Shown: positions 1 to 64,000 of the stretch, one piece after another | How positions within the stretch are numbered: the first letter of the stretch is position 1 | Layout of the letters: every line of letters begins with the position of its first letter | Notes under the pieces: model-generated | What the model saw: only the letters and a program-made list of their open reading frames with translations | Told to the model about the DNA's origin: nothing | Database searches by the model: none | Assembly: GCA_026129865.1 (NCBI GenBank) | Contig: JAHCHG010000002.1 | Location: forward strand, 432,096-496,095 | DNA length: 64,000 nucleotides | Source: Pyrinomonadaceae bacterium | GTDB taxonomy: Bacteria > Acidobacteriota > Blastocatellia > Pyrinomonadales > Pyrinomonadaceae | Direction: 5' to 3' | Translations under genes and position numbers: made by a program

Positions 1-2071
1 CGATGCAAACGCGTTTACTCCGACGACGGGGAACAATAATTTGATCAACGACGGCAACACCGAACTTTGGCTTTATCAGGTTCCTATGACATCGCCGGTC
101 GATCTAACGCTTGGAGCGGAGATTCCTTTTACCGATCTTTCGACCGGAACATTTACGCAGGTAACGAATACGACGCCGAGCGCGCTTCCGACGGAAGGTT
201 CGACCACTTTGTTTCCTTTTATCGCAAACGACAACCGCGACGCTTCGCTAAGCGATGACGGAAACGTTGTCGCGTTTACGTCAAACAGAGACCTTGTGCC
301 GACAGTCGGAAATCCGTTTCCGACGGCGGACAACGACGAGATTTTTACCTTTGTTCGCAGTTCGACGACATTCGGTCAGGTAACGAAAACTCCGCGCGGA
401 TCGGTCTCAGCGCCGATCTATAGTCTGCATCCGACAATTTCAGGAAACGGTTTACGAGTTTTGTTTATGAGCAACGGCGACAATCCCATTGTCGGCGGTA
501 CGGCTTCCGAAAACGCCGACAAGAACCTTGAGATCTTTTTTACCGATCTTGACGCCAATGGCGCTCCGGCAGGAACACGAAAACAGATAACCAAAACGAC
601 CCAGACGAACCCCGGCGACATTGTAAACACCTTAAATTACGGTCGTCGAATGAGCCGCGACGGAAGATTTATTGCGTTCGATTCATTCGCGAATTTGGAA
701 GCTACCGGAAATGGTCCGTCCAACGCAACCTCTTTTGCGCTTTATCTTTATGACGCGACCGCAAATACGTTACGGGCGATCGGACCGCGAAGCGACGCTG
801 ACAGTGCAGCGCTCGGCGGCGATGTGAATCATTATCCCGGATTTACCGATTACGACGGCAGCGGCGTTCCGCAAACTCTTGTTCTTAACACAAGGCTAAA
901 CATTAAAGCTGACGGAACAATGGCGGCGACACAGGCGGACGGCTTGAACCCGGACGAAACGCGTCCACCGCAGGTTTATTTGTATGATCTTGACGAACCT
1001 CCGGCTGATGCAAAGTTTACGCGCGTCACGAAAAATCCGGCGATCACTAGTGTTTCGGTCGCGATTCAAATACTTCCGAGCAACAGTTCGTCAAGACTTG
1101 CGTTTAATTTAAGTCTTTCGGAACTCGGTTCCGGAAACGGGGATCTTTTGTCGGAGGTCTATTACCTTCTAACACCGTTCTTTAGTCGTCAAACTGCGGC
1201 ATCAATGAGTTTTGCGACCGGTGCAACGCGAATTCCGGTTTCGAACGATCCGGTTCCGACGCCTAGTCCGACGCCGACGCCTAGTCCGACGCCGACTCCG
1301 AGTCCGTCGCCTACTGCGACGCCGACACCGACCCCGCAAACTCCGCCTGCAGTTTACGGAATTTCGCCGGGAATGCTCGGGTATGTGAATTTTGACGCTG
1401 GTTATCTAACTCCGGTTCGCGCGATGACCGCGGAAGGATCGCTTTCGCGCAGCTTTACACTGCCGATCGAGCTCGGCGGCGTAACGATGACGATCAACGG
1501 TATCGCCTGCGGTTTGAAATCGGTCGGCAGACGCGAGATCATTTTTGTCGCTCCGCGCGCGCTTTCGGTAAGTTCATCGGAAGCTGTGCCTTATGAAGTT
1601 GTCATCAATAACAACGGCGTCATAATCAAAGACACCGTTTCCGTTGTAACAACACGCCCTGACATTTTTACCTACAGTTTTACGGATCCGGATGGAAACC
1701 TGTTTACAAACCGGGCGCGGATGTTCAACGCGACCAACCGCGTGCTGACGCGTGAACCGTTCACGGTCAGGACGATAAAGTATCGAGGCGGCGTAAAGGT
1801 TCCGACGCGTATACGGCTTTATCTAACAGGAATTGAAGGCGCACCTGCGACGGTTATCACGCTTCGCATCGGCGGTCGCGAGATAACCGGGTCGTCATCG
1901 ATCGTGGAAGGCGCGATATTACGTGAACCGGGTGTTTATACAATAGACTTTCTGCTTCCGCCCGAACTCGATAATGCAGGCGAAGTTCCTGTCGTCTTTA
2001 GGATCGATTTCGGCGGCGTAACCTATTACAGCAGGCTCGAAGACACGGCTCCGGTTACCAGGATCCTTTGA
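1..2071 (+). CDS. 5'-truncated secreted beta-propeller protein with Pro/Thr linker
   Basis: The reading frame is open from base 2, so the gene begins before the window; the TTG at 41 is not a convincing start. The visible part has several TolB/PD40-like blades, seen as recurring patterns such as SLSDDGNVVAFTSNRD, TISGNGLRVLFMSNGD and MSRDGRFIAFDS, each a degenerate DG..(V/I)AF unit. A Pro/Thr/Ser linker (DNA about 1252-1345) follows, and then a domain of roughly 240 residues containing GISPGMLGYVNF and REIIFVAPRAL. That domain resembles the acidobacterial TIGR03437 C-terminal domain, judged from memory. The layout suggests an exported or surface-bound protein; ligand and role are unknown. A strong terminator lies 29 bp after the stop. 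Confidence 0.7.
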   Translation, partial: DANAFTPTTGNNNLINDGNTELWLYQVPMTSPVDLTLGAEIPFTDLSTGTFTQVTNTTPSALPTEGSTTLFPFIANDNRDASLSDDGNVVAFTSNRDLVPTVGNPFPTADNDEIFTFVRSSTTFGQVTKTPRGSVSAPIYSLHPTISGNGLRVLFMSNGDNPIVGGTASENADKNLEIFFTDLDANGAPAGTRKQITKTTQTNPGDIVNTLNYGRRMSRDGRFIAFDSFANLEATGNGPSNATSFALYLYDATANTLRAIGPRSDADSAALGGDVNHYPGFTDYDGSGVPQTLVLNTRLNIKADGTMAATQADGLNPDETRPPQVYLYDLDEPPADAKFTRVTKNPAITSVSVAIQILPSNSSSRLAFNLSLSELGSGNGDLLSEVYYLLTPFFSRQTAASMSFATGATRIPVSNDPVPTPSPTPTPSPTPTPSPSPTATPTPTPQTPPAVYGISPGMLGYVNFDAGYLTPVRAMTAEGSLSRSFTLPIELGGVTMTINGIACGLKSVGRREIIFVAPRALSVSSSEAVPYEVVINNNGVIIKDTVSVVTTRPDIFTYSFTDPDGNLFTNRARMFNATNRVLTREPFTVRTIKYRGGVKVPTRIRLYLTGIEGAPATVITLRIGGREITGSSSIVEGAILREPGVYTIDFLLPPELDNAGEVPVVFRIDFGGVTYYSRLEDTAPVTRIL
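1252..1345. repeat. Low-complexity hexamer tract coding a Pro/Thr/Ser linker
   Basis: Near-tandem CCGACG/CCTAGT units encode an alternating Pro-Thr/Pro-Ser stretch joining the propeller to the C-terminal domain. The repeat length is a multiple of three, so slippage would change linker length without breaking the frame. Confidence 0.8.
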
Positions 2072-2099
2072 TATTTGGATCACTTAATTTGTTTAATGA

Positions 2100-2130
2100 G
2101 ACGGTGTTGTTTGCGACACCGTCTTTTTTT
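2100..2130 (+). terminator. Rho-independent terminator
   Basis: An 8-bp perfect stem GACGGTGT/ACACCGTC (2100-2107 with 2116-2123) is followed at once by seven T residues. It ends the beta-propeller transcript and separates it from ilvE. Confidence 0.9.
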
Positions 2131-2342
2131 GTTTCCCGGCGTGATTTGTCGATGGAAACCGGCGCAAAACGAGTCTTCATCCGCTGATGAGCCGATTTTT
2201 CCGACTTTGCGAAAGAGCCGTCGTTATATTATCCTGTTAAGGAAATTTACAAAGCGGCGACCTTTATTAGAAATCCATTTTTATTCGTCGTTTCTTCTGT
2301 TTTACCAGTTCTCTTTATTATATCCCTAGGAGTTTATTAATT

Positions 2343-3326
2343 ATGGCATTAAAAGATGTTACTACAATGAAAATTGCGCCCAAGGTTTGGCGTAACGGCG
2401 AATTTATCGAATGGGACAATGCACGCGTTCACGTAATGACGCATGCGATCCATTATGGTTCGAGCGTGTTTGAAGGAATTCGCGCGTATAAAACGGACCG
2501 CGGTGCCGCCGTTTTCAGATTGCGCGAGCATATGAAACGTCTTTTGAATTCTGCCAAGGTCTATCGGATGGATGTTAAGGTCGAACTCGATCAGATCTGC
2601 GACGCGACAGTTGATCTTATTAAAGACAGCGAAATGGACGCGTGCTATATCCGACCGGTAATTCTCCGCGGCTTAGATGAGAATAAACCGGCGTTTGGCG
2701 TAAATCCGTTTCCGAACCCGGTCGATTGCTATATCGCAGCATGGGATTGGGGTAAATATCTCGGCGAAGAAGCTCTCGAAAGCGGCGTTGACGTATGTGT
2801 TTCGAGCTGGACGCGAATTACTTCAAATTCCCTTCCGGCGGTCGCAAAAGCCGGGGCAAATTATATGAATTCGCAGTTGATCAAGATGGAAGCGATCCTT
2901 AACGGGTTTTCCGAAGGAATTGCGCTTGATGACCGCGGTTATGTTTCGGAAGGTTCGGGCGAAAACTTGTTTTTGGTAAATAACGGCAAACTTTTAACAC
3001 CGCCGCTCGGCGCTTCGATCCTGCCGGGAATTACGCGCGATTCGGTAATTCAAATAGCCCGCGAACTCGGCATCGAAGTTGAAGAATCGAACATCCAGCG
3101 TGCAGCACTTTATCTGACGGACGAACTCTTCTTTACCGGAACCGCCGCCGAAATTACTCCTATCCGCTCGGTTGACAGGATAACGGTCGGCAGCGGCAAA
3201 CGCGGCGAAATAACGAAAAAGCTGCAGGACGTTTTCTTCGATGTGATACACGGACGGCGACCGGCTCCGAACGATGCTCCGTGGCTTACCTACGTGAATG
3301 AGGGAAGCAAAAAAAAAACAGCGTAG
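2343..3326 (+). CDS. ilvE: Branched-chain amino acid aminotransferase
   Basis: A PLP-dependent fold-type IV transaminase that interconverts Leu, Ile and Val with their 2-oxo acids using glutamate/2-oxoglutarate, in the cytoplasm. The 327-residue length fits the family. K169 in the context PAVAKAGANYMNS is the expected Schiff-base lysine; the family motif EGSGENLF follows, and the N-terminal HYGSSVFEGIRAY segment is typical of IlvE class I. The ATG at 2343 has AGGAG about 9 nt upstream. The gene is monocistronic: terminators stand before it (2100-2130) and after it (3369-3403). The C-terminus ends in a short lysine-rich tail. No regulatory leader was recognised in the 212-nt upstream gap. Confidence 0.95.
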   Translation: MALKDVTTMKIAPKVWRNGEFIEWDNARVHVMTHAIHYGSSVFEGIRAYKTDRGAAVFRLREHMKRLLNSAKVYRMDVKVELDQICDATVDLIKDSEMDACYIRPVILRGLDENKPAFGVNPFPNPVDCYIAAWDWGKYLGEEALESGVDVCVSSWTRITSNSLPAVAKAGANYMNSQLIKMEAILNGFSEGIALDDRGYVSEGSGENLFLVNNGKLLTPPLGASILPGITRDSVIQIARELGIEVEESNIQRAALYLTDELFFTGTAAEITPIRSVDRITVGSGKRGEITKKLQDVFFDVIHGRRPAPNDAPWLTYVNEGSKKKTA

Positions 3327-3368
3327 TCTAAAGGCAGAATGACAAATATCTGTTCTGACTAAAAATGG

Positions 3369-3403
3369 AACCCGCGGCAAAAATTGTTTTGACGCGGGTT
3401 TTT
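3369..3403 (+). terminator. Rho-independent terminator of ilvE
   Basis: Stem AACCCGCG/CGCGGGTT (3369-3376 with 3393-3400) is followed by TTT and another T-rich base. It ends only 10 nt before the next start codon, so the downstream gene's ribosome-binding region overlaps its 3' side. Confidence 0.8.
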
Positions 3404-3413
3404 CTGAGCTTTG

Positions 3414-4901
3414 ATGATGAAAAAATTCGTTCTCGAATTTACGGTCTTCATTTCCGGAGCCGTCGTAATGATCTACGAGATCATCGGCTCTCGAATTCTG
3501 GCACCGTTTATCGGAACTTCCACTTATGTCTGGACAAGCTTGATCGGGATAATACTCGCCGCGCTCAGCGTCGGTTACTGGCTCGGAGGCAAAACGGCGG
3601 ATCGGCGACCGAATATCAAAGTTCTTTCGTCCGCGCTTTTCACCGCCGGCGGTCTGATCGCTCTGACGATCTTTTTGCAGGACGCGGTGCTGGCATTTAT
3701 TGCTACAAGTGGTCTGATCCTTGAATTAAAAGCCGTGCTCGCCGCTTTAATTTTGTTCGCGCCGGCGAGCGTTTTGCTCGGCTTTGTCGTTCCTTACGCG
3801 GTAAAACTAAAGATTCTTTCGATCGCCGACGCGGGAAAAACGGTAGGTCGAATTTATGCATTTTCAACTGTCGGCAGCATTTTCGGGACATTTTTAGCCG
3901 GATTTTTTCTAATACCGTTTGTCGGCAGCGTTCGGACGCTTTATCTGATCGCCGGTGCACTGTTAATTCTTGGCTCGGTGATCGCGCCGTTTAAGTTCAC
4001 TCAATTTCGCTCTGCGGTCGTTGTTTTGTTTGTATTTGCAGTTGCCACCAGCGAGATCTACGGATATTTTCTTTTTCGTTCGATCGGTCTCTACGACATC
4101 GACACAGAATACAGCCGCGTTCGCGTCTTTGACGCAAAAAATCCGCGTGGAGAACCTGTCCTCGCCCTTGCGACCGATCCTTATTTCATTCAATCTGCGA
4201 TCTATCCGGACAGTGATGAGTTAGCTCTCGAATACACGAAATATTATTATCTCGTTCAGGATTTTCGAACGGATATAAAAAACGCGTTGATGATCGGCGG
4301 CGCCGGGTTTACGTTTCCGCGCGATTTTTTAAAAAAGAACCCGAACGCCCGGATCGACGTTGTCGAGATCGATCCCGGAATGACGGTGATCGCGCGGCGG
4401 TTTTTCCGTCTGAAAGATGACCCGCGAATGAATATCATTCACCAGGACGGGCGAATCTATCTGAATAACGCCGGTCAAGCAAAATACGACGTTGTTTTTC
4501 TTGATGCGTTCGGATCGCTTTTTACGGTTCCGTTCCAGCTGACCACGATCGAATCGGTTTCGCATATTCGCCGCGTGCTGAACGAAAACGGCGTCGTCAT
4601 TTTTAATCTCGGCGGAGCGGTCAGCGGTTCTTCGAGCCTATTTTTTCAAGCGGAGTACAACACCTATCGAAAGATCTTTCCGCATGTTCGTGTTTTTAAG
4701 GTCAATACCGGTTATTCGAACGAACAGCTTCAAAATTTAATTATCATTGCTTCGCTTTCTGAGCTAAATATCGATCCCGAAACCGACATCGCAGGCTCGG
4801 AGATCAAAGAATTTGAAATAACCCACGACGGAATCCTAACCGACGACCTTGCTCCGGTTGAGTATTTTAACTCGTTTGCGCAGCGAAATTACCGCCGATG
4901 A
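3414..4901 (+). CDS. Membrane protein fused to a spermidine-synthase-like domain
   Basis: The N-terminal half (about residues 5-220) is hydrophobic with six to seven predicted membrane segments. The C-terminal half is a Rossmann methyltransferase-like fold of the polyamine aminopropyltransferase family: MIGGAGFTFPRDFL for cofactor binding, DVVEIDPGM with the acidic strand-2 end, and DVVFLDAFGS matching the catalytic Asp-Ala-(Tyr/Phe) loop. The fused MFS/spermidine synthase family is widespread in bacteria; its substrate is generally not established, and polyamine synthesis should not be assumed. TTG 3411, ATG 3414 and ATG 3417 are consecutive; no good Shine-Dalgarno sequence is visible because the ilvE terminator occupies that space. 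Confidence 0.8.
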   Translation: MMKKFVLEFTVFISGAVVMIYEIIGSRILAPFIGTSTYVWTSLIGIILAALSVGYWLGGKTADRRPNIKVLSSALFTAGGLIALTIFLQDAVLAFIATSGLILELKAVLAALILFAPASVLLGFVVPYAVKLKILSIADAGKTVGRIYAFSTVGSIFGTFLAGFFLIPFVGSVRTLYLIAGALLILGSVIAPFKFTQFRSAVVVLFVFAVATSEIYGYFLFRSIGLYDIDTEYSRVRVFDAKNPRGEPVLALATDPYFIQSAIYPDSDELALEYTKYYYLVQDFRTDIKNALMIGGAGFTFPRDFLKKNPNARIDVVEIDPGMTVIARRFFRLKDDPRMNIIHQDGRIYLNNAGQAKYDVVFLDAFGSLFTVPFQLTTIESVSHIRRVLNENGVVIFNLGGAVSGSSSLFFQAEYNTYRKIFPHVRVFKVNTGYSNEQLQNLIIIASLSELNIDPETDIAGSEIKEFEITHDGILTDDLAPVEYFNSFAQRNYRR

Positions 4902-5169
4902 CCGTTCACTCGCCCACTCAAACCCGGCGAAAAATTTTATTGCTTTTCAGTCTCTGTCGGCGTATATTTCCTTCACACGAATTTTTAAGTTGCAATTTCA
5001 GGGCGGTTGATGAGATCACAATTGATTTATTGATCATTGCAAATTTTTCCCGGTTTCCGTCGGCAATTCGCGGTCGAAACCTTTAGACAATTCTCTTCGC
5101 ATAACCGCAAAACTTTTCCTGAACAACAACTTACGGCATTTTCTGCAAATTGGTCCGAATCCTCGCGTA

Positions 5170-5176
5170 AAGGAGA
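5170..5176 (+). promoter_or_regulatory. Ribosome binding site of the 5183 gene
   Basis: AAGGAGA lies 6 nt before the ATG at 5183 and fixes that start. The 281-bp gap before it (4902-5182) shows no other convincing feature. Confidence 0.8.
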
Positions 5177-5182
5177 ACTTTT

Positions 5183-5923
5183 ATGGGAATTGATACTTAC
5201 TATCTTTCAAAAAGACAGGTTACCGGCGTCGGAAGCATTTTTTTACTTAACGAATTGATCGAGGAAAAAGCGGGCGGCGGCTCTTTGCTTGGCGCCGTCG
5301 TTCAGGAAAATAAAAGCCCGTTTCATACCGATTATCCTGTTCCGATCCTCGTTTCTGAACCGAACATAATAATCAAAAAATTAGAACTCTGGAAAAAGGA
5401 ACTGAACATCACGAGCGATATAGTCGAGAAACAAAAGATCGCTGCGGGACATAAAAGTATTAAGGTCGAAAAAAACAATTCATTTCAGGTGGGACTCGGA
5501 CCGTTTCCCGGAATTCCGTTCAACGGAAAATTTCAGCTTGATTATTCGCGCGTTTCGTCGATCGACATCACTTATGGAACCGGAACGACCTACAAATACA
5601 TTAGAAAGGGCGACATGATGAAGCTCTATAGAAAATTAAAAGGCAAGCCGGACGATGACATGACCGGCAATTTTCTTCGAAAAAACGCTTTCATCAGTCT
5701 TCTGCAGGTTGCAAAAAACTGGAAGGTTTCTTTCGAATCGACAAAAACCTTTGACGCCGGCGTGGAAGCGCAGATCGATCTTTTTAACAACGACAGCGCG
5801 ATCGGCGGAAGTGTGAAAATGAAGAAAACCAAAGAAACACGAATTGAAGCCGAGGTCGGCGGAGATGTTTTTTACGTCGTCGGGCTTATGTCGACGCGTT
5901 GGGATGACGTCAAACCCGATTAA
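5183..5923 (+). CDS. Beta-rich protein of unknown function, possibly gasdermin-like
   Basis: 246 residues, no cysteine, no signal peptide and no obvious membrane helix. It is not recognised by a named motif. The order of blocks recalls bacterial gasdermins: a short N-terminal region, a SFQVGLG strand, a LDYSRVSSIDITYG strand, a helical DMMKLYRKL segment, then FISLLQVAKNWKVSFESTK, a GGSVKMKKTK amphipathic stretch, and a terminal VFYVVGLMSTRWDD strand. This comparison is from memory, not an alignment. Against it, the N-terminal cysteine that is lipidated in known bacterial gasdermins is absent, and no separate autoinhibitory C-terminal peptide is evident. It forms a unit with the wall-hydrolase-like gene 20 nt downstream. 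The ORF itself is well supported by its Shine-Dalgarno sequence and codon use. Confidence 0.45.
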   Translation: MGIDTYYLSKRQVTGVGSIFLLNELIEEKAGGGSLLGAVVQENKSPFHTDYPVPILVSEPNIIIKKLELWKKELNITSDIVEKQKIAAGHKSIKVEKNNSFQVGLGPFPGIPFNGKFQLDYSRVSSIDITYGTGTTYKYIRKGDMMKLYRKLKGKPDDDMTGNFLRKNAFISLLQVAKNWKVSFESTKTFDAGVEAQIDLFNNDSAIGGSVKMKKTKETRIEAEVGGDVFYVVGLMSTRWDDVKPD

Positions 5924-5943
5924 TTCGGGTGCGGAGGTGCGAT

Positions 5944-7791
5944 GTGGCGTACAAATTTACCTTTACAAAAGAAGGAAAATCAAATTTTGCAAAAATAGCC
6001 GGAAGGTCGGACGCGCCGTTTCTGGTCGGGATCGATACCGTATATCAACGCACCAAACACGGGCTTTTTAATCGCCCGGTCGCCGGCGAGATCTTGTACG
6101 ATCCGGCTGCTTACGCGGGAGAATTCGGGTTTTGGGCATTTTTCATAGCGCCGACTGCGAAGGCGGAAAGCAAGAATTCGTTCGCCTGCATCAACACTTA
6201 CGACCGCGCGCAGTTTACTTTTGGATTTATGCAGTACGCGGCGCATGTTCCGAACGGAGACTTTGTCCGATTCTTCAAAGAATTGCTGAAACTGCCCGCG
6301 GCGAAGGATTATTTTCCGAAACTTTCATTAATAGACGGACGAATCCATTTTCGCGAAGACAACGGATCGCAAACTCAGCTTGAATCGGACGAATCGACTC
6401 AAAAGCTGATGGATTATCTAAATCCGTCTTTAAGCGAGATCGACAATCAAGAACTCGTCTGCGCCGCCAGAATGATCCATTGGTCGCAAAACGACCCGAA
6501 ACACCGCGAGCTGCAGGTCAAAACCGCGGTTGATCATTTTCGGGACAATCTTAAACTTTACGACAAACGCTACGAACTCGATGGAATGTCTGCCGACATC
6601 TGTTTTGTTATCTGCGATGTTCATCATCAGGGTCGCGCGAAAATCAAGGATGTTAAAACCGCGCTCGATACGAACGGCGATCGAAAAGCGGCGCTCAAAA
6701 ATTTATTAAAACTTGGTGAAGCCGATTATAAAGAGAGGGTCGAAACTATCTCGGCAGAGCTCAAACGGCTTTCGAGCTCCGGTTTCTTTGAAAAGGTTTA
6801 CCGCTCAGCGCTCAACGATTTTACTGCACCCGGCGATCCGGCACCTGAGGAGGTCCTGCCTATCAATATCGCGGGCGGAAAAACCACACTTCAGAAGATC
6901 GCGGCAAATAACATTCAGTTCAAGTTGAACGATCTGGCGCTCGACCGCGACCTAGCCGGCGAAATTCAGAACCGGTTGATAGCGCTCGGATGTCTCGATC
7001 CGCCCGCCGACGGTGATTTTGGAACGATCTCGCGGTTTGTTCTGACGGAATATTGCAAACTTTCCGGAATTGATTTTGACACAACGATCACGCCGCAGAT
7101 CGCAAAGGCACTGCTGAATAACAGTTCCGACACTTTTCTCCCGCTCAAACTAAGCGGCGACCTCGCAAGCAAAATCGTCAGGTATATGCAGTTTCGCAAT
7201 TACTGGATCGCGAAACTTCCCGGCTTTTTGAACATCGTTTATCTCGAGGGCGCAGACGCCGACGGCACGCCGAACGCCGATAAATTTAATGAGTTCAACG
7301 ACCGGCGAATTGTTTTCTCCATCGAAAACGGCAAACCGGTCATACTTTACAACGCGCTCGGGTCAACCGAACCGGGTCGCTACTATACTGAACGTCCGCT
7401 AAATTCGCTCGGCGCCGCGCGCATTGCGTTCGGACAGTACAAAGCATGGCGCGTCGGCGTTCACAACGCCGGAAAGCGAACTGCGCACGAAGCGCTTATC
7501 CAGGCGGACAAGATCACTGTTCATCGCGATCTGAACAAAGACGGCATGCGCACCGGCGACCGGCTCGACGTCGGAAGCGGTTTTTTTGTGAACCAGCATT
7601 CGGGATTCGATGCGCCGGTGAACAACATCGGAAGATCGAGCGCGGGATGTTTAGTGTCGCGTTCAAGTGCCGACCATAAAGAATTTATGAAATTGGTAAA
7701 AACGGATCCGCGATTCAAGAAAGCTTCTAACGGTTATAAGTTTATTACGACGGTAATCGCGGGCGACGATCTGAAAAAACAGATCGGTTAG
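5944..7791 (+). CDS. Multidomain peptidoglycan-hydrolase-like protein without signal peptide
   Basis: GTG 5944 is chosen because GGAGG (5933-5937) sits 6 nt before it; the frame also opens at GTG 5929. The 615-residue product has an N-terminal lysozyme/chitosanase-like region (about 25-290) with E75 in KAESKNSF followed by DRAQFTFGFMQYAAH. A peptidoglycan-binding-like segment comes next (about 325-380, with AEIQ-type helix and DGDFG). The C-terminal region has an HSG...NNIGRSSAGCLV pattern like the His/Ser-x-Gly-Cys core of L,D-transpeptidase-type or related wall-active domains. No secretion signal is seen, so it would act only after membrane breach, export by another route, or cell lysis. 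Its stop lies 9 nt from the convergent lptD stop. The domain calls are by eye. Confidence 0.6.
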   Translation: MAYKFTFTKEGKSNFAKIAGRSDAPFLVGIDTVYQRTKHGLFNRPVAGEILYDPAAYAGEFGFWAFFIAPTAKAESKNSFACINTYDRAQFTFGFMQYAAHVPNGDFVRFFKELLKLPAAKDYFPKLSLIDGRIHFREDNGSQTQLESDESTQKLMDYLNPSLSEIDNQELVCAARMIHWSQNDPKHRELQVKTAVDHFRDNLKLYDKRYELDGMSADICFVICDVHHQGRAKIKDVKTALDTNGDRKAALKNLLKLGEADYKERVETISAELKRLSSSGFFEKVYRSALNDFTAPGDPAPEEVLPINIAGGKTTLQKIAANNIQFKLNDLALDRDLAGEIQNRLIALGCLDPPADGDFGTISRFVLTEYCKLSGIDFDTTITPQIAKALLNNSSDTFLPLKLSGDLASKIVRYMQFRNYWIAKLPGFLNIVYLEGADADGTPNADKFNEFNDRRIVFSIENGKPVILYNALGSTEPGRYYTERPLNSLGAARIAFGQYKAWRVGVHNAGKRTAHEALIQADKITVHRDLNKDGMRTGDRLDVGSGFFVNQHSGFDAPVNNIGRSSAGCLVSRSSADHKEFMKLVKTDPRFKKASNGYKFITTVIAGDDLKKQIG

Positions 7792-7800
7792 GCAAATTAT

Positions 7801-10314
7801 CTAATCGCGCAGCCCCTGACCGAACTGTTCGGAACCGAATGTTCCGATTCCGTTTAGACGAAAGCTGAAACTAAGGCGGTTTTCGCGGCGGACGCCGACA
7901 TTGTAAGTATAAAACTGCACGGTCGAGGCGCAGCAGTCGGACGCGTATCCGAGCGTGTAAAGCGAAGAGATCAAAGGAGATGTCCGGTCGGTGCGGCGGT
8001 TTTGAAAATCGAAGAAAAGCGACGTGCCGCCGTAGAACCCTTTGTTGCGGTTTCCGACAAACAGCGACGGGCTCCACTGCGAACCGCGGAGCGTTCCGGC
8101 TTCCTTTCCAAATTCATTGCTGAATCGCTGGAGCGAAGGGATCAACGTTACGGCGCGTGTGTAATAAAACGTCTGGAAAAACTTAAAGAGATCCTTTTCA
8201 TACCCGACCGTCGCCGAAATATTGCGAAGTCCTCCGCCCTGAACACCAAGATCCATTCGCGAATTAAAAAACACTGTTCGCTGCGGTCGATAGGTTGCAT
8301 CGACATTTACCGGCGAAAATCGTCGCGGAACTCCGCCGAATGTGAACGGCGTCAGCGACGTGATCGGGTCGATCTGATTTCGCCTCCCCGGCGTCAATGC
8401 GCCGCCGAAATATGGATCGGCGTAATATTTCCCACGAACCGTCAGCGTGAATATCTCATACGGCTGGATCGAAATGCCGTCCTTTTCATCGACCGCCTTT
8501 CGATTTAGAACCTTTTGTGCTTCTTCCGTTACCGCTTCCGTATAGCGGCGAGTGTAAAATCTGTTCGTAATTCCATATTCGATCTCGTTCGTGTCGGTTT
8601 TCGTGTCGGCAAAATCGAATCGGATGATCTTGTCAAAATTGTCTATTCCCTTGATATATCGATAGGTCAAAAACGGTTCAATGACGTGGCGAAATTTGAA
8701 TTTGTCTTCGTTGTCGTAAAAATTGCGCGCAAGCGCGACGGGACGAATATCGAGTTCGAATTCGCCGTATTTTCTAATCACGTCGCGGCTGATGACCTGG
8801 CGAAAATCGTCAAACGAATTTGAATAGTACGTTACGCGCGCGCCGGCGGTTACTGTTGCGGAAACGTATTTTGAATTGAACGGAATACTTATCTTCGGAT
8901 AAAAATCGAACCGCTGCCCGAGCGAAGGCGAAACGACGGGTTCACTGCCTGCCTTTTTCCGGTATTCCGTCAGATCGTCGACTTCTTCGCGGCGCGAAAC
9001 GCCTTCGAGGCTCGTTTTGAACGAAAAATAAGCGCCGCGAAAGAACGATATCGGCGCCGGACGCTTGTCGAAATTTATCGATGGAAGATTTTTCGTCTTA
9101 ACACGAACATTCGGTATCGAAATGACTTCCGAACGCGCCAGAATGTTCATCGTATAATTATTCCAGCTCTTGTTAAGAAAGACCTTCGAAACCTCGATCG
9201 GCGAGATAACCTGCTGAATACCGTCCGAAAAAACCTGCCTGAATGCAAGGCTCGAGGTTATTCTTACATCCGCGACTGCCGTAAAACCGTTCTGAAAATA
9301 CTGGACACCTTCGGCATAAACGATACTTCCGCCCTGATCGGGTTTTTCCGGGCTCACTCCGGGACCAAGCAGTCTGTCCTGGACCGCAAAAAAGCCGAAA
9401 TTAAAAAACGACCGGGAATTTGCCCGCGTTCGGAAATCCGCGCCGTACCCGAAACCGCGGGCGGAATATAGATCGCCGCGGAACGTAACGTCAGCCGACC
9501 GACCGAGCGTCTGGTAGTAAGCGGCTGATATTCGAAGCCCTTTGTTTCCGGAAAAACCGATCGAAGGCGTCAAAAATCCGGACGAGCGATCTTTTTCCTT
9601 AATCGGAATCGAAGCAAATGGAACCGGAATGATCGGAATATTCTTCAAACGAAACTTGGCGTTTTTCAGTTTTATTTTGTCGTTCGTCTTGATCGTCGCC
9701 TTGTCGGTCGTAAAGCTCCAATTAGGAATTGCGTCTTCGCACGCGGTAAAAACAGCATTTTCAACAACAGTCTCGTTCAAAGCGACGCGCTCGACACGGT
9801 CGGCACGAAAATAGATCACTGATCCGTCCTCGGTCTGATTCGTAAATCCGGTCGAATCGGTAAAATTTCCAAGTTTTGTCTTATAGTTCCAAACACCTTT
9901 TGAACCCGTGATCCGCTGGTCTTCGCCCTGATCAAATATCACGCTGCCTTCCGCGACGACAAGGTTCTTTGCTTCGTATATCGTAATTTTGTCCGCCTGC
10001 ATGCGGTAGATTCCGTAACGTGCATCGACATTCCCTTCGTGTACGACTATCCGTTTACCTTCTTCGCCTTCAACGGTTTGGCGGTCTGAATAAACGACCA
10101 GATCGCCGTCGCCGCCTTCGGGTTCGTAACCGTCCTTAATTTGCGGCGACCGGATGTCTTTTTCCGGCAGGATCGGCTTGACGTTCGGTTCGTCCGATAG
10201 CGGATTTGCAACCTGTTTGTCGACCGGATTCGTTTCCTGCGCGAGAATACTGCCGCTGAAAATTAACGTCAACAGAACCAAAAATATCGAATTTTTTAGA
10301 ATTTTGAAGAGCAT
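7801..10314 (-). CDS. lptD: LPS-assembly outer-membrane protein LptD
   Basis: LptD is the outer-membrane beta-barrel that inserts lipopolysaccharide with LptE. The 837-residue product begins with a Sec signal (hydrophobic core about 8-25, cleavage after SILAQ). It continues with an OstA/LptA-like jellyroll (about 65-160: VVHEGNVDARYG, ADKITIYEAKNLVVAEGSV) and then a long barrel with alternating aromatic strands. Cysteines occur in FTACEDAIPNW near the jellyroll end and in SDCCAST near the C-terminus, matching the disulfide-linking regions of the family. The last residues GQGLRD do not end in the usual aromatic residue. It is divergent from the NtrC-type gene across a 266-bp spacer. No lptE is visible in the window. 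Confidence 0.9.
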   Translation of the reverse strand: MLFKILKNSIFLVLLTLIFSGSILAQETNPVDKQVANPLSDEPNVKPILPEKDIRSPQIKDGYEPEGGDGDLVVYSDRQTVEGEEGKRIVVHEGNVDARYGIYRMQADKITIYEAKNLVVAEGSVIFDQGEDQRITGSKGVWNYKTKLGNFTDSTGFTNQTEDGSVIYFRADRVERVALNETVVENAVFTACEDAIPNWSFTTDKATIKTNDKIKLKNAKFRLKNIPIIPVPFASIPIKEKDRSSGFLTPSIGFSGNKGLRISAAYYQTLGRSADVTFRGDLYSARGFGYGADFRTRANSRSFFNFGFFAVQDRLLGPGVSPEKPDQGGSIVYAEGVQYFQNGFTAVADVRITSSLAFRQVFSDGIQQVISPIEVSKVFLNKSWNNYTMNILARSEVISIPNVRVKTKNLPSINFDKRPAPISFFRGAYFSFKTSLEGVSRREEVDDLTEYRKKAGSEPVVSPSLGQRFDFYPKISIPFNSKYVSATVTAGARVTYYSNSFDDFRQVISRDVIRKYGEFELDIRPVALARNFYDNEDKFKFRHVIEPFLTYRYIKGIDNFDKIIRFDFADTKTDTNEIEYGITNRFYTRRYTEAVTEEAQKVLNRKAVDEKDGISIQPYEIFTLTVRGKYYADPYFGGALTPGRRNQIDPITSLTPFTFGGVPRRFSPVNVDATYRPQRTVFFNSRMDLGVQGGGLRNISATVGYEKDLFKFFQTFYYTRAVTLIPSLQRFSNEFGKEAGTLRGSQWSPSLFVGNRNKGFYGGTSLFFDFQNRRTDRTSPLISSLYTLGYASDCCASTVQFYTYNVGVRRENRLSFSFRLNGIGTFGSEQFGQGLRD

Positions 10315-10510
10315 TAAGCTTAAGTAAATCTGATGCTAACACGAATCGAGGGAAAAACTAAAAGATCAAAAACAACGGCAAAATGCGCAGACATTCATGC
10401 TGCTCAGACGTTAAGTCAAAGGGTTACACGCGCAGCGCCTTGATTGGTTGAGTATTCTTCGGCGCGGCTCAAAAACAATGCGGCGATCGTCTGATAATCG
10501 CTTTAACTAT

Positions 10511-10539
10511 TTGTAAACGTTTGAGTCAAAACTTAATAT
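10511..10539 (+). promoter_or_regulatory. Candidate sigma70 promoter of the NtrC-type gene
   Basis: TTGTAA, 17-nt spacer, TAATAT, ending 41 nt before the ATG at 10581. It is the best promoter-like match in the lptD/response-regulator spacer. The rest of that spacer holds only a GCGCC/GGCGC inverted pair near 10435-10476 of unclear meaning. Confidence 0.5.
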
Positions 10540-10580
10540 AAATTCAAATCATCATCCGATAATCAAAAGAGTTAAAGAGT

Positions 10581-11927
10581 ATGTCGAGATCCAAGATCCT
10601 TGTTGTCGAAGACGAAGAACTGATGCGGTCGATATTGCGTCAGCTGTTGGAAGACGACGGATTTGACGTCCTGACCGCGGACAGAGCCGAAAACGCGTTG
10701 GAGATATTCAGCCAAAACGAGATAAATGTAACGTTGACCGATATCAGAATGTCCGGAATGGACGGTCTGGAATTGCTCGACCGGCTGAAGGCGATCGATC
10801 CGGAGGCGATCGTGGTAATAATGACGGCGTTTTCGTCGGTCGATTCCGCGATCGCTGCGCTTCGAAAAGGCGCTTACGATTACGTTACGAAACCCTTCGT
10901 TAACGAAGATCTGATGCAAACCGTTAGAAACGCAGTTCGAACGGGCGATCTTTTTCGGGAAAACCGTTTTTTGCGCCGTGAACTCGATAAACACACAGGT
11001 TTTTCTGAAATGATCGGCGAAAGTCCGGCGCTTCAGAACGTTTTTCGAATAATCGAAAAGATCGCCGATTCAAATGCAGCGGTATTGATCAGCGGTGAAA
11101 GCGGCACGGGTAAAGAGCTTGTCGCGCGCGCGATCCATTTGCGAAGCGGTCGCGCAGAAAAGGCATTTCTGGCTGTAAATTGCGGCGCGCTGCCGGAAAG
11201 CCTTTTGGAAAGCGAGCTTTTCGGTCATGTTAAAGGTGCGTTCACCGGTGCTGCTTCGGACAAAAAAGGACTTTTTCGTTCAGCCGACGGCGGAACGCTG
11301 CTGCTGGATGAGATCGGCGAAATGCCGATGCCGCTCCAGGTCAAACTTTTGCGCGCATTGCAGGAACGTGAGGTAACGCCGGTCGGTGCATCGATTCCGG
11401 TAACATTCGACGCCCGGATAATAGCGGCAACCAACAAAGATCTCGAATATGAGATCGGAGAAAACAATTTTCGCGAAGATCTCTATTACAGGCTTAATGT
11501 AATTGAGATCGCTCTGCCGCCGCTTCGATCACGGCGCGAGGATATTCCGCTTCTAACTAAACATTTTCTTTCCAAATTTGCACGCGAGCATAATTCGATC
11601 GAAAAACCGATCGAACCAGAGGCGTTAAATGCGCTTGTCGCTTATGATTGGAACGGAAATATCCGCGAACTTCAAAACTCGCTCGAACGGGCGTTTTTAT
11701 TGAGCGGCGATCAAATATCGGCATCAGATCTTCCGCCAAAGATCACCAACAATGGTCCATCGCCATCATCGTCGAATTCGCTGCAGCCGACGCTTGAAGA
11801 ACTCGAACAACGATATATTCTGGAAACGCTTTCAGCTGTCGAAAACGACAAAGCAAGTGCCGCAAAAATCTTGGGCATCGATGTTTCGACGCTTTACAGA
11901 AAATTAAAGCGTTATGATAATATGTGA
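10581..11927 (+). CDS. NtrC-family sigma54-dependent response regulator
   Basis: A two-component activator that hydrolyses ATP to open sigma54 promoters. The receiver domain (1-120) has the acidic pair D11/E12, phospho-acceptor D54 (TLTDIRMSGMDG), switch T82 and K104. The AAA+ domain (about 145-375) has Walker A GESGTGKE at 172-179, the sigma54-contacting GAFTGA at 219-224 and Walker B LLLDEI near 240-245. The C-terminal Fis-type helix-turn-helix (about 408-445) ends with the recognition helix DVSTLYRKLKRY. At 448 residues it is full length. No sensor kinase is adjacent, so its partner lies elsewhere. The neighbour lptD may be coincidental. Confidence 0.93.
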   Translation: MSRSKILVVEDEELMRSILRQLLEDDGFDVLTADRAENALEIFSQNEINVTLTDIRMSGMDGLELLDRLKAIDPEAIVVIMTAFSSVDSAIAALRKGAYDYVTKPFVNEDLMQTVRNAVRTGDLFRENRFLRRELDKHTGFSEMIGESPALQNVFRIIEKIADSNAAVLISGESGTGKELVARAIHLRSGRAEKAFLAVNCGALPESLLESELFGHVKGAFTGAASDKKGLFRSADGGTLLLDEIGEMPMPLQVKLLRALQEREVTPVGASIPVTFDARIIAATNKDLEYEIGENNFREDLYYRLNVIEIALPPLRSRREDIPLLTKHFLSKFAREHNSIEKPIEPEALNALVAYDWNGNIRELQNSLERAFLLSGDQISASDLPPKITNNGPSPSSSNSLQPTLEELEQRYILETLSAVENDKASAAKILGIDVSTLYRKLKRYDNM

Positions 11928-12196
11928 GCGTCAGGTTTGTCCGACCGTAATAATGTAAAATTGAAATTGAACTTTTAGGCATTTGCGGTCAAAATGTCTT
12001 AGTGATTTTTTCACCTTCACATGCTTTTCGATAATTATAATTTCTGTCCGCGGGACGCTTTTTGTTCCGGTAAACATAACTAGATCATAGCCTTGCGTTT
12101 TTTACTTTTCAAAGGCGTTTAATTGTGTTTGATCGATGATGTTTTTTTGTTAGTTGTGGTATTATTTTTTGACTTTTAAATTCTTGAGGAAAAACT

Positions 12197-12871
12197 ATGA
12201 GTGTGATTGCAAAACCAAAGATCAAATCTGAGAACTTCTCGGAGTCAGAACCGCGACCGATGGCGGAAACAGACATCCACCGGGACCAGATCTATTATTT
12301 GATCGAATCTTTAAAAATTTATTTTGATCATTTGGACGACGTTTATGTATCCGGAAACAACCTGGTCTATTACGAACAGGACAGCGAACGAAAAGTTTTT
12401 TCGCCGGATGTGATGATCGGTTTCGACGTTCAAAATAAGACGCGTCACACGTATAAATTATGGGAAGAAAAGGTTTTTCCGCAGGTCATTTTTGAAGTTT
12501 CGTCGCGTCTGACCTGGAGCGAGGACCTTAACCGTAAATGGCTGCTTTACCAGCAGTTTGGCGTTAAGGAATATTACGTTTTCGATCCGGAATACGACTA
12601 TTTACCGGAACCGCTCGTTGCGTATCGTTTGATAAACGGCGAACTTCGCCATGTGTCGGTCAAGAACGACCGCATTTTTTCAGATGAGCTTGGGCTTGAG
12701 ATCGTAAACACCGGCGAAGGTCTTCGATTATTTAACCCGGCAACTCAGGAATCGCTCGGAACGCTCAGCGAAGAACGTCATGCACGTCTCGAAGAACGAA
12801 ATGCCAGAATGGCAGCTGAGGCTGAATTGGCAAGAGTTCGTGAAGAATTGAAGCGTTTGAAAAAAGGTTAG
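12197..12871 (+). CDS. Uma2-family protein with PD-(D/E)XK nuclease fold
   Basis: Uma2 (DUF820) proteins have a restriction-endonuclease-like fold and are abundant in cyanobacteria and some acidobacteria; their biological role is not settled. The core is visible: SPDVMIGFDV supplies the metal-binding Asp, VIFEVSS the Glu, and K/Y-F-G-VKEYYVFDPE the following helix-strand. After about residue 185 a charged coiled coil (EERHARLEERNARM...ELKRLKKG) extends the 224-residue protein. GAGG lies 8-9 nt before the ATG. The upstream gap (11928-12196) holds no gene. It converges with the lipoprotein gene, with 4 nt between stops. Confidence 0.85.
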   Translation: MSVIAKPKIKSENFSESEPRPMAETDIHRDQIYYLIESLKIYFDHLDDVYVSGNNLVYYEQDSERKVFSPDVMIGFDVQNKTRHTYKLWEEKVFPQVIFEVSSRLTWSEDLNRKWLLYQQFGVKEYYVFDPEYDYLPEPLVAYRLINGELRHVSVKNDRIFSDELGLEIVNTGEGLRLFNPATQESLGTLSEERHARLEERNARMAAEAELARVREELKRLKKG

Positions 12872-12875
12872 ATTT

Positions 12876-13397
12876 TTAGAGCGTGGTCAGCTCTAAGATA
12901 AAATAATCCGTATTTACCACTCTGGTTAGTTTGCCGCCGTTAAAAGGTTTCTTAACGAATCCATCGGCGGCATAACTGTTTCCCTTTACGGTTTCGTTCC
13001 CTGAAATGCCGCTTTGCGCGATCAATTCGGGCGGAAACCAGCTTTCGGTTTCCATTTCGACCGGTTCCGAAGGTTTGATCTTTTCCGCGCGCTGGATAAT
13101 TTCAGCAGTTTGTTCCGGAGTAAATTTTAGGACCGCGACCAGTTTTTTATGGATCGCGCCGGTTTCGGATGACCTTCCGGGAAGTTCGGTTTCGCGCCAA
13201 ACGGACGATTCGTCGGGTTCGAAGGGCAGCTCAATGATCCGTGCAAGCTCGGACGGGTCATCCTTTGCGACATTGGTATTCGGGAGCGAATTTACGTCGA
13301 TGTTTGCCGTGTTGCCGTTGTCGCTCGCGGTTGAACAGCTGAGCGCAAATGCCAGCAGCATCAATAAGATGAAAATTTTTCGTGGAGCCAAAGTCAT
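12876..13397 (-). CDS. Small lipoprotein of unknown function
   Basis: 173 residues. The N-terminus carries two basic residues, a hydrophobic core and the lipobox-like LALS-C (ALSC at about 18-21), predicting signal peptidase II cleavage and membrane anchoring. A Ser/Asn-rich tether follows (STASDNGNTANIDV). The remainder is soluble, with a segment KFTPEQTAEIIQRAEK, and is not recognised. It is transcribed divergently from the ABC-2 permease. Confidence 0.7.
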   Translation of the reverse strand: MTLAPRKIFILLMLLAFALSCSTASDNGNTANIDVNSLPNTNVAKDDPSELARIIELPFEPDESSVWRETELPGRSSETGAIHKKLVAVLKFTPEQTAEIIQRAEKIKPSEPVEMETESWFPPELIAQSGISGNETVKGNSYAADGFVKKPFNGGKLTRVVNTDYFILELTTL

Positions 13398-13484
13398 CCG
13401 GTAATTGTATTTACATTGCTAATAGATTGCAATTTTCCGATAACCTGCTTGATGCGGTTTAAGGGTGCCGATTAAAATTTCGAA

Positions 13485-14306
13485 ATGCTTCTTTTGCGGC
13501 GCGTACGCGCTTTCATTATCAGAGACTTTCAGCTTGCGCTCTCATACCGCGTGGAATTTTTTATCAAGATCATCTGGATCCTGGGAATTGTAACGACCTT
13601 TTTCTTTATTTCCCGCATTTTCGGCAGTTCTCCGCTGGCGCGATACGACCAATGGCAAAACCCGCTCGCTGCCTGGTTGACGGGTATGGCAATGCTCAAT
13701 TATTTTCTTGTCGGGTTCTCTTCGCTTGCGAATGCGATTCGGCAGGAACAGATGCAGGGCACGCTTGAAAGCGTTTTGCTAACGCCGATCAGCGTTCCGA
13801 CGGTTGTCGTTTCAAGTTCTGCCTGGGCTTATGTCGAGGCTACATTTAATTCCTTTTTATACCTGTTTTTCGGCTGGTTATTTTTCAACGTTCAGTATCG
13901 CGGTTCATTTTTACTCGCATTTCTCTTTCTTGCGCTGACAACTTTGGTTCTTGCATGTCTTGGGATCCTATCTGCAAGTTTCACCATGGCGTTCAAACGC
14001 GGTGATCCTTTCGCAATTCTTCTTGGAGCGGGGACCGCACTTTTTTCCGGCGTTTTCTTTCCGAAAGAAATGCTTCAGGAATCGCTGGGGCAAACCGGCG
14101 GCAAGGCACTTTCTTATATTAATCCTTCAACTCACGGTCTCGACGGAATCCGCGCAGTTCTGATCCAGGGAAAAGGTTTGAGCGAAGTCGAAACTCCGCT
14201 CATAACCCTGATCGCTTTTCTTGTTATTCTTTTACCATTTTCGCTCTGGGTGTTCGGCAACGCGATAAAGCGCGCGAAACGAGAAGGCAGTTTGATCCAG
14301 TATTGA
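13485..14306 (+). CDS. ABC-2 type transporter permease
   Basis: A six-helix integral membrane subunit of an ABC exporter of the ABC-2 type. Hydrophobic spans lie near 25-45, 60-85, 110-140, 143-170, 175-195 and 240-262 of 273 residues. The segment REQMQGTLESVLLTPIS is the conserved cytoplasmic coupling loop of this family. No ATP-binding subunit is adjacent, so it is an orphan permease that must pair with an ATPase encoded elsewhere. No strong ribosome binding site precedes ATG 13485. The TGA stop directly abuts the stop of the convergent subtilase gene, the two forming TGATCA. Confidence 0.85.
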   Translation: MLLLRRVRAFIIRDFQLALSYRVEFFIKIIWILGIVTTFFFISRIFGSSPLARYDQWQNPLAAWLTGMAMLNYFLVGFSSLANAIRQEQMQGTLESVLLTPISVPTVVVSSSAWAYVEATFNSFLYLFFGWLFFNVQYRGSFLLAFLFLALTTLVLACLGILSASFTMAFKRGDPFAILLGAGTALFSGVFFPKEMLQESLGQTGGKALSYINPSTHGLDGIRAVLIQGKGLSEVETPLITLIAFLVILLPFSLWVFGNAIKRAKREGSLIQY

Positions 14307-16691
14307 TCATTTCCCTTGCGTACTCTTGATCGTGTAATCGATCACCCTTGAAACGGTACCGCGAATTCTATAAAAATACGTTCCGGGCGCTATATTCTCA
14401 AATGAGATCCTTTTGCCGTTCGTCGACGCGATCACCGTTCCGCTGCTGTTTAATAACTCAAAGATCACATCTTGATTTCCATGATTATGATTCAGCATTG
14501 CGTCGAGCGTCGTCCGTCTCATTTCAAATTGAACTGATATGCTTGACTGCCCCGGTGAGAATGTTCCGGAAAACCTTTCGTCGAACTTCCCAGTTTCTTC
14601 AGGTTCCGGAGTCGGTGTCGGCATTGGCGTAGGAGTCGGCGTCGGTGTCGGCGTTGGCGTTGGCGTTGGCGTCGGTGTCGGTGTGGAAGATGGCGTAGGA
14701 GTTGGCGTCGGATCTGCCGCTTCTTCAACGTCAAAATTTGATCCGTTGGCTGAATCCGAATTCAAGAGCAATCCGCCGCTGAGCGACGAACCGATCAGTA
14801 TCTGCGTCTGAGCCGAAGTATTGGTCGATGTCGTTCCAACAACATTCGATCCGACCGCAGCGTTGATCTTATTTACATCAAGCCTAATCACGATCCGGTT
14901 TCCGACTATCTCACCCGAATCCGCACTTCCAAGGGTTTCCTGATTTCTGGTTCCGGTCGCGAGCGTCGTTATCTTTCCATACTCATATGTTGTCGCAAGC
15001 TCGTCCACCGATGCGGTAACAAAAATGTCGGTTGTTCCGAAACGCGAAGTCATAGCCCAGCGCATATTCGGCGTCGTTACGGAAAGATCCGTCAACGTCA
15101 GTTCATAGACGATCTGGCTCGCGTCGGCGTCGTACGAAAATCTTCCTTCGACAATGTCTTGCGCAGTTGTTCCAAGCTGATCGTCATTGACATCAACGAT
15201 CTGTGCGGCATTCGGATCATCGCTAGGAAAAAGATCTGCCGGATGCGGAACGGCTGAAAAATTAACCGCCGAACGAACCGCGTTATGCGCGTCAACATAA
15301 CCTGCTCCGACGACCCGTTCTTCATACGGCATCGGTGTCGCCGAATTTCTCAAGATCGTAACTATTTCGTCCGGTGTCAAAAGCGGATTTGCTTCGAGCA
15401 TTAACGCGACAACGCCGGAAACTTGCGGAGTTGAAAAGCTTGTTCCCTGCGATGTCGTGTAATAGGGCAGATAAGCCGGAGATATCGTCGAAACGTCATT
15501 GGCTCCGACAAAAACCGGGATCGTTCCGGCAGTGTTCGTAACGCCTGGACCTTTTGATCTCGTGCTTTTAATATCAACACCGGAACCTGTTATATCGGGG
15601 CGCAAGTTCGGCAATGCTGCCGGATCAGCCGGCTGTCCGGGAGTATCTGTTCCGGTTCCGTTATCGTTGCCGCGCGAAGAAAACTCCGCCGGCGTTCCAA
15701 GACCGCGTTTCTCGCCTGCGGCAACCGAAATAACCCACGGTGCGACCGAAAATGGATTTATCATATCCGGCGCGTCGCCGTCGTTGCCGGCGGCGAAAAC
15801 GACTGTGATATTTCTGTCATGCATCATCCGCGTCGCGGTGTTCACGGGGTCGTTCGGATCGTAAGGATAATCTGCCAAAGTAGTTCCATAAGAGTTATTG
15901 CAAACGCGAATGTTATATCGAAACTGGTTCGCCAGCGCGTAATTTAACGCCTGAACGATCGCAAACGTCGATAACCCGGCGTCATTTCCTGCGGTAAGTC
16001 CGACCAATTTTGCTCCCGGTGCGACGCCGCGGTAAAAGCCGCCCGAAGCCGCTCCGGTTCCCGCGGTTACGCCGGCGCCAAATGTTCCGTGTCCGCCCTC
16101 GAAATCCGTAATCGGCAAATTTTCGATCGGAACGATCGGAACGAAACCTGATGGTAGATTCAGCGGAATTTCAGCCGTCGGAAACAGCACGTTCTGTATG
16201 ACGTTTTGTCCGAGCTGCAGATCGGGATGTGTGGCGTCAATTCCCGTATCGACATATGCAATTCCGATGTCTTTACCGGTAACGGGCAGATTCTGGTTAT
16301 GTTGTTTTAGTTCGAGATCTTCCAGAAGGCTTTCGACGCCGATGAATTTACGGCTTTCGTTATTCATCGTTCGAAAAACGTGATTGCCGTAAACCGAGGA
16401 AACCCCGGGTTTGGTTTTTAATGCATTAAGCTGTGCCAGATTTAGTTTGGTCACGATCATCGGAAGTTCGGACAACTGATATCCTCCGGTTATTCCCAGA
16501 GATCGAAGCATGTTTAGATCGCTGCCGGTTGGACGATGGTCAAACGTGATCACGGCTGCCTTAAATCCGAGCGGCGATCCGCTAAGCTGTTGGAACAATT
16601 TGCCGTCGACCGACGGCGCGGCAAATGTCGAAATTTGAATTATTAAAACTAACGCAAATACCGCTATTCCTAAAATCCCTCTGTTTCTCAT
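14307..16691 (-). CDS. Secreted subtilisin-family serine protease
   Basis: 794 residues. A signal peptide (about 1-25) precedes an I9-like propeptide region (about 40-105). The S8 catalytic domain follows, with D148 (AYVDTGIDATHPD), H201 (FEGGHGTFGAG), oxyanion N303 (AAGNDGD) and nucleophile S418 (SQGTSFSTPQVSG). A middle region of about 150 residues leads to a Pro/Thr linker, and the C-terminal 90 residues resemble a PPC-type beta domain (FSPGQSSISVQFEM, YFYRIRG). It is likely released to the periplasm or cell surface. The gene is monocistronic; its 3' end abuts the convergent permease without a terminator. Confidence 0.92.
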   Translation of the reverse strand: MRNRGILGIAVFALVLIIQISTFAAPSVDGKLFQQLSGSPLGFKAAVITFDHRPTGSDLNMLRSLGITGGYQLSELPMIVTKLNLAQLNALKTKPGVSSVYGNHVFRTMNNESRKFIGVESLLEDLELKQHNQNLPVTGKDIGIAYVDTGIDATHPDLQLGQNVIQNVLFPTAEIPLNLPSGFVPIVPIENLPITDFEGGHGTFGAGVTAGTGAASGGFYRGVAPGAKLVGLTAGNDAGLSTFAIVQALNYALANQFRYNIRVCNNSYGTTLADYPYDPNDPVNTATRMMHDRNITVVFAAGNDGDAPDMINPFSVAPWVISVAAGEKRGLGTPAEFSSRGNDNGTGTDTPGQPADPAALPNLRPDITGSGVDIKSTRSKGPGVTNTAGTIPVFVGANDVSTISPAYLPYYTTSQGTSFSTPQVSGVVALMLEANPLLTPDEIVTILRNSATPMPYEERVVGAGYVDAHNAVRSAVNFSAVPHPADLFPSDDPNAAQIVDVNDDQLGTTAQDIVEGRFSYDADASQIVYELTLTDLSVTTPNMRWAMTSRFGTTDIFVTASVDELATTYEYGKITTLATGTRNQETLGSADSGEIVGNRIVIRLDVNKINAAVGSNVVGTTSTNTSAQTQILIGSSLSGGLLLNSDSANGSNFDVEEAADPTPTPTPSSTPTPTPTPTPTPTPTPTPTPMPTPTPEPEETGKFDERFSGTFSPGQSSISVQFEMRRTTLDAMLNHNHGNQDVIFELLNSSGTVIASTNGKRISFENIAPGTYFYRIRGTVSRVIDYTIKSTQGK
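14606..14710. repeat. GGCGTN hexamer microsatellite coding a (Pro-Thr)n linker
   Basis: About sixteen imperfect 6-bp units (GGCGTT/GGCGTC/GGTGTC) encode the Pro-Thr linker of the subtilase on the minus strand. The opposite strand reads as a spurious Gly-Val repeat ORF, which is not a gene. Unit size keeps the frame, so copy number can vary harmlessly. Confidence 0.85.
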
Positions 16692-16754
16692 GATCCTGAT
16701 CTCCCGTTTTTGCCGAATTAAAGTTTTTTCTAAGTGTGATTTTATGGCGGTTTG

Positions 16755-16788
16755 CTTGAGAAATACTTGAGCGAAACTTGAGATTGAG
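16755..16788. promoter_or_regulatory. Phased CTTGAG direct repeats, candidate activator site
   Basis: CTTGAG begins at 16755, 16766 and 16777, exactly 11 bp apart, with a further TTGAG at 16784. The array lies about 20-50 bp upstream of the predicted -35 element (16806), on one helical face. This is the usual geometry of an activator array; no regulator is assigned. Confidence 0.4.
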
Positions 16789-16805
16789 GTGAAATATTTG
16801 CGGCT

Positions 16806-16834
16806 TTGTGATTTAACACGCCATAAATTAAGAT
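16806..16834 (+). promoter_or_regulatory. Candidate sigma70 promoter of the acyl-CoA mutase gene
   Basis: TTGTGA, 17-nt spacer, TAAGAT, placing the start of transcription about 40 nt before ATG 16882. GAGG precedes the ATG by 6-7 nt. Confidence 0.45.
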
Positions 16835-16881
16835 ATTCAGTACAAAATCGTTAACAGATCTCTTTAAAATTTGAGGAATTT

Positions 16882-18561
16882 ATGCCGGAAATCAAAGAAG
16901 AATTATCAGAAAACAAACGCGCAGTTGAGCGCTGGGAAAACGAGACGTTAAAACCTGTAACCGACAGGCGACCCGAGCGAAAAGCATCGTTCGAAGGCGT
17001 GTCGCTTGAACCGGTCGAAAGGCTTTACACCGAAGCAGATACGGAAAATATCGACCGTGCGGACATCGGTTTTCCCGGTGAATTTCCCTACACGCGCGGA
17101 ATCCATCCGACAGGTTACCGCGGAAAGCTTTGGACGATGCGCCAGTTTGCCGGATTTTCTTCGCCGGAAAAGACGAACGAACGTTTTAAATATCTGATGA
17201 CGCAGGGGCAGACAGGTCTTTCGACCGCATACGATCTTCCGGCGCTGATGGGTCTCGATGCCGATTCTCCTTTGAGCGAAGGCGAGGTCGGAAAATGCGG
17301 CGTCGCGGTTTCAAGCTTTGCGGATTTTGAAGTTTTATTTGACGGCATAAACCTTGAAGACGTAACGGTTTCGCAGACGATCAATGCCCCGGCATGGATA
17401 TTTTTGGCGTTTTACGTTGCGCTGGCGGAAAAGCAAGGTTGCGATCTTCGCAAGATCTCGGGAACTTTGCAGAACGATATTTTAAAGGAATATATCGCGC
17501 AGAAAGAATGGATTTATCCGATCAAACCGGCGATGAAACTCGTCATCGATACATTTGAATTTTCATCGAAACATATTCCTAAATTTAACCCGATCTCGGT
17601 CAGCGGTTATCACATCCGCGAAGCCGGCGCGACCGCGCTGCAGGAACTCGCGTTTACATTGCGCGACGGAGTTGAATATGTTCAGTACGGCATCGAACGC
17701 GGTTTAGACGTCGACGAATTTGTTCCGCGAATCTCGTTTTTCTTTAATGCGCACAACGATTTCTTTGAAGAGATCGCCAAATATCGCGCCGCGCGGATCG
17801 TCTGGGCGAAAACCATGCGCGACCGTTTCGGCTCGAACAGCGCGAAAACTCAGCAGATGCGTTTTCACACGCAGACCGCTGGAGTTTCGCTGACTTCGCA
17901 GCAGCCGCTGATCAATATCGCAAGAGTCGCGATCCAGGCGCTCGCCGGTGTTCTCGGCGGCACGCAATCGCTGCATACGGACGCGTACGACGAAGCGCTC
18001 GCGCTTCCGACCGATGAAGCGGCGTTAATTGCTTTGAGAACTCAGCAGATAATCGCCGAAGAAACCGGAGTCGCAAACACGGTCGACCCGCTCGGCGGTT
18101 CGTATTATCTGGAAAGTCTGACGCAGAAGATGGTCGATGGATGTTTCGATTATTTCGATAAGATCGACGGGTTCGGCGGCATGGTAGAAGCCGTCGAAGC
18201 CGGTTTCCCACAGCGCGAAATTCAGGAATCGGCTTATCAATATCAAAAAGCCGTCGAAAGAAAAGAACAGACGATCGTCGGCGTAAATAAATACGTGATG
18301 GACGACGAGATCCACCGGACCGACATTCTAAAGATCGACGAAACCGTCCGCGACCACCAGCTGGAACGCCTCGACCGCGTCAAACAAACCCGCGATAACG
18401 GCGCCGTCGCAAATGTCCTTGAAAAACTAAAAAAAGGCGCGAAAGAAAATGTAAATCTGATGCCTCTGACTATCGAAGCGGTGAAAGAATACGCAACTGT
18501 TGAAGAGATCTGCACGGCATTGCGCGATGTCTACGGGATTTATGAAGAACCCGCATTTTAG
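16882..18561 (+). CDS. B12-dependent acyl-CoA mutase large subunit, isobutyryl-CoA-mutase type
   Basis: Catalytic TIM-barrel subunit of a cobalamin-dependent acyl-CoA mutase, which rearranges the carbon skeleton of a CoA ester. The 559-residue length is right for a large subunit lacking the B12-binding domain. The family signature [23 protein letters not shown] and catalytic H244 (SGYHIREAG) are present. At the two residues that set substrate in Propionibacterium methylmalonyl-CoA mutase (Y89 and R207) this protein has F89 and Q207, the pair known from isobutyryl-CoA mutase. A C4 monocarboxylic substrate is therefore more likely than methylmalonyl-CoA, although databases would probably call it methylmalonyl-CoA mutase. 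The B12-binding small subunit and the MeaB-type chaperone are not in the window. Confidence 0.85.
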
Positions 18562-18579
18562 TTTTCAAATAAAAATATT

Positions 18580-20499
18580 ATGGAAAAAAAGTTAGCTCTC
18601 AATTTTTCACCATTAAAGAAACAGAACTTTCGTTTTGATGTTTACCGAAAATTGAAAAAAACTGGCGAGAAAAAGGAATCTTTTTCTTTTGTGGTTTCAG
18701 ACAGAGCATTGCCTGAAAATAATAAAGCCAATGCTAAATTTCTACGTTATTGGGTATCACTCACACCTCAAAAAGATTTTGAGGAATTTAGTGTTGATAG
18801 TTTTGTTAATCCTTACTTAACTACAGAATATTTATACTATGGGTTGAAACAAAGATGTAATGAAATATTAACAACAAACGACTTTTTTCCTGATGAATCA
18901 TTCATTGTAAACAGAATAAAATTTGCAATCAATAATTTAAGAGAAGGGAAACAGATTGTTTGGGTAGAGCCTTATTATTTGAAAGAAACAAAAAAACTTG
19001 GTTTTCTGATTGATTTCAAATTTGATAAAGACAAAAAACAAACTTTTAATAGAAAAGTTCAGCAGTTAAGTTTGAGCTTAGATTCCGATAATAGATGGAA
19101 TAAATCTTTTTATGCCGATAGATATTCTCTTATCAGAACATTTGCACAAAAGTTTTATAAAAAGGTTTTTAAAGGAACTAATTTAGATTTTTCCACGAAC
19201 GAATTATTGCCTGTATCTTATCTTGAAAAGAAATGTTACTTGTTAGCAAATAACAGAGAAGTGTTTTCTCAATATAAATTAAAAGATTATGGCGTATATG
19301 AAACCATTAAAGAAGAAACCACAATTTACTTTTATTATAAGCAGGAAGAAAGTAATATTATTCGTGAATTCTATGGACAACTTGAAGATTTGTTGAAAAA
19401 CACCTATCAGTTAAACGTGAAATTTAAAAGCTATAAAGCAAAAGGAATTAATAATAAAGATATTTCAAATTTAATCTCACAAATAGAAAGTTCTGATAAT
19501 GAAAAATCCTTGGTTATTTTTTTATTAAAACACAAAGATCAAGATAGTGATGATTACTACAAATGTAAATATGAATTTACGAAGCATAAAATTCCTACAC
19601 AATTTTTGACTTACGCAACTGTTAAAAATAAATTTTCAATTCAGAATCTAGCACTTCAAATTTTTTCTAAGTTAGGCGGAATACCTTGGCGCGTAAAACC
19701 CAAGAATCAAGATTGCTTAATTATTGGACTTGGACAAGCTAACAATATAGAAAAAAAAGGTGGAAGAAATGTAATTACAAAATATTTTGCCTATTCAGTC
19801 TTATTAGATTCTAGCGGAATTTATAAATCATTAAAAGTAGTAAGTGAAGCAGATAATAAATCTACATACCTAGATAGTTTGGGTAAAAATCTGATTGACA
19901 TATTTAAAGAGTATGGAAATAACTATGAAAAAATAGTTATTCATACGCCTTTCAAAGTTAAGAGAGATGAGTTGAAAAAAATTAAAGAAACTATAACAAA
20001 ACTTACTTCTCACGATTTTGATTTTGTTGTTATAAGAATAAATACCAAAAATAAGTATTTTGCGTATAACAAAGATTTGAACTCTTTAACGCCACGCGAA
20101 AGTTCTTTGGTGAGAATTTCACCGAATGAATATTTAATTTGGTTTGAAGGATTACAAAATCAAGATGAAACTCCTCAAAAAAGATATGCCGGACCAACTT
20201 ATATTGAATTTTTATTCTGGAGTAAAAAAGATTGGTCTGTTGAGGAAAGAAAAAAGTTCTTCTCGAACGAAAAACTGTCAGATGAAGAAAGATCACGGTT
20301 TTATTTATCTAAAATTGAAAAAGAAAATTTTCTTCAAGACGTGATTAATTTATCTGGTGCAAACTGGAGAGGATTTAATGCAAAATCCTTGCCTGTTTCC
20401 ATTTATTATTGTCGAATTGTTTCCGATTTTATCAAAGAATTTAGGCAAAGAAACTATGCTAGATTCGATTTTTCAAATCTACAACCTTGGTTTTTATAG
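18580..20499 (+). CDS. Prokaryotic Argonaute, catalytically inactive PIWI
   Basis: A guide-directed nucleic-acid-binding protein of 639 residues. Residues about 1-245 carry N/linker-like sequence (VWVEPYYLKETKKLGFLIDF, QQLSLSLDSDNRW). The MID region (about 280-372) shows the pAgo pattern YYKCKYEFTKHKIPTQ, then NLALQIFSKLGGIPWRV, with K328, Q341 and K364 placed like guide 5'-end ligands. The PIWI domain (about 378-639) starts CLIIGLGQ where active enzymes have IIGxD, and has VIHTPFK where the third acidic residue is expected, so slicing is unlikely. It ends GANWRGFNAKSLPVSIYY. The size is between short and long pAgos, and PAZ is not evident; inactive long-B-like is the best guess. Base composition is near 30% GC, there is no Shine-Dalgarno sequence, and the SIR2 gene follows 2 nt later. 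Confidence 0.85.
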   Translation: MEKKLALNFSPLKKQNFRFDVYRKLKKTGEKKESFSFVVSDRALPENNKANAKFLRYWVSLTPQKDFEEFSVDSFVNPYLTTEYLYYGLKQRCNEILTTNDFFPDESFIVNRIKFAINNLREGKQIVWVEPYYLKETKKLGFLIDFKFDKDKKQTFNRKVQQLSLSLDSDNRWNKSFYADRYSLIRTFAQKFYKKVFKGTNLDFSTNELLPVSYLEKKCYLLANNREVFSQYKLKDYGVYETIKEETTIYFYYKQEESNIIREFYGQLEDLLKNTYQLNVKFKSYKAKGINNKDISNLISQIESSDNEKSLVIFLLKHKDQDSDDYYKCKYEFTKHKIPTQFLTYATVKNKFSIQNLALQIFSKLGGIPWRVKPKNQDCLIIGLGQANNIEKKGGRNVITKYFAYSVLLDSSGIYKSLKVVSEADNKSTYLDSLGKNLIDIFKEYGNNYEKIVIHTPFKVKRDELKKIKETITKLTSHDFDFVVIRINTKNKYFAYNKDLNSLTPRESSLVRISPNEYLIWFEGLQNQDETPQKRYAGPTYIEFLFWSKKDWSVEERKKFFSNEKLSDEERSRFYLSKIEKENFLQDVINLSGANWRGFNAKSLPVSIYYCRIVSDFIKEFRQRNYARFDFSNLQPWFL

Positions 20500-20501
20500 A
20501 A

Positions 20502-21587
20502 ATGTCATTTGTTTTACAAAGAAACGATGTAATGTTGCTCTTGGGCGCAGGTGCAAGTCAAGAAGCCGGAATTCCTATCACAATAGAAATGATAGAGAAA
20601 ATAGAGGCTCTACTAGAAAACGAATGGAGAGAGTTTGCTCCTTTGTATGAATATATCAAAACTCAATATCAACAACTTCAAAATGATCCTAAAGCATATT
20701 TAAATATCGAAGATTTGGTTAATACACTTGACGAACTTCTATCACTTTTAAGAAAAGAGCATACTCTTTCGTTATTTCATTTGAGTTGGATAACTTTTAT
20801 GGAAAAAGTTGGTAATTATTCCGCAGAAGCTGTCGAAAAGTTTAGGAATGAAATTGTAATAAAACTTAAAGAATGGATTGCTCTTGAAAATACGACGAAA
20901 GCAAAGTATTACCGTAAAATAGCACTATTTCAAAAAGATTATAATTTTCCGCTAAGGATTTTTACTTTGAACTACGATAAATGTATTGAGGAAACTTGTA
21001 AACAATTTACTGAGGATTCAAAAAGAATTGAATGTTTGATAGAACGTGGATTTGGAGACGAAGACAATGAAGAATTGATTTGGGCGTGGGAAAAATTTTC
21101 AAATCGAGAAGATGATGAAAGGGAACCTGATATTTACCTTTATAAAATGCACGGTTCAATTGATTGGACAAGGGATGAAAAACAAAAACTTGTTCACAAA
21201 ACAATCACGCATATTAACAAACACGAAATAATTTTCGGAACAAGACAAAAAGTGAAACATTATGATCCTTTTTTGTTTTTTATTTATGAGTTTCGCGAAT
21301 ATGCTCTGAAGTCCAAATTGATAATAGTTTGTGGTTACGGTTTTTGGGACGACCATATAAATGACATTATAAAACAAGGATTGGAATCAGATTCAGAAAA
21401 AGTACTTTTGGTTAATGTTTATAGTGGAACAGAGAAAGATAGTAAGAAAGAGCTTAAAGAGCGACTCAAATTAGAATCTGATAAACAAATTAAGGTTATT
21501 GTTGGAAAGGCAAGTGTTTTCTTTAGTAAAGATTTAGATATAGTGAAGTTAGATAAGTATTTTGATAAGAAGGATTTGCCATTTTGA
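20502..21587 (+). CDS. SIR2-domain effector paired with the Argonaute
   Basis: 361 residues from ATG 20502 (the frame also opens at TTG 20487 inside the Argonaute gene). SIR2 NAD-binding features are plain: LLLGAGASQEAGIP at 12-25, TLNYD at 155-159, KMHGSIDW around 215-222 and VCGYGFWDDHIN at 276-287. In defence systems such SIR2 domains hydrolyse NAD+ and kill or stall the infected cell; H217 and N157 would be the expected active-site residues. No APAZ domain is evident, unlike the SIR2-APAZ subunits of short-Argonaute systems. It shares the AT-rich composition of the Argonaute gene and is probably translated by coupling across the 2-nt gap. Role by context: effector triggered by guide-bound Argonaute. 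Confidence 0.85.
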   Translation: MSFVLQRNDVMLLLGAGASQEAGIPITIEMIEKIEALLENEWREFAPLYEYIKTQYQQLQNDPKAYLNIEDLVNTLDELLSLLRKEHTLSLFHLSWITFMEKVGNYSAEAVEKFRNEIVIKLKEWIALENTTKAKYYRKIALFQKDYNFPLRIFTLNYDKCIEETCKQFTEDSKRIECLIERGFGDEDNEELIWAWEKFSNREDDEREPDIYLYKMHGSIDWTRDEKQKLVHKTITHINKHEIIFGTRQKVKHYDPFLFFIYEFREYALKSKLIIVCGYGFWDDHINDIIKQGLESDSEKVLLVNVYSGTEKDSKKELKERLKLESDKQIKVIVGKASVFFSKDLDIVKLDKYFDKKDLPF

Positions 21588-21695
21588 TTTTAAGCAACCT
21601 GAAAGTTTCCCTTACAAAGACAGATTTTCGCCGTTGGCTTGGGGAAAATCATACGCGAGAAAGCGAGTTTTTATGGAATCCGTTTTTTAATTTGA

Positions 21696-21972
21696 AAAGC
21701 GGTTAAGTGCACTTATCACGGCGTACAGCGGCACCAAGATATTGATCGCCCGACGAGTGAAGCCGAACTGGATAAAGCGGCGGCTTCGGAAATTTATTTT
21801 GACGTCGATTCGGAGTATTATGTTTTTCTCGGCGAAAAAGGTCGGACGCATATTTTCACATCGAAAGGAGTGCATCATATTTCGCACGACCAAACGTAAT
21901 CGGTTGAAACGACAGGAAACGGGCAAATGGGAAACAGTCAGTCGCAACGCATTATCTGAAGATTTGAAGTAA
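21696..21972 (+). pseudogene. Frameshifted small gene
   Basis: Frame one, open from 21696 after a TGA at 21693, reads YHGVQRHQDIDRP, then EYYVFLGEKGRTHIFTS up to GVHH. Near 21870-21885 the sensible sequence continues in another frame as FRTTKRNRLKRQETGKWE and ends at TAA 21970. A one-base insertion would restore a single protein. No start codon is left in frame one. Composition has returned to that of the host genome. The 108 bp between the SIR2 stop and here hold nothing recognisable. Confidence 0.55.
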
Positions 21973-21975
21973 ATT

Positions 21976-22212
21976 ATGGAAGTTATACAAACAAAAACAA
22001 TTGCATCCGTTAATCTGGCGGAAGTTTTGATTTCCGCCGACGAGATCGAGGTTTATCAAACCGCGCTCGAACTTGCGTTAAATTAGCTTTCCGAACAGGA
22101 AATCGAAAACAATTTCGGCGCGACCCGTGATGAAATCGAAGGAATTCTCGAAGATTTGCGGCAAACTTCAAAGGCTTGCGCGGAAACTCAATTAGGACCT
22201 GCTTTGGCATGA
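21976..22212 (+). pseudogene. Paralogue of the 22690 gene with an in-frame amber codon
   Basis: From ATG 21976 the frame reads MEVIQTKTIASVNLAEVLIS, then SADEIEVYQTALELALN, a TAG at 22084, then LSEQEIENNFGATRDEIEGI to TGA 22210. It aligns end to end with the intact 80-residue protein at 22690 (IASVNLAEV versus VASVELAEV, EIENNFGATRDEIEGI versus EIERIFGASKDELEGI). The amber falls where the paralogue has serine or lysine, one substitution away. It starts 3 nt after the previous broken gene, suggesting a former operon. Confidence 0.75.
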
Positions 22213-22230
22213 ACGAAAACAATGGAAACG

Positions 22231-22437
22231 ATGAGTAATCTACAACTTGAACTTTTGCGGCTTTACGGCAACGGCGTTTCGGATGAAAATTTGCGTGAGA
22301 TTAAAACTATTCTCGCCAAATTTTTCGCCGACAAAGCGTCCGACGCGATGGACGAAGTCTGGAAGGAAAAGAATCTGACCGAAAAGAACTTGACAAGTTG
22401 GGCGAATGAACACAACCGCGCTGAGAATGGTCAATAA
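22231..22437 (+). CDS. Small antitoxin-like protein, orphan
   Basis: 68 residues from ATG 22231 (an in-frame ATG also occurs at 22222). The sequence has LQLELLRLYGNGVSDENLREIK, shown here in part, then LAKFFADKASDAMDEVWKEK. It resembles small proteins often found in front of PIN-type toxins, recalled from experience and not verified. No toxin gene follows: the next 240 bp are a palindromic repeat. It sits 18 nt after the broken paralogue and was probably once co-transcribed with it. Confidence 0.5.
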   Translation: MSNLQLELLRLYGNGVSDENLREIKTILAKFFADKASDAMDEVWKEKNLTEKNLTSWANEHNRAENGQ

Positions 22438-22441
22438 TAAG

Positions 22442-22682
22442 TTGACGTGAGTCGACATAAGCCGTCGGAGACGTCAACATATTTGTAGCCCATAACGTGA
22501 GTTATGGGAACAATTACGAATACATTTTCAAGCGGTTGAAGAATCGCGACATACAATTTATGCCGCCATTTTCAATGGCTTTGTCAATTTAAATGGTTTT
22601 CCCACGATTTGCATCGTGGGCTACAAATATAACGTCGGTTTCACCGACTAAATCTGAATTTCTTATGTCGAACTCACGTTAA
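22442..22682. repeat. 241-bp nested palindromic element (MITE/REP-like)
   Basis: Imperfect terminal inverted repeats: TTGACGTGAGTCGACATAA (22442-22460) against TTATGTCGAACTCACGTTAA (22663-22682). Inside are a second inverted pair containing ATTTGTAGCCC (22481-22491) and GGGCTACAAAT (22618-22628). Two hairpins follow, CCCATAAC/GTTATGGG (22489-22508) and CCCACGAT/ATCGTGGG (22601-22620), and a GTCGG/CCGAC stem near 22634-22648. There is no ORF. Its right end abuts the ribosome binding site of the next gene. It is likely mobilised in trans. Confidence 0.75.
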
Positions 22683-22689
22683 GTTAGGA

Positions 22690-22932
22690 ATGAAAATCTT
22701 AAAAACAAAATCAGTCGCATCGGTCGAATTAGCCGAAGTTGAAATTTCAGTTGACGAATTGCTAGTTTTTGAAGCCGCATTGAATTATGCGACTAAATCG
22801 TTGGACGATGCCGAAATCGAAAGAATTTTCGGCGCGTCGAAAGATGAATTAGAAGGCATTATCGAAGATGTCAAAAAGGCTTCAACGACTTGCAAAGAAC
22901 AGAATTTGGAACTTGCATCGGTTTGTTTATGA
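22690..22932 (+). CDS. Small conserved acidic protein, first gene of a two-gene unit
   Basis: 80 residues, strongly acidic and predicted helical in the second half (SLDDAEIERIFGASKDELEG). AGGA lies directly before the ATG. It is the intact paralogue of the broken copy at 21976-22212. Its stop overlaps the start of the next, broken gene as ATGA, showing they evolved as a pair. The function is unknown; size, pairing and repeated occurrence recall toxin-antitoxin-like small modules, but no toxin motif is visible. Confidence 0.65.
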   Translation: MKILKTKSVASVELAEVEISVDELLVFEAALNYATKSLDDAEIERIFGASKDELEGIIEDVKKASTTCKEQNLELASVCL

Positions 22933-23111
22933 AAGAACACAGATTTGTAGTTTGCTTCAACAATAAAGGTTACGAAGCATCGCTCGAATTTGGCAAAATT
23001 TTGCAGGTCGTGATTGATAAAGGCGCGTAAGGTGAAGGATTGATTCGCATCATTAATGAAAGCGGCGAAGATTACGGCTATTCGATGGAAAGATTTCACG
23101 AAGTAGCTTGA
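22929..23111 (+). pseudogene. Small gene interrupted by an in-frame ochre codon
   Basis: ATG 22929 overlaps the preceding stop. The frame reads MKEHRFVVCFNNKGYEASLE, then FGKILQVVIDKGA, TAA at 23028, then GEGLIRIINESGEDYGYSME to TGA 23109. Sequence on both sides of the stop looks like one protein of about 60 residues (GLIRIINESGEDY is a natural continuation). One substitution would restore it. The function is unknown. Confidence 0.6.
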
Positions 23112-23212
23112 AAGTGTCTTGCTCCAGCCTGCTTAGCCGAAAAACACCTTCGGAACTGCGATTCAAATATTATTCGTACTAACGAATTATATTCCGACGC
23201 GCAAAACAAAAC

Positions 23213-23235
23213 CCCGGTGATCTGCCGGGATTTTT
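23213..23235. terminator. Bidirectional rho-independent terminator
   Basis: CCCGG/CCGGG stem (23213-23217 with 23225-23229) is flanked by AAAA on the left and ATTTTTGTTTT on the right, so it can stop transcription from both sides. It separates the decaying island from the minus-strand DUF4177-like gene. Confidence 0.75.
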
Positions 23236-23267
23236 GTTTTGCAAAAGATTATTTTTGAAAAAATAGA

Positions 23268-23834
23268 TTACTTAATCGAATCCGTTTCTCTTTCCATCAC
23301 GACCATATGCTCGCCGCGGCTGACCATTCCTACTATTACAAAACCGTCGTTCTTCGCCTGCGTAACTTCTTTTTGCAGCGTCGAGGTCAGGGTTGTCGCG
23401 AGCAGTTTATATTCATACTGCTTTGTAACTCTCGGCGGTTTTTCCATGATCATGACAATTTCCATCGGACCTAAAAGCTGCGCCTTGGCGATCATCGTGC
23501 TCGGGATCAAACGATAGCCTTCCGCCGACATTTCGTTCAGTTCCTTCTGCATGGTGCTCGTCCGCGTGGTCGCAAGAAGCTTGTATTTATAGGGATTTTC
23601 GACCGTTCCGTCCTTCGATAAGAAGACAGCCATTTCCGAACCCGCGGTCGGCGCGCCGACGATTAGACGGTAACCTTCCTTTGCGGTCGCGTCGATCTCT
23701 TTCTGCATCGTCGACGTTTTCGTCGTCGCAAGCAGCTTATACTGCAGCTCGTCTACCTGCGGTTTGTCCTGCGCAAACGCAGGAAGGATGTAAGCAAAAA
23801 CGGCAATTGCCGAAACTAATAATTTGATTTTCAT
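23268..23834 (-). CDS. Secreted protein with three DUF4177-like repeats
   Basis: The start is taken at ATG 23834 because the signal peptide (MKIKLLVSAIAVFAYILPAFAQ, shown in part; cleavage near residue 21) begins there; the longer frame to 23957 is unlikely. The mature part has three copies of YKLLATT-x-TST(M/L)QKE at residues 32, 84 and 142. Each is followed by an EGYRLI or DGFVIV strand about 20 residues later. This spacing is that of DUF4177-like domains, known from memory to be short beta-alpha-beta units. Function unknown; probably periplasmic. Confidence 0.7.
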   Translation of the reverse strand: MKIKLLVSAIAVFAYILPAFAQDKPQVDELQYKLLATTKTSTMQKEIDATAKEGYRLIVGAPTAGSEMAVFLSKDGTVENPYKYKLLATTRTSTMQKELNEMSAEGYRLIPSTMIAKAQLLGPMEIVMIMEKPPRVTKQYEYKLLATTLTSTLQKEVTQAKNDGFVIVGMVSRGEHMVVMERETDSIK

Positions 23835-24016
23835 AAATTGAATTTTTCCGAAGTGAATTAGATTTTCGTTCGAATAGATGCGGGCAAAAGAATACGCGTT
23901 CGTTCGTTTGGAAATATTAAAACGATTTTTTCGAAATGCTGAAGTAAATTCAAACAAAGTTCTTTATTTTTTCTTCTTTTAGCTTAACGAACAAATTCCC
24001 GAAAATTTTGCGATCT

Positions 24017-24475
24017 ATGTATCAACTTTTAAGAACCGATTCCAACAACAACGACTTTCGCGAACTCGTCGCATTACTCGACGCTGAACTCACCGTTCGC
24101 GACGGCGACGAGCATTCTTTTTATGCACAATTTAACAAGGTCGACGCGATCCGAAATGTCGTCGTGATCTATGAGGACGACCGCGCTGTCGGCTGCGGAG
24201 CGTTTAAGGAATACGAAAGCGGAACAGCAGAAATAAAGCGAATGTTCGTCCGCGAAGACTCAAGAAACCGCGGCGCGGCGGCGCAGATCCTTAAGGAGCT
24301 TGAAAATTGGGCGCGCGAATCGGGTTTTCGCGACTGCGTACTTGAAACCGGATTAAAGCAGCCCGAAGCCCTTCATCTCTACGAAAAAAGCGGTTACGAA
24401 ATCATTCCAAACTACGAGCAATATGCCGGAGTGGAGAACAGCGTCTGCATGAGAAAAGAATTGGATAATTTTTGA
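24017..24475 (+). CDS. GNAT-family N-acetyltransferase
   Basis: 152 residues from ATG 24017. The acetyl-CoA-binding GNAT core is visible: EIKRMFVREDSRNRGAAAQILKELE carries motif A (here R-N-R-G-A-A-A instead of the common Q/RxxGxG/A), and QPEALHLYEKSGYEIIPNYEQY is motif B. Members of this type acetylate amino groups of small molecules or peptides; the substrate cannot be predicted. It is followed, 84 nt on, by the 24560 gene in the same direction. Confidence 0.85.
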   Translation: MYQLLRTDSNNNDFRELVALLDAELTVRDGDEHSFYAQFNKVDAIRNVVVIYEDDRAVGCGAFKEYESGTAEIKRMFVREDSRNRGAAAQILKELENWARESGFRDCVLETGLKQPEALHLYEKSGYEIIPNYEQYAGVENSVCMRKELDNF

Positions 24476-24559
24476 TAGCGATCTAAAAATATTTGCGCGT
24501 TAACATACGGCGGATCAAATTTGATCTCGCAATATTCATAAGAGGAGCGCAATTTTTAA

Positions 24560-25099
24560 ATGATCAATCATATTTCGATCGGTGCGGAAAACACCGAAAA
24601 TGTCGCAAATGTTCTCGCAGAGATCTGCGGCGGTTACGCAATGCCGTTTCCGCCTTCGCCGAATTCCTGGATCGTCGTCGTCGACGACGGACTCGGCTCG
24701 GCGATCGAAGTTACACCCAACAACGTTATTTTGGAACCGGGCGAAGGACTTCCGCCGGAATCCGATTACGACATCACATTTCCGACCGAAGAATACGAAG
24801 CGAAATTTATAGAAACCGATAAAACCGAAGGGTTTACCGGCACGCATTTGAATCTCAATACAATGATTTCAGAAGCCGATCTTTTTGCTCTCGCAAAACG
24901 TGAAGGCTGGCGCGCGCTTAAGGCAAACCGCGGCGCGGGAACTTTTCAGTTGATCGAGATCTGGATTGAAAACCGCTTTATGCTCGAGGTTATGACACCC
25001 GCTATGACCGAGGTTTATCAAAATTTGATGAACTCGAAAACCTACGCCGAATGGCTCAACATTCCCGTACCGGCAAAAGCAGATGCCGTCGCGGCTTAA
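24560..25099 (+). CDS. VOC-superfamily-like protein of unknown function
   Basis: 179 residues. The beginning MINHISIGAENTENVANVLA has the betaalpha rhythm of vicinal-oxygen-chelate (glyoxalase/dioxygenase fold) modules, and GTHLNLNTMISEADLFALA with FMLEVMTPAM could form the second module. Metal ligands would be H4, H96-like in GTHLN, and E in LEVM, but this is a fold guess. GAGGAG lies 10-12 nt before the ATG. A strong terminator follows 31 nt after the stop. Confidence 0.6.
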   Translation: MINHISIGAENTENVANVLAEICGGYAMPFPPSPNSWIVVVDDGLGSAIEVTPNNVILEPGEGLPPESDYDITFPTEEYEAKFIETDKTEGFTGTHLNLNTMISEADLFALAKREGWRALKANRGAGTFQLIEIWIENRFMLEVMTPAMTEVYQNLMNSKTYAEWLNIPVPAKADAVAA

Positions 25100-25130
25100 A
25101 CTAATTCCCTGTTTTCTTTTGAATTTTTGT

Positions 25131-25160
25131 GCCGGAGTTCTTCTCGACTCCGGCTTTTTT
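25131..25160 (+). terminator. Rho-independent terminator
   Basis: 8-bp perfect stem GCCGGAGT/ACTCCGGC (25131-25138 with 25147-25154) followed by six T residues. The T-run touches the stop codon of the convergent Ate1-like gene. Confidence 0.9.
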
Positions 25161-25839
25161 ATTCTTCCGCGGTCCAGTTTCCTTTCCAATCATATTGCTC
25201 AAACGGTCTAAAACGTTTTTTGTAATCGTAAAACGACGGTCCATTGTACGCGTAACCCAAATAATAGAAAGTTTTTCCGAGTTCTATCGATCTTTCAATT
25301 TCGCAGATCAATGTGTAAACGCCCAGACTGCGGCGATTTTCTTCCGTATCGAACATTGCGTAAATTCCTGAGGTCGAACGATCGCCGACGTCGAAAAAAC
25401 TCGAGGCAACGAGCTTATCTCCCCGAAAAACGGAAACTTCCAACGCTTTGCAGGGAACTGTTGCCGGCTCTTCCGAAAGAAAATCGTGAATGCTGTCCGG
25501 TATTCCGTGATCGAACCGCTGCTTATGAATTTCAAACAATTCGTTCTTTTCTTCACTTAATTTCACGGGACCGATCACGGTTTTCAGATCTGAGTTGATC
25601 CTTAAAATACGGCGATGGCTTTTCGACAAACGAAAATCGGAAAGTCTTATACGAAGCGGAGTAACATGACGGATCTCGTTTCTGTAAAATCCGAAACTGT
25701 AGCGAAAGAATTGAGTTCCAAAATGCCGCCAGCCTTGCTCTAAAAGTAAGTCAAGCTGGCGCGGGCTTACCGACTCAGCGAAGAACTCTTCGTTGATGAA
25801 CGAAAGGCTGACAAATTCTAAAAGATTTTCTTCGGTCAT
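25159..25839 (-). CDS. Ate1/Bpt-like aminoacyl-tRNA-protein transferase lacking the cysteine pairs
   Basis: These enzymes move Arg or Leu from aminoacyl-tRNA onto N-termini of proteins, making degradation signals for the ClpS/ClpAP route. The C-terminal GNAT-like half is well matched: GYAYNGPSFYDYKKRFRPFE, then YDWKGNW. The N-terminal half retains LLLEQGWRHFGTQFFRYS and TPLRIRLSDFRLSKSHRR. However, the conserved C-x-x-C region before the (V/T)PLR motif reads FGFYRNEIRHV, without cysteine. The 226-residue length is slightly short. Whether it is active, and which amino acid it transfers, cannot be said. Confidence 0.75.
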   Translation of the reverse strand: MTEENLLEFVSLSFINEEFFAESVSPRQLDLLLEQGWRHFGTQFFRYSFGFYRNEIRHVTPLRIRLSDFRLSKSHRRILRINSDLKTVIGPVKLSEEKNELFEIHKQRFDHGIPDSIHDFLSEEPATVPCKALEVSVFRGDKLVASSFFDVGDRSTSGIYAMFDTEENRRSLGVYTLICEIERSIELGKTFYYLGYAYNGPSFYDYKKRFRPFEQYDWKGNWTAEE

Positions 25840-25925
25840 CGGGTAAAACGAAAATAGTGAAAGACAAGGCTCGCTTGTCGATCACTATTATTTTAGAAAA
25901 CGGGGCTTTACGCAAAATTGCCCGA

Positions 25926-26582
25926 TCAGCTGGCAAGTGCGGCTTCAGCACTTTTTTCCTCTGAAGCGTCCAATTTTTCCGGTTTGCTATTTTTTTCCGG
26001 ACGGTCGATGACGGTCGTGGAAACTTCCTTTTCCGCCTTTTCAGCAACAACGCGCCGTTCAGATTCGGCTTTTTGCTTTTCAAGATTTTCCTGAGCCTTA
26101 AGCATGCTGCAGCTTCCTTCGAGAATCGCGCCGTCTTCGATCATCAGACGCGGCGTCTGAATGTTTCCGGCAACTCGTGCCGAACGTCCGAGTTCGAGCC
26201 GTTCCGTCGCGATAATATCGCCGTTAACCGTGCCGTTGATCACAGCAGCCGCGACGCGGATATTTGCATCTACCTGACCCGTCGAGCCGATGATCAGCGT
26301 TCCGTCGGACGACGTGACGCTGCCGGTCAAATGACCGTCAATGCGCAGCATCGCCTGAAAATTCGTTTCACCGGTCAACGTTGTTCCGCTGCCGACAAAA
26401 CCGCTCAATCGACCTTCTTTTATGTCGCGCGCCATCGTCTCACTTTCGGTCAGCGCTTGTCCCGAAGGTGCCGGACTTTGCGGTTGGTAACTGGTTCGCG
26501 CCGGTGCAGATGCCGGCGGTGTCGACGTTGTTCTTTCGTCGTTTGCAGGTTCCGTTTTGGAACTTCTTCCCATTCTGATCAT
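25926..26582 (-). CDS. Bactofilin
   Basis: Bactofilins polymerise without nucleotide into cytoskeletal filaments that position wall enzymes or stalk/pole factors. The central domain (about 58-155 of 218) is a right-handed beta-helix with six-residue-spaced Val/Ile/Gly: GETNFQAMLRIDGHLTGSV, GTLIIGSTGQVDANIRV, VINGTVNGDIIATERLEL. It is flanked by a disordered Pro/Ser-rich N-terminal tail and a charged C-terminal tail, as is usual. GGAGG precedes ATG 26582 by 12 nt. No wall-peptidase gene is adjacent. Confidence 0.9.
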   Translation of the reverse strand: MIRMGRSSKTEPANDERTTSTPPASAPARTSYQPQSPAPSGQALTESETMARDIKEGRLSGFVGSGTTLTGETNFQAMLRIDGHLTGSVTSSDGTLIIGSTGQVDANIRVAAAVINGTVNGDIIATERLELGRSARVAGNIQTPRLMIEDGAILEGSCSMLKAQENLEKQKAESERRVVAEKAEKEVSTTVIDRPEKNSKPEKLDASEEKSAEAALAS

Positions 26583-26832
26583 AATTTTTGCGAGCCTCCG
26601 TTTGTATTTTTTCGAATCAAAACCCGCGGTTCGAACAAAACAGTTCGCCCGCGCCGACCCAAAATTTTCCTTATTTTATTTGGATATACTACTGAAAAGA
26701 CGATCTAACGTAATGTTTCAGTTGGATATCTAATGATAAAAGACGGGCGTCGAATCTGTCTAGTGATTTTACGGGATTTGTCAAAATTTATTGACCGTGT
26801 CAAACTTCTTTGTTCGGAGGAAGTAAGTAAAA

Positions 26833-27729
26833 TTGTTCGTAGAAAGTAAAACAAAGACAAGACTGCTCAAAAAAATGGGCAAAGCGATCCATGATTTTTC
26901 GATGATCGAAGAAGGCGATCGTGTAATGGTTTGCCTCTCCGGCGGAAAGGACAGCTACACGCTGCTCGATCTGCTGCTCGACACGCGCCGCCGCGCTCCT
27001 GTCGATTTTGAAATTCTGGCGGTAAATCTCGATCAAAAGCAGCCCGGGTTTCCGGAAGATGTTTTGCCGAATTATCTGAAATCGCTCGGCGTCGAATACC
27101 GGATCGTCGAAGAAGATACGTATTCGATCGTAAAAGAGCATGTTCCCGAGGGAAAAACATTTTGTTCGCTCTGTTCGCGTCTTCGCCGCGGTATTTTATA
27201 TTCGACCGCAGTTGAGGAAAACTGTACAAAGATCGCGCTCGGGCATCACGGCGACGATGTCATAAATACTTTTCTATTGAATTTCTTTTTTGTCGGTCAG
27301 CTCAAAGCGATGCCGCCGATCCTACGTTCGGACGACGGTCGAAATACGATCATTCGACCGCTGGCATATTGTCAGGAAAAAGACATCGAAAAATACGCGG
27401 CGGAAAAGCAGTTTCCGATAATTCCCTGCAATCTTTGCGGTTCACAGCCAAACCTGAAGCGCGCCCGCGTAAAACGTCTGGTCGAAGATCTTTCAAAGGA
27501 AATCCCGAACGTTCGTTCGTCGATGCTCACCGCGCTTTCAAATGTTACCGGTTCGCATTTGCTTGATACCGATCTTTACGATTTTAAAAATTTCGAGCCG
27601 GTAATAAAACAGATCCCGCCCGGACACGGAAGTGTCGAGCGGGAACTTGATGAGCTTTTCGATCATTCCGAAGGAAATCTCGTCAGCGAAAGTTTTAAGT
27701 CGTCAAAAGAACTAGTGCTGGCACAGTAG
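26833..27729 (+). CDS. ttcA: tRNA 2-thiocytidine(32) synthetase
   Basis: TtcA thiolates cytidine 32 of certain tRNAs, using ATP and a 4Fe-4S cluster. The PP-loop SGGKDS is at 36-41. Cysteines C111 and C114 (FCSLCSR) and C199/C202 (PCNLCGSQ) match the cluster ligands. The 298-residue length is normal. The start is TTG 26833, supported by GGAGGAAG (26817-26824); no ATG lies near. The gene stands alone and converges with the 27734 gene, with 4 nt between stops. Confidence 0.9.
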
Positions 27730-27733
27730 TTTT

Positions 27734-30415
27734 TTAACGCTTCCCTTTGAAAACAGCGGGATCGATCTTCTCGTTATGTTTTATTTCCTTTACGATCGAA
27801 ACAATATCTCCCATTCCGGGATTTGCCGTAACCGTTTTGAAAGGAACCATCACACCGTCAACTTTTCGATAATCCGACAGCGTTGTAACGATCGGAATCT
27901 TCTGTTCCGAAGTGCTGGAAACATAAAGGGTTACGACGCGAACGGGTAAAAATGTCTTTTTCGAAAAATAGTAGGTAACATCGCTGGCAGACTTCGGAGA
28001 AAATCTGACAACAAATGCTTCCTCATCTTCTATAGTTTCCGTTCCTCGAACTTCCACTGACCTGTTGTTTTCTTTCCAATTTAAAAATCCATAAAAATCG
28101 GAATTATATTTTGCGTTTTTTAGTCGTTGTCCGGTTAAGACGTCATCGCGCGAAAAGCTTGTCATTTCGCCGCCGGCAGTGCCGTCGAAGTAATCTACCG
28201 TTGTTCCTATCTCTTTTCCGAAAGCCGTTATTTTCGAATAGGATGCTGACTTGTCGGGCGCCTCGGCATATGAAGTTCCGCTGCCTTTTACGCCTTGGTG
28301 GATCAGATCCAGATCAAATTTTGTAATCCGTGATGTTATTTTTCGAAGCGCCGCTTCGCCGCCTAGTGCTTCGATCACTTTCGGCATTAACTCGTCGGCT
28401 GTCATCTTCGGTTTTTCGATCCGCTTAAATTCGTAAATGCCGCTGGATTCATTGGAAACAAAGCCCGTTATATTACCGGAATCGTCGCGCTTGATCTCGA
28501 TACGTTTTAATACATCGGGAATCGTCGGCGAAAAATAAACGTCTTTTTCGACGGATTCCAGCAAATAAGGCGGCTGATTGGGAACTTCCAGATACGTCTT
28601 TCCGCTTCGATTCACGACGTCGACCACATACGCGGGCGGAATCTGTAATTTATACGAACCGAAAATTTCCTTCGGATTCGCAGCCGTTTTCGCGTTTCCC
28701 AGAAATGTGAAGGCAAACTCGCCTTCCGGCTGGGCGAGAACGATTCCCGCGATGTTTCCTTTATCACCGCGAACGACGCGCACGCTGTAAGATTCCGGAA
28801 GATCAGGCGATTTAAAAATGTCTTTCGCGCTTTCAACCAACGGATACGGCGACTGCATGCCGACGACAAGCGAAACGCTTCCGTCAACTTCTTTTATCTC
28901 GATCTTTCGGTCGTTATTGCCTTCGGCTCCGTAAAGTCCGATCAATTCTTTCGCTGACGGCGACGAAACGACGGCTGATTTTCCGGCACCTTCCTTCGGC
29001 AGTGTAAAGTTTCCCTGCGGCTGTTCAAGCAGTGCCGAGTTGTCGTCAAATGTTATAAAAAATCCTTCGGGGGCGTTTGAAAGTTTGTATCTGCGACCTT
29101 CGATCTTTTCAAGGATGTACGTCGGCTGTCCCGGAACGACCGCAACGAGATTTCCGTCTTCGATCTTCACCTCGATATCAAATCCGGCAGCGGCAAATTT
29201 ATATTTACCGACTGCCTTTTCTGCGTCTTTCGGCACGGCACCGTCTGCGGTTTCCGGTTTCAGTTCCCCGAGCATGTTCTCCCAGACGATCGGCATCAGT
29301 TCGCTGCCGAGACTCGAAGCCGATACGTTGGTCAGCAAGACAAACCCGAGGTTTTCTTCCGGAATCAGCGCGACCATCGAGTTAAATCCGTCGATATTTC
29401 CGCCGTGCTGGATAACGGTTTTGCCTTTCCACTCCTGAACGAACCAGCCAAGTGCGTAAAACGAATTCCCCGAGACCTTTTGCTCGGGCTTTATCCAATC
29501 TTCAAAACTTTCCTTTGTTATCAACCGTTTTCCGTTGAGTTCGCCCTTGTTCAATATAAACTGAAGCCATTTCGCCATGTCGCTTGAGGTCGAATTTATC
29601 GATCCTGCCGGCGAAATTGCCTGCAGATCGCGGGTCGGCAGATTTTTGGTGACCTTTGTGTCGAAATTGTATTCGTAACCGAGCGAAAAATCCTTCGATT
29701 TTTGCATTTCGGGCACTGAAACTGTGCTGTTCATCATTTCCAGCGGTTTCAAAATATCCTGTGCCGCAAAAGCTTCCCAGGTTTTGTTCTGAACTTTCGA
29801 AACGATCTCGCCCGCGGCAGCATACATTACGTTTTGGTAAAGAAATTTTTCACCAAGTTTACCCATCGGCTTCGCTTCGCCGGCGACCTTGATGGTCTCT
29901 TCGCGCGTTAATTTGCCGGTGATCCAGCCAAGATCGGTCCTATTCAATCCTGAAGAATGAGTAAGCAGATTTTTGACCGTAATGTTCTTGTCGATCTCCG
30001 GATCGTTTATCTTGAAATAAGGAAGATGCTTTTTCGGAGAATCGTCCAGGTCTAATTTTCCCTGATCGCGGCTCATCAAAACCGAAAGCGCGGTAAAAGC
30101 CTTTGTCGCCGAACCTATCGCAAATTGTGTATCAGCCGTTACGGGCTTTTTCTCCTCAACGCTTTTGAAACCGTAACCTTTTGACAGCACGACCCTTCCA
30201 TCTTTTACGATCGCCAAAGACATTCCCGGAATTCCGAGTTCCGCCCGGCGCGCATTTAACTTCGCTTCAATTCGCGCGATCCGTTCAGAAAGTCCCGTTA
30301 AGCTTTCATCTTTTGCCGGCGCTTGTCCCGACGCCGCGAACGGCAATGAGACGCAGATCAGCGAATATAAAACCAAAAAAGCAGTTGAAGCACGAAAAAT
30401 GCTTTGTGTTTTCAT
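27734..30415 (-). CDS. Secreted serine hydrolase of the class C beta-lactamase/penicillin-binding fold
   Basis: 893 residues with a signal peptide (cleavage near AASGQA, 27-32). The hydrolase domain (about 42-385) has S102-x-x-K105 (GSATK), Y193-x-N195 (YQN) and H337-G-G (QHGGN), the three motifs of the beta-lactamase (S12) family; such proteins are esterases, D-amino-acid peptidases or carboxypeptidases more often than antibiotic-degrading enzymes. Repeated beta domains of about 90 residues follow (three related units with PPYLLE, PTYILE, PYPLVE). The C-terminal 220 residues resemble an outer-membrane lipoprotein-sorting-like fold (ALGGEAALRKI...). Confidence 0.8.
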   Translation of the reverse strand: MKTQSIFRASTAFLVLYSLICVSLPFAASGQAPAKDESLTGLSERIARIEAKLNARRAELGIPGMSLAIVKDGRVVLSKGYGFKSVEEKKPVTADTQFAIGSATKAFTALSVLMSRDQGKLDLDDSPKKHLPYFKINDPEIDKNITVKNLLTHSSGLNRTDLGWITGKLTREETIKVAGEAKPMGKLGEKFLYQNVMYAAAGEIVSKVQNKTWEAFAAQDILKPLEMMNSTVSVPEMQKSKDFSLGYEYNFDTKVTKNLPTRDLQAISPAGSINSTSSDMAKWLQFILNKGELNGKRLITKESFEDWIKPEQKVSGNSFYALGWFVQEWKGKTVIQHGGNIDGFNSMVALIPEENLGFVLLTNVSASSLGSELMPIVWENMLGELKPETADGAVPKDAEKAVGKYKFAAAGFDIEVKIEDGNLVAVVPGQPTYILEKIEGRRYKLSNAPEGFFITFDDNSALLEQPQGNFTLPKEGAGKSAVVSSPSAKELIGLYGAEGNNDRKIEIKEVDGSVSLVVGMQSPYPLVESAKDIFKSPDLPESYSVRVVRGDKGNIAGIVLAQPEGEFAFTFLGNAKTAANPKEIFGSYKLQIPPAYVVDVVNRSGKTYLEVPNQPPYLLESVEKDVYFSPTIPDVLKRIEIKRDDSGNITGFVSNESSGIYEFKRIEKPKMTADELMPKVIEALGGEAALRKITSRITKFDLDLIHQGVKGSGTSYAEAPDKSASYSKITAFGKEIGTTVDYFDGTAGGEMTSFSRDDVLTGQRLKNAKYNSDFYGFLNWKENNRSVEVRGTETIEDEEAFVVRFSPKSASDVTYYFSKKTFLPVRVVTLYVSSTSEQKIPIVTTLSDYRKVDGVMVPFKTVTANPGMGDIVSIVKEIKHNEKIDPAVFKGKR

Positions 30416-30562
30416 AATTTCTTTTTCTAAATTGAGTATGTAAAAGTTTAAATTGTTTCGATTGATTCGTTTGGTTTTACGGGAAAACTGCCGGAAAGGT
30501 TCAGTTTTTCGGCGTTATCTAAATGGGTCGCGGAACGTTACCACTCGCCCTTTTTAAAAATT

Positions 30563-30600
30563 AAAAAGGCGCTCCGACCTGAATTACCGGTCGGAACACC
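30563..30600 (-). terminator. Rho-independent terminator of the histidine kinase gene
   Basis: Read on the minus strand, GGTGTTCCGACC pairs with GGTCGGAGCGCC (12 bp with two G-U pairs) and is followed by TTTTTAATTTTT. It lies 23 nt beyond the kinase stop codon. Confidence 0.85.
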
Positions 30601-30622
30601 TTACTTTATTGATCTGGATGTC

Positions 30623-32635
30623 TTAAAGCCGCGGCAGTTTCAGGCTGAATTTCGAACCGCGCCCTACCTCGGATTCGACCTCGACATCTCCGCCGTGCTG
30701 CTCGATTATCTCTTTGACCAGCGACAACCCGAGACCTGTCGATTCTTCCTGCTTATCGAAACCGTCGCGCGCGACACGGTAAAATTTCTGCCAGATCTTG
30801 TCATGTTCGCTTGAGTGAATTCCGTAGCCGCGGTCTTCTACCACTACTCGGAGAAAATCGGACTCAAGCATCGTTGAAATGATAACCGATGTTCGTTCCG
30901 GACTATATCGGATGGCGTTGTCGATCAAACTCGATATCGCGCGCGAGATCAAACCTTTATCTGCAGCGATCGGCGGCAGGTGGGAATTCGATTTTTCAAC
31001 CAATCTGATCCGCTTTCGTTTCGCCGTTTCCTGCAGATCGCTGACCACTTCGCTAACGACGGAGTCCAGCTTGACCGGAACTTTCGAAACTTCTTTTTTG
31101 TCGGATTGTTCCAAATTTGAAACCGAAAGAAACGTTGTCAGCATTTTCGAAAGGCGGTGCGATTCGTTTGCAATTATCTGCAGAAATTCGCGGGAATCTT
31201 CGCTCAACGTCTCATCCGCGAGCATTATTTCGGCAAAACCTTGAATACTTGTGATCGGCGTTCTTAGCTCGTGCGACATCAGCGACGCCATGTCGCTGCG
31301 AAGCTTTTCATTCTCTTTCACGGCAGAAATATCACGAAATGTGATCAGAAAACACGCCGGTTTCAGCGGAACATTTGTTTCATGTATCGAATCCGAACCG
31401 GAAGGAACCTTCACGAGCGAGATCTGCATTTTCAGCGTCAGATTTTCATTTGGGAAAAAAAGCTCGCCGCGGTAATCTTCGCCGGATTGAAGTACGCGTC
31501 TGATCGCCAGATTCGGTTCGTTGAAAACGTCAGTCCGAAAACGATCGAGCAGCGAAAACAAGTCGATCTCGTAAAACTCGTGCGGACCGATCTTCGCCAA
31601 ATGCCGCATTTGACGATTCAAATATGCAAGTGTTCCATCCAAGTAAGCAATGGCATGGGCTTCGCGCAAATACGAACTGGCGATCGCGCTGAACGACTGC
31701 TCTTTGATAATTCCGTGAACGAGGCTGATTATATCGAGCCGGTTTTCTGCCGATTGAGTAGAAAATGAACTCCACCAATGCTGGTGCGGTAAACTTTTTT
31801 GCCGGAGCTCGCGCCGTTGGAAATTTTGCGCGAGCTGCCCGCTGAATGCCTCAAGAAGCGAAAGATCGGCTGGTTCAAAATTTTTCTTGATCCGAACGAA
31901 AAGTACGCCGATCGCGGTTTTTTCATAAATCAACGGGATCGCCGCGTCCGCCGCGCCAGATCTTTTATCATGATGAACAGCAACGGTTTCGCGCGCCTTT
32001 AGCGCCTGTTCGCAAAGCTCGATGTTCTTTCGCCATTTCGAATTTCGTTCGGCGTCCGTTGGCTGTGCCGTTTCCGATGTCGCACGGCAAAGCGGACGCA
32101 GCTCGCCGTTTGATTCAAGACGAAAAACGATGGATTCGGAAAGCGGAAGAACCGTTTCGAGCAGTTTCAACCCGCTTTCAATACGTAGATCCGCAGATTT
32201 CCCCTCTAATAAATGTCCCGCGGATGCAAGAAAAACAAGCTTGTCGGTGAGTTCGGAGTCGATAACCCACATTTTTTTGAGGTGAACTAATGTCGTAACG
32301 GTTCCGGCAGCAAATAAAAGCGGCAAAAACCGCAAATCGGTTTGAAAAAAATATGCGGCTGCCGCGCTCGCGATAATTCCGATTAACGCAGACGGCAAAA
32401 GCACACCGCTTAACCGTTTGCTGCTCAAATTTTCAGCAGCAAATCCGATCGCGAGACAGAAACCGATCAACAATAAAAAAGCGCTGATCGATAGAGCAGA
32501 ATTTTCCGGCGCGACCAATCCGTTTATCGTTTTGAAAATTCCGACGCCGTAATTCCAAACAAACGCGACCGCCACCGCGGCAATAATAGAGAGCAGCAGA
32601 GATACAAAGTAATTTTTGTATTTTCTAGTCGGCAT
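30623..32635 (-). CDS. Membrane-bound sensor histidine kinase with GAF and PAS regions
   Basis: 670 residues. Four hydrophobic spans near 10-30, 45-66, 78-97 and 104-118 anchor it. A GAF-like region (about 130-275) and a PAS-like region (about 320-440, IAYLDGTLAYLN) follow. The HisKA domain has H455 in SLMSHELRTPITSI, and the HATPase domain the N box (ISSLIDNAIRYSP), G1 (VEDRGYGI) and G2 (STGLGLSLVKEI). No response regulator is adjacent, so its output is unknown. Transcribed divergently from the 32883 operon. Confidence 0.9.
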   Translation of the reverse strand: MPTRKYKNYFVSLLLSIIAAVAVAFVWNYGVGIFKTINGLVAPENSALSISAFLLLIGFCLAIGFAAENLSSKRLSGVLLPSALIGIIASAAAAYFFQTDLRFLPLLFAAGTVTTLVHLKKMWVIDSELTDKLVFLASAGHLLEGKSADLRIESGLKLLETVLPLSESIVFRLESNGELRPLCRATSETAQPTDAERNSKWRKNIELCEQALKARETVAVHHDKRSGAADAAIPLIYEKTAIGVLFVRIKKNFEPADLSLLEAFSGQLAQNFQRRELRQKSLPHQHWWSSFSTQSAENRLDIISLVHGIIKEQSFSAIASSYLREAHAIAYLDGTLAYLNRQMRHLAKIGPHEFYEIDLFSLLDRFRTDVFNEPNLAIRRVLQSGEDYRGELFFPNENLTLKMQISLVKVPSGSDSIHETNVPLKPACFLITFRDISAVKENEKLRSDMASLMSHELRTPITSIQGFAEIMLADETLSEDSREFLQIIANESHRLSKMLTTFLSVSNLEQSDKKEVSKVPVKLDSVVSEVVSDLQETAKRKRIRLVEKSNSHLPPIAADKGLISRAISSLIDNAIRYSPERTSVIISTMLESDFLRVVVEDRGYGIHSSEHDKIWQKFYRVARDGFDKQEESTGLGLSLVKEIIEQHGGDVEVESEVGRGSKFSLKLPRL

Positions 32636-32826
32636 TTTAATAAATTAAGTAATCTTGAGGTGAGAAATCGCAGTTGGGAATGCTTTGCCAAAATTAATAA
32701 ACAATGTTGGCACTATCAGTATGCACCAATGCGCGAATTTATCGCAAGCATTTTGTTCGACCAAACAGAGAATTATTTAGAACATCGGCAGATTTTTTAA
32801 GATTTTCGGATAGCGCAGTTCGGCTT

Positions 32827-32855
32827 TTGCCCTTTTTATCGAAAAATTACATAAT
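32827..32855 (+). promoter_or_regulatory. Candidate sigma70 promoter of the DUF4149 operon
   Basis: TTGCCC, 17-nt spacer, CATAAT, ending 27 nt before ATG 32883. The remaining divergent spacer (32636-32826) shows no other feature. Confidence 0.4.
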
Positions 32856-32882
32856 AATCAGGTTTTACGGACTCAAAATCTT

Positions 32883-33413
32883 ATGAAATATTTATCGGGT
32901 TTGCGGGCGCTTTTGATGGGATTATGGCTTGGCGGAGCTTGCTTTTTTAGTTTCGCGGTAGCACCGTCGGCGTTTTCGGTCCTTGCGGAACGGGAACTTG
33001 CCGGAAATCTCGTTTCGCGAACTCTGATGATCGTTAATTTCAGCGGTATCGCGATCGGAGTTTTGATCATTGCGCTGAGCTTTTTGGCGAGTTCTTCGAT
33101 AAAAGCCTGGAAAATTTGGACCGAGCGGTTTTTAGTGCTGGTTACAGTCATCGCATGTGCGATCGGGCAGTTCGTGATCACGTCCTGGCTATCGTTGATC
33201 CGGGCGCAAGCCGGAGTTCCGATGGAGCAGTTGGCAGGCGACAATCCGCTGAAAATGCAGTTTGACAACCTTCACCAATACTCCGTTTGGGTGTTGTCGG
33301 CGGCAATGATCGCGGCGCTTATCGCATTTTTCGCCGCCTATCTCAACGGGTTTGGAGCGGCGGCTGAGAAAAGATCTGACGGTTTCGACTTTCAAAACGA
33401 ATTTATAAACTAA
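32883..33413 (+). CDS. DUF4149 family membrane protein
   Basis: 176 residues with four membrane spans (about 8-30, 45-68, 82-105, 135-158). The start LRALLMGLWLGGACFFSFAV is typical of DUF4149/TMEM205-like proteins, whose role is unknown. The stop is 3 nt before the next ATG, so both are translated from one mRNA. Confidence 0.75.
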   Translation: MKYLSGLRALLMGLWLGGACFFSFAVAPSAFSVLAERELAGNLVSRTLMIVNFSGIAIGVLIIALSFLASSSIKAWKIWTERFLVLVTVIACAIGQFVITSWLSLIRAQAGVPMEQLAGDNPLKMQFDNLHQYSVWVLSAAMIAALIAFFAAYLNGFGAAAEKRSDGFDFQNEFIN

Positions 33414-33416
33414 ATT

Positions 33417-34208
33417 ATGGAAATAATTGAAAAACCCGGTGATTTTACCGGTCGTTATCAGTCGTGGAACGGAGACGAAAATTTGCGTAATTATCCGTTC
33501 GTAGAAAACATAGACGCGCCGTTTACACCGTCGCGGCGGGCGCTGCCGATGTTAAATCTGGCGCTGATCTCGTCAGCCGGTGCATATATCGACGGAACAG
33601 ACGCGTTTGATGTATCTTCGGGCGACGGCGATCCGACGCTGCGCGAGATTCCGATCGAGATCGAACCTGAAGACCTCCGATATTCCGCCCGCGGTTTCGA
33701 TCCGACCGCGGTGCTGGAAGACAGAAATTGCCAGATTCCGATCGATCGGCTGGTTGAATATCAGGAAAACGCTGTGATCGGACAGCTGAATCCGGTTTGG
33801 TGGAGTTTGATGGGTTATATTCCGAACGCCCGGCTGGTTGCTGATGATATCGCGCCGAAACTGGTCGAACGGCTAATGCGTTATCAGATCAACGCTGCTC
33901 TTTTAATTCCCGCGTCGAGGCTTTGCCATCAAACGATGGCGCTGCTTTCGCGGGCAATTGAATTAAACGGAATTCCGACGATCATGCTCTCCGTCGACCG
34001 CGCTGTTACCGACAAAGCGCGTGCACCGCGCGTTGCATTCTACAAAGGCGAATTCGGTTCGGTCGCCGGCAAACCGCTCTGGAAGCAGCATCAGCACCGT
34101 ATTTTGGACGAATCGCTTCGCTGGATCGAAACGCTCGATCAACCGACTTCGCGAAAACTTGTAGTCAAGCTTGAAACGGAAACGGAAATGGCGCGCGGCG
34201 AACGATAA
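33417..34208 (+). CDS. GrdB/PrdB-like reductase-family protein without selenocysteine
   Basis: 263 residues resembling the selenoprotein B subunit of glycine/sarcosine/betaine/D-proline reductases. The family's DGTDAFDVSSGDGDPTLREI region and VWWSLMGYIPNARLV are present. In true GrdB the sequence around selenocysteine reads like TSTU-GTC; here the aligned stretch is IPASRLCHQTM, with serine at that place and only one cysteine left. The Stickland-type reductase activity is therefore improbable, and no other Grd subunit is nearby. Homologues of this non-selenium type are common in aerobes without assigned function. Co-operonic with the DUF4149 gene. Confidence 0.7.
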   Translation: MEIIEKPGDFTGRYQSWNGDENLRNYPFVENIDAPFTPSRRALPMLNLALISSAGAYIDGTDAFDVSSGDGDPTLREIPIEIEPEDLRYSARGFDPTAVLEDRNCQIPIDRLVEYQENAVIGQLNPVWWSLMGYIPNARLVADDIAPKLVERLMRYQINAALLIPASRLCHQTMALLSRAIELNGIPTIMLSVDRAVTDKARAPRVAFYKGEFGSVAGKPLWKQHQHRILDESLRWIETLDQPTSRKLVVKLETETEMARGER

Positions 34209-34222
34209 ACGATACCTGAAAC

Positions 34223-34306
34223 AAAACCGCCGAAGTTCAAGCGGCTGCGAGTATCATTGCTCATGATAATTTTCGCAGATCCGGCTGACCGGCGGTTTTA
34301 CTTTTT
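34223..34306 (+). terminator. Nested stem structure with T-run just before glpD
   Basis: Outer stem AAAACCGCCG (34223-34232) with CGGCGGTTTT (34290-34299), followed by ACTTTTTT. Inside lie CTGCG/CGCAG (34245-34249 with 34274-34278) and TATCAT/ATGATA (34252-34257 with 34263-34268). It ends only a few bases before ATG 34310, so besides ending the upstream operon it may control glpD as an attenuator-like leader. Confidence 0.55.
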
Positions 34307-34309
34307 TCA

Positions 34310-35794
34310 ATGAGACGTTTTCAAATAATCGAGCGTATCCGCGATCACAAAAAAGCGTGGGACGTCGTCATAATCGGCGGCGGCGCGACCGGGGCGGGGT
34401 GCGCGCTCGACGCTGCTTCGCGCGGCTTTGAAACACTTCTTCTGGAACGCGCCGATTTTGGAAAAGGAACTTCGAGCCGTTCGACGAAGCTGATTCACGG
34501 AGGCGTTCGCTACCTTGCACAGGGCAATATCTCGTTGGTCCGCGAATCTCTGCGCGAACGGGGTCTGCTTCTCGAAAATGCTCCCGATTTCGTAAAAAAA
34601 CTGGAATTTACTGTTCCCTGTTACAGCCGTTTCGAAAAATTCTATTACGGAATCGGGTTGAAGCTCTATGACCTGCTCTCAGGAAAGTTGCGTTTCGGAA
34701 GGTCGAGATTTTTGTCCAAGGACGAGACGCTGGAACGGCTGCCGAATATTCGTTCGGATGGATTGACCGGCGGAATTTCATATTTTGACGGGCAGTTTGA
34801 CGACGCGAATTTTTTGATCGAGATCCTAAAATCGGCTTCTTCTAATGGCGCTTCGTGTCTAAATTACGCGACGGTGTTTGACGTTTCAAAAGATTCGAAC
34901 GGAAACGTAAACGGAGTCAGTTTTACCGATGAGGAATCGGGCGAGCTTTTCGAAGTGCGGTCGCAAGTTGTGATAAACGCAGCCGGAGCATTTTGCGATT
35001 CTATCCGGCGTTTTTCCAACAGTTACGCTAAAAATATCATCGCGCCGAGCCAGGGTATTCATCTTGTTTTTGACTCGTCGCTGCTAAGTTCCAAAACTGC
35101 TTTAATGATCCCGAAAACTACCGACGGAAGAGTGCTGTTTGCAATTCCATTTCACAACAAAACCTTGGTCGGGACAACAGATACGGCGATCGAAACGGTT
35201 TCCGAAGAACCGGCTGCACTCGAAAGTGAGATCGATTTTATTCTGCAGAACGCGAACAGCTATTTTGAAAAAGATCTTTCGCGCGCCGATGTTTTAAGCT
35301 TCTTTGCCGGAATTCGTCCTCTCGTAAAAAATTCCGCGCGGTCTTCGACCAAACAGCTTTCCCGCGACCATACCATTGAGATCGACAATTCGAATCTTCT
35401 GACAATAACCGGCGGAAAATGGACGACTTACAGGAATATGGCGGAAGGTGCCGTCGATCACGCGATCGAGATCTCAAACCTGCCTGCAAAGGCGTGCCGG
35501 ACTAAAAAATTGAAAATTAAGGATTCGCGAATTGAGTCTTCAGGAGAATGGATCGCGCCCGATATTCAGATCACAAAAGCGGAAATCGTTGACGCTATTG
35601 AAAACGGGTTCGCCAGAACGGTCGAAGACATTTTGTCGCGCCGTACCCGACTACTATTCCTCGATGCCGAAAGAGCGGTCACCGCCGCAAAACCGGTCGC
35701 CTTAATAATGGCAGAGATCTTGAAAAGAGATGCGATCTGGGTAGAAGACCAAACTTCGAGTTTTACCGATCTGGCGCAGAGCTATAAAATTTGA
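34310..35794 (+). CDS. glpD: Glycerol-3-phosphate dehydrogenase, FAD-dependent
   Basis: Membrane-associated flavoenzyme oxidising sn-glycerol 3-phosphate to dihydroxyacetone phosphate and feeding electrons to quinone. The FAD dinucleotide-binding motif is IIGGGATGAG at 21-30; the family block SSRSTKLIHGGVRYL follows. The substrate-domain motif FAGIRPLV and the C-terminal ITGGKWTTYR are also present. At 494 residues it is slightly short of E. coli GlpD (the C-terminal helical domain is trimmed). No ribosome binding site is visible because the structured element ends immediately upstream. No glpK or glpF is adjacent. Confidence 0.92.
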   Translation: MRRFQIIERIRDHKKAWDVVIIGGGATGAGCALDAASRGFETLLLERADFGKGTSSRSTKLIHGGVRYLAQGNISLVRESLRERGLLLENAPDFVKKLEFTVPCYSRFEKFYYGIGLKLYDLLSGKLRFGRSRFLSKDETLERLPNIRSDGLTGGISYFDGQFDDANFLIEILKSASSNGASCLNYATVFDVSKDSNGNVNGVSFTDEESGELFEVRSQVVINAAGAFCDSIRRFSNSYAKNIIAPSQGIHLVFDSSLLSSKTALMIPKTTDGRVLFAIPFHNKTLVGTTDTAIETVSEEPAALESEIDFILQNANSYFEKDLSRADVLSFFAGIRPLVKNSARSSTKQLSRDHTIEIDNSNLLTITGGKWTTYRNMAEGAVDHAIEISNLPAKACRTKKLKIKDSRIESSGEWIAPDIQITKAEIVDAIENGFARTVEDILSRRTRLLFLDAERAVTAAKPVALIMAEILKRDAIWVEDQTSSFTDLAQSYKI

Positions 35795-35827
35795 AATCCA
35801 AGAATCCGGCGATTTTTGTCTGAAAAT

Positions 35828-36697
35828 TTATAATTCAAGTGATTTCAAATATTTGCGAAAATCCTCGCCGAGGTCATGACGCTTCAAAGCAAATTCAACG
35901 GTTGCGATAAGAAAGCCCAGTTTATCGCCCGCGTCATGGCGGGTTCCCTGAAGCTTAACTGCATAGAAATCGCGCTTTTTCAGTAAGTTACGCATCGCGT
36001 CGGTGATCTGGATCTCACCGCCCGCACCTTTCTCGGTGTTTTCGATTTCGTCAAAAATATCCGGCGTCAAAATATACCGACCGATTATCGCAAGGTCGGA
36101 CGGTGCGTCTTCGAAGCTTGGCTTTTCGACCATATCTTTGATCTTGAAAACGTCCGGTTCGACCTCGTCAGCGTCGATAACGCCGAACCGCGAGATCGCC
36201 TCGCCCTCGACCTGCATCGTCGCGATCACCGGAGCGTTGTATTTTTCATAGACCTCGATCATCTGCCGGAGCGCAGGTTTTTCCGCGTCAACGACATCGT
36301 CGGCAAGCAAAACCGCGAATGCCTCATTCTCTGCAAAATCCTTCGCCTGCAGGATCGCATGCCCCAAACCGAGCGCCTGCTGCTGACGCGTATAGCTGAT
36401 CCGCGCAATATTGGCGATGGCGCGAACCTGGTCGAACATTTCGGTTTTCCCCTTTTCCCGCAATATATGTTCGAGTTCAAATGATATATCGAAATGATTC
36501 TCGATCGGAGATTTTTCGCGTCCCGTTACGATCAGGATCGATTCGATCCCTGAATTCACTGCTTCTTCGACCGAATATTGGATTAGAGGTTTATCTACTA
36601 GCGGAAGCATTTCCTTCGGCGAAGCTTTCGTCGCCGGGAGAAATCTTGTGCCCAAACCCGCCGCGGGAAAAACTGCTTTGCGAATTTTGTTTGTCAT
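35828..36697 (-). CDS. galU: UTP-glucose-1-phosphate uridylyltransferase
   Basis: Makes UDP-glucose for glycan, LPS and glycolipid synthesis. The start is placed at ATG 36697 (MTNKIRKAVFPAAGLGTRFL, a canonical GalU N-terminus); the open frame to 36808 adds an implausible 37-residue leader. Nucleotidyltransferase motif AAGLGTRFLPATKASPKEM, base contact LLADDVVDAE and EKP (VEKPSFEDAPSD) are conserved. The 289-residue length is normal. Convergent with glpD, 33 nt between stops. Confidence 0.93.
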   Translation of the reverse strand: MTNKIRKAVFPAAGLGTRFLPATKASPKEMLPLVDKPLIQYSVEEAVNSGIESILIVTGREKSPIENHFDISFELEHILREKGKTEMFDQVRAIANIARISYTRQQQALGLGHAILQAKDFAENEAFAVLLADDVVDAEKPALRQMIEVYEKYNAPVIATMQVEGEAISRFGVIDADEVEPDVFKIKDMVEKPSFEDAPSDLAIIGRYILTPDIFDEIENTEKGAGGEIQITDAMRNLLKKRDFYAVKLQGTRHDAGDKLGFLIATVEFALKRHDLGEDFRKYLKSLEL

Positions 36698-36880
36698 AGT
36701 AAGTCTGATAAATTCTGTAACTTGTAATTGTCGCCCCGACGGGCTTATTTTTTTGGGGCGTTTGCCCGGTAAAGTAAAGATTGTAGGTGAAAATTTGCGG
36801 ATAAACAACCGCGCTTTCAGGTCGGGTCAGCTCAGACATTTTCACGAGTTTCCGCCGTAAATCACGGTTTTCAATCAGTT

Positions 36881-38164
36881 ATGTTAGATCTTAACTTTGT
36901 CAGAGAAAATTTAGAAACGGTTCGAACCGCGCTCGACAATCGCAATTTTCCTGCGGAATCATTGAATGATTTTGCCGAGCTCGATGAAAAGCGGCGGCGC
37001 GTTATCGGCGAATCCGATTCGATCAACGCAACGAGAAATGCCGCGAGCAAAGAGATCGGTGCGCTGATGCAAAGCGGTCAGCGCGACCTCGCCGAAGAGA
37101 AAAAGGCTGAGCTTGCGGGGCTGCGCGACAAGCAAAGTGAGCTAGAGCATCTGCGAAAAGAGCTCGAGGCAAAGATGAACGAGCTCCTCGCCGGATTGCC
37201 GAACATTCCGCGACCTGATGTTCCGGTCGGCACGGATGAGTCGGCGAATGTTGAACTGAGAAAATGGGGCGAACCGCGTGAGTTCGATTTTCAGCCGAAG
37301 GATCACGTCGATATCGGGGAAGCGCTCGGAATTTTAGATCTTGAACGCGCTACTAAGATCACAGGATCTCGATTTGCCATTTTAAACGGTGCAGGTGCAA
37401 GACTTGAACGCGCATTGATAAATTTAATGCTCGATATTCATACAACCGAACACGGTTATACGGAAACGTTACCGCCTTTCATTGTTAATAGAAAATCGTT
37501 GTTCGGCACCAATCAGCTTCCGAAATTTGAGGACGATCTTTTTCACATAAAAGACGAGCGGGAATTTGCACTTATCCCGACAGCGGAGGTTCCGGTTACA
37601 AATTACCACGCAGAAGAAATTCTGGACGCCGCCGATCTGCCGAAGTATTACACTGCGTATTCACCATGTTTCCGATCGGAAGCCGGAAGCTACGGGCGCG
37701 ACACGCGCGGATTGATCCGTCAGCATCAATTCGAAAAGGTCGAGCTCGTAAAATTGACGCTTCCGGAAAATTCCGAAGAAGAACATGAAAAATTAACTCA
37801 AAACGCAGAACGGATCTTGCAGCTCCTTGGGCTGCCGTATCGAACCGTCGTTTTGTCGACGGGAGACATGGGTTTCGGGGCTGTGAAAACTTATGACATT
37901 GAGGTTTGGCTGCCGAGTCAAAACACCTATCGCGAGATCTCAAGCTGTTCAAATTGTGCCGATTTTCAGGCTCGAAGAATGAATTTAAGATTTAAACGCT
38001 CGGGAGATTCTAAACCGGAATTTGTGCATACATTGAACGGTTCCGGATTAGCGGTCGGACGAACCTGGATCGCAATTTTGGAAAATTACCAGCAGGAAGA
38101 CGGGGCGGTTCTTATTCCCGAAGTGCTGCAGCCCTTTATGAACGGACTTGAAAAGATAGGTTGA
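36881..38164 (+). CDS. serS: Serine-tRNA ligase
   Basis: Class II aminoacyl-tRNA synthetase charging tRNA-Ser (and tRNA-Sec where present). The N-terminal coiled-coil arm (about 30-105) is followed by the catalytic domain. Motif 2 is [20 protein letters not shown], with FEKVEL directly following; motif 3 is [15 protein letters not shown]. Length 427 is typical. The stop overlaps the next start by one base (TGATG), so the molybdenum-carrier-like gene is translationally coupled. Confidence 0.96.
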
Positions 38165-38646
38165 TGACGATCCAAAAAATAATTTCCGGCGGGCAAACCG
38201 GAGCAGACCGCGCCGCGCTCGATTTTGCAATCGAGTGCGGTTTCGATTATGGCGGTTATATACCAAAAGGTCGTCGTGCGGAAGACGGCAAGATCGCTGA
38301 AAGATACGATCGTCTAACCGAGACTGACTCGCGAAACTACGAAACACGAACAAAACTCAATGTTTTAAACTCTGACCTGACTGTCATTCTTTCATGCGGA
38401 CCACTCACCGGCGGTTCTTTATTTACATGGGCATCTGCGGCGGAACTTAAAAAGCCATGTCTGCATTTCGACTTCGAACGAGTTTCCGCTTCAGCGGCGG
38501 CTGATAAGACCGCGAATACGATCATGTCCTGCAAATGCAGGATTTTGAACGTTGCAGGTCCGCGCGCTTCGACAAGTTCGTCCATTTACGAAATGACAAA
38601 AAGCTTTCTAATATTGCTTGCGGAAAAGCTCGAGAAGAAACATTAA
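38164..38646 (+). CDS. Putative molybdenum-carrier / SLOG-fold protein
   Basis: 160 residues from ATG 38164. The N-terminus IISGGQTGADRAALDFAIE is the hallmark of the predicted molybdenum-carrier family, part of the Rossmann-like SLOG/LOG group that binds nucleotides or NAD derivatives; GGYIPKGRRAEDG and SCGPLTGGSLFT complete the family pattern. The carrier function comes from homology naming only; some SLOG relatives sense nucleotide signals. The gene is coupled to serS. Confidence 0.8.
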   Translation: MTIQKIISGGQTGADRAALDFAIECGFDYGGYIPKGRRAEDGKIAERYDRLTETDSRNYETRTKLNVLNSDLTVILSCGPLTGGSLFTWASAAELKKPCLHFDFERVSASAAADKTANTIMSCKCRILNVAGPRASTSSSIYEMTKSFLILLAEKLEKKH

Positions 38647-38865
38647 TATTAAACTTTGAAGCTAGGTTCGCCTGGAACGATTGTGCATTTCCATTTCCCG
38701 TATTTGTAAAGTGATTTCGAGCGAAGCGCTTGGTCGAGTAGATTCGCCGGCGCATCGCCAAATAAAATTTTAATAGTGTGGAAACCATTGAAAAGGCGAC
38801 TATGAGCAAGGTTCCCAACACCGACTGGTCGAAAGCCTGGGACATATTCCCGGACGTTGAATGAA

Positions 38866-38901
38866 AAAAAGCGCACGACCGAAAATTGTCGTACGCTTTT
38901 T
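38866..38901. terminator. Bidirectional rho-independent terminator
   Basis: AAAAAGCG-ACGAC pairs with GTCGT-CGCTTTTT around an 8-nt loop (one C/A mismatch). It serves both the serS unit and the minus-strand gene at 38921. The 219 bp between 38647 and 38865 contain no gene I can support. Confidence 0.8.
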
Positions 38902-38920
38902 ATAGGATTGTAGGAAAAGT

Positions 38921-39523
38921 TTATCTTACAGGGCTTACCGTTGGTCCAAGATCATCGCCGGTATCTCTTAAAAGAAGATAAATGATCGTTCCGCCGACCA
39001 CACCCGCAAAAACCGCGATCAAAGCAGCCTGACTTCCGTCGCTAACTTTGCCGTCATCGTCATCTTGTTTTGCACCCGACGCGTTGTAAAGACCGTTATT
39101 CCCCGAAAGTTCCGCACCGGCTGCATCCGTAACGACAACCTTCACACCGGCATTGTTCAATACTTTGACCGTACCGTTCGCTAGGGTTGCATTGATCGAA
39201 TTTTCGCCAAACGAAAGATTCAAAGCTGACTTAGGCGCGATCTCGATCGATCCAAGATCACCCATTTTTACCGTTGCAGAATTCGAATCGGTCGTTGCGA
39301 TCGTTCCCGACGAAAAAAACGTGCGTCCGCTAAGCGCCTTTTCACCGTTCAACATTGCGAACGCAGCACCGTCAGAAGAATTGCCGGAGACGATCAGTTC
39401 ACCCATCGAAACATTTTTATCCGGCGTCGCCGAAACGAACAAAGAGGTTGAGGCAAAAACCGCTAACATAAGCGATAACACCATTAAATTGCGAAGCCCT
39501 AAGAAACTTTTTTTATTCTGCAT
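38921..39523 (-). CDS. Secreted FecR-like beta-domain protein with C-terminal membrane segment
   Basis: 200 residues from ATG 39523, chosen for GGAGG 12 nt upstream; ATG 39553 is an alternative. A signal sequence (hydrophobic 15-33, ending near VSATPD) leads to a beta-rich domain (GSIEIAPKSALNLSFGENS, ATLANGTVKVLNNAGVKVVV). This is reminiscent of FecR/surface-sensing domains that test iron or envelope state. An Asp-rich stretch (QDDDDGKVSDG) and one transmembrane helix (AALIAVFAGVVGGTIIYLLL) follow. It may be a periplasmic domain anchored in the inner membrane. No sigma-factor gene is adjacent. Confidence 0.6.
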   Translation of the reverse strand: MQNKKSFLGLRNLMVLSLMLAVFASTSLFVSATPDKNVSMGELIVSGNSSDGAAFAMLNGEKALSGRTFFSSGTIATTDSNSATVKMGDLGSIEIAPKSALNLSFGENSINATLANGTVKVLNNAGVKVVVTDAAGAELSGNNGLYNASGAKQDDDDGKVSDGSQAALIAVFAGVVGGTIIYLLLRDTGDDLGPTVSPVR

Positions 39524-39761
39524 AACTAACTGATTCCTCCGTTGGTTTTTCAATCCTTAAAATCTAATCCTTTTCAAAAAAAATTGCAAAAAAACTCTGT
39601 TCACTGACAAAGTTTTTTAAGTTCGACATCAAAGTTATTGCTTCGATATCAAAAATCAAGATGTCCAATTGCTAAGACTCTACGAATCTTACACTTATTG
39701 TTTGCAAAATGACAAGTAAAATTCCTTTAAAAACGATTTTTTCCAACCAGTTTACGCAAAA

Positions 39762-40562
39762 CTATTGAGATTTTGCACTATTCCAGAGTTCATCCATTTC
39801 CTCGAGACTCGCTGATTCGGGCGATTTAGACTTTCCGCGAAGTTCCGATTCGACAAATTTGAACCGCGTGCGAAACTTTCGATTTGTATTTCGTAAAGAA
39901 CTTTCTGCGTCGATCTCGAGTTTTCTTGCGAGGTTGATAACAGAAAACAATATATCGCCTATCTCTTCGGCTATCGAATCCTTGTCGCCAGTTTCGACAG
40001 CCGCGCGCGTCTCCGCCAGTTCTTCGTCTATCTTCAGAAAAACCTGTTCAGCGTTTTCCCAGTCAAACCCAACCCTGGCAGCTTTTTTGGTTAATTTTTG
40101 GGCTTCCAAAAGAGCAGGAAAATGAATCGGAACTTCATCGAGGATCGACTCCGTTGCCGCTTTTTCGGTCCCGCTCGCGGCGCGCTCGGCTTTCTTGAGT
40201 TCGTCCCAATTTTGAAGAACGTCCTCGGCGGTTTCCAGTTTCTTGTCTTCAAAAACATGCGGATGACGAAGAATAAGTTTCTTGGTAACTCCCTCGACGA
40301 CTTCGTCGATGGTAAATTCCTTTCGCTCGGCAGCGATCGTCGAATGAAAAACGACCTGAAGCAAAACATCTCCCAATTCTTCCTTCAAATTATCGGTTTT
40401 GCCGGTTTCTTCGGCTTCTCTGATCGCGTCGTAGGTCTCGTAACACTCTTCGATCAGGTATTGCCCTAAAGACGCATAGGTTTGCTCGCGGTCCCACGGG
40501 CAGCCGCCCGGTGCGCGCAGCCGCGCCATTACATTGATAAGTTCATCGAAAGATCTGGACAT
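39762..40562 (-). CDS. mazG: Nucleoside triphosphate pyrophosphohydrolase MazG
   Basis: Hydrolyses NTPs/dNTPs to NMP and pyrophosphate, a house-cleaning and stress role. The 266-residue protein has the full two-domain MazG form. Domain 1 begins LRAPGGCPWDREQT, with EECYE and EELGDVLLQV supplying the metal-binding E-x-x-E and E-x-x-D residues. Domain 2 repeats this as KIDEELAE and EEIGDILFSV. It faces the DUF1844 gene divergently; 39554-39761 holds no other gene. Confidence 0.93.
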   Translation of the reverse strand: MSRSFDELINVMARLRAPGGCPWDREQTYASLGQYLIEECYETYDAIREAEETGKTDNLKEELGDVLLQVVFHSTIAAERKEFTIDEVVEGVTKKLILRHPHVFEDKKLETAEDVLQNWDELKKAERAASGTEKAATESILDEVPIHFPALLEAQKLTKKAARVGFDWENAEQVFLKIDEELAETRAAVETGDKDSIAEEIGDILFSVINLARKLEIDAESSLRNTNRKFRTRFKFVESELRGKSKSPESASLEEMDELWNSAKSQ

Positions 40563-40661
40563 AATTTTAACTTCTCAAGATATAAATTGAGGATTCTAAA
40601 TCGAACAATTCCCGTAACGCGCATCGTGCGTTTCAAAATTGACCAATAATTTACGATGATT

Positions 40662-40691
40662 TTGAACTTTCATTTCGCAAAATGCTACTAT
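40662..40691 (+). promoter_or_regulatory. Candidate sigma70 promoter of the DUF1844 gene
   Basis: TTGAAC, 18-nt spacer, TACTAT, ending 37 nt before ATG 40729. AAAGGAA lies in the leader. Confidence 0.45.
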
Positions 40692-40728
40692 CGAAGCTAA
40701 ATAAAAGAAAGGAATCACGGTTTTAAAG

Positions 40729-41304
40729 ATGATTGGAAAAGAAGAACTTTATAACGAAGAACACGAAGAACTAAAGGTTACCGATAAACGTAAGTTTAAC
40801 CCCGACGGCAGTTTACGCGACGGAGTCGTTATCGAAGACGAGCGCGCGGACGCACCGTCCGAACCTTCGGAAACACCTGGCGGTGTAATTCTAACTCAAG
40901 ATTCGCCTCAGCAAGACGCCCCGGAAAGCGGTTTGATAACTGAAGACGCTGACGACGCTGCACCCGACGATTCGGAAATTCCCGGTGCTGACGATCCCGC
41001 GAGCTTTATAAATTTCCTTTCCACGCTGGCATCGCAAGCCGCTGCAGCGCTCGGCGCACTTCCGCATCCGGTAACGGGGCAAAGATCGGTTGATCTTGAA
41101 ACCGGAAAATACTGGATCGATGTGCTGGTCATGCTCCGCGATAAAACCAAAGGAAATCTGCATCCGCAGGAACAAAACCTGTTTAATGGTCTTTTGGGCG
41201 ACCTGCAGCTTCAATATGTCGCTTTGACAAAAGCCAGCGAAGAACAACTCAAGAAACAAGCAGCACAGAAATTTTCCGCAAGCGATATTCTTGGGAAAAA
41301 ATAG
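40729..41304 (+). CDS. DUF1844 domain protein
   Basis: 191 residues. The first 85 are acidic and disordered (DDAAPDDSEIPGADD). The C-terminal DUF1844 domain (about 88-185) reads FINFLSTLASQAAAALG, LETGKYWIDVLVMLRDKT, ending in a helical NLFNGLLGDLQLQYVALT. The role is unknown; the domain is widespread in Acidobacteria and deltaproteobacteria. It is followed 100 nt on by the MBL hydrolase gene in the same direction, a pairing often seen. Confidence 0.8.
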   Translation: MIGKEELYNEEHEELKVTDKRKFNPDGSLRDGVVIEDERADAPSEPSETPGGVILTQDSPQQDAPESGLITEDADDAAPDDSEIPGADDPASFINFLSTLASQAAAALGALPHPVTGQRSVDLETGKYWIDVLVMLRDKTKGNLHPQEQNLFNGLLGDLQLQYVALTKASEEQLKKQAAQKFSASDILGKK

Positions 41305-41404
41305 TTTGGCGAGTTTGCCGGAAGTTTACAGGGTTTACAGAAGTTCCAGATAGTTTTGAGTTTACTTTGAGAACGTCCTGAAAACTTTCCGCAAACTTAC
41401 TTTT

Positions 41405-42172
41405 ATGAAATTAACCTTTCTCGGAACTGGGACTTCGACGGGCGTGCCGTCAATCGGATGCAGTTGCGAAACTTGTTTGTCCGATGATCCTCGCGATAAA
41501 CGCCTTCGGGTTTCCGTTCTCATCGAACACGCTGGAAAGTCGATCCTTGTTGACACTTCGATAGATTTTCGCCAGCAGGCACTTCGCGCCGGAATAAAAT
41601 ATCTCGACGCGGTTTTGATAACGCATTGCCACGTCGACCACGTTTTCGGGCTTGACGACATTCGCCCGCTCAATTTCCGGCACGGCGCGATGGGCGTTTA
41701 TGCTAATGAAATCGCCTGGAAAGATCTAAAACGAATTTTTCAGTATATTTTCCAGCCGACGCATTTCGGCGGCGGTTTGCCCCAATTAATTCCGCACACG
41801 GTCGAACCGAACGCGCCTTTTTGCATCGGCGAAGATTTGGAAATAACCCCGTTTGAGGTCATTCACGGCAAACTTCCCGTCATTGCATACCGCTTCAACG
41901 ATTTCGCCTACGCGACCGATCTGAAAACGATCCCGCCCGCGTCGATGGACGGTTTGCGCGATCTCGACGTTCTAGTTTTAGACTGCGTGCGAATCAAACC
42001 GCATTCGACGCATCTTTGTCTGGAAGAAGCATTGGCATATATCGAAGAGTTAAAACCGAAACGCGCGTTTTTAACGCACTTAAATCATGACATTCTGCAC
42101 GAACGCGAATCAAAATTGCTTCCCGATAATGTGGAGTTGGCTTATGATGAATTAGTTGTATCGGAAAAGTGA
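41405..42172 (+). CDS. MBL-fold metallohydrolase of the PhnP type
   Basis: 255 residues. Metallo-beta-lactamase motifs: HCHVDH at about 78-83, a later HGKLP histidine near 158, Asp in ATDLKTIPP and His in THLNHD. The N-terminus TFLGTGTSTGVPSIGCSCETC, with its paired cysteines, is that of PhnP-like phosphoribosyl cyclic phosphodiesterases and related hydrolases. The exact substrate is unknown; no phosphonate genes are nearby. A tandem array of palindromic repeats begins about 20 nt after the stop. Confidence 0.85.
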   Translation: MKLTFLGTGTSTGVPSIGCSCETCLSDDPRDKRLRVSVLIEHAGKSILVDTSIDFRQQALRAGIKYLDAVLITHCHVDHVFGLDDIRPLNFRHGAMGVYANEIAWKDLKRIFQYIFQPTHFGGGLPQLIPHTVEPNAPFCIGEDLEITPFEVIHGKLPVIAYRFNDFAYATDLKTIPPASMDGLRDLDVLVLDCVRIKPHSTHLCLEEALAYIEELKPKRAFLTHLNHDILHERESKLLPDNVELAYDELVVSEK

Positions 42173-42191
42173 GATGGTCATCAAAGTCAGC

Positions 42192-42572
42192 ACCGCCTGC
42201 GGTAGCGGGCGGTTTGACGTAGTAATTATTCCGGCTCGGCGGAGGATTAGATTGACAAACTTAAACCATCCGCTACCGCAGATGGTTCTGACAATGCAGA
42301 CAGAACCGCCTGCGGTAGCGGGCGGTTTGACGTCGTATTTATTCGCACTCGCCGGAGGCTTAGATTGACAAACTTAAACCATCCGCTACCGCAGATGGTT
42401 CTGACAATGCAGTCAGTACCGCCAGCGTAAGCGGGCGGTTTGAACTCGTATTTATTCGCACTCGTCGGAGGCTTAGATTGCCAAACTTAAACCATCCGCT
42501 ACCGCAGATGGTTCCGACAATGCAGAATAGATTGACAAACTTAAACCATCCGCTTACGCAGATGGTTCTGAC
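42192..42572. repeat. Tandem 113-bp palindromic repeats, 3.4 copies (PPAVAGG family)
   Basis: Units begin at 42192, 42305 and 42418, exactly 113 bp apart, with a partial unit at 42528-42572. Each carries CCGCCTGCGGTAGCGGGCGG-type sequence at its left and an inverse CATCCGCTACCGCAGATGG at its right, so every unit can fold into one hairpin. Read through, the left arm encodes EPPAVAGGLT. The same family occurs at 58856-58949. It fills the whole gap between the MBL and GNAT genes, with no other function visible. Confidence 0.85.
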
Positions 42573-43118
42573 ATGCTGATGAACTTAGAAACGCAACGCC
42601 TCATTTTAAGAAATTTACGCGAAAACGATCTGGCGGATTTTCTTGAATATCGGTCTGACCCGGAAGTTTGCGAATTTCAAAGTTATGAACCTTTTAGCGA
42701 AGCGGAAGCCGAAAGATATATAAAGAATCTCGAAAACGGCGAATTCGGCGAAGCGGGAAAATGGATTCAGCTCGGCATCGAACTCAAAGCAGAAAACAAA
42801 TTGATCGGCGACATCGGTTTAAAGCCCGAAGGACACGAAACACGAATCGTCGAATTCGGGATCTCGCTTTCACGAAACTATCAAAAGCGAGGTTTTGCCG
42901 CAGAAGCGTTGACGGAGGTGTTCGATCTGTTATTCGGAAAAGTCGGAATTCACCGGATCACGGCAACCGTCGATGCTTCAAATTTCGGATGTATTCGAAT
43001 GCTTGAAAATATGAAATTCCGGCGCGAAGCCGAATTTATTAAAAGTTTCTGGCAAAGCGGAATGTGGCGCGACGAGTATCTTTACGCAATTTTGGAAGAA
43101 GAATGGAAATCGAAATGA
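42573..43118 (+). CDS. RimJ/RimL-type GNAT acetyltransferase
   Basis: 181 residues; ATG 42573 or ATG 42579 may start it, directly at the end of the repeat array. The pattern ETQRLILRNLRENDLADF, EFGISLSRNYQKRGFAAEAL and ASNFGCIRMLENMKFRREAE is characteristic of the ribosomal-protein/small-molecule N-acetyltransferase branch (acetyltransf_3). Q/R-x-x-G-x-A is QKRGFA. Likely substrate is an N-terminus or an amine drug. It overlaps the next GNAT gene. Confidence 0.85.
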   Translation: MLMNLETQRLILRNLRENDLADFLEYRSDPEVCEFQSYEPFSEAEAERYIKNLENGEFGEAGKWIQLGIELKAENKLIGDIGLKPEGHETRIVEFGISLSRNYQKRGFAAEALTEVFDLLFGKVGIHRITATVDASNFGCIRMLENMKFRREAEFIKSFWQSGMWRDEYLYAILEEEWKSK

Positions 43119-43630
43119 AATGCGGAAATTGCGAGTTGATTGAGATTTGCGCAGAGATCGAAGCCGATTTTCGAGAACTTGCAGATGAAGGAATCGCAGC
43201 TAACGAAACGCCGTACATCAATTGGGACGGCGATTTTGATGATTATCTCCGCCGAATGCAGATTTTGGCAAAAGGGGTAAATTTACCGGCGGACGAAGTT
43301 CCCAGAAACACATATTTCTTATTCTGCGAGGGAAAGATCATCGGTCGGAGCGAAATTCGGCGAGAACTAAATGACGAACATCGAAAGCTTGGCGGTCATA
43401 TCGGCGGCGATATCAGAAGATCAGAACGGAAAAAAGGTTACGGAACAATTTTATTGAATTTAACGCTTGAAAAAGCCAGAGAATTGGGACTCAAAAGAGT
43501 TTTGTTGACCTGCGATAAAACCAATGCCGCTTCGGCGCGAACAATTGAAGGATCCGGAGGAATCTTCACAGAAGAGATTTTCGACGAAAAAGCGAACGTG
43601 TTCGTAAAACACTATTGGATGGATCTTTAA
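43103..43630 (+). CDS. GNAT-family acetyltransferase, second of an overlapping pair
   Basis: 175 residues from ATG 43103, with GGAAGAAG just upstream; ATG 43115 overlaps the previous stop as ATGA and is equally possible. The core SEIRRELNDEHRKLGGHIGGDIRRSERKKGYGTILLNL (cited as positions about 96-135) has K-K-G-Y-G as acetyl-CoA loop. Fold and order match the family that has (N/Y)TYFLF and LLTCDKTNAASARTIEGSGG. An extra N-terminal CGNC pair is unusual. It is translationally coupled to the first GNAT. The stop directly abuts that of the convergent SLC13 gene (TAATTA). Confidence 0.8.
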   Translation: MEIEMKCGNCELIEICAEIEADFRELADEGIAANETPYINWDGDFDDYLRRMQILAKGVNLPADEVPRNTYFLFCEGKIIGRSEIRRELNDEHRKLGGHIGGDIRRSERKKGYGTILLNLTLEKARELGLKRVLLTCDKTNAASARTIEGSGGIFTEEIFDEKANVFVKHYWMDL

Positions 43631-45418
43631 TTACAGTTTCCAGAAGATCGGAACCAAAAGCATCACCGTGATAAAAACTATGATCGTCAAGATCGTCCCC
43701 ACTTTTACGAAATCCATAAATTTATATCGTCCGGGCGTATAGATCAAAACGCAAGCGGGTTCGAGCGGCGTGATGAACGAAAATGACGCTGCATAGGTTA
43801 TCGCGACCGCAAAGGTTCGCGGATTCAGCCCGAGTGCGACGGCGGTTTTAATCGCGACCGGAAGCACGACGAGTGCCGCCGCCTGATTCGACATCGGCTG
43901 TGTCAGGGCGACGGTCAGAACAAAAAACCCTGCCAGCACCGCTGTCGCGCCGTATTGTGCGAAATAATCCTGGATCAAACCCGCAAGATAAACGTCCGCG
44001 CCGGTTTTTTCCATCGCAATTCCAAAACTCATCATACAGGCGATCAAAACCAGCAGACGAAAATCGATCAACGAATAAAGCTCGGCGTATCGAACCGTTT
44101 TGGTCGCCAAAAGGAGCAAAACGCCCAAAAGAACGGCAATCGCCAGCGGAACGTCAAACGGCGTGACCAGCTTTGCAAGCGAAAGCGATAAAAACAACCC
44201 GAACGCGGCGATCGCCCATTTTCGCTTTGCGGTTCGCTGTGCGCTCGCCGAAACGTCGTCGAGCAAGAGCATTTCGCCTTCCACAACAAATGGTTCTATC
44301 AGCCGCCGGTTTCCCTGCACCAACAGCACATCTCCAAATTTCAGGGGCACGCCGCTCATTTTTTCGAGAACGGTTTCGCCGTGGCGATTGATCGCCAACA
44401 CCGTCAGATCATAAATATACCGGAAATTCAACGTGCGAAGCGTCTGTCCGACCAGACGCGAATCGCGCATTACCATAACTTCGAACAGCTCTATGTCGCC
44501 GCTTTCAAGATCGGTGTCGGTCAGCTTGAAATCGGCTTTAATTTCCAAACCGATCTCCGATTTTACGTTCAAAATGTTGCCGATACTGCCTTCGACGATC
44601 AAAATATCGCCGCTCTGAATTCGCACGTAGACCTGCGGAACGATCTTTTCTTCGTCGTTGCGGATGATGCCGATCACGTTTAAGTCGAGATCTAGGTTGA
44701 TGTTAGCTTCACCGAGCGTTTTCCCGACCAGATTCGATTCCGGAAGAACAATGACTTCTGAAATATATTCGCGAATCGAATATTGCTCGGTCAGCGAATC
44801 TTCGCCGCCGCGGTTGGGCAGGAGTTTGATCCCGACGAAAAGCATATAGATCAACCCGACTCCGACGGTTATAACGCCGACCGATGTTAGTTCGAACATC
44901 GAATACGGCTCCATTCCATATCGCTGGATCGCACCGCTGACCGCAAGATTTGTCGACGTCCCGATCAGCGTGCAGCTGCCGCCCAAAATCGCGCCGAAGG
45001 CGAGCGGCATAAGCAGTTTCGACGGTGCTATTTTCGCGCGGCTCGCCAAACCCATAACGACCGGAACAAACATCGCTGTCGTCGTTGTGTTTTTCATGAC
45101 CGACGCAGACATTGCCGCGACCACCATGATAAGCGCGGTCAAAACAAATTGATTGTCGCCGGAAACCTTGTAAAGCCGGCGCCCGATCAGATCGACCAGC
45201 CCGGTTTTGACAAGTCCGCCGGTCAAAACGAACAACCCTGCGATGGTAATGATAATATTATCGCCGAAACCCGCGACGCCTTCCTGCACGGTTAGCACGC
45301 CGGTCAGCACGAGACCGATCACAAGCAGCAGTCCGACGACGTCCACAGGAAGTTTTTCCGTCGCAAAAAGCACAACGGCAACTCCGAGCAAAATCAATGT
45401 GATCGCGATTGGTGTCAT
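43631..45418 (-). CDS. SLC13-family permease with two RCK_C (TrkA-C) domains
   Basis: 595 residues: six or so helices, a cytoplasmic insert, then another hydrophobic half. Two sodium/anion-binding loops of the divalent-anion:sodium family are seen, KNTTTTAMFVPVV with GGSCTLIGTSTNL, and LTQPMSNQAAALVVLPV in the second half. The insert (about 210-380) has two RCK_C domains: EVIVLPESNLVGKTLGEAN and EVMVMRDSRLVGQTLRTLN. The substrate may be sulfate, a dicarboxylate or citrate; the RCK_C domains suggest regulation by a small ligand. The gene stands alone. Confidence 0.88.
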   Translation of the reverse strand: MTPIAITLILLGVAVVLFATEKLPVDVVGLLLVIGLVLTGVLTVQEGVAGFGDNIIITIAGLFVLTGGLVKTGLVDLIGRRLYKVSGDNQFVLTALIMVVAAMSASVMKNTTTTAMFVPVVMGLASRAKIAPSKLLMPLAFGAILGGSCTLIGTSTNLAVSGAIQRYGMEPYSMFELTSVGVITVGVGLIYMLFVGIKLLPNRGGEDSLTEQYSIREYISEVIVLPESNLVGKTLGEANINLDLDLNVIGIIRNDEEKIVPQVYVRIQSGDILIVEGSIGNILNVKSEIGLEIKADFKLTDTDLESGDIELFEVMVMRDSRLVGQTLRTLNFRYIYDLTVLAINRHGETVLEKMSGVPLKFGDVLLVQGNRRLIEPFVVEGEMLLLDDVSASAQRTAKRKWAIAAFGLFLSLSLAKLVTPFDVPLAIAVLLGVLLLLATKTVRYAELYSLIDFRLLVLIACMMSFGIAMEKTGADVYLAGLIQDYFAQYGATAVLAGFFVLTVALTQPMSNQAAALVVLPVAIKTAVALGLNPRTFAVAITYAASFSFITPLEPACVLIYTPGRYKFMDFVKVGTILTIIVFITVMLLVPIFWKL

Positions 45419-45504
45419 TCGGGTAATTGGAAGAATACAGAAGTTTTAGAGTTTTGGAAAGAACTAAATCCCGGCGACCTTATTTGCTTGAAAAAGCGAA
45501 AAAT

Positions 45505-45537
45505 AAAAAAAGACGCCTGTGAAAACAAACGTCTTTT
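45505..45537 (-). terminator. Rho-independent terminator of the TonB receptor gene
   Basis: On the minus strand AAAAGACG pairs with CGTCTTTT around a loop containing a small GT/AC pair, followed by a T-run. It lies 29 nt after the receptor stop. Confidence 0.8.
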
Positions 45538-45565
45538 CCTCTAATTTCGGCGGCTCAAATCGGAT

Positions 45566-47905
45566 TTAATAAAACCTGAGCGTGTAGGAAGCCTTAAATC
45601 CGCGTCCAGGCTCCGGCGCGAGATCTTTGATGAAATTACCCGCCGTTCGATAAAGCGCGTTGTTAATATTTTGTGCGCCGAAAGTTATGACATGCGCCGT
45701 TTTATCGACGACGAACGTGTACGATCCGTTAATATTAAAGATCTTGTACCCGTCCGTCGTCGTTTCCAGAGGAAAAATACTGCCCGCGTCTTTCTTTGCA
45801 GCGATGACAAGTTCCGGTCTAAGACTAAGTCCCTTCAAATGAAAATCCGCACCGATCCTGGCGCGTGCAGGAGCAATTCGTGAAAGCGGCGTGTCCGAAT
45901 CCTTTAGTTTTGCGTTTACCATATCGACGACGAAAAATGTCCCGAGATATTTATTGATATCAAACTCAAGCGTCGCATCGCCGCCGAAAAATCGTGCGTT
46001 TCCCTGCGTAAACCGCGAGATCGGCAAAAAATCTTCAACATCGACGAAACCGTTTCCGTCCTCGTCCTGCGGCGAAAGATATATAAAATTATTGATGTCG
46101 TAATAATAAAGACTGCCGTTAAACCGAACTCGTTTTGTATTTTGACGGAGGCTAAACTCAACCGCGTTCGAGCGTTCGCGCGTTAATGTCTGGTCGCCGA
46201 TTTCGAAAGTTACCGTTCCGATATGCGGACCGAAATTGTAAAGTTCTTCCAAAGCGGGCGAACGATAAGAACTCGTAAAATCCGTTACAAAAACGCCGCC
46301 CTTCCAAACATCGAACTTTGCGCCGACCGAACCCGAAAAGCCCGTATAATTTAGATCAAGCAAATTTGGATTTGTCGGATTAAAGCGGTTTGTTTCGACT
46401 CTGCCGCCGAATTGCAGCGAAACTTTTTCAAACGAGAGTTCCTGCAAACCGAAGAATGCAAAATTATTTTGCCGCACCCTTCCTTCGATAAGCTGTTCCG
46501 CGCCCTGCGTCAGATAACTGCGGCGATAACCGTCAAAACCGAATCTGCCCGAAAGATTCTTATAATTTGCCTGACGAAATAGTGCGCGATATGAGAACAC
46601 GTCATTGTCGAAAGTCGTCGCAATTTCGTCAATGTCATCTTCGGTCTCGATTTCCTGGTGCCTGTAATCGGTCAGATCTACGTAAAAATCGCCCTGCGTT
46701 ATCGCGCCTTTCATATCGCGAAAACCCGCTGTAATCCGATAATTGCTGCGCCGCATTTTTATGTCGATCTGCTCGTCGGGAACCGGCGGCAAACCATTTG
46801 CAAATGCGTTTTTGATCGCTTCAAGGTCAAATTGACAATCTTCTTTGCCTTCGCCCGAACAATCGATACCGCCGTTGGCGATCGACAAAATTTCGCCCGA
46901 TTCAAAAAGCGGCGCGTATGGAATTCCGTACCGTCTTCGATCGAGCGTGACGGTTCCGCGAACGTAACCTTTGCCGCCGAAATATCCGAGACTTCCCGAA
47001 CCGCCGAACGCGCGTGAGCCCGAATTCGGCACGTTCCCGAACGGCGATTTATAATCGCCTTCGCGCGCAGAATTTAAATTCAAATTGAATAGATAATTTT
47101 TGTATCCGTATTCCAGACCGCCGGCAATTCCCGCCTGGCGGTTGACCGATCCGCCGATTCCGGAAAAGTATCCGCGAAGTCCTTCGTGCGCCGTGTTTTC
47201 GTCATCCGTTACGGCGTTTATTACGCCGCCCAGCGCGTTGCTGCCGTAAAGCAGCGTCGCCGGACCTTTGATGACCTCTAGGCGTTCAAGATTGAGCGCT
47301 GCGATCGGCTCGCCGTGATCTCCGGAAGATGATCCGACCGATCCGTTGCGAACGCCGTCCTGCAGAACCAGAACGCGGTCGCCTTCGAAACCGCGAATCG
47401 TAGGTCTGCCCGTTCCGCCGCCGCCGAAACTTCTTTTGCTGACACCTGCTTCATTTTCCAGGATCTCGCCGACGGATGTACTCGCCTTTTCTGCGATCCG
47501 CGTGGCGCCGACCGAGTTTACCGACGAAAAAGATTCAAAAACCGATTGTTCGGATCCCGTCGCGGTAACAGTTACCTCAGCGCGAAGCGTCGTCAAACTC
47601 AATTGAAAATCGACCGTCGACGCTCCGCCGGAAATGGTAACGCTCTGCGCTTTATCCGAAAATCCCTCGATATGCGTAACAATTGTAAACGTACCGTTCG
47701 GCAGCGCTGTAAACGTGTAAACCCCGGATTCATCCGTTTCGGTCGAACGCTTAAGCTTTGGAATTTCAACCGAAACGCCGACGATCGGCAGTCCGTTGAT
47801 CTCGCTGGTAATTGTGCCGCTCAAACTTCCGGTTTGGGCAAAAGCCGCCGCAGAAATCGCAAGCATCGCCGCTGTCAAAACGATAAATTTCACGATGTTT
47901 TTCAT
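45566..47905 (-). CDS. TonB-dependent receptor, ZnuD-like
   Basis: 779 residues: signal peptide (cleavage near AFAQTG, about 23), a CarboxypepD-regulatory beta domain (about 27-108), a plug domain (about 125-235: TRPTIRGF-type GRPTIRGFEGDRVLVLQDG, NALGGVINAV) and a beta-barrel ending in aromatic F-Y. The plug segment NGSVGSSSGDHGEPIAALN resembles the ZnuD zinc/heme receptors, which carry a DHAxPxDP stretch there. A Cys-containing extracellular-loop-like segment (GGIDCSGEGKEDCQ) is present. Transport of zinc or a metal complex is plausible; no zinc-uptake genes or Zur box were seen. Confidence 0.85.
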   Translation of the reverse strand: MKNIVKFIVLTAAMLAISAAAFAQTGSLSGTITSEINGLPIVGVSVEIPKLKRSTETDESGVYTFTALPNGTFTIVTHIEGFSDKAQSVTISGGASTVDFQLSLTTLRAEVTVTATGSEQSVFESFSSVNSVGATRIAEKASTSVGEILENEAGVSKRSFGGGGTGRPTIRGFEGDRVLVLQDGVRNGSVGSSSGDHGEPIAALNLERLEVIKGPATLLYGSNALGGVINAVTDDENTAHEGLRGYFSGIGGSVNRQAGIAGGLEYGYKNYLFNLNLNSAREGDYKSPFGNVPNSGSRAFGGSGSLGYFGGKGYVRGTVTLDRRRYGIPYAPLFESGEILSIANGGIDCSGEGKEDCQFDLEAIKNAFANGLPPVPDEQIDIKMRRSNYRITAGFRDMKGAITQGDFYVDLTDYRHQEIETEDDIDEIATTFDNDVFSYRALFRQANYKNLSGRFGFDGYRRSYLTQGAEQLIEGRVRQNNFAFFGLQELSFEKVSLQFGGRVETNRFNPTNPNLLDLNYTGFSGSVGAKFDVWKGGVFVTDFTSSYRSPALEELYNFGPHIGTVTFEIGDQTLTRERSNAVEFSLRQNTKRVRFNGSLYYYDINNFIYLSPQDEDGNGFVDVEDFLPISRFTQGNARFFGGDATLEFDINKYLGTFFVVDMVNAKLKDSDTPLSRIAPARARIGADFHLKGLSLRPELVIAAKKDAGSIFPLETTTDGYKIFNINGSYTFVVDKTAHVITFGAQNINNALYRTAGNFIKDLAPEPGRGFKASYTLRFY

Positions 47906-48026
47906 AAGAATCGTTAAAATTGCTAGAAAAGATTTTGCAAAGTCGTAATCTTATAAAAATACGCAGGCAAGTTTGAACAAGTTTTTAATGAACGGTAGAA
48001 AGGCACGAATGAATGGTCGACCGGCG

Positions 48027-48806
48027 CTAAACTTTCAACAGACGCTCGCGAAGAACGCGCGACTGCAGACGGCTTGAGGAAATTTCCTGAGAGTTTTTCA
48101 GCGTCACCAGAAATGTTCCGCCCGGCATAGGGTTTATCCGTTCGATCATTTCCACATTTACCAGTGCGCCGCGCGAAAGCCGGATAAATTTCCGGGGTTC
48201 GAGTCTGGCTTCGAGGTCTTTTAAGCGAAAGTTTATAACGAATTTCTCGTTATTTCGCGTCGAAATATGGAGGAGTTCGCCGTCCGCGACGATTGATGCA
48301 ACATCGTCAACGCCGACCAGAAAAATATCGTCGCGCTTTTTTACCGGAATTCTTTGGAGAAACTCGTCGCGTGTCGATTCTTCGTAAATTTCGACCGCAT
48401 TTCTAACTTTTCGAGTTTCGGCTTCGCGGGAATCGTTCTTTTCAAGCCGTTCATGAACGCGGTTCAAAGTTTCGCGAAGTCTGGCTTCTTCCACGGGTTT
48501 AAGCAAGTAATCAACTGCATTGACCTCAAACGCCCGAACCGCAAACTCGTCATAAGCGGTAACGAAAGCTATGAGCGGCATCTCATTTTTCCGCAGCAGT
48601 TTGATCACTTCTAAACCGGTAACTTCAGGCATCTGCAGATCGAGTAAAGCTAGATCGGGTTTTAAATTTTTGATCAGTTCGACCGCTTCCGCGCCGTTCT
48701 CCGCTTCGCCGACGATGTCCGCATCGTCTAAGTTTTGCAGGATCGCCTTCAGAAACAACCTTGCCGGGCGCTCGTCGTCGGCTATCATAATTCTGATCTT
48801 GTTCAT
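48027..48806 (-). CDS. LytTR-family response regulator
   Basis: 259 residues. The receiver domain (1-120) has D10/D11, phospho-acceptor D56 (LLDLQMP), T88-like switch and K103 (LLKPVEE). The LytTR DNA-binding domain (about 160-255) has the family pattern IFLVGVDDVASIVADGELL, FIRLSRGALVNVEMI. It pairs with the LytS-like kinase just upstream: the kinase stop and this start share one base (TAATG), so both are translated together. Targets are unknown. Confidence 0.92.
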   Translation of the reverse strand: MNKIRIMIADDERPARLFLKAILQNLDDADIVGEAENGAEAVELIKNLKPDLALLDLQMPEVTGLEVIKLLRKNEMPLIAFVTAYDEFAVRAFEVNAVDYLLKPVEEARLRETLNRVHERLEKNDSREAETRKVRNAVEIYEESTRDEFLQRIPVKKRDDIFLVGVDDVASIVADGELLHISTRNNEKFVINFRLKDLEARLEPRKFIRLSRGALVNVEMIERINPMPGGTFLVTLKNSQEISSSRLQSRVLRERLLKV

Positions 48807-50680
48807 TAAACGCTATGTACTCCTGCAGTTTCCAACGGAATTCGAACCTCAGCCGTCGTTCCTTTTTTAACGTCAGTGCGAATTTCAAATCGCGCATTCG
48901 CGCCGTAATAAGCTGATAGTCGTTCGCGAATATTTTCCAAACCGATTCCGCCGCCGTTCGTAAAATCGCGAGCATTTTGCCCGGCGCCTGTGTCAACAAC
49001 CTGCAAAAGCAGATTGCTGCCGTAAACAGTGTCTTCGATCGCCGCGACGATCGATACTTTTCCGCCGTGTTTATTCGCGGAGATGGCATGTTTAATTGAA
49101 TTTTCGATCAACGGCTGCAGTATTAACGACGGAATCTGCTGTTTGCGCAGCGGTTTCGGGACGTCTATCTCGACCCGCAAGCGCTCTTCGAAACGCGTCC
49201 GCTCGATGTCCAGATAATTCTCGATCAAACTTATTTCTTCCCCGAGCGAGCAAAATTCTTCGGTCGATCTCAGCACGCGCCGGAGCAGCTGTGTTAAACG
49301 CATCAACGTTTCGAACGCTTTATCCGGAGCCGTTTGAATAAGATAACCGATCGTCGTCAACGCGTTGAACAAAAAATGCGGATTGACCTGCGAACGCAAA
49401 GCGGTTAATTGTGCTTCGCTCGCAAGTTTCGCAAATTCCTGTTCGCGAATTTCCTGCTCGCACCGCTCATGCGTTACACGCAGCGCGTCGATCTTTCGCG
49501 CCGTCAACAGCGAAACCGCTTCGAGCATCGAAATTTCGTCCGAAAGCAGCCGTCGTCCTCCAGAAAAATTCTTTAGCGAGATCTTGTAATACGGCGATTC
49601 GTTCGTCGGTACAAAGATCTCTGCCGCCTTTCGACCGTAGTTCACCTGCGGCATATTGGCTTCGCTTTGACTTTCGTAAACTTCGCGCCACGCCGATCTT
49701 TTTGCGGTCAGCGCTTCGGCGATCTGGTCCCGGACGTTATCAAGCGCTAGATCGATCGACTCGATATTCTCGAGTGTTCGCCCGATCTTATTCTGCAAAA
49801 ACTCATAACTGACGCGTTTCAAAATAACTTTATCGACAAGCCAGATCGAAAATTTATGAAGCAGCGGATAAAAAAGCGCGGTGGCGATCCATAAAAGCAG
49901 AAGAATTCCGGTCGAAAGCGCGTCGTTCGCTTCATGTGTCGTATGGAGCGATTGAAACGGCTGTGCGACGAAAACATAAAGCGAGAATGCCGTTAAAGCC
50001 AATAAAAGCAGCGACAACGCACGTTTAAGAAAGAGATCGGCGAAGGCAAATCGGAAATCCTGAAAAAGAATTGCGAGGACGAGCGGAAGCGAAGATTGAT
50101 GCGCCAAAAGCTCTACATACCACGAACTTTCCTCGGTTTTGGTGCTCAAATGAAGCGCGGACAAGGCAAAGATCAAAAGTGCGAATATCCAAACGGTTTT
50201 ATTCTCGAGTTTCTGCCGGTAATTGAAAACAAGCAAACCGATGATCAATGCGATCGAGCCGAAAGTTAAGATCTGAAGCGCAAGATTTGAAGGTGCAAAA
50301 TTAGAGAAAAAAGCCGACTGAAAATGAAGCAGCGCGGCAAAACTACTTAAAGCATAGGCGGCGATCGTTAAAACTCGAGTATTTTTCTTTTCGTTTTCGG
50401 CAGAACCGACGACCACGGACGGCAAAAACCCGAGCGCGGAAAAGTAAACCGCTTTTATCAGCGGCGGAACGGGTTTTCCGTTAAAATCCTGCCAGACCGA
50501 GGTAAAAAGCTCGCCCGCGTTCCAGGTAATGCCAAGAACGGCAGTCAAAAGTAAGAGCAGATCGAACTTCGAATCCTGCTTTCTATGACGCAGAACCATC
50601 ACGAAGAGCATTGCGTAAAGCGCGACCCCGACCGCGAAGCCGAGCAGATTGATGAGCGATGCCGTGTTCAAAGAATACAT
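48806..50680 (-). CDS. LytS-type sensor histidine kinase (His_kinase family)
   Basis: 624 residues with seven or eight membrane helices in the first 300. The His_kinase (PF06580-type) domain follows, with SQVNPHFLFNALTTIGYLI (the His of NPHFLFN is the phosphorylation site). The ATPase N box reads LIENSIKHAI and the G box GGGIGLENIRERL. Residues about 300-410 may form a GAF-like input region. It is the cognate sensor of the LytTR regulator immediately downstream. The ligand is unknown; LytS-type kinases often sense membrane or pyruvate-related signals, which is not tested here. Confidence 0.9.
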   Translation of the reverse strand: MYSLNTASLINLLGFAVGVALYAMLFVMVLRHRKQDSKFDLLLLLTAVLGITWNAGELFTSVWQDFNGKPVPPLIKAVYFSALGFLPSVVVGSAENEKKNTRVLTIAAYALSSFAALLHFQSAFFSNFAPSNLALQILTFGSIALIIGLLVFNYRQKLENKTVWIFALLIFALSALHLSTKTEESSWYVELLAHQSSLPLVLAILFQDFRFAFADLFLKRALSLLLLALTAFSLYVFVAQPFQSLHTTHEANDALSTGILLLLWIATALFYPLLHKFSIWLVDKVILKRVSYEFLQNKIGRTLENIESIDLALDNVRDQIAEALTAKRSAWREVYESQSEANMPQVNYGRKAAEIFVPTNESPYYKISLKNFSGGRRLLSDEISMLEAVSLLTARKIDALRVTHERCEQEIREQEFAKLASEAQLTALRSQVNPHFLFNALTTIGYLIQTAPDKAFETLMRLTQLLRRVLRSTEEFCSLGEEISLIENYLDIERTRFEERLRVEIDVPKPLRKQQIPSLILQPLIENSIKHAISANKHGGKVSIVAAIEDTVYGSNLLLQVVDTGAGQNARDFTNGGGIGLENIRERLSAYYGANARFEIRTDVKKGTTAEVRIPLETAGVHSV

Positions 50681-50819
50681 TTTGCGCGATACTATCGTTA
50701 AATTCCGGCAGAAGGCAATATTTACTAAACGAACGGCTCATATTGCAAACGAACGCGGCTTCTTTCGGCTTGAACGGTCTTTCCGGTACGCCGAATTCAT
50801 TATTTACATTGCAAATTTT

Positions 50820-52790
50820 TCAATCGATCTTTGCCGAAAGCGTAATGATCTTTGCGCTGTTTTTTGAAGCTTTTACATCGAGCGGCACTTGCCACGAAAC
50901 GGTTTTTATCAGGCAAACACCGGTATTGTCTTCGCGGCAATAATAGACCGTTAGATTAACGGAAATCTTCTTAGCGCCCGCTTTGCCGGTGTTGAACATT
51001 ATATCCAACGGCAGTTCCTTAAATTTTCCACGCGTCGGCGCGATCTTCAGAGCAACCGCGTCGTCGGCAGAAATTTCAAACCGCTGCGGCGCGTTCGGGT
51101 TTAAGTGAAAGCCTTCCGGCAAGTCCAAACCCGTTCTAAAAATAACGTCGGAATTCGGCTCAACAATTGTTTTTTGAACATTGATTTGAAGCAAATTGGG
51201 CGCAACCGGACGCTGATCGTCAAAGACCGCGGCGGGCGGCGCTAGTCCCGGTATTTTCAGCGTGATCGTTTCGTCCGAACGCAGATTTATAACGCGAATT
51301 GCGTGATTATTCGTGTCCGCGATAAAAAGTCTGTCGCCGGCGACCGAAATTCCGCCCGGTTCATAAAAAGTCGGTTTCTTTCCGTCGATCTGTCCGGGTT
51401 TCCCATTTCCGTAAATCGTCTTTACGAACTGCGTTTCCGGATCCAAAAGTTTGATCTTATGGTTGTATGTGTCTGCGATCAAAAGATTGCCGCGATATAT
51501 ATCAATTCCGAGCGGATGCTGAAACCGAACAACGTCGCCTTCACCGTCGACATCGCCGAATATCCAGAGATCTCCGCCGGCAAGCGTTTCAACCAATGCT
51601 TCCTGGAAATTTATTTTTCTGATTATGTTCGATTCGCTGTCGGCGACGTACAGATTTTTGCCGTCGGAAACAATGCCGGACGGCTGTGCAAACGCGGAAT
51701 TTTCGATGATTCCGTCAAGCCGAGCTTCGGCGCGGGTACCGGCGTACGGAGCTATTTTCCCGGTTTCGACATCCATCATCCAGATCTGATGCGAACCCGC
51801 CATCGCTATGAAAAGATAATTTCCAACCAGCGAAACGTCCCACGGCGATCGAAGCGAGGTTTTCCTGCCGTCTCCGCCAGCGCCTGTAAATTCATCAAGA
51901 CTTCCTGTTCCGGCGATCGTTTCAACAGTTCTTCTCTTTAGATCGACCCTGCGGATCGAGTGATTTTCCGTATCGGCAATGAAAAGATGTTTATCTGACA
52001 ATGCCATTCCCTGCGGCTTGCTGAATTGGGCAGCATCGTATGTTCCGTCGCGAAAACCTTCTTTTCCGCTTCCAATGGTTTCGACCAGTGTGCCGTCGAG
52101 TCGTGTGACGACGATCCGGTTATGATTTGAATCGGCGATATAAAGTCGATCGGTCCGTTCATCTGCCAAAACTTTGCCCGGAAACGCGAGCGGCAGGTTT
52201 CCCACCTTTGCGCGTTCTAATGCAAAATCTAAAGGTTTTTCGTTTAAGTTTCCCATTCGTCGAAACTCCGAAACTGCAGATCCGATCGCCGAATCGATCG
52301 CTTTTGAGTTTCCCTCGCCGACATACGTTCCAAAAATATATCCGTTTGGATCGATCAAAACCTGCGTCGGATAAGCTTTCACAGCGTATTGATCCCAGGT
52401 TTTAAATTGCGAATCGTTATAAACCGGATGTTCGATCCCGTAACGCAAGATTATCCGTCGAATGTTCTCGGTTTCTCCTTCGTTCTCAAATTTCGCAGAA
52501 TGAACGCCGATGACAACGAGCTGGTCGGCGTATTTCGCTTCGAGCTTTTTCAGATCGGGAATTATGTGAATGCAGTTGATGCATCCGTATGTCCAAAAAT
52601 CTATCAGGACGATCTTGCCCTTTAATCCCGCAAGCGTCAGCGGTTTATCAGTGTTCAGCCAACCGCTTCCGCCTTGAAATTCCGGCGCCCGAACTTTTAC
52701 CTGTTTCGTCATCTGAAATGAAAAAAGCGGTGTTGAACCGCTTAATAATATGATCAAAAACGCGATCAATTTGAAAACTTTGAAACTCAT
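50820..52790 (-). CDS. NHLRC2-like secreted thioredoxin/NHL-repeat protein
   Basis: 656 residues. The signal peptide is 1-25. A thioredoxin-like domain (about 30-185) has C70-INC73 in the context DFWTYGCINCIHIIPDLK, the motif of NHLRC2-type proteins. NHL/beta-propeller repeats follow (about 190-510), each with a YIADSNHNRI, FIADTENHSIRR or VADSESNIIRKI strand. A C-terminal domain (about 540-656, HLNPNAPQRFEI, LTVYYCREDNTG) resembles the N-terminal DsbD fold. A redox role in the periplasm is likely. It belongs with the minus-strand YggX-like and peroxiredoxin genes, about 17 nt from the former. Confidence 0.88.
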   Translation of the reverse strand: MSFKVFKLIAFLIILLSGSTPLFSFQMTKQVKVRAPEFQGGSGWLNTDKPLTLAGLKGKIVLIDFWTYGCINCIHIIPDLKKLEAKYADQLVVIGVHSAKFENEGETENIRRIILRYGIEHPVYNDSQFKTWDQYAVKAYPTQVLIDPNGYIFGTYVGEGNSKAIDSAIGSAVSEFRRMGNLNEKPLDFALERAKVGNLPLAFPGKVLADERTDRLYIADSNHNRIVVTRLDGTLVETIGSGKEGFRDGTYDAAQFSKPQGMALSDKHLFIADTENHSIRRVDLKRRTVETIAGTGSLDEFTGAGGDGRKTSLRSPWDVSLVGNYLFIAMAGSHQIWMMDVETGKIAPYAGTRAEARLDGIIENSAFAQPSGIVSDGKNLYVADSESNIIRKINFQEALVETLAGGDLWIFGDVDGEGDVVRFQHPLGIDIYRGNLLIADTYNHKIKLLDPETQFVKTIYGNGKPGQIDGKKPTFYEPGGISVAGDRLFIADTNNHAIRVINLRSDETITLKIPGLAPPAAVFDDQRPVAPNLLQINVQKTIVEPNSDVIFRTGLDLPEGFHLNPNAPQRFEISADDAVALKIAPTRGKFKELPLDIMFNTGKAGAKKISVNLTVYYCREDNTGVCLIKTVSWQVPLDVKASKNSAKIITLSAKID

Positions 52791-52807
52791 GAATTATGGA
52801 TACCTTT

Positions 52808-53104
52808 TTACCATTCTATTGTTCCCTCTTTCGTTTCATCGATCGCTGCCAAATTTGTTCCGTCGTCATAGAAAAACAACTTCATCTGATCGAACAAATA
52901 GTCGTGCGAATCGGGATTCGAAAGATCCAAACCAAAATGGTTAATAATCTGCTTTTGCTTTTCCAGCCATTCGGACCAGCAATTTTTGCAGCATTCCGCG
53001 CCGATCTTTTGACCAAGATCCGTCGGCAGCGGCGCAAAGCCGATCGGTTCGTTTTTCTGCCCGCAACGGGCGCATGTAAATTTATCTTTTGAAAAAATTG
53101 CCAT
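52808..53104 (-). CDS. YggX-like iron-trafficking protein with added zinc-ribbon cysteines
   Basis: 98 residues. The core (LPTDLGQKIGAECCKNCWSEWLEKQ, cited as about 27-52, and MKLFFYDDGTN) follows YggX, the small protein that protects iron-sulfur clusters from oxidation. Unusually it has two cysteine pairs, TCARCG near 10-15 and ECCKNC near 37-42, so it may bind a metal where YggX has none. It lies between the thioredoxin-NHL gene and the peroxiredoxin in one direction, consistent with oxidative-damage protection. Confidence 0.75.
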   Translation of the reverse strand: MAIFSKDKFTCARCGQKNEPIGFAPLPTDLGQKIGAECCKNCWSEWLEKQKQIINHFGLDLSNPDSHDYLFDQMKLFFYDDGTNLAAIDETKEGTIEW

Positions 53105-53147
53105 TCTAACTGCTCCTTGTTTATTCGAATATAAATCTATATCGGTT

Positions 53148-53606
53148 TTAAATTTCGTTGGAAGCCGAGGCGATCGCCTTTAGGACTTCTTCATTACTCG
53201 GACGAAACACGCTTAGCGATTGAACATCGTGGCTGACGAGATTACCCTTTTTGTCGATCACCGAAACAGCCCGTGCCGACCGCCCGGGAATCCATGAATC
53301 GACGCCATATTTCTTAACTGCGTCGCCGTTTTCATCGGACAAAAGCGTGAAAGGAAAATTAAATTTTTTCGCAAAATCATGATGCGATTCTACTGAATCC
53401 ATTGAGATCCCCACAATTTCCGCTCCAGTTTCCGCGAAATCGTCCCAATTATCACGAACAGAACAAAGCTGTTTCGTGCAAACCGGAGTATTGTCGCCCG
53501 GATAAAACAATAGGACTACGACCTTTCCCGTCTGGTCCGACAACTTCCAATCTTTACCTGCTGCGTCCGGAAGGCAAAAATCCGGTGCTTTTGAGCCAAT
53601 TTCCAT
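53148..53606 (-). CDS. bcp: Peroxiredoxin of the Bcp type
   Basis: A thiol peroxidase reducing H2O2 and organic hydroperoxides with thioredoxin-derived electrons. Residue T40-x-x-C43 (DNTPVCTKQLC) is the peroxidatic site, and C48, five residues later, is the resolving cysteine of the atypical 2-Cys Bcp group. The 152-residue length is typical. Upstream of the YggX-like gene by about 43 nt in the same direction, it probably forms an oxidative-stress unit with it. Confidence 0.88.
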   Translation of the reverse strand: MEIGSKAPDFCLPDAAGKDWKLSDQTGKVVVLLFYPGDNTPVCTKQLCSVRDNWDDFAETGAEIVGISMDSVESHHDFAKKFNFPFTLLSDENGDAVKKYGVDSWIPGRSARAVSVIDKKGNLVSHDVQSLSVFRPSNEEVLKAIASASNEI

Positions 53607-53739
53607 ATTCTAACCTTAAACTATTTCTTCAAAATAATTTAATGGAGCATCAATGGATTTTCAATCCGATGCATTCTTTCCCGATTTCGCTTTGTTTTAC
53701 AAAAATTCGAGTGTGAACATTTTCCCATCTTCTTTTTAC

Positions 53740-53767
53740 TTGACAAAGAGTGAACAAAAAGTCTAAA
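53740..53767 (+). promoter_or_regulatory. Candidate sigma70 promoter of the TetR gene
   Basis: Perfect -35 TTGACA (53740-53745), 16-nt spacer and TCTAAA as -10, placing transcription start near 53774, where the candidate operator begins. Confidence 0.5.
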
Positions 53768-53773
53768 AAAGAC

Positions 53774-53790
53774 GAACGCTTGTTTTTTAT
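53774..53790 (+). promoter_or_regulatory. Candidate TetR operator at the tetR start
   Basis: GAACGCTTGTTTTTTAT ends 2 nt before ATG 53793. The same 17-mer with three changes occurs inverted upstream of the TonB receptor (54505-54521). The shared core is AACGnnnGTT. Placement at the transcription start would give autorepression. Confidence 0.45.
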
Positions 53791-53792
53791 AA

Positions 53793-54458
53793 ATGCCGAA
53801 ATTAAGCCGCGCTGCGAAAAATTTAAGACGAACAACGATCGAGGACGCTGCGCGCGATCTCTTTATTAAGCAGGGCTTCCATGCAACGTCGATGCGCGAC
53901 ATTGCAAAAACCGCCGAAGTGTCGCTCGGTAATCTGTACAATTATTACGCAACAAAAGACGCGATCTTTGAATCGATAATTAACAATTACCAGCAGCAGA
54001 TCGATGAAAAGCTGCGTGTTATTTTTTCTCAAATCGACGAACCGCTCGAACCGGAAAGCCTTCGTCAAATGGGCGAAATGGTGGGAAATCTTGTCGATCA
54101 GCATTCCGATTTCTGGCTGTTAATGTATATCGACGTGCTTGAGTTTCAAAATCGGCATTTTCGCAAGATGTTCGACGGTTTGACCGACCGGTTTCAAAGA
54201 ATGTTCGGAGACAAGTTTGAACAGGCTAAGACACGCGGCGATCTTCGAACAGGCGTTGACCCGGCGACGGTTTTCACTGCGGCTTATATGCAGTTTTTCA
54301 ACTATTTTTTGGTCGAAAAGCTGTTCGGTGGTAACCGGCACTTGAATCTTTCGGACGATCAGGCTCTAAATTTTTTGACAAAGATCTTTGCCTACGGTCT
54401 TTTGAGCGAAACGAAGCTGGCGGATTATAAAAAATCAGTAAATAAGGCAATCGTGTAA
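53793..54458 (+). CDS. TetR/AcrR-family transcriptional regulator
   Basis: 221 residues. The N-terminal helix-turn-helix (about 10-60) reads TTIEDAARDLFIKQGFHATS and MRDIAKTAEVSLGNLYNYY, a clear TetR_N. The C-terminal domain is helical and holds the ligand and dimer interfaces; its sequence is not assigned to a subgroup. Neighbours, an outer-membrane receptor and acyl-chain enzymes, make an acyl-CoA or fatty-acid effector plausible (FadR/AcrR-like). The proposed operators are at 53774-53790 and 54505-54521. Confidence 0.9.
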   Translation: MPKLSRAAKNLRRTTIEDAARDLFIKQGFHATSMRDIAKTAEVSLGNLYNYYATKDAIFESIINNYQQQIDEKLRVIFSQIDEPLEPESLRQMGEMVGNLVDQHSDFWLLMYIDVLEFQNRHFRKMFDGLTDRFQRMFGDKFEQAKTRGDLRTGVDPATVFTAAYMQFFNYFLVEKLFGGNRHLNLSDDQALNFLTKIFAYGLLSETKLADYKKSVNKAIV

Positions 54459-54482
54459 GTTATTTATGAGAGAAACTGAAAG

Positions 54483-54511
54483 TTGCCTAAATTAATTTCT
54501 ACAAATAAAAA
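54483..54511 (+). promoter_or_regulatory. Candidate promoter of the large TonB receptor
   Basis: TTGCCT, 17-nt spacer, TAAAAA. The candidate TetR operator overlaps its -10 element. Confidence 0.4.
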
Positions 54512-54521
54512 ACGGACGTTC
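54505..54521 (-). promoter_or_regulatory. Candidate TetR operator before the TonB receptor
   Basis: On the plus strand ATAAAAAACGGACGTTC; inverted it reads GAACGTCCGTTTTTTAT, matching the tetR-upstream 17-mer at 14 of 17 positions. AACGGACGTT is itself a palindrome with a 2-nt centre. Confidence 0.45.
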
Positions 54522-54543
54522 ATTTTTCTTGAAGGAGTTTAGT

Positions 54544-57500
54544 ATGAATCGAATCAAAAACACATTGGCTGCGTTGGCGATATGTTTCGCCGCGGTAATT
54601 TCTGCATTTTCGCAAGGCACGACCGGGCAAATTTCCGGCACGGTCACCGATCCAGCCGGCGCGGTCATTCAGGGTGCGACGGTCACAATTGTCAATCTTG
54701 AGACCAATTTTTCTAGAACCTTAACAACCGGCAACGATGGGTTTTATTCATTTCAATTTCTCGCGCCGGGGCGGTATAAAATTGAAACAAAAGCAGAGGG
54801 TTTTCAAACGGTTAATACAGAAGTCGTCGTCAATATTACGCAAACCACGACTGTCGATGTACCTCTAAAGGTTGGCGGATCGCTCGACAGTACGGTCTAT
54901 GTATCGTCAGAAGCTCCGGTGCTGCAGCAAGAAACCTCGCAAACCGGGCGCGTTGTCGAAGGCGAAACTATTCGTCAACTTCCCCTTCCGACGCGAAATT
55001 TCCAACAACTTTTGACGCTTCAAGCTGGAGCGCAGTCTTCAGTTTCGAACAATACCGAGCTCGGTCGCGGCGATTCGACAATTACGGTCAACGGACAAAG
55101 AACAACTTCAAACAGCGTGAAAATAAATGGTGTTGATGCAAATTCTATCGGCACGAACTCAACTCCGAACATTGCAGTTCCCGCGAGCGATTCGCTTCAG
55201 GAATTTATCGTCCAAACTTCTCTTTATGACGCTTCAAACGGCAGAAACGCTGGTGGAAACGTCGAAGCGGTAACACGCAGCGGTTCTAATGATTTTCACG
55301 GAAATTTGTATTATTTCTTCCGCGATAAGAATCTGAATGCGAACGAACCTTTTATTAAAGCACGCGGAATAGAACGTCCGGTTTTGACAAGAAATCAATA
55401 CGGCATAACGCTCGGCGGTCCGATCGTTAAAGACCGCGCGTTTTTCTTCGGCTCGTATCAAGGCACACGCGAACGCAATGGACTTTCGCTGGCAAATAGT
55501 TTGACATTTCCTTCAATTCCGGTTGGTTTGACCGACACAAATCGAACGGCGGCGCAGCTTGCGGCAACTTTCGGCGTGGCGGCGGTCAATCCCGTTTCAT
55601 TGACGATCTTGAATGCGCGTCTGCCGAACGGTCAATTTGCAATTCCTTCATCCGGCGCAACTTCAGCCGCCGCGAATTGTCCGCTCATTTTACTCGGCGG
55701 AAATGCGAATCGCTGTCCGATTTCGACACCGCTGACTGGGCTTTCCAGATTTACGGAAAATCAGTTTAACGCCAACGCCGACGTAAATATTGCCGATAAT
55801 CACACATTTTCGAGCAAGATTTTCTTTGCGGATAATCCGACAACGCAGGCAAATTACAACTTCGCGGGTTTAGGAAACGGCACTTCGCAACTTCCGGGTT
55901 TCGGCGGTGATCTTTCGATCAAACAAACTCTTTTGTCTTTCACAGACACATACATAATCAATTCAAACATCAGCAATCAAGCGCGTTTCGGTTTCAATCG
56001 TCTGCTTGTAACGAGCGTTCCGCAAGAACCTTTTACGGCGGCGCAACTCGGAATTACAAGTCCTTTGCAAAATCTTTTCCCGGGTGCGCCGACTTTGACG
56101 GTTGCCGGATTGGACGCAAATTTTGCGTTCGGTTCGTCGGTTTTAGCCGATCAGTCTTCGCGGATCAACGGTTATAATTTGCAGGACACGGTCTCCATCG
56201 TCAGCGGAAAACACCGCATTAGAGTCGGCGGCGAATTTCGCTATTCGACCGTTAAATTCTATTTCAACTCGTTTTCGCGCGGGCAGGTCATCTTTTCAAG
56301 CTTCAATAATTTCCTGACCGGAACCGGAACTTCGATCATCGGTTCGGGCGTTTTCGACCGCTCATTTAAGGTCAAAGATTTTAGTGCGTTTGTTCAGGAC
56401 GATTATAAAATTACTGATCGTTTGTCCCTGAATTTAGGCTTACGCTACGATTTTTACGGTCTCCCTGTCGAAGAACAAGGCAGATTGGTCAATTTTCTGC
56501 CCGATCAATTAGTCGTTGGAACAACGGCAAATCCCGCGCCGCCGCCGAACGGTTTGGTGCAGGCGGCAGGCGGACAGCTTGCGGGAGTTCCGACGGTTGA
56601 AAAAACTCTCGTTCCTACCGACAAAAACAATTTCGCGCCGCGCATCGGTTTTGCATACCGCGTGGACGAAGCCGGAAAACTCGTCGTTCGCGGCGGTTAC
56701 GGAATTTATTACGACCGTATTTCGACTCGGTTTGCCAACACGCAGCTTTTCAATTTTCCCTATCTCGGATTAGGAATCGGACTTCCCGGACTTTTGCGAA
56801 CATTCGCCGATCCGTTCGTTCCGATCCCGCAGCCTTCGGCTTTTCCGACCGCCGCGACGATTCCTTCGCCGCTCGGTCCGATCGCTCCGTTTGTCGGCGT
56901 TCCGGTCAGCGGAGTTTTCGTTGATCCGAATCTGGAAACTCCTTATGTCCAGCAATATAATCTCGGCGCACAATGGGAATTTGCGAAAAATACTGTTCTG
57001 GAAGTCGGCTATGTCGGCAATAAAGGAACGCATCTTTTGCAGATAATTACGCTCAATCAGCCGGTTTATAACCGCACGACGAATAGTTTTTCGCCGCCGC
57101 TTGCCGCCGGAAGTATTATTTCGACAAATAAAAATGTAACGGGCGGAGTTCAGCAGGTTCAAACGACTTCAAACTCGAATTTCAACTCGCTGCAAGTCAG
57201 CTTAACCAAGCGTTTTTCAAAAGGTTTGCAGGTTTTGGGCGCATATACTTACGGGCGTTCGTTCGATTATTATTCGGGCGCGTCAATCAATGAATTGACG
57301 AACATTCCGGGCGATCAATTCGATTGGAGCAAAAATTACGGACGTTCCGATTTCAACCGCGATCAGCGGCTTGTCATCAGCGGCGTTTACGATCTGCCCA
57401 AATATAACTCGGATTCTACAGCGGCAAAATACCTTTTGAACAATTGGCAAATCGCCGGAATCGCGGTTTTCCAAACTGGTTTGCCGTTTTCGGTAATTGA

Positions 57501-57939
57501 TAATCCGGGCAACGCTGTCATCAGCCGTGCCAATTATAATCCGGCATTCAGCGGAAATATCTATACAAGCGGCGATGTTTCAAACCGTTTGAACGGATAT
57601 TTTGCGACCGGCGCATTCGTAACATCGCGTCCGCGGCTTGACGGCACAAGTGTCGGCGTTGTGAACAATCCGACCTTCGATCCCAACGCGCCTTTCGGCA
57701 ATACGCCGCGAAATGCGTTCACGGGACCGGGACAGAAAAACATCGATTTTTCGATCATCAAACTGCTCCCGTTCACCGAGCGTTTTCGCGGCGAAGCGCG
57801 TGTTGAGATGTTCAATGTTTTCAACTGGGTCAATTATGCAAACCCCGTAAACAACATCGCGCTCGGCAATTTCGGACAAATCACCAGCGCCTCGACCGGA
57901 CCGCGCGTAATTCAGCTTGGGTTTAAATTGAATTTTTAG
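54544..57939 (+). CDS. Oar-like TonB-dependent receptor with carboxypeptidase-regulatory domain
   Basis: 1131 residues from ATG 54544, set by AAGGAG (54532-54537); a TTG at 54529 also opens the frame. The signal peptide ends near SAFSQG (about 24). The carboxypeptidase-regulatory-like domain (about 27-115) carries ISGTVTDPAGAVIQGATV and GFYSFQFLAPGRYKI. A plug domain (about 120-250) and a 22-stranded-type barrel with repeated aromatic strands follow, closing in LGFKLNF. Size and architecture are those of the acidobacterial Oar/TonB receptors for large or hydrophobic ligands. It is preceded by a candidate TetR operator. Its stop codon lies inside the end of a 25-bp inverted-repeat element. Confidence 0.9.
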   Translation: MNRIKNTLAALAICFAAVISAFSQGTTGQISGTVTDPAGAVIQGATVTIVNLETNFSRTLTTGNDGFYSFQFLAPGRYKIETKAEGFQTVNTEVVVNITQTTTVDVPLKVGGSLDSTVYVSSEAPVLQQETSQTGRVVEGETIRQLPLPTRNFQQLLTLQAGAQSSVSNNTELGRGDSTITVNGQRTTSNSVKINGVDANSIGTNSTPNIAVPASDSLQEFIVQTSLYDASNGRNAGGNVEAVTRSGSNDFHGNLYYFFRDKNLNANEPFIKARGIERPVLTRNQYGITLGGPIVKDRAFFFGSYQGTRERNGLSLANSLTFPSIPVGLTDTNRTAAQLAATFGVAAVNPVSLTILNARLPNGQFAIPSSGATSAAANCPLILLGGNANRCPISTPLTGLSRFTENQFNANADVNIADNHTFSSKIFFADNPTTQANYNFAGLGNGTSQLPGFGGDLSIKQTLLSFTDTYIINSNISNQARFGFNRLLVTSVPQEPFTAAQLGITSPLQNLFPGAPTLTVAGLDANFAFGSSVLADQSSRINGYNLQDTVSIVSGKHRIRVGGEFRYSTVKFYFNSFSRGQVIFSSFNNFLTGTGTSIIGSGVFDRSFKVKDFSAFVQDDYKITDRLSLNLGLRYDFYGLPVEEQGRLVNFLPDQLVVGTTANPAPPPNGLVQAAGGQLAGVPTVEKTLVPTDKNNFAPRIGFAYRVDEAGKLVVRGGYGIYYDRISTRFANTQLFNFPYLGLGIGLPGLLRTFADPFVPIPQPSAFPTAATIPSPLGPIAPFVGVPVSGVFVDPNLETPYVQQYNLGAQWEFAKNTVLEVGYVGNKGTHLLQIITLNQPVYNRTTNSFSPPLAAGSIISTNKNVTGGVQQVQTTSNSNFNSLQVSLTKRFSKGLQVLGAYTYGRSFDYYSGASINELTNIPGDQFDWSKNYGRSDFNRDQRLVISGVYDLPKYNSDSTAAKYLLNNWQIAGIAVFQTGLPFSVIDNPGNAVISRANYNPAFSGNIYTSGDVSNRLNGYFATGAFVTSRPRLDGTSVGVVNNPTFDPNAPFGNTPRNAFTGPGQKNIDFSIIKLLPFTERFRGEARVEMFNVFNWVNYANPVNNIALGNFGQITSASTGPRVIQLGFKLNF

Positions 57940-58075
57940 ACCGATTGGAGCGCAAGCGGCTCGCTTGCATGAGCGCAGAGCGCGAACAAGCCTTTGCTTC
58001 GAATAAACTTGATTTTACGCAAACTCTTTTGCGTTCTATCGAACGCATGCAAGCGAGCCGCTTGCGCTCCGGTCT
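57938..58075. repeat. Palindromic element with 25-bp perfect inverted arms
   Basis: Arm 57947-57971 (core GCGCAAGCGGCTCGCTTGC) is perfectly inverted at 58046-58070. Outer AGACC (57938-57942) and GGTCT (58071-58075) extend it with a 4-nt bulge. There is about 74 bp between the arms. The left tip overlaps the receptor stop codon, and the right tip ends 10 nt before the next ATG. The hydrolase start at 58086 therefore lies after the element, not inside it. Confidence 0.85.
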
Positions 58076-58085
58076 TAAAGAAATA

Positions 58086-58892
58086 ATGAATTTATTTTAC
58101 GAAACTCTCGGCACGGGTGAACCCTTAATTTTGATTCCCGGTTTTGCTTCGGGAGCGTGGACTTGGTTTAAGCAAAGCGAGGATTTATCGAAGGATTTTC
58201 AAATCATAACTTTCGATCCGCGCGGCATCGGGCGTTCAAAAACGTCGGACGAAGATTTACAAAACTTATCAATCGAAGTTTTTGTGAAAGACATTTTGCA
58301 AATCTTGGACGAACTTAAGGTCGAAAAAGCGAATGTTTTAGGCGCGAGTTTCGGCGGATTCGTCGCACAGGAGTTTGCGCTTTCATTTCCTGAAAGACTG
58401 AATAAATTGATCTTAGCTTGCACGAGTTACGGGGGCGCAAAACACGTTAAACCCGACATTGAAATTTTGCGCTCCTTTACACCCGACCCGGCTTTAACGC
58501 ATACCGAACAGATAAGAAAATTTCTGCGTCCGGCGTTTACGGAAGAATTTAACCAAAATTGCTCCGACATGGTTGAAAAAGTCTGCCGTCTGCGCGAGGA
58601 AAACGAGGTCGCTGAAGCAGTTTACACGGCACAGTTGGAAACCGCTTTTACATTCAATTTTGAAGATAGAGTCAGCAAAATTTCAGCCGAAACTTTAATT
58701 ATTACAGGCGATAAAGATTCCGTCGTGCCGATGGGAAATTCGCTGAATCTTGCTGATAAAATTCCGAATGCAAAACTTAAAATTATCAAAAATGGCAGTC
58801 ATTTGTTTTTTATAGAGAATGCCGAGGAATTTAATCGAGCTGTGAAAGAATTTTTGTCAGAACCACCTGCGGTAGCGGGTGGTTTAACGTAA
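58086..58892 (+). CDS. Alpha/beta hydrolase with repeat-encoded C-terminus
   Basis: 268 residues from ATG 58086; the longer frame to 57945 is translated repeat DNA. The fold shows oxyanion-loop GFASGAWTW, nucleophile S88 in GASFGG, D211 in GDKDSVVP and H239 in GSHLF. The substrate is an ester, lactone or acyl thioester; no specificity is visible. The last ten residues, EPPAVAGGLT, are encoded by the palindromic repeat that follows, so the native protein probably ended earlier. It lies between the TonB receptor and the KAS-III-like gene. Confidence 0.85.
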   Translation: MNLFYETLGTGEPLILIPGFASGAWTWFKQSEDLSKDFQIITFDPRGIGRSKTSDEDLQNLSIEVFVKDILQILDELKVEKANVLGASFGGFVAQEFALSFPERLNKLILACTSYGGAKHVKPDIEILRSFTPDPALTHTEQIRKFLRPAFTEEFNQNCSDMVEKVCRLREENEVAEAVYTAQLETAFTFNFEDRVSKISAETLIITGDKDSVVPMGNSLNLADKIPNAKLKIIKNGSHLFFIENAEEFNRAVKEFLSEPPAVAGGLT

Positions 58893-58949
58893 AAATCAAG
58901 GCTTTTAGCAAGCAATCTTTAACCATCCGCTACCACAGATGGTTCTGAC
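58856..58949. repeat. PPAVAGG-family palindromic repeat
   Basis: Left arm 58856-58885 (core CACCTGCGGTAGCGGGTGG) and inverse right arm 58921-58949 (ACCATCCGCTACCACAGATG). Same family as the 42192-42572 array. The left arm runs into the hydrolase gene and supplies its stop; the right arm ends 3 nt before the ATG of the KAS-III-like gene. Confidence 0.85.
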
Positions 58950-58952
58950 CTT

Positions 58953-59945
58953 ATGAGAAACGCAAAAATTATCGGAACAGGAATTTCCGTTCCCGAAAAA
59001 GTTTTAACCAACGCCGATCTGAGCGAAATGCTTGGCGAAGACATCACGGATTTTGTCGTCAACAATCTCGGAATCGAAGAACGCCACATTCTTGCCGATG
59101 ACGAAAGCGCGGCAGACATTGCTACAATTGCGGCGGAAAATGCGTTGAAAGACGCTGGAATTTCGGCGGAAGATTTGGATCTGATCATTGTAGCAACCGA
59201 CACGCCGGAATATCTTTCACCCGGAACTTCGGTGGTCGTTCAGCATCGCATCGGCGCGAAAAACGCCGGAACATTTGACACGAACGCTGCTTGCGCCGGA
59301 TTCGTAACGGCTTTTGATACGGCGTGTAAATACATTATCGCCGACGCAAATTATAAAAACATTCTGGTTATCGGCGTTTACGCAATGACGAAATTTCTCG
59401 ATTGGACAGAAAAGAAAACCGCGACAATCTTCGCCGACGGCGCGAGCGCAATTGTTCTTCAAACCACAAACGACGGCAAAACGGGAGTTTTGACGTCCAA
59501 ACTCGAGGCGTTAGGCGAATATAGCGATTTTCTCGGCATCTTCGCGGGCGGCTCGAAAACGCCGGTAACAAAGGAAGTTTTGGAAAACGGCTATTACAAC
59601 AAAGTTCGCTTTGCAAAAAGAACGCCGCCGGAGATAAATTTTGAAGGCTGGCAGAGAATCGTCAAAGAATTATTAAACCGCATCGAACTTACGCTCGACG
59701 ACGTTGATCTTTTCCTCTGGACGCAAGTAAATCTTTCGACAATCAGAGATGTGATGAACGGCTTGGAACAGTCGATGGAAAAAACGCACACGATTATGCA
59801 GAAATGGGGCTACACGGGTTCGGCGTGTATTCCGATGGTTTTGCACGACGCGCTTCGTAACGGAAAATTAAAACGCGGCGATATTATTGTTTTCTGCGCG
59901 TCCGGCGGCGGAATAAATATGGCGGCGATGGTTTTTCGATTTTAA
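58953..59945 (+). CDS. KAS-III/thiolase-fold enzyme with atypical catalytic residues
   Basis: 330 residues in the FabH (beta-ketoacyl-ACP synthase III) group. The nucleophile C114 is present in NAACAGF, and the C-terminal GGGINMAAMVFRF is normal. The other two catalytic residues are replaced: the family His of the H-Q-A-N motif is T257 (LFLWTQVN), and the Asn of G-N-T is Y287 (KWGYTGSACIP). It thus can form an acyl-cysteine but lacks the usual decarboxylation apparatus. It may be an acyltransferase, hydrolase or novel condensing enzyme. Its position between hydrolases, an acyl-CoA ligase and a hydratase points to acyl-chain chemistry. No ribosome binding site is visible before ATG 58953. Confidence 0.8.
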   Translation: MRNAKIIGTGISVPEKVLTNADLSEMLGEDITDFVVNNLGIEERHILADDESAADIATIAAENALKDAGISAEDLDLIIVATDTPEYLSPGTSVVVQHRIGAKNAGTFDTNAACAGFVTAFDTACKYIIADANYKNILVIGVYAMTKFLDWTEKKTATIFADGASAIVLQTTNDGKTGVLTSKLEALGEYSDFLGIFAGGSKTPVTKEVLENGYYNKVRFAKRTPPEINFEGWQRIVKELLNRIELTLDDVDLFLWTQVNLSTIRDVMNGLEQSMEKTHTIMQKWGYTGSACIPMVLHDALRNGKLKRGDIIVFCASGGGINMAAMVFRF

Positions 59946-59950
59946 GTTCG

Positions 59951-60266
59951 GAGTTACGGCTTTAGCCGTTAAATAGGCGGGATGGGGTTAAACTGTTTTT
60001 TTTAGTTACATTTTTGTGTGCGAGCGTTCTTCACGCCTGAAGGCGTAACTCTGACTTTCGCGCCTGAAGGCGTAACTCTGACTTTAACGTCTGAAGGCGT
60101 AACTCTGGTTTTCAAGCCGGTATCGTGTTCAGAGTTACGGCTTTAGCCGTTAGATAGGCGGGATGGGGTTAAACTGTTTTTTTAGTTACATTTTTGTGTG
60201 CGGGCGTCTTTCACGCCTGAAGGCGTAACTCTTACTTTCACGCCTGAAGGCGTTACTCTGAGCTTT
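59951..60266. repeat. Duplicated palindromic repeat block (GAGTTACGG family)
   Basis: Two copies of a unit begin with GAGTTACGGCTTTAGCCG (59951 and 60132, offset 181). Each then has GGCGGGATGGGGTTAAACTG, an AT-rich stretch, and several CGCCTGAAGGCGTAACTC units that pair with the beginning. Four or five of the short units are present in total. The block occupies the whole spacer before the acyl-CoA ligase gene. A related family stands at 63630-63790. Confidence 0.8.
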
Positions 60267-60273
60267 TATTGGG

Positions 60274-62007
60274 ATGAAGTTTCAAAACATTTACCAATTG
60301 TTTCGAGAACAAAGCGCTAAACATCGCGGCGAAGCGGTTTTTTATGCGCGGGAAAACGATGCTTGGAAATCACAGAATTGGGAAAATTTTCAAAGTCAGG
60401 TCGAAGATTTCGCGTGTGCTCTTTTGGCGAAAGGTTTGACGCGCGGCGCGTCAGTGGCGATTCTTGCGGGAAATATTCCGGAATGGACCATCGTTGATCT
60501 GGCGACGATCGTGGCGGGCGGCGTGGGTGTCGGGATCTATCCGACGAGTTCGAGGGATCAGTGTAAGTATATTATTGATCATTCCGACGCGGAGTTTGTT
60601 TTTGTTGATTCAAACATTCACCTCGAAAAGATAACTGACATCGGCGAACCATTACCAAATCTGAAGGAAATTATTTGTTTGGAAGAAACCGAAGAATTTT
60701 CATTTGAGGCGGTCTCAAAATACGACAAAGGTAGATTGTTAGGATTCGGATCATCAATCGAAGTAAAAGAAATCCCAATCACAAAGTATGAAGATTTTCT
60801 CGATTTCGGCAGACAATACCGCGATGAATTTTTGCCCAAAGTCGAAGAGCTTGGCTCAAACGCACAACCTGAAGACATTGCGATAATGGTTTACACAAGC
60901 GGTACGACCGGAAAGCCGAAGGGCGCGATGCTTTCGCACAAATATATTTTGAATTCGTGTGAATCACTGAAGAGATCCGTGCCGATCTTTTACGAAGACG
61001 TAACGCTTTCATACTTGCCGGGCTGCCATGTCGCCGAGCGAATTTCGGGAATTTATAATCGCCTTTATAACGGAACAAGCGCGTATTTTGTTGACGATCT
61101 GTCGCGGCTTTACGAATATATGCTCGAAGTCAAACCGACGGTTTTTGCAAGTTTGCCGAGATTTTTTGAAAAGATTTATGCGAAAGTCGTTTCCGAATTC
61201 GGCGCAAACGCGAGCGAACAGAATTTGAAAGACGCTTTCGGCGGAAATGTCCGTTTATTAACAAGCGGCGGCGCACCTTTGCCAGAGAAAATCGCACAGT
61301 TTTTTACGGACAGAAATCTGCCGATCTTGCAGGCTTACGGTTTGACGGAAAATATCTGCGTCGCGTTTAATACGGTTGAAAATCTGAAGTTCGGCACGGT
61401 CGGAAAACCGATGCCGATGTGCGATGTGAAGATTGCGGCGGACGGCGAAATTCTCGTGAAAAGTCCGATGATGTTTTCCGGTTACTACAAAGAACCGCAA
61501 AAAACGGCGGAAATGTTCGATGAAAACGGCTGGCTGAAAACGGGCGATCTCGGCGAACTCGACACGGACGGTTTTTTGAAAATTACGGGGCGCAAAAAGG
61601 AAATTATCGTTTTGTCGTCGGGCAAAAACGTCGCGCCCGCTTTGACGGAAAATCTGGTCAAGGAGAATCATCTCGTTTCGCAATGTTTCCTGCACGGCGA
61701 CGGTCGAAGTTACTGCATCGCGCTCATTACCTTAAATCAAGCAGAAGTCGAAGCGTTTGCGAAAGCGAAAGAAATTAAGTTTGAAAACTTTGAAGAATTG
61801 ACGGGCAATGAGCAAATTTATTCTTCAATTAAAGCAACCGTCGAATGCGCAAATGCAAAACTTTCTTCGCCCGAACAGATCAAAAAGTTTAAGATTCTGG
61901 AACGCGATTTTTCGGCGGAAATGGATGAAATTACGCCGACGATGAAAGTGAAAAGAAATGTCGTGAGTAGTCGATTTAAGAATGTTATAGATGGGCTGTA
62001 TCTGTAA
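60274..62007 (+). CDS. Long-chain fatty acid-CoA ligase (AMP-binding)
   Basis: 577 residues. It activates a fatty acid via acyl-AMP to acyl-CoA. The P-loop is YTSGTTGKPKGAML (about 209-222), followed by LPGCHVAERISG, the AMP-binding YGLTEN (about 361-366), and GDLGELDTDGFLKITGRKKE (about 425-445), which holds the hinge Asp and the catalytic C-domain. The order LPRFFEKIYAK is typical of the FadD15/LACS branch. It is likely cytoplasmic, or peripheral on the membrane. It lies in the acyl-chain cluster; the start is ATG 60274 directly after the repeat block. Confidence 0.92.
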   Translation: MKFQNIYQLFREQSAKHRGEAVFYARENDAWKSQNWENFQSQVEDFACALLAKGLTRGASVAILAGNIPEWTIVDLATIVAGGVGVGIYPTSSRDQCKYIIDHSDAEFVFVDSNIHLEKITDIGEPLPNLKEIICLEETEEFSFEAVSKYDKGRLLGFGSSIEVKEIPITKYEDFLDFGRQYRDEFLPKVEELGSNAQPEDIAIMVYTSGTTGKPKGAMLSHKYILNSCESLKRSVPIFYEDVTLSYLPGCHVAERISGIYNRLYNGTSAYFVDDLSRLYEYMLEVKPTVFASLPRFFEKIYAKVVSEFGANASEQNLKDAFGGNVRLLTSGGAPLPEKIAQFFTDRNLPILQAYGLTENICVAFNTVENLKFGTVGKPMPMCDVKIAADGEILVKSPMMFSGYYKEPQKTAEMFDENGWLKTGDLGELDTDGFLKITGRKKEIIVLSSGKNVAPALTENLVKENHLVSQCFLHGDGRSYCIALITLNQAEVEAFAKAKEIKFENFEELTGNEQIYSSIKATVECANAKLSSPEQIKKFKILERDFSAEMDEITPTMKVKRNVVSSRFKNVIDGLYL

Positions 62008-62017
62008 CATAATTTTT

Positions 62018-62302
62018 ATGAAAGCCTTAAAACTTACGCTAATAATAACAATTTGTCTTGTGAGTTTAGTAGCGCTTTATCTTGGTTTTGTATTTCTGGT
62101 AGGTTCGGGTTTTATTTTTGCCGGCGATATTGATTTAACAGAAGAACAACGGAATACAGCTCAAAAATGGATTGTTTTGGGCAGATTATTCGGATTGATC
62201 TTGATGTCAGTTTCGTTCTTTGCGCTAATTTCGAGCGGCAGGATTTCGGATTGGCTCTCGAACCGGATCGAAAAAAGATCTGAAATTCAATTAAAATTAT
62301 GA
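62018..62302 (+). CDS. Small membrane protein
   Basis: 94 residues from ATG 62018 (the longer frame opens at TTG 61991, inside the previous gene). Two hydrophobic spans lie near 6-30 and 50-75, with a short basic tail (NRIEKRSEIQLKL). No motif is recognised. The stop overlaps the start of the next gene as ATGA, so the two are translated together. Confidence 0.65.
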   Translation: MKALKLTLIITICLVSLVALYLGFVFLVGSGFIFAGDIDLTEEQRNTAQKWIVLGRLFGLILMSVSFFALISSGRISDWLSNRIEKRSEIQLKL

Positions 62303-63162
62303 AAAAAATCATCTTTGCAAAATTCTTAATTGTAACTTTCGCATTTTGCGTTTTCGCGCAGACCGCGCCGCAGGAAAAGTTTGTGACGGTTTTCGGCGCG
62401 AAGATTCGCTATCTCGAAGCGGGCGATGCGGCGAAACCGACGGTGATTCTGCTGCACGGACTCGGTGCGCAGGCGGAAACATGGCAGTTTAACATTCCGG
62501 CTTTGGCGGCTGAGTTTCACGTTATCGCGCCTGATCAAGTCGGGTTCGGCAAATCCGACAAACCGTTTTTGAAATACCGCGTCGGGACTTATGCAGATTT
62601 TCTCGATAAATTTATGTCGGAACTCAAAATCGAAAAGGCGCATCTGATTGGAAATTCGATGGGCGGCTGGGTTGCCGGATTTATGGCGGTCAAATATCCG
62701 AACCGCGTGGAAAAAATGATTCTGGTCGGTGCCGCCGGACTTGCGCCGAAAGAGGTTGATCTCGAACGGGTCTATCAACTGAATAATTCAACCCGCGACG
62801 AGATTCGCGCCAATTTAAAACTCATTTTTGCCACGCCAGCGTTTCAAAACAATGAAGCATTGGTTGATCAATTTATGACGCAAAGAGTCGTCACAAACGA
62901 CGGCTACACGATCAGTTCGCTGATCGAATCCATTAAAAGACGTGAAGATTTCCTGGACGACTCTCTTCTTAAAGCGATCAAGAAACCCACGCTGATTATC
63001 TGGGGCAAACAAGACGGTCTCCTTCCGGTTACCGATGCAGAGAAGTTTAATAAGGAAATTGCGAATTCTAAGCTTGCCATTTTCGACGGCGCCGGACATA
63101 TTCCGCAAGTTGAAAAAGCCGCCGAATTCAATAAAGCGGTTTTAGAATTTCTAAATAATTGA
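62299..63162 (+). CDS. Secreted alpha/beta hydrolase
   Basis: 287 residues with a signal peptide (about 1-20, FCVFAQ). The alpha/beta-hydrolase fold shows HG-loop LLHGLGAQAETW, DQVGFGKSDKP, nucleophile S120 in GNSMGG, D239 in GKQDGLLP and H267 in GAGHIPQ. It is related to the haloalkane dehalogenase/epoxide hydrolase/meta-cleavage esterase branch; the substrate is unknown. Being periplasmic, it may hydrolyse an ester taken up by the nearby TonB receptor. Confidence 0.85.
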   Translation: MKKIIFAKFLIVTFAFCVFAQTAPQEKFVTVFGAKIRYLEAGDAAKPTVILLHGLGAQAETWQFNIPALAAEFHVIAPDQVGFGKSDKPFLKYRVGTYADFLDKFMSELKIEKAHLIGNSMGGWVAGFMAVKYPNRVEKMILVGAAGLAPKEVDLERVYQLNNSTRDEIRANLKLIFATPAFQNNEALVDQFMTQRVVTNDGYTISSLIESIKRREDFLDDSLLKAIKKPTLIIWGKQDGLLPVTDAEKFNKEIANSKLAIFDGAGHIPQVEKAAEFNKAVLEFLNN

Positions 63163-63221
63163 TAGTTGATAATGGATCAATAAAGACATTTTCAACTGTG
63201 AATTATTAACCCTCAAATATT

Positions 63222-63620
63222 ATGAATTTAAAGATCGGAGATAAATTCTCTACATCAAAAAAAATTACTGATGAAGTAATCAGGGCTTTTGCCGAACTTT
63301 CCGGCGATTACAATCCGATTCATTTGGACGAAGAATTTGCATCGCAAACTCGTTTTAAAAAACGCATCGCGCACGGAATGATCACCGGCGCGTTGATTTC
63401 CGCAGTTCTCGGCAACGAATTTAGAGAGAAGAAAATCGTCTATCTTTCGCAGACAATGAAATTCGTCGCTCCGGTTTTTATTGACGACACAGTTACAGCA
63501 ACGGCGACCGTGAAAAACATTCGCGAAGACAAACCGATCGTATCGGTCGAAACAGTGTGCTCGAATCAAAACGGCGAAACAGTTGTAACCGGCGAAGGCA
63601 GAATCATGTTACTGGATTAA
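63222..63620 (+). CDS. MaoC-family (R)-specific enoyl-CoA/ACP hydratase
   Basis: 132 residues, single hot-dog domain. The hydratase-2 motif FAELSGDYNPIHLDEEFA supplies catalytic D29 and H34, and KKRIAHGMITGALIS the hydratase-2 loop. It is PhaJ/FabZ-like in length and probably hydrates short to medium trans-2-enoyl-CoA to the (R)-3-hydroxy ester. In the acyl-CoA locus it would act after chain activation and desaturation. AT-rich leader, start ATG 63222. Confidence 0.9.
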   Translation: MNLKIGDKFSTSKKITDEVIRAFAELSGDYNPIHLDEEFASQTRFKKRIAHGMITGALISAVLGNEFREKKIVYLSQTMKFVAPVFIDDTVTATATVKNIREDKPIVSVETVCSNQNGETVVTGEGRIMLLD

Positions 63621-63629
63621 ACGCCCTCA

Positions 63630-63794
63630 GTCAGAGTTACGCCTTTAGGCGTGAAGAGTTACGCCCTTTTAGTCAGAGTTACGCCTTTAGGCGTGAAGAG
63701 TTACGCCCTTAGGCGGATGATTCATTTGAGATTTGCACGCCTAAAGGCGTAACTCTGACGGATGGCGTAACTCTGACGGATGGCGTATTTCTGA
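63630..63794. repeat. Palindromic repeats, GAGTTACGCC family
   Basis: Direct copies begin at 63630 and 63672 (offset 42). A 24-bp inverse copy lies at 63736-63759 (core CCTAAAGGCGTAACTCTGAC). Degenerate GGATGGCGTA units follow to about 63790. The core is shared with the 59951-60266 block, with TTTAGG in place of TGAAGG. The repeats fill the gap between the MaoC gene and the MFS gene. Confidence 0.8.
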
Positions 63795-63821
63795 CGGAAA
63801 GGCGAAAATTTCCCGAAAACG

Positions 63822-64000
63822 ATGGAAAATCAAACCGAGAAAACTCCTCCATATTCCTACTATGCTCTGTCGCTTTTGATGTTCGTCTATGTAATGAACT
63901 TTCTCGACCGACAGATCATTTACATTTTATTTCCGTCGATCAAAGCGGAACTGCATTTTACCGACTTGCAGCTCGCGCTATTGGGCGGCACCTCGTTCGC
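63822..64000 (+). CDS. MFS transporter, 3'-truncated by the window edge
   Basis: The first 59 codons from ATG 63822. The first membrane helix (SYYALSLLMFVYVMNFLDRQ) ends in NFLDRQ, the motif seen at the end of TM1 in spinster-like and related major-facilitator proteins; AELHFTDLQLALLGGTSF starts the second helix. The substrate cannot be told. It is preceded by the palindromic repeats and continues out of the window. Confidence 0.75.
   Translation, partial: MENQTEKTPPYSYYALSLLMFVYVMNFLDRQIIYILFPSIKAELHFTDLQLALLGGTSF

Follow-up and report, generated by a model that had tools for sequence, protein, structure and literature searches.

A small two-gene insert lies between a spermidine-synthase-like gene and lptD in a Pyrinomonadaceae bacterium (source assembly of 4.4 Mb in 21 contigs), within the 64,000-nucleotide stretch of DNA analysed here (the window). 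In the reading that we favor, with a probability of roughly 0.6, the second gene encodes a soluble two-headed lysin, and the first represents a separate family that is not an obligate partner of the lysin. The features on which the analysis draws are the following, in window coordinates:

3411..4901, plus strand: spermidine-synthase-like (speE-like) membrane protein gene, left flank of the insert
5171..5175, plus strand: AGGAG, the ribosome-binding site read from the sequence for the 246-aa gene, 7 nt before its ATG
5183..5923, plus strand: 246-aa gene, frame open from ATG 5183; product basic (pI 9.1), cysteine-free and soluble
5933..5937, plus strand: GGAGG, the ribosome-binding site read from the sequence for the hydrolase gene
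5944..7791, plus strand: two-headed wall hydrolase of 615 aa, signal-less, with a GTG start; frame open from GTG 5929
5944..6846, plus strand: N-module of the hydrolase, about 300 aa, which occurs alone in other genomes
6874..7788, plus strand: C-module of the hydrolase, about 305 aa, also present by itself in other genomes and phage contigs
6958..7044, plus strand: peptidoglycan-binding-like stretch (PF01471), weak in the window protein
7171..7779, plus strand: YkuD-like catalytic region, from its profile match to phrog_3000 and phrog_33083 (endolysin)
7597..7599, plus strand: His of the H-x13-S-A-G-C motif, invariant
7639..7650, plus strand: SAGC motif with the candidate catalytic cysteine, invariant
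7801..10314, minus strand: lptD, right flank of the insert, convergent

Both reading frames are intact. Relatives at 57% and 42% identity, together with the ribosome-binding site, identify the 246-residue frame described in the first-pass annotation as a real coding sequence. The hydrolase frame comprises 620 residues when counted from GTG 5929, and GTG 5944 is its likely start, preferred because a GGAGG lies upstream and because it agrees with the N-termini of relatives (MALNF.../MAINF...). From this start the gap to the end of the 246-aa gene is exactly the 20 nt that had been reported, and such spacing, combined with a ribosome-binding site of its own, suggests that the two genes are co-expressed, as would be natural for a functional pair. 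Hydropathy shows no signal-like or transmembrane-like segment in either protein (19-residue Kyte-Doolittle means peak at 0.71 for the 246-aa protein and 0.96 for the hydrolase), which bears out the earlier description of the hydrolase as lacking a signal peptide. Promoter and terminator scans returned sites no more frequently than by chance, no Rfam element was found, and no prophage genes occur in the adjoining stretch examined.

Comparison of the hydrolase (as the 620-residue frame) with 145 relatives gave piecewise matches that resolve into two modules. Residues 1-306 occur alone in genomes G022, G023 and G026, and residues 316-620 alone in G089 and G125; these separate copies, where full-length, are 55-58% identical to the window hydrolase, and their frames stop at the module end. 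Because each module is found as a separate gene elsewhere, the hydrolase is a fusion of the two.

The C-module carries the clearest relationship to known lysis proteins. The C-terminal 200 residues of the hydrolase match phrog_3000 (1.4e-30) and phrog_33083, which is annotated as endolysin (1.2e-11), so the likeness to a phage endolysin seen at first pass is confirmed. YkuD enzymes share the signature H-x14-17-[ST]-x-G-C, to which the H-x13-SAGC of the C-module is close, and H250 and S264-C267 (C-module numbering) are invariant in all three C-module members compared; the S-x-G-C-type region noticed earlier is thus genuine. The peptidoglycan-binding-like region fared less evenly, since the match to PF01471 (PG_binding_1) is weak in the window protein itself (E=0.075) but comes close to or exceeds the curated cut-off in C-module relatives (1.1e-4 in G089 and 1.8e-6 in a viral relative). 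Relatives of the C-module were found in crAss-like, Bacteroides and other phages, and three viral contigs carry them too. The window protein shares with phage endolysins that have a YkuD-like (L,D-transpeptidase-fold) part the homologous C-terminal 200 residues, a wall-binding segment and the lack of a signal peptide. Unlike the phage endolysins of PHROG 3000 and 33083, however, the window gene is chromosomal and fused to a second module of 300 aa, and searching the viral contigs turned up no copy of this N-module. A wall-lytic role of the hydrolase is well supported, and the exact bonds that it would cut are proposed below.

On one of the viral contigs (L026, 4856-7116), a C-module relative lies between a pair of small ORFs that may contain a transmembrane stretch and a GH24 lysozyme, all close together in a gene group that resembles a lysis cassette.

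The N-module had been called lysozyme-like, a label that found no counterpart in Pfam, PHROG or PDB sequences; what suggests it is the company that the module keeps, along with the invariant residues E80 (6166-6168) and D92 (6202-6204), which are candidate glycosidase residues. In three of four relatives the N-module adjoins a peptidoglycan peptidase or a wall-binding protein, namely a DUF2272 protein in G022 (4.7e-18), a Peptidase_M15_3 protein in G026 (2.3e-10) and a PG_binding_1 protein in G457 (1.9e-20), where the module copy is cut by the contig end; G023 is the sole relative whose neighbor has no family assignment. These stand-alone acidobacterial genes (G022, G026 and G457) have an N-module that is 54-56% identical to that of the window in full-length copies, and each sits beside a wall-active or wall-binding neighbor as a two-gene locus with no 246-aa protein, whereas the window has a single fused gene. 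A further weak match in G250, within a 508-aa frame beside unrelated genes, is probably due to chance. In the G457 locus (L034, 2799-6556), all on one strand, the N-module gene and the PG_binding_1 protein are followed by a 322-aa frame without assignment and then by a patatin-like phospholipase, possibly a wall-plus-membrane attack cluster.

The first gene belongs to a very rare family. Across 162 genomes of the class and 396 genomes sampled from the phylum, only three members were found, those of the source genome (G000), of G005 (57% identity) and of G505 (42%), and the nearest named relative carrying the gene is 'Acidobacteria bacterium 28-1'. The protein has no match in Pfam, PHROG, PADLOC or NCBIfam; a search of PDB sequences with the protein and with a three-row alignment returned nothing related; no relatives were seen in viral contigs, plasmids or phages; and a search of GTDB contigs with a two-row alignment recovered only the G005 locus. 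Weak extra matches in G003, G029, G129 and G492 are short or off-pattern and look like chance. The window and G005 proteins contain no cysteine and the G505 protein has one, at residue 64; with no invariant Cys or His in the family, a typical enzyme is less likely.

Is the 246-aa gene tied to the lysin? The first-pass annotation had joined the two in a lysis or suicide module, and conservation does not support this. No hydrolase match exists anywhere in the G005 or G505 genomes, which are draft assemblies 86-90% complete, and no 246-aa gene was found in carriers of the hydrolase modules within the searches covering those carriers. Among the three members of the 246-aa family from which linkage can be judged, there is no conserved pairing. 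Instead, the junction between the speE-like gene and lptD is a variable site that holds the two-gene insert in the source genome. The two flanking genes abut, with an empty junction, in G018; a 246-aa relative occupies the same place beside lptD in G005, next to a transposase; and in G022 (L074, 4743-6484) the window's insert site beside lptD holds a PG_binding/M74-like protein and a protein that reads as C1-papain-like by eye, from sequence alone. The G505 relative adjoins an epimerase gene. Between G000 and G005 the 246-aa protein is 57% identical and lptD 68%. Most economically, the 246-aa gene would have been present in a common ancestor of G000 and G005, or have arrived on two occasions, with the lysin added or lost independently of it.

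We hypothesize that peptidoglycan is bound by the C-module, whose YkuD-like H...SxGC motif makes cleavage or exchange of peptide cross-links its most likely reaction. For the N-module, so often encoded beside peptidoglycan peptidases, cleavage of the glycan strand is the likeliest activity. Lacking an export signal, the lysin would be confined to the cytoplasm in the manner of a phage endolysin, and would dissolve the wall once the membrane has been breached or the cell has lysed. The first gene would encode a beta-rich protein without conserved Cys or His pointing to catalysis. This protein may act on membranes and could be very remotely related to gasdermins, and its family would have come to adjoin the lysin in this lineage.

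The alternative that survives best makes the 246-aa protein a divergent gasdermin-fold pore that opens the inner membrane so that the lysin reaches the wall, the two genes forming a two-step suicide or lysis module; we consider it unlikely. Its origin is the gasdermin-like block order noticed at first pass, which on comparison with seven real bacterial gasdermins (bGSDMs) amounts to a sub-threshold trend. The comparison set was drawn from PDB sequences, Acidobacteria and one cyanobacterial plasmid, the PDB gasdermins being obtained by a search with a gasdermin-like string. The PADLOC bGSDM model PDLC02986 gave no match to the 246-aa protein at E<=10, against 1e-64 to 1e-72 for real members (positive controls at L031, L032, L033 and L027, 5e-72 to 7e-64; G007, 1.7e-71), and no match in the source genome.

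More sensitive comparisons speak on both sides. With an HMM of six bGSDM sequences the three family members score 2.8, 0.9 and 1.4 bits, all above 203 decoy ORFs (taken from the loci compared), with shuffle p values of 0.009-0.023; once a seventh bGSDM is added to the HMM, however, the members have 0, 1 and 3 decoys ahead of them. When local alignments are summed over 21 pairs, p=0.0025; of the six pairs that score best, five lie within or close to the C-terminal register expected, and the top pair is colinear over residues 55-239 with a bGSDM from the same bacterial family. On the other side, 1, 3 and 16 of 153 non-overlapping ORF decoys score as high as the three members, and profile-profile comparison gives p=0.13. 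The sequence similarity thus appears as a weak, mostly in-register trend below threshold, with p about 0.003-0.1 depending on the test, and these p values are not independent, nor should the smallest stand alone, because the members are related and several tests were tried.

Predicted structure adds a compatible but low-confidence picture. AF2 models of the 246-aa protein reached pLDDT 37 and 45, the run with three sequences giving pLDDT 45 and pTM 0.45, and in the second half of the model a strand pair, a helix, a long strand, a helix, a strand and a long strand follow one another, an order that would be compatible with bGSDMs. Relative to bGSDMs (PDB 7N50, 7N51, 7N52 and 8SL0; PDLC02986), the 246-aa protein has a similar core size and a similar modeled strand and helix order, with a roughly 40-residue extra stretch before its second half. 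Foldseek gave no significant match to the models and no gasdermin among the 50 matches listed, a result made uninformative by their low confidence.

The features reviewed for bGSDM membership include a cysteine, a tail and a neighboring protease (PMC10989679). The N-terminal palmitoylated cysteine is absent from the 246-aa protein, although an early cysteine is not strict for bGSDMs, since the profile-positive G421 and G451 proteins also lack one. A C-terminal autoinhibitory tail is missing as well, with only about 9 residues after the last predicted strand, whereas bGSDMs such as those of G280, G421 and G451 are longer there by a few tens of residues. No activating protease lies next door, the neighbors being the speE-like gene, the lysin, lptD and an NtrC-like regulator, unlike two true acidobacterial bGSDM loci, which have CHAT or C25-like neighbors. 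That the lipidated cysteine and the protease are lacking had been conceded from the outset, and both absences hold. Further in favor of a pore are the want of conserved Cys or His, which makes an enzyme less likely, and the patatin phospholipase near the N-module in G457; against it stands the lack of the lysin in both other carriers of the 246-aa gene. Given no profile match, sub-threshold similarity and no cysteine, tail or protease, we do not file the 246-aa protein as a gasdermin, although it may possibly work like one. In a bolder version, the 246-aa family would be a gasdermin lineage so far overlooked, lacking lipid anchor, inhibitory tail and protease, and in one bacterium its gene would share an operon with that of the two-headed lysin, a single transcript thus encoding both a pore for the inner membrane and the lysin; we hold this to be quite improbable.

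Bona fide bacterial gasdermins do occur in Acidobacteriota, in G280 (L031), G421 (L032), G451 (L033) and G007 (L043). The L031 gasdermin has a CHAT protein and a C25-like peptidase as its neighbors and that of L033 a CHAT protein, while the G421 and G451 proteins reach 1e-64 or better with the bGSDM model despite having no early cysteine. On a Gloeothece verrucosa plasmid (L027, 4001-4957), a cyanobacterial gasdermin annotated as a hypothetical protein matches the same model at 6.6e-64.

Alternatively, a secretion machine might inject the lysin into competing bacteria as an antibacterial effector, and the 246-aa protein would then serve it as chaperone, adaptor or immunity partner. A multi-domain wall hydrolase that has no signal, lies at a variable site and has differing wall-active partners in relatives would fit an effector module, and among the type IV secretion effectors of S. 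maltophilia is one with a glycosyl-hydrolase-like domain (PMC11253643). However, no delivery domain was recognised in the lysin, which has no further Pfam match; protection from a wall enzyme would call for an exported immunity protein, and a signal is lacking in the 246-aa protein; and the 246-aa family is present in genomes without the lysin. We therefore rate this role as very unlikely. Descent of the lysin from a phage lysis gene left behind, with both genes decaying as neutral passengers, would suit the C-module relatives in phages and the site content that differs between genomes, but is highly improbable for two intact ORFs with the H and SAGC residues retained and a 246-aa relative kept by lptD in G000 and G005 (57% identity versus 68% for lptD).

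Set against these alternatives, the reading of the second gene as a soluble two-headed lysin is sound and the hydrolase assignment holds, whereas the two-step module is not supported by conservation and gasdermin identity is not established, the 246-aa protein being a member of a very rare family with a faint gasdermin resemblance. If the pore reading were true, this would be a bacterial gasdermin used as phages use a holin, and it would allow the route of a cytoplasmic lysin to the wall to be tested directly in cells not infected by phage. What is firm is that two lysis modules that circulate separately have been joined into a signal-less chromosomal lysin of a new architecture, and that in this bacterial family the insertion site carries different wall-active proteins in two of the genomes compared.
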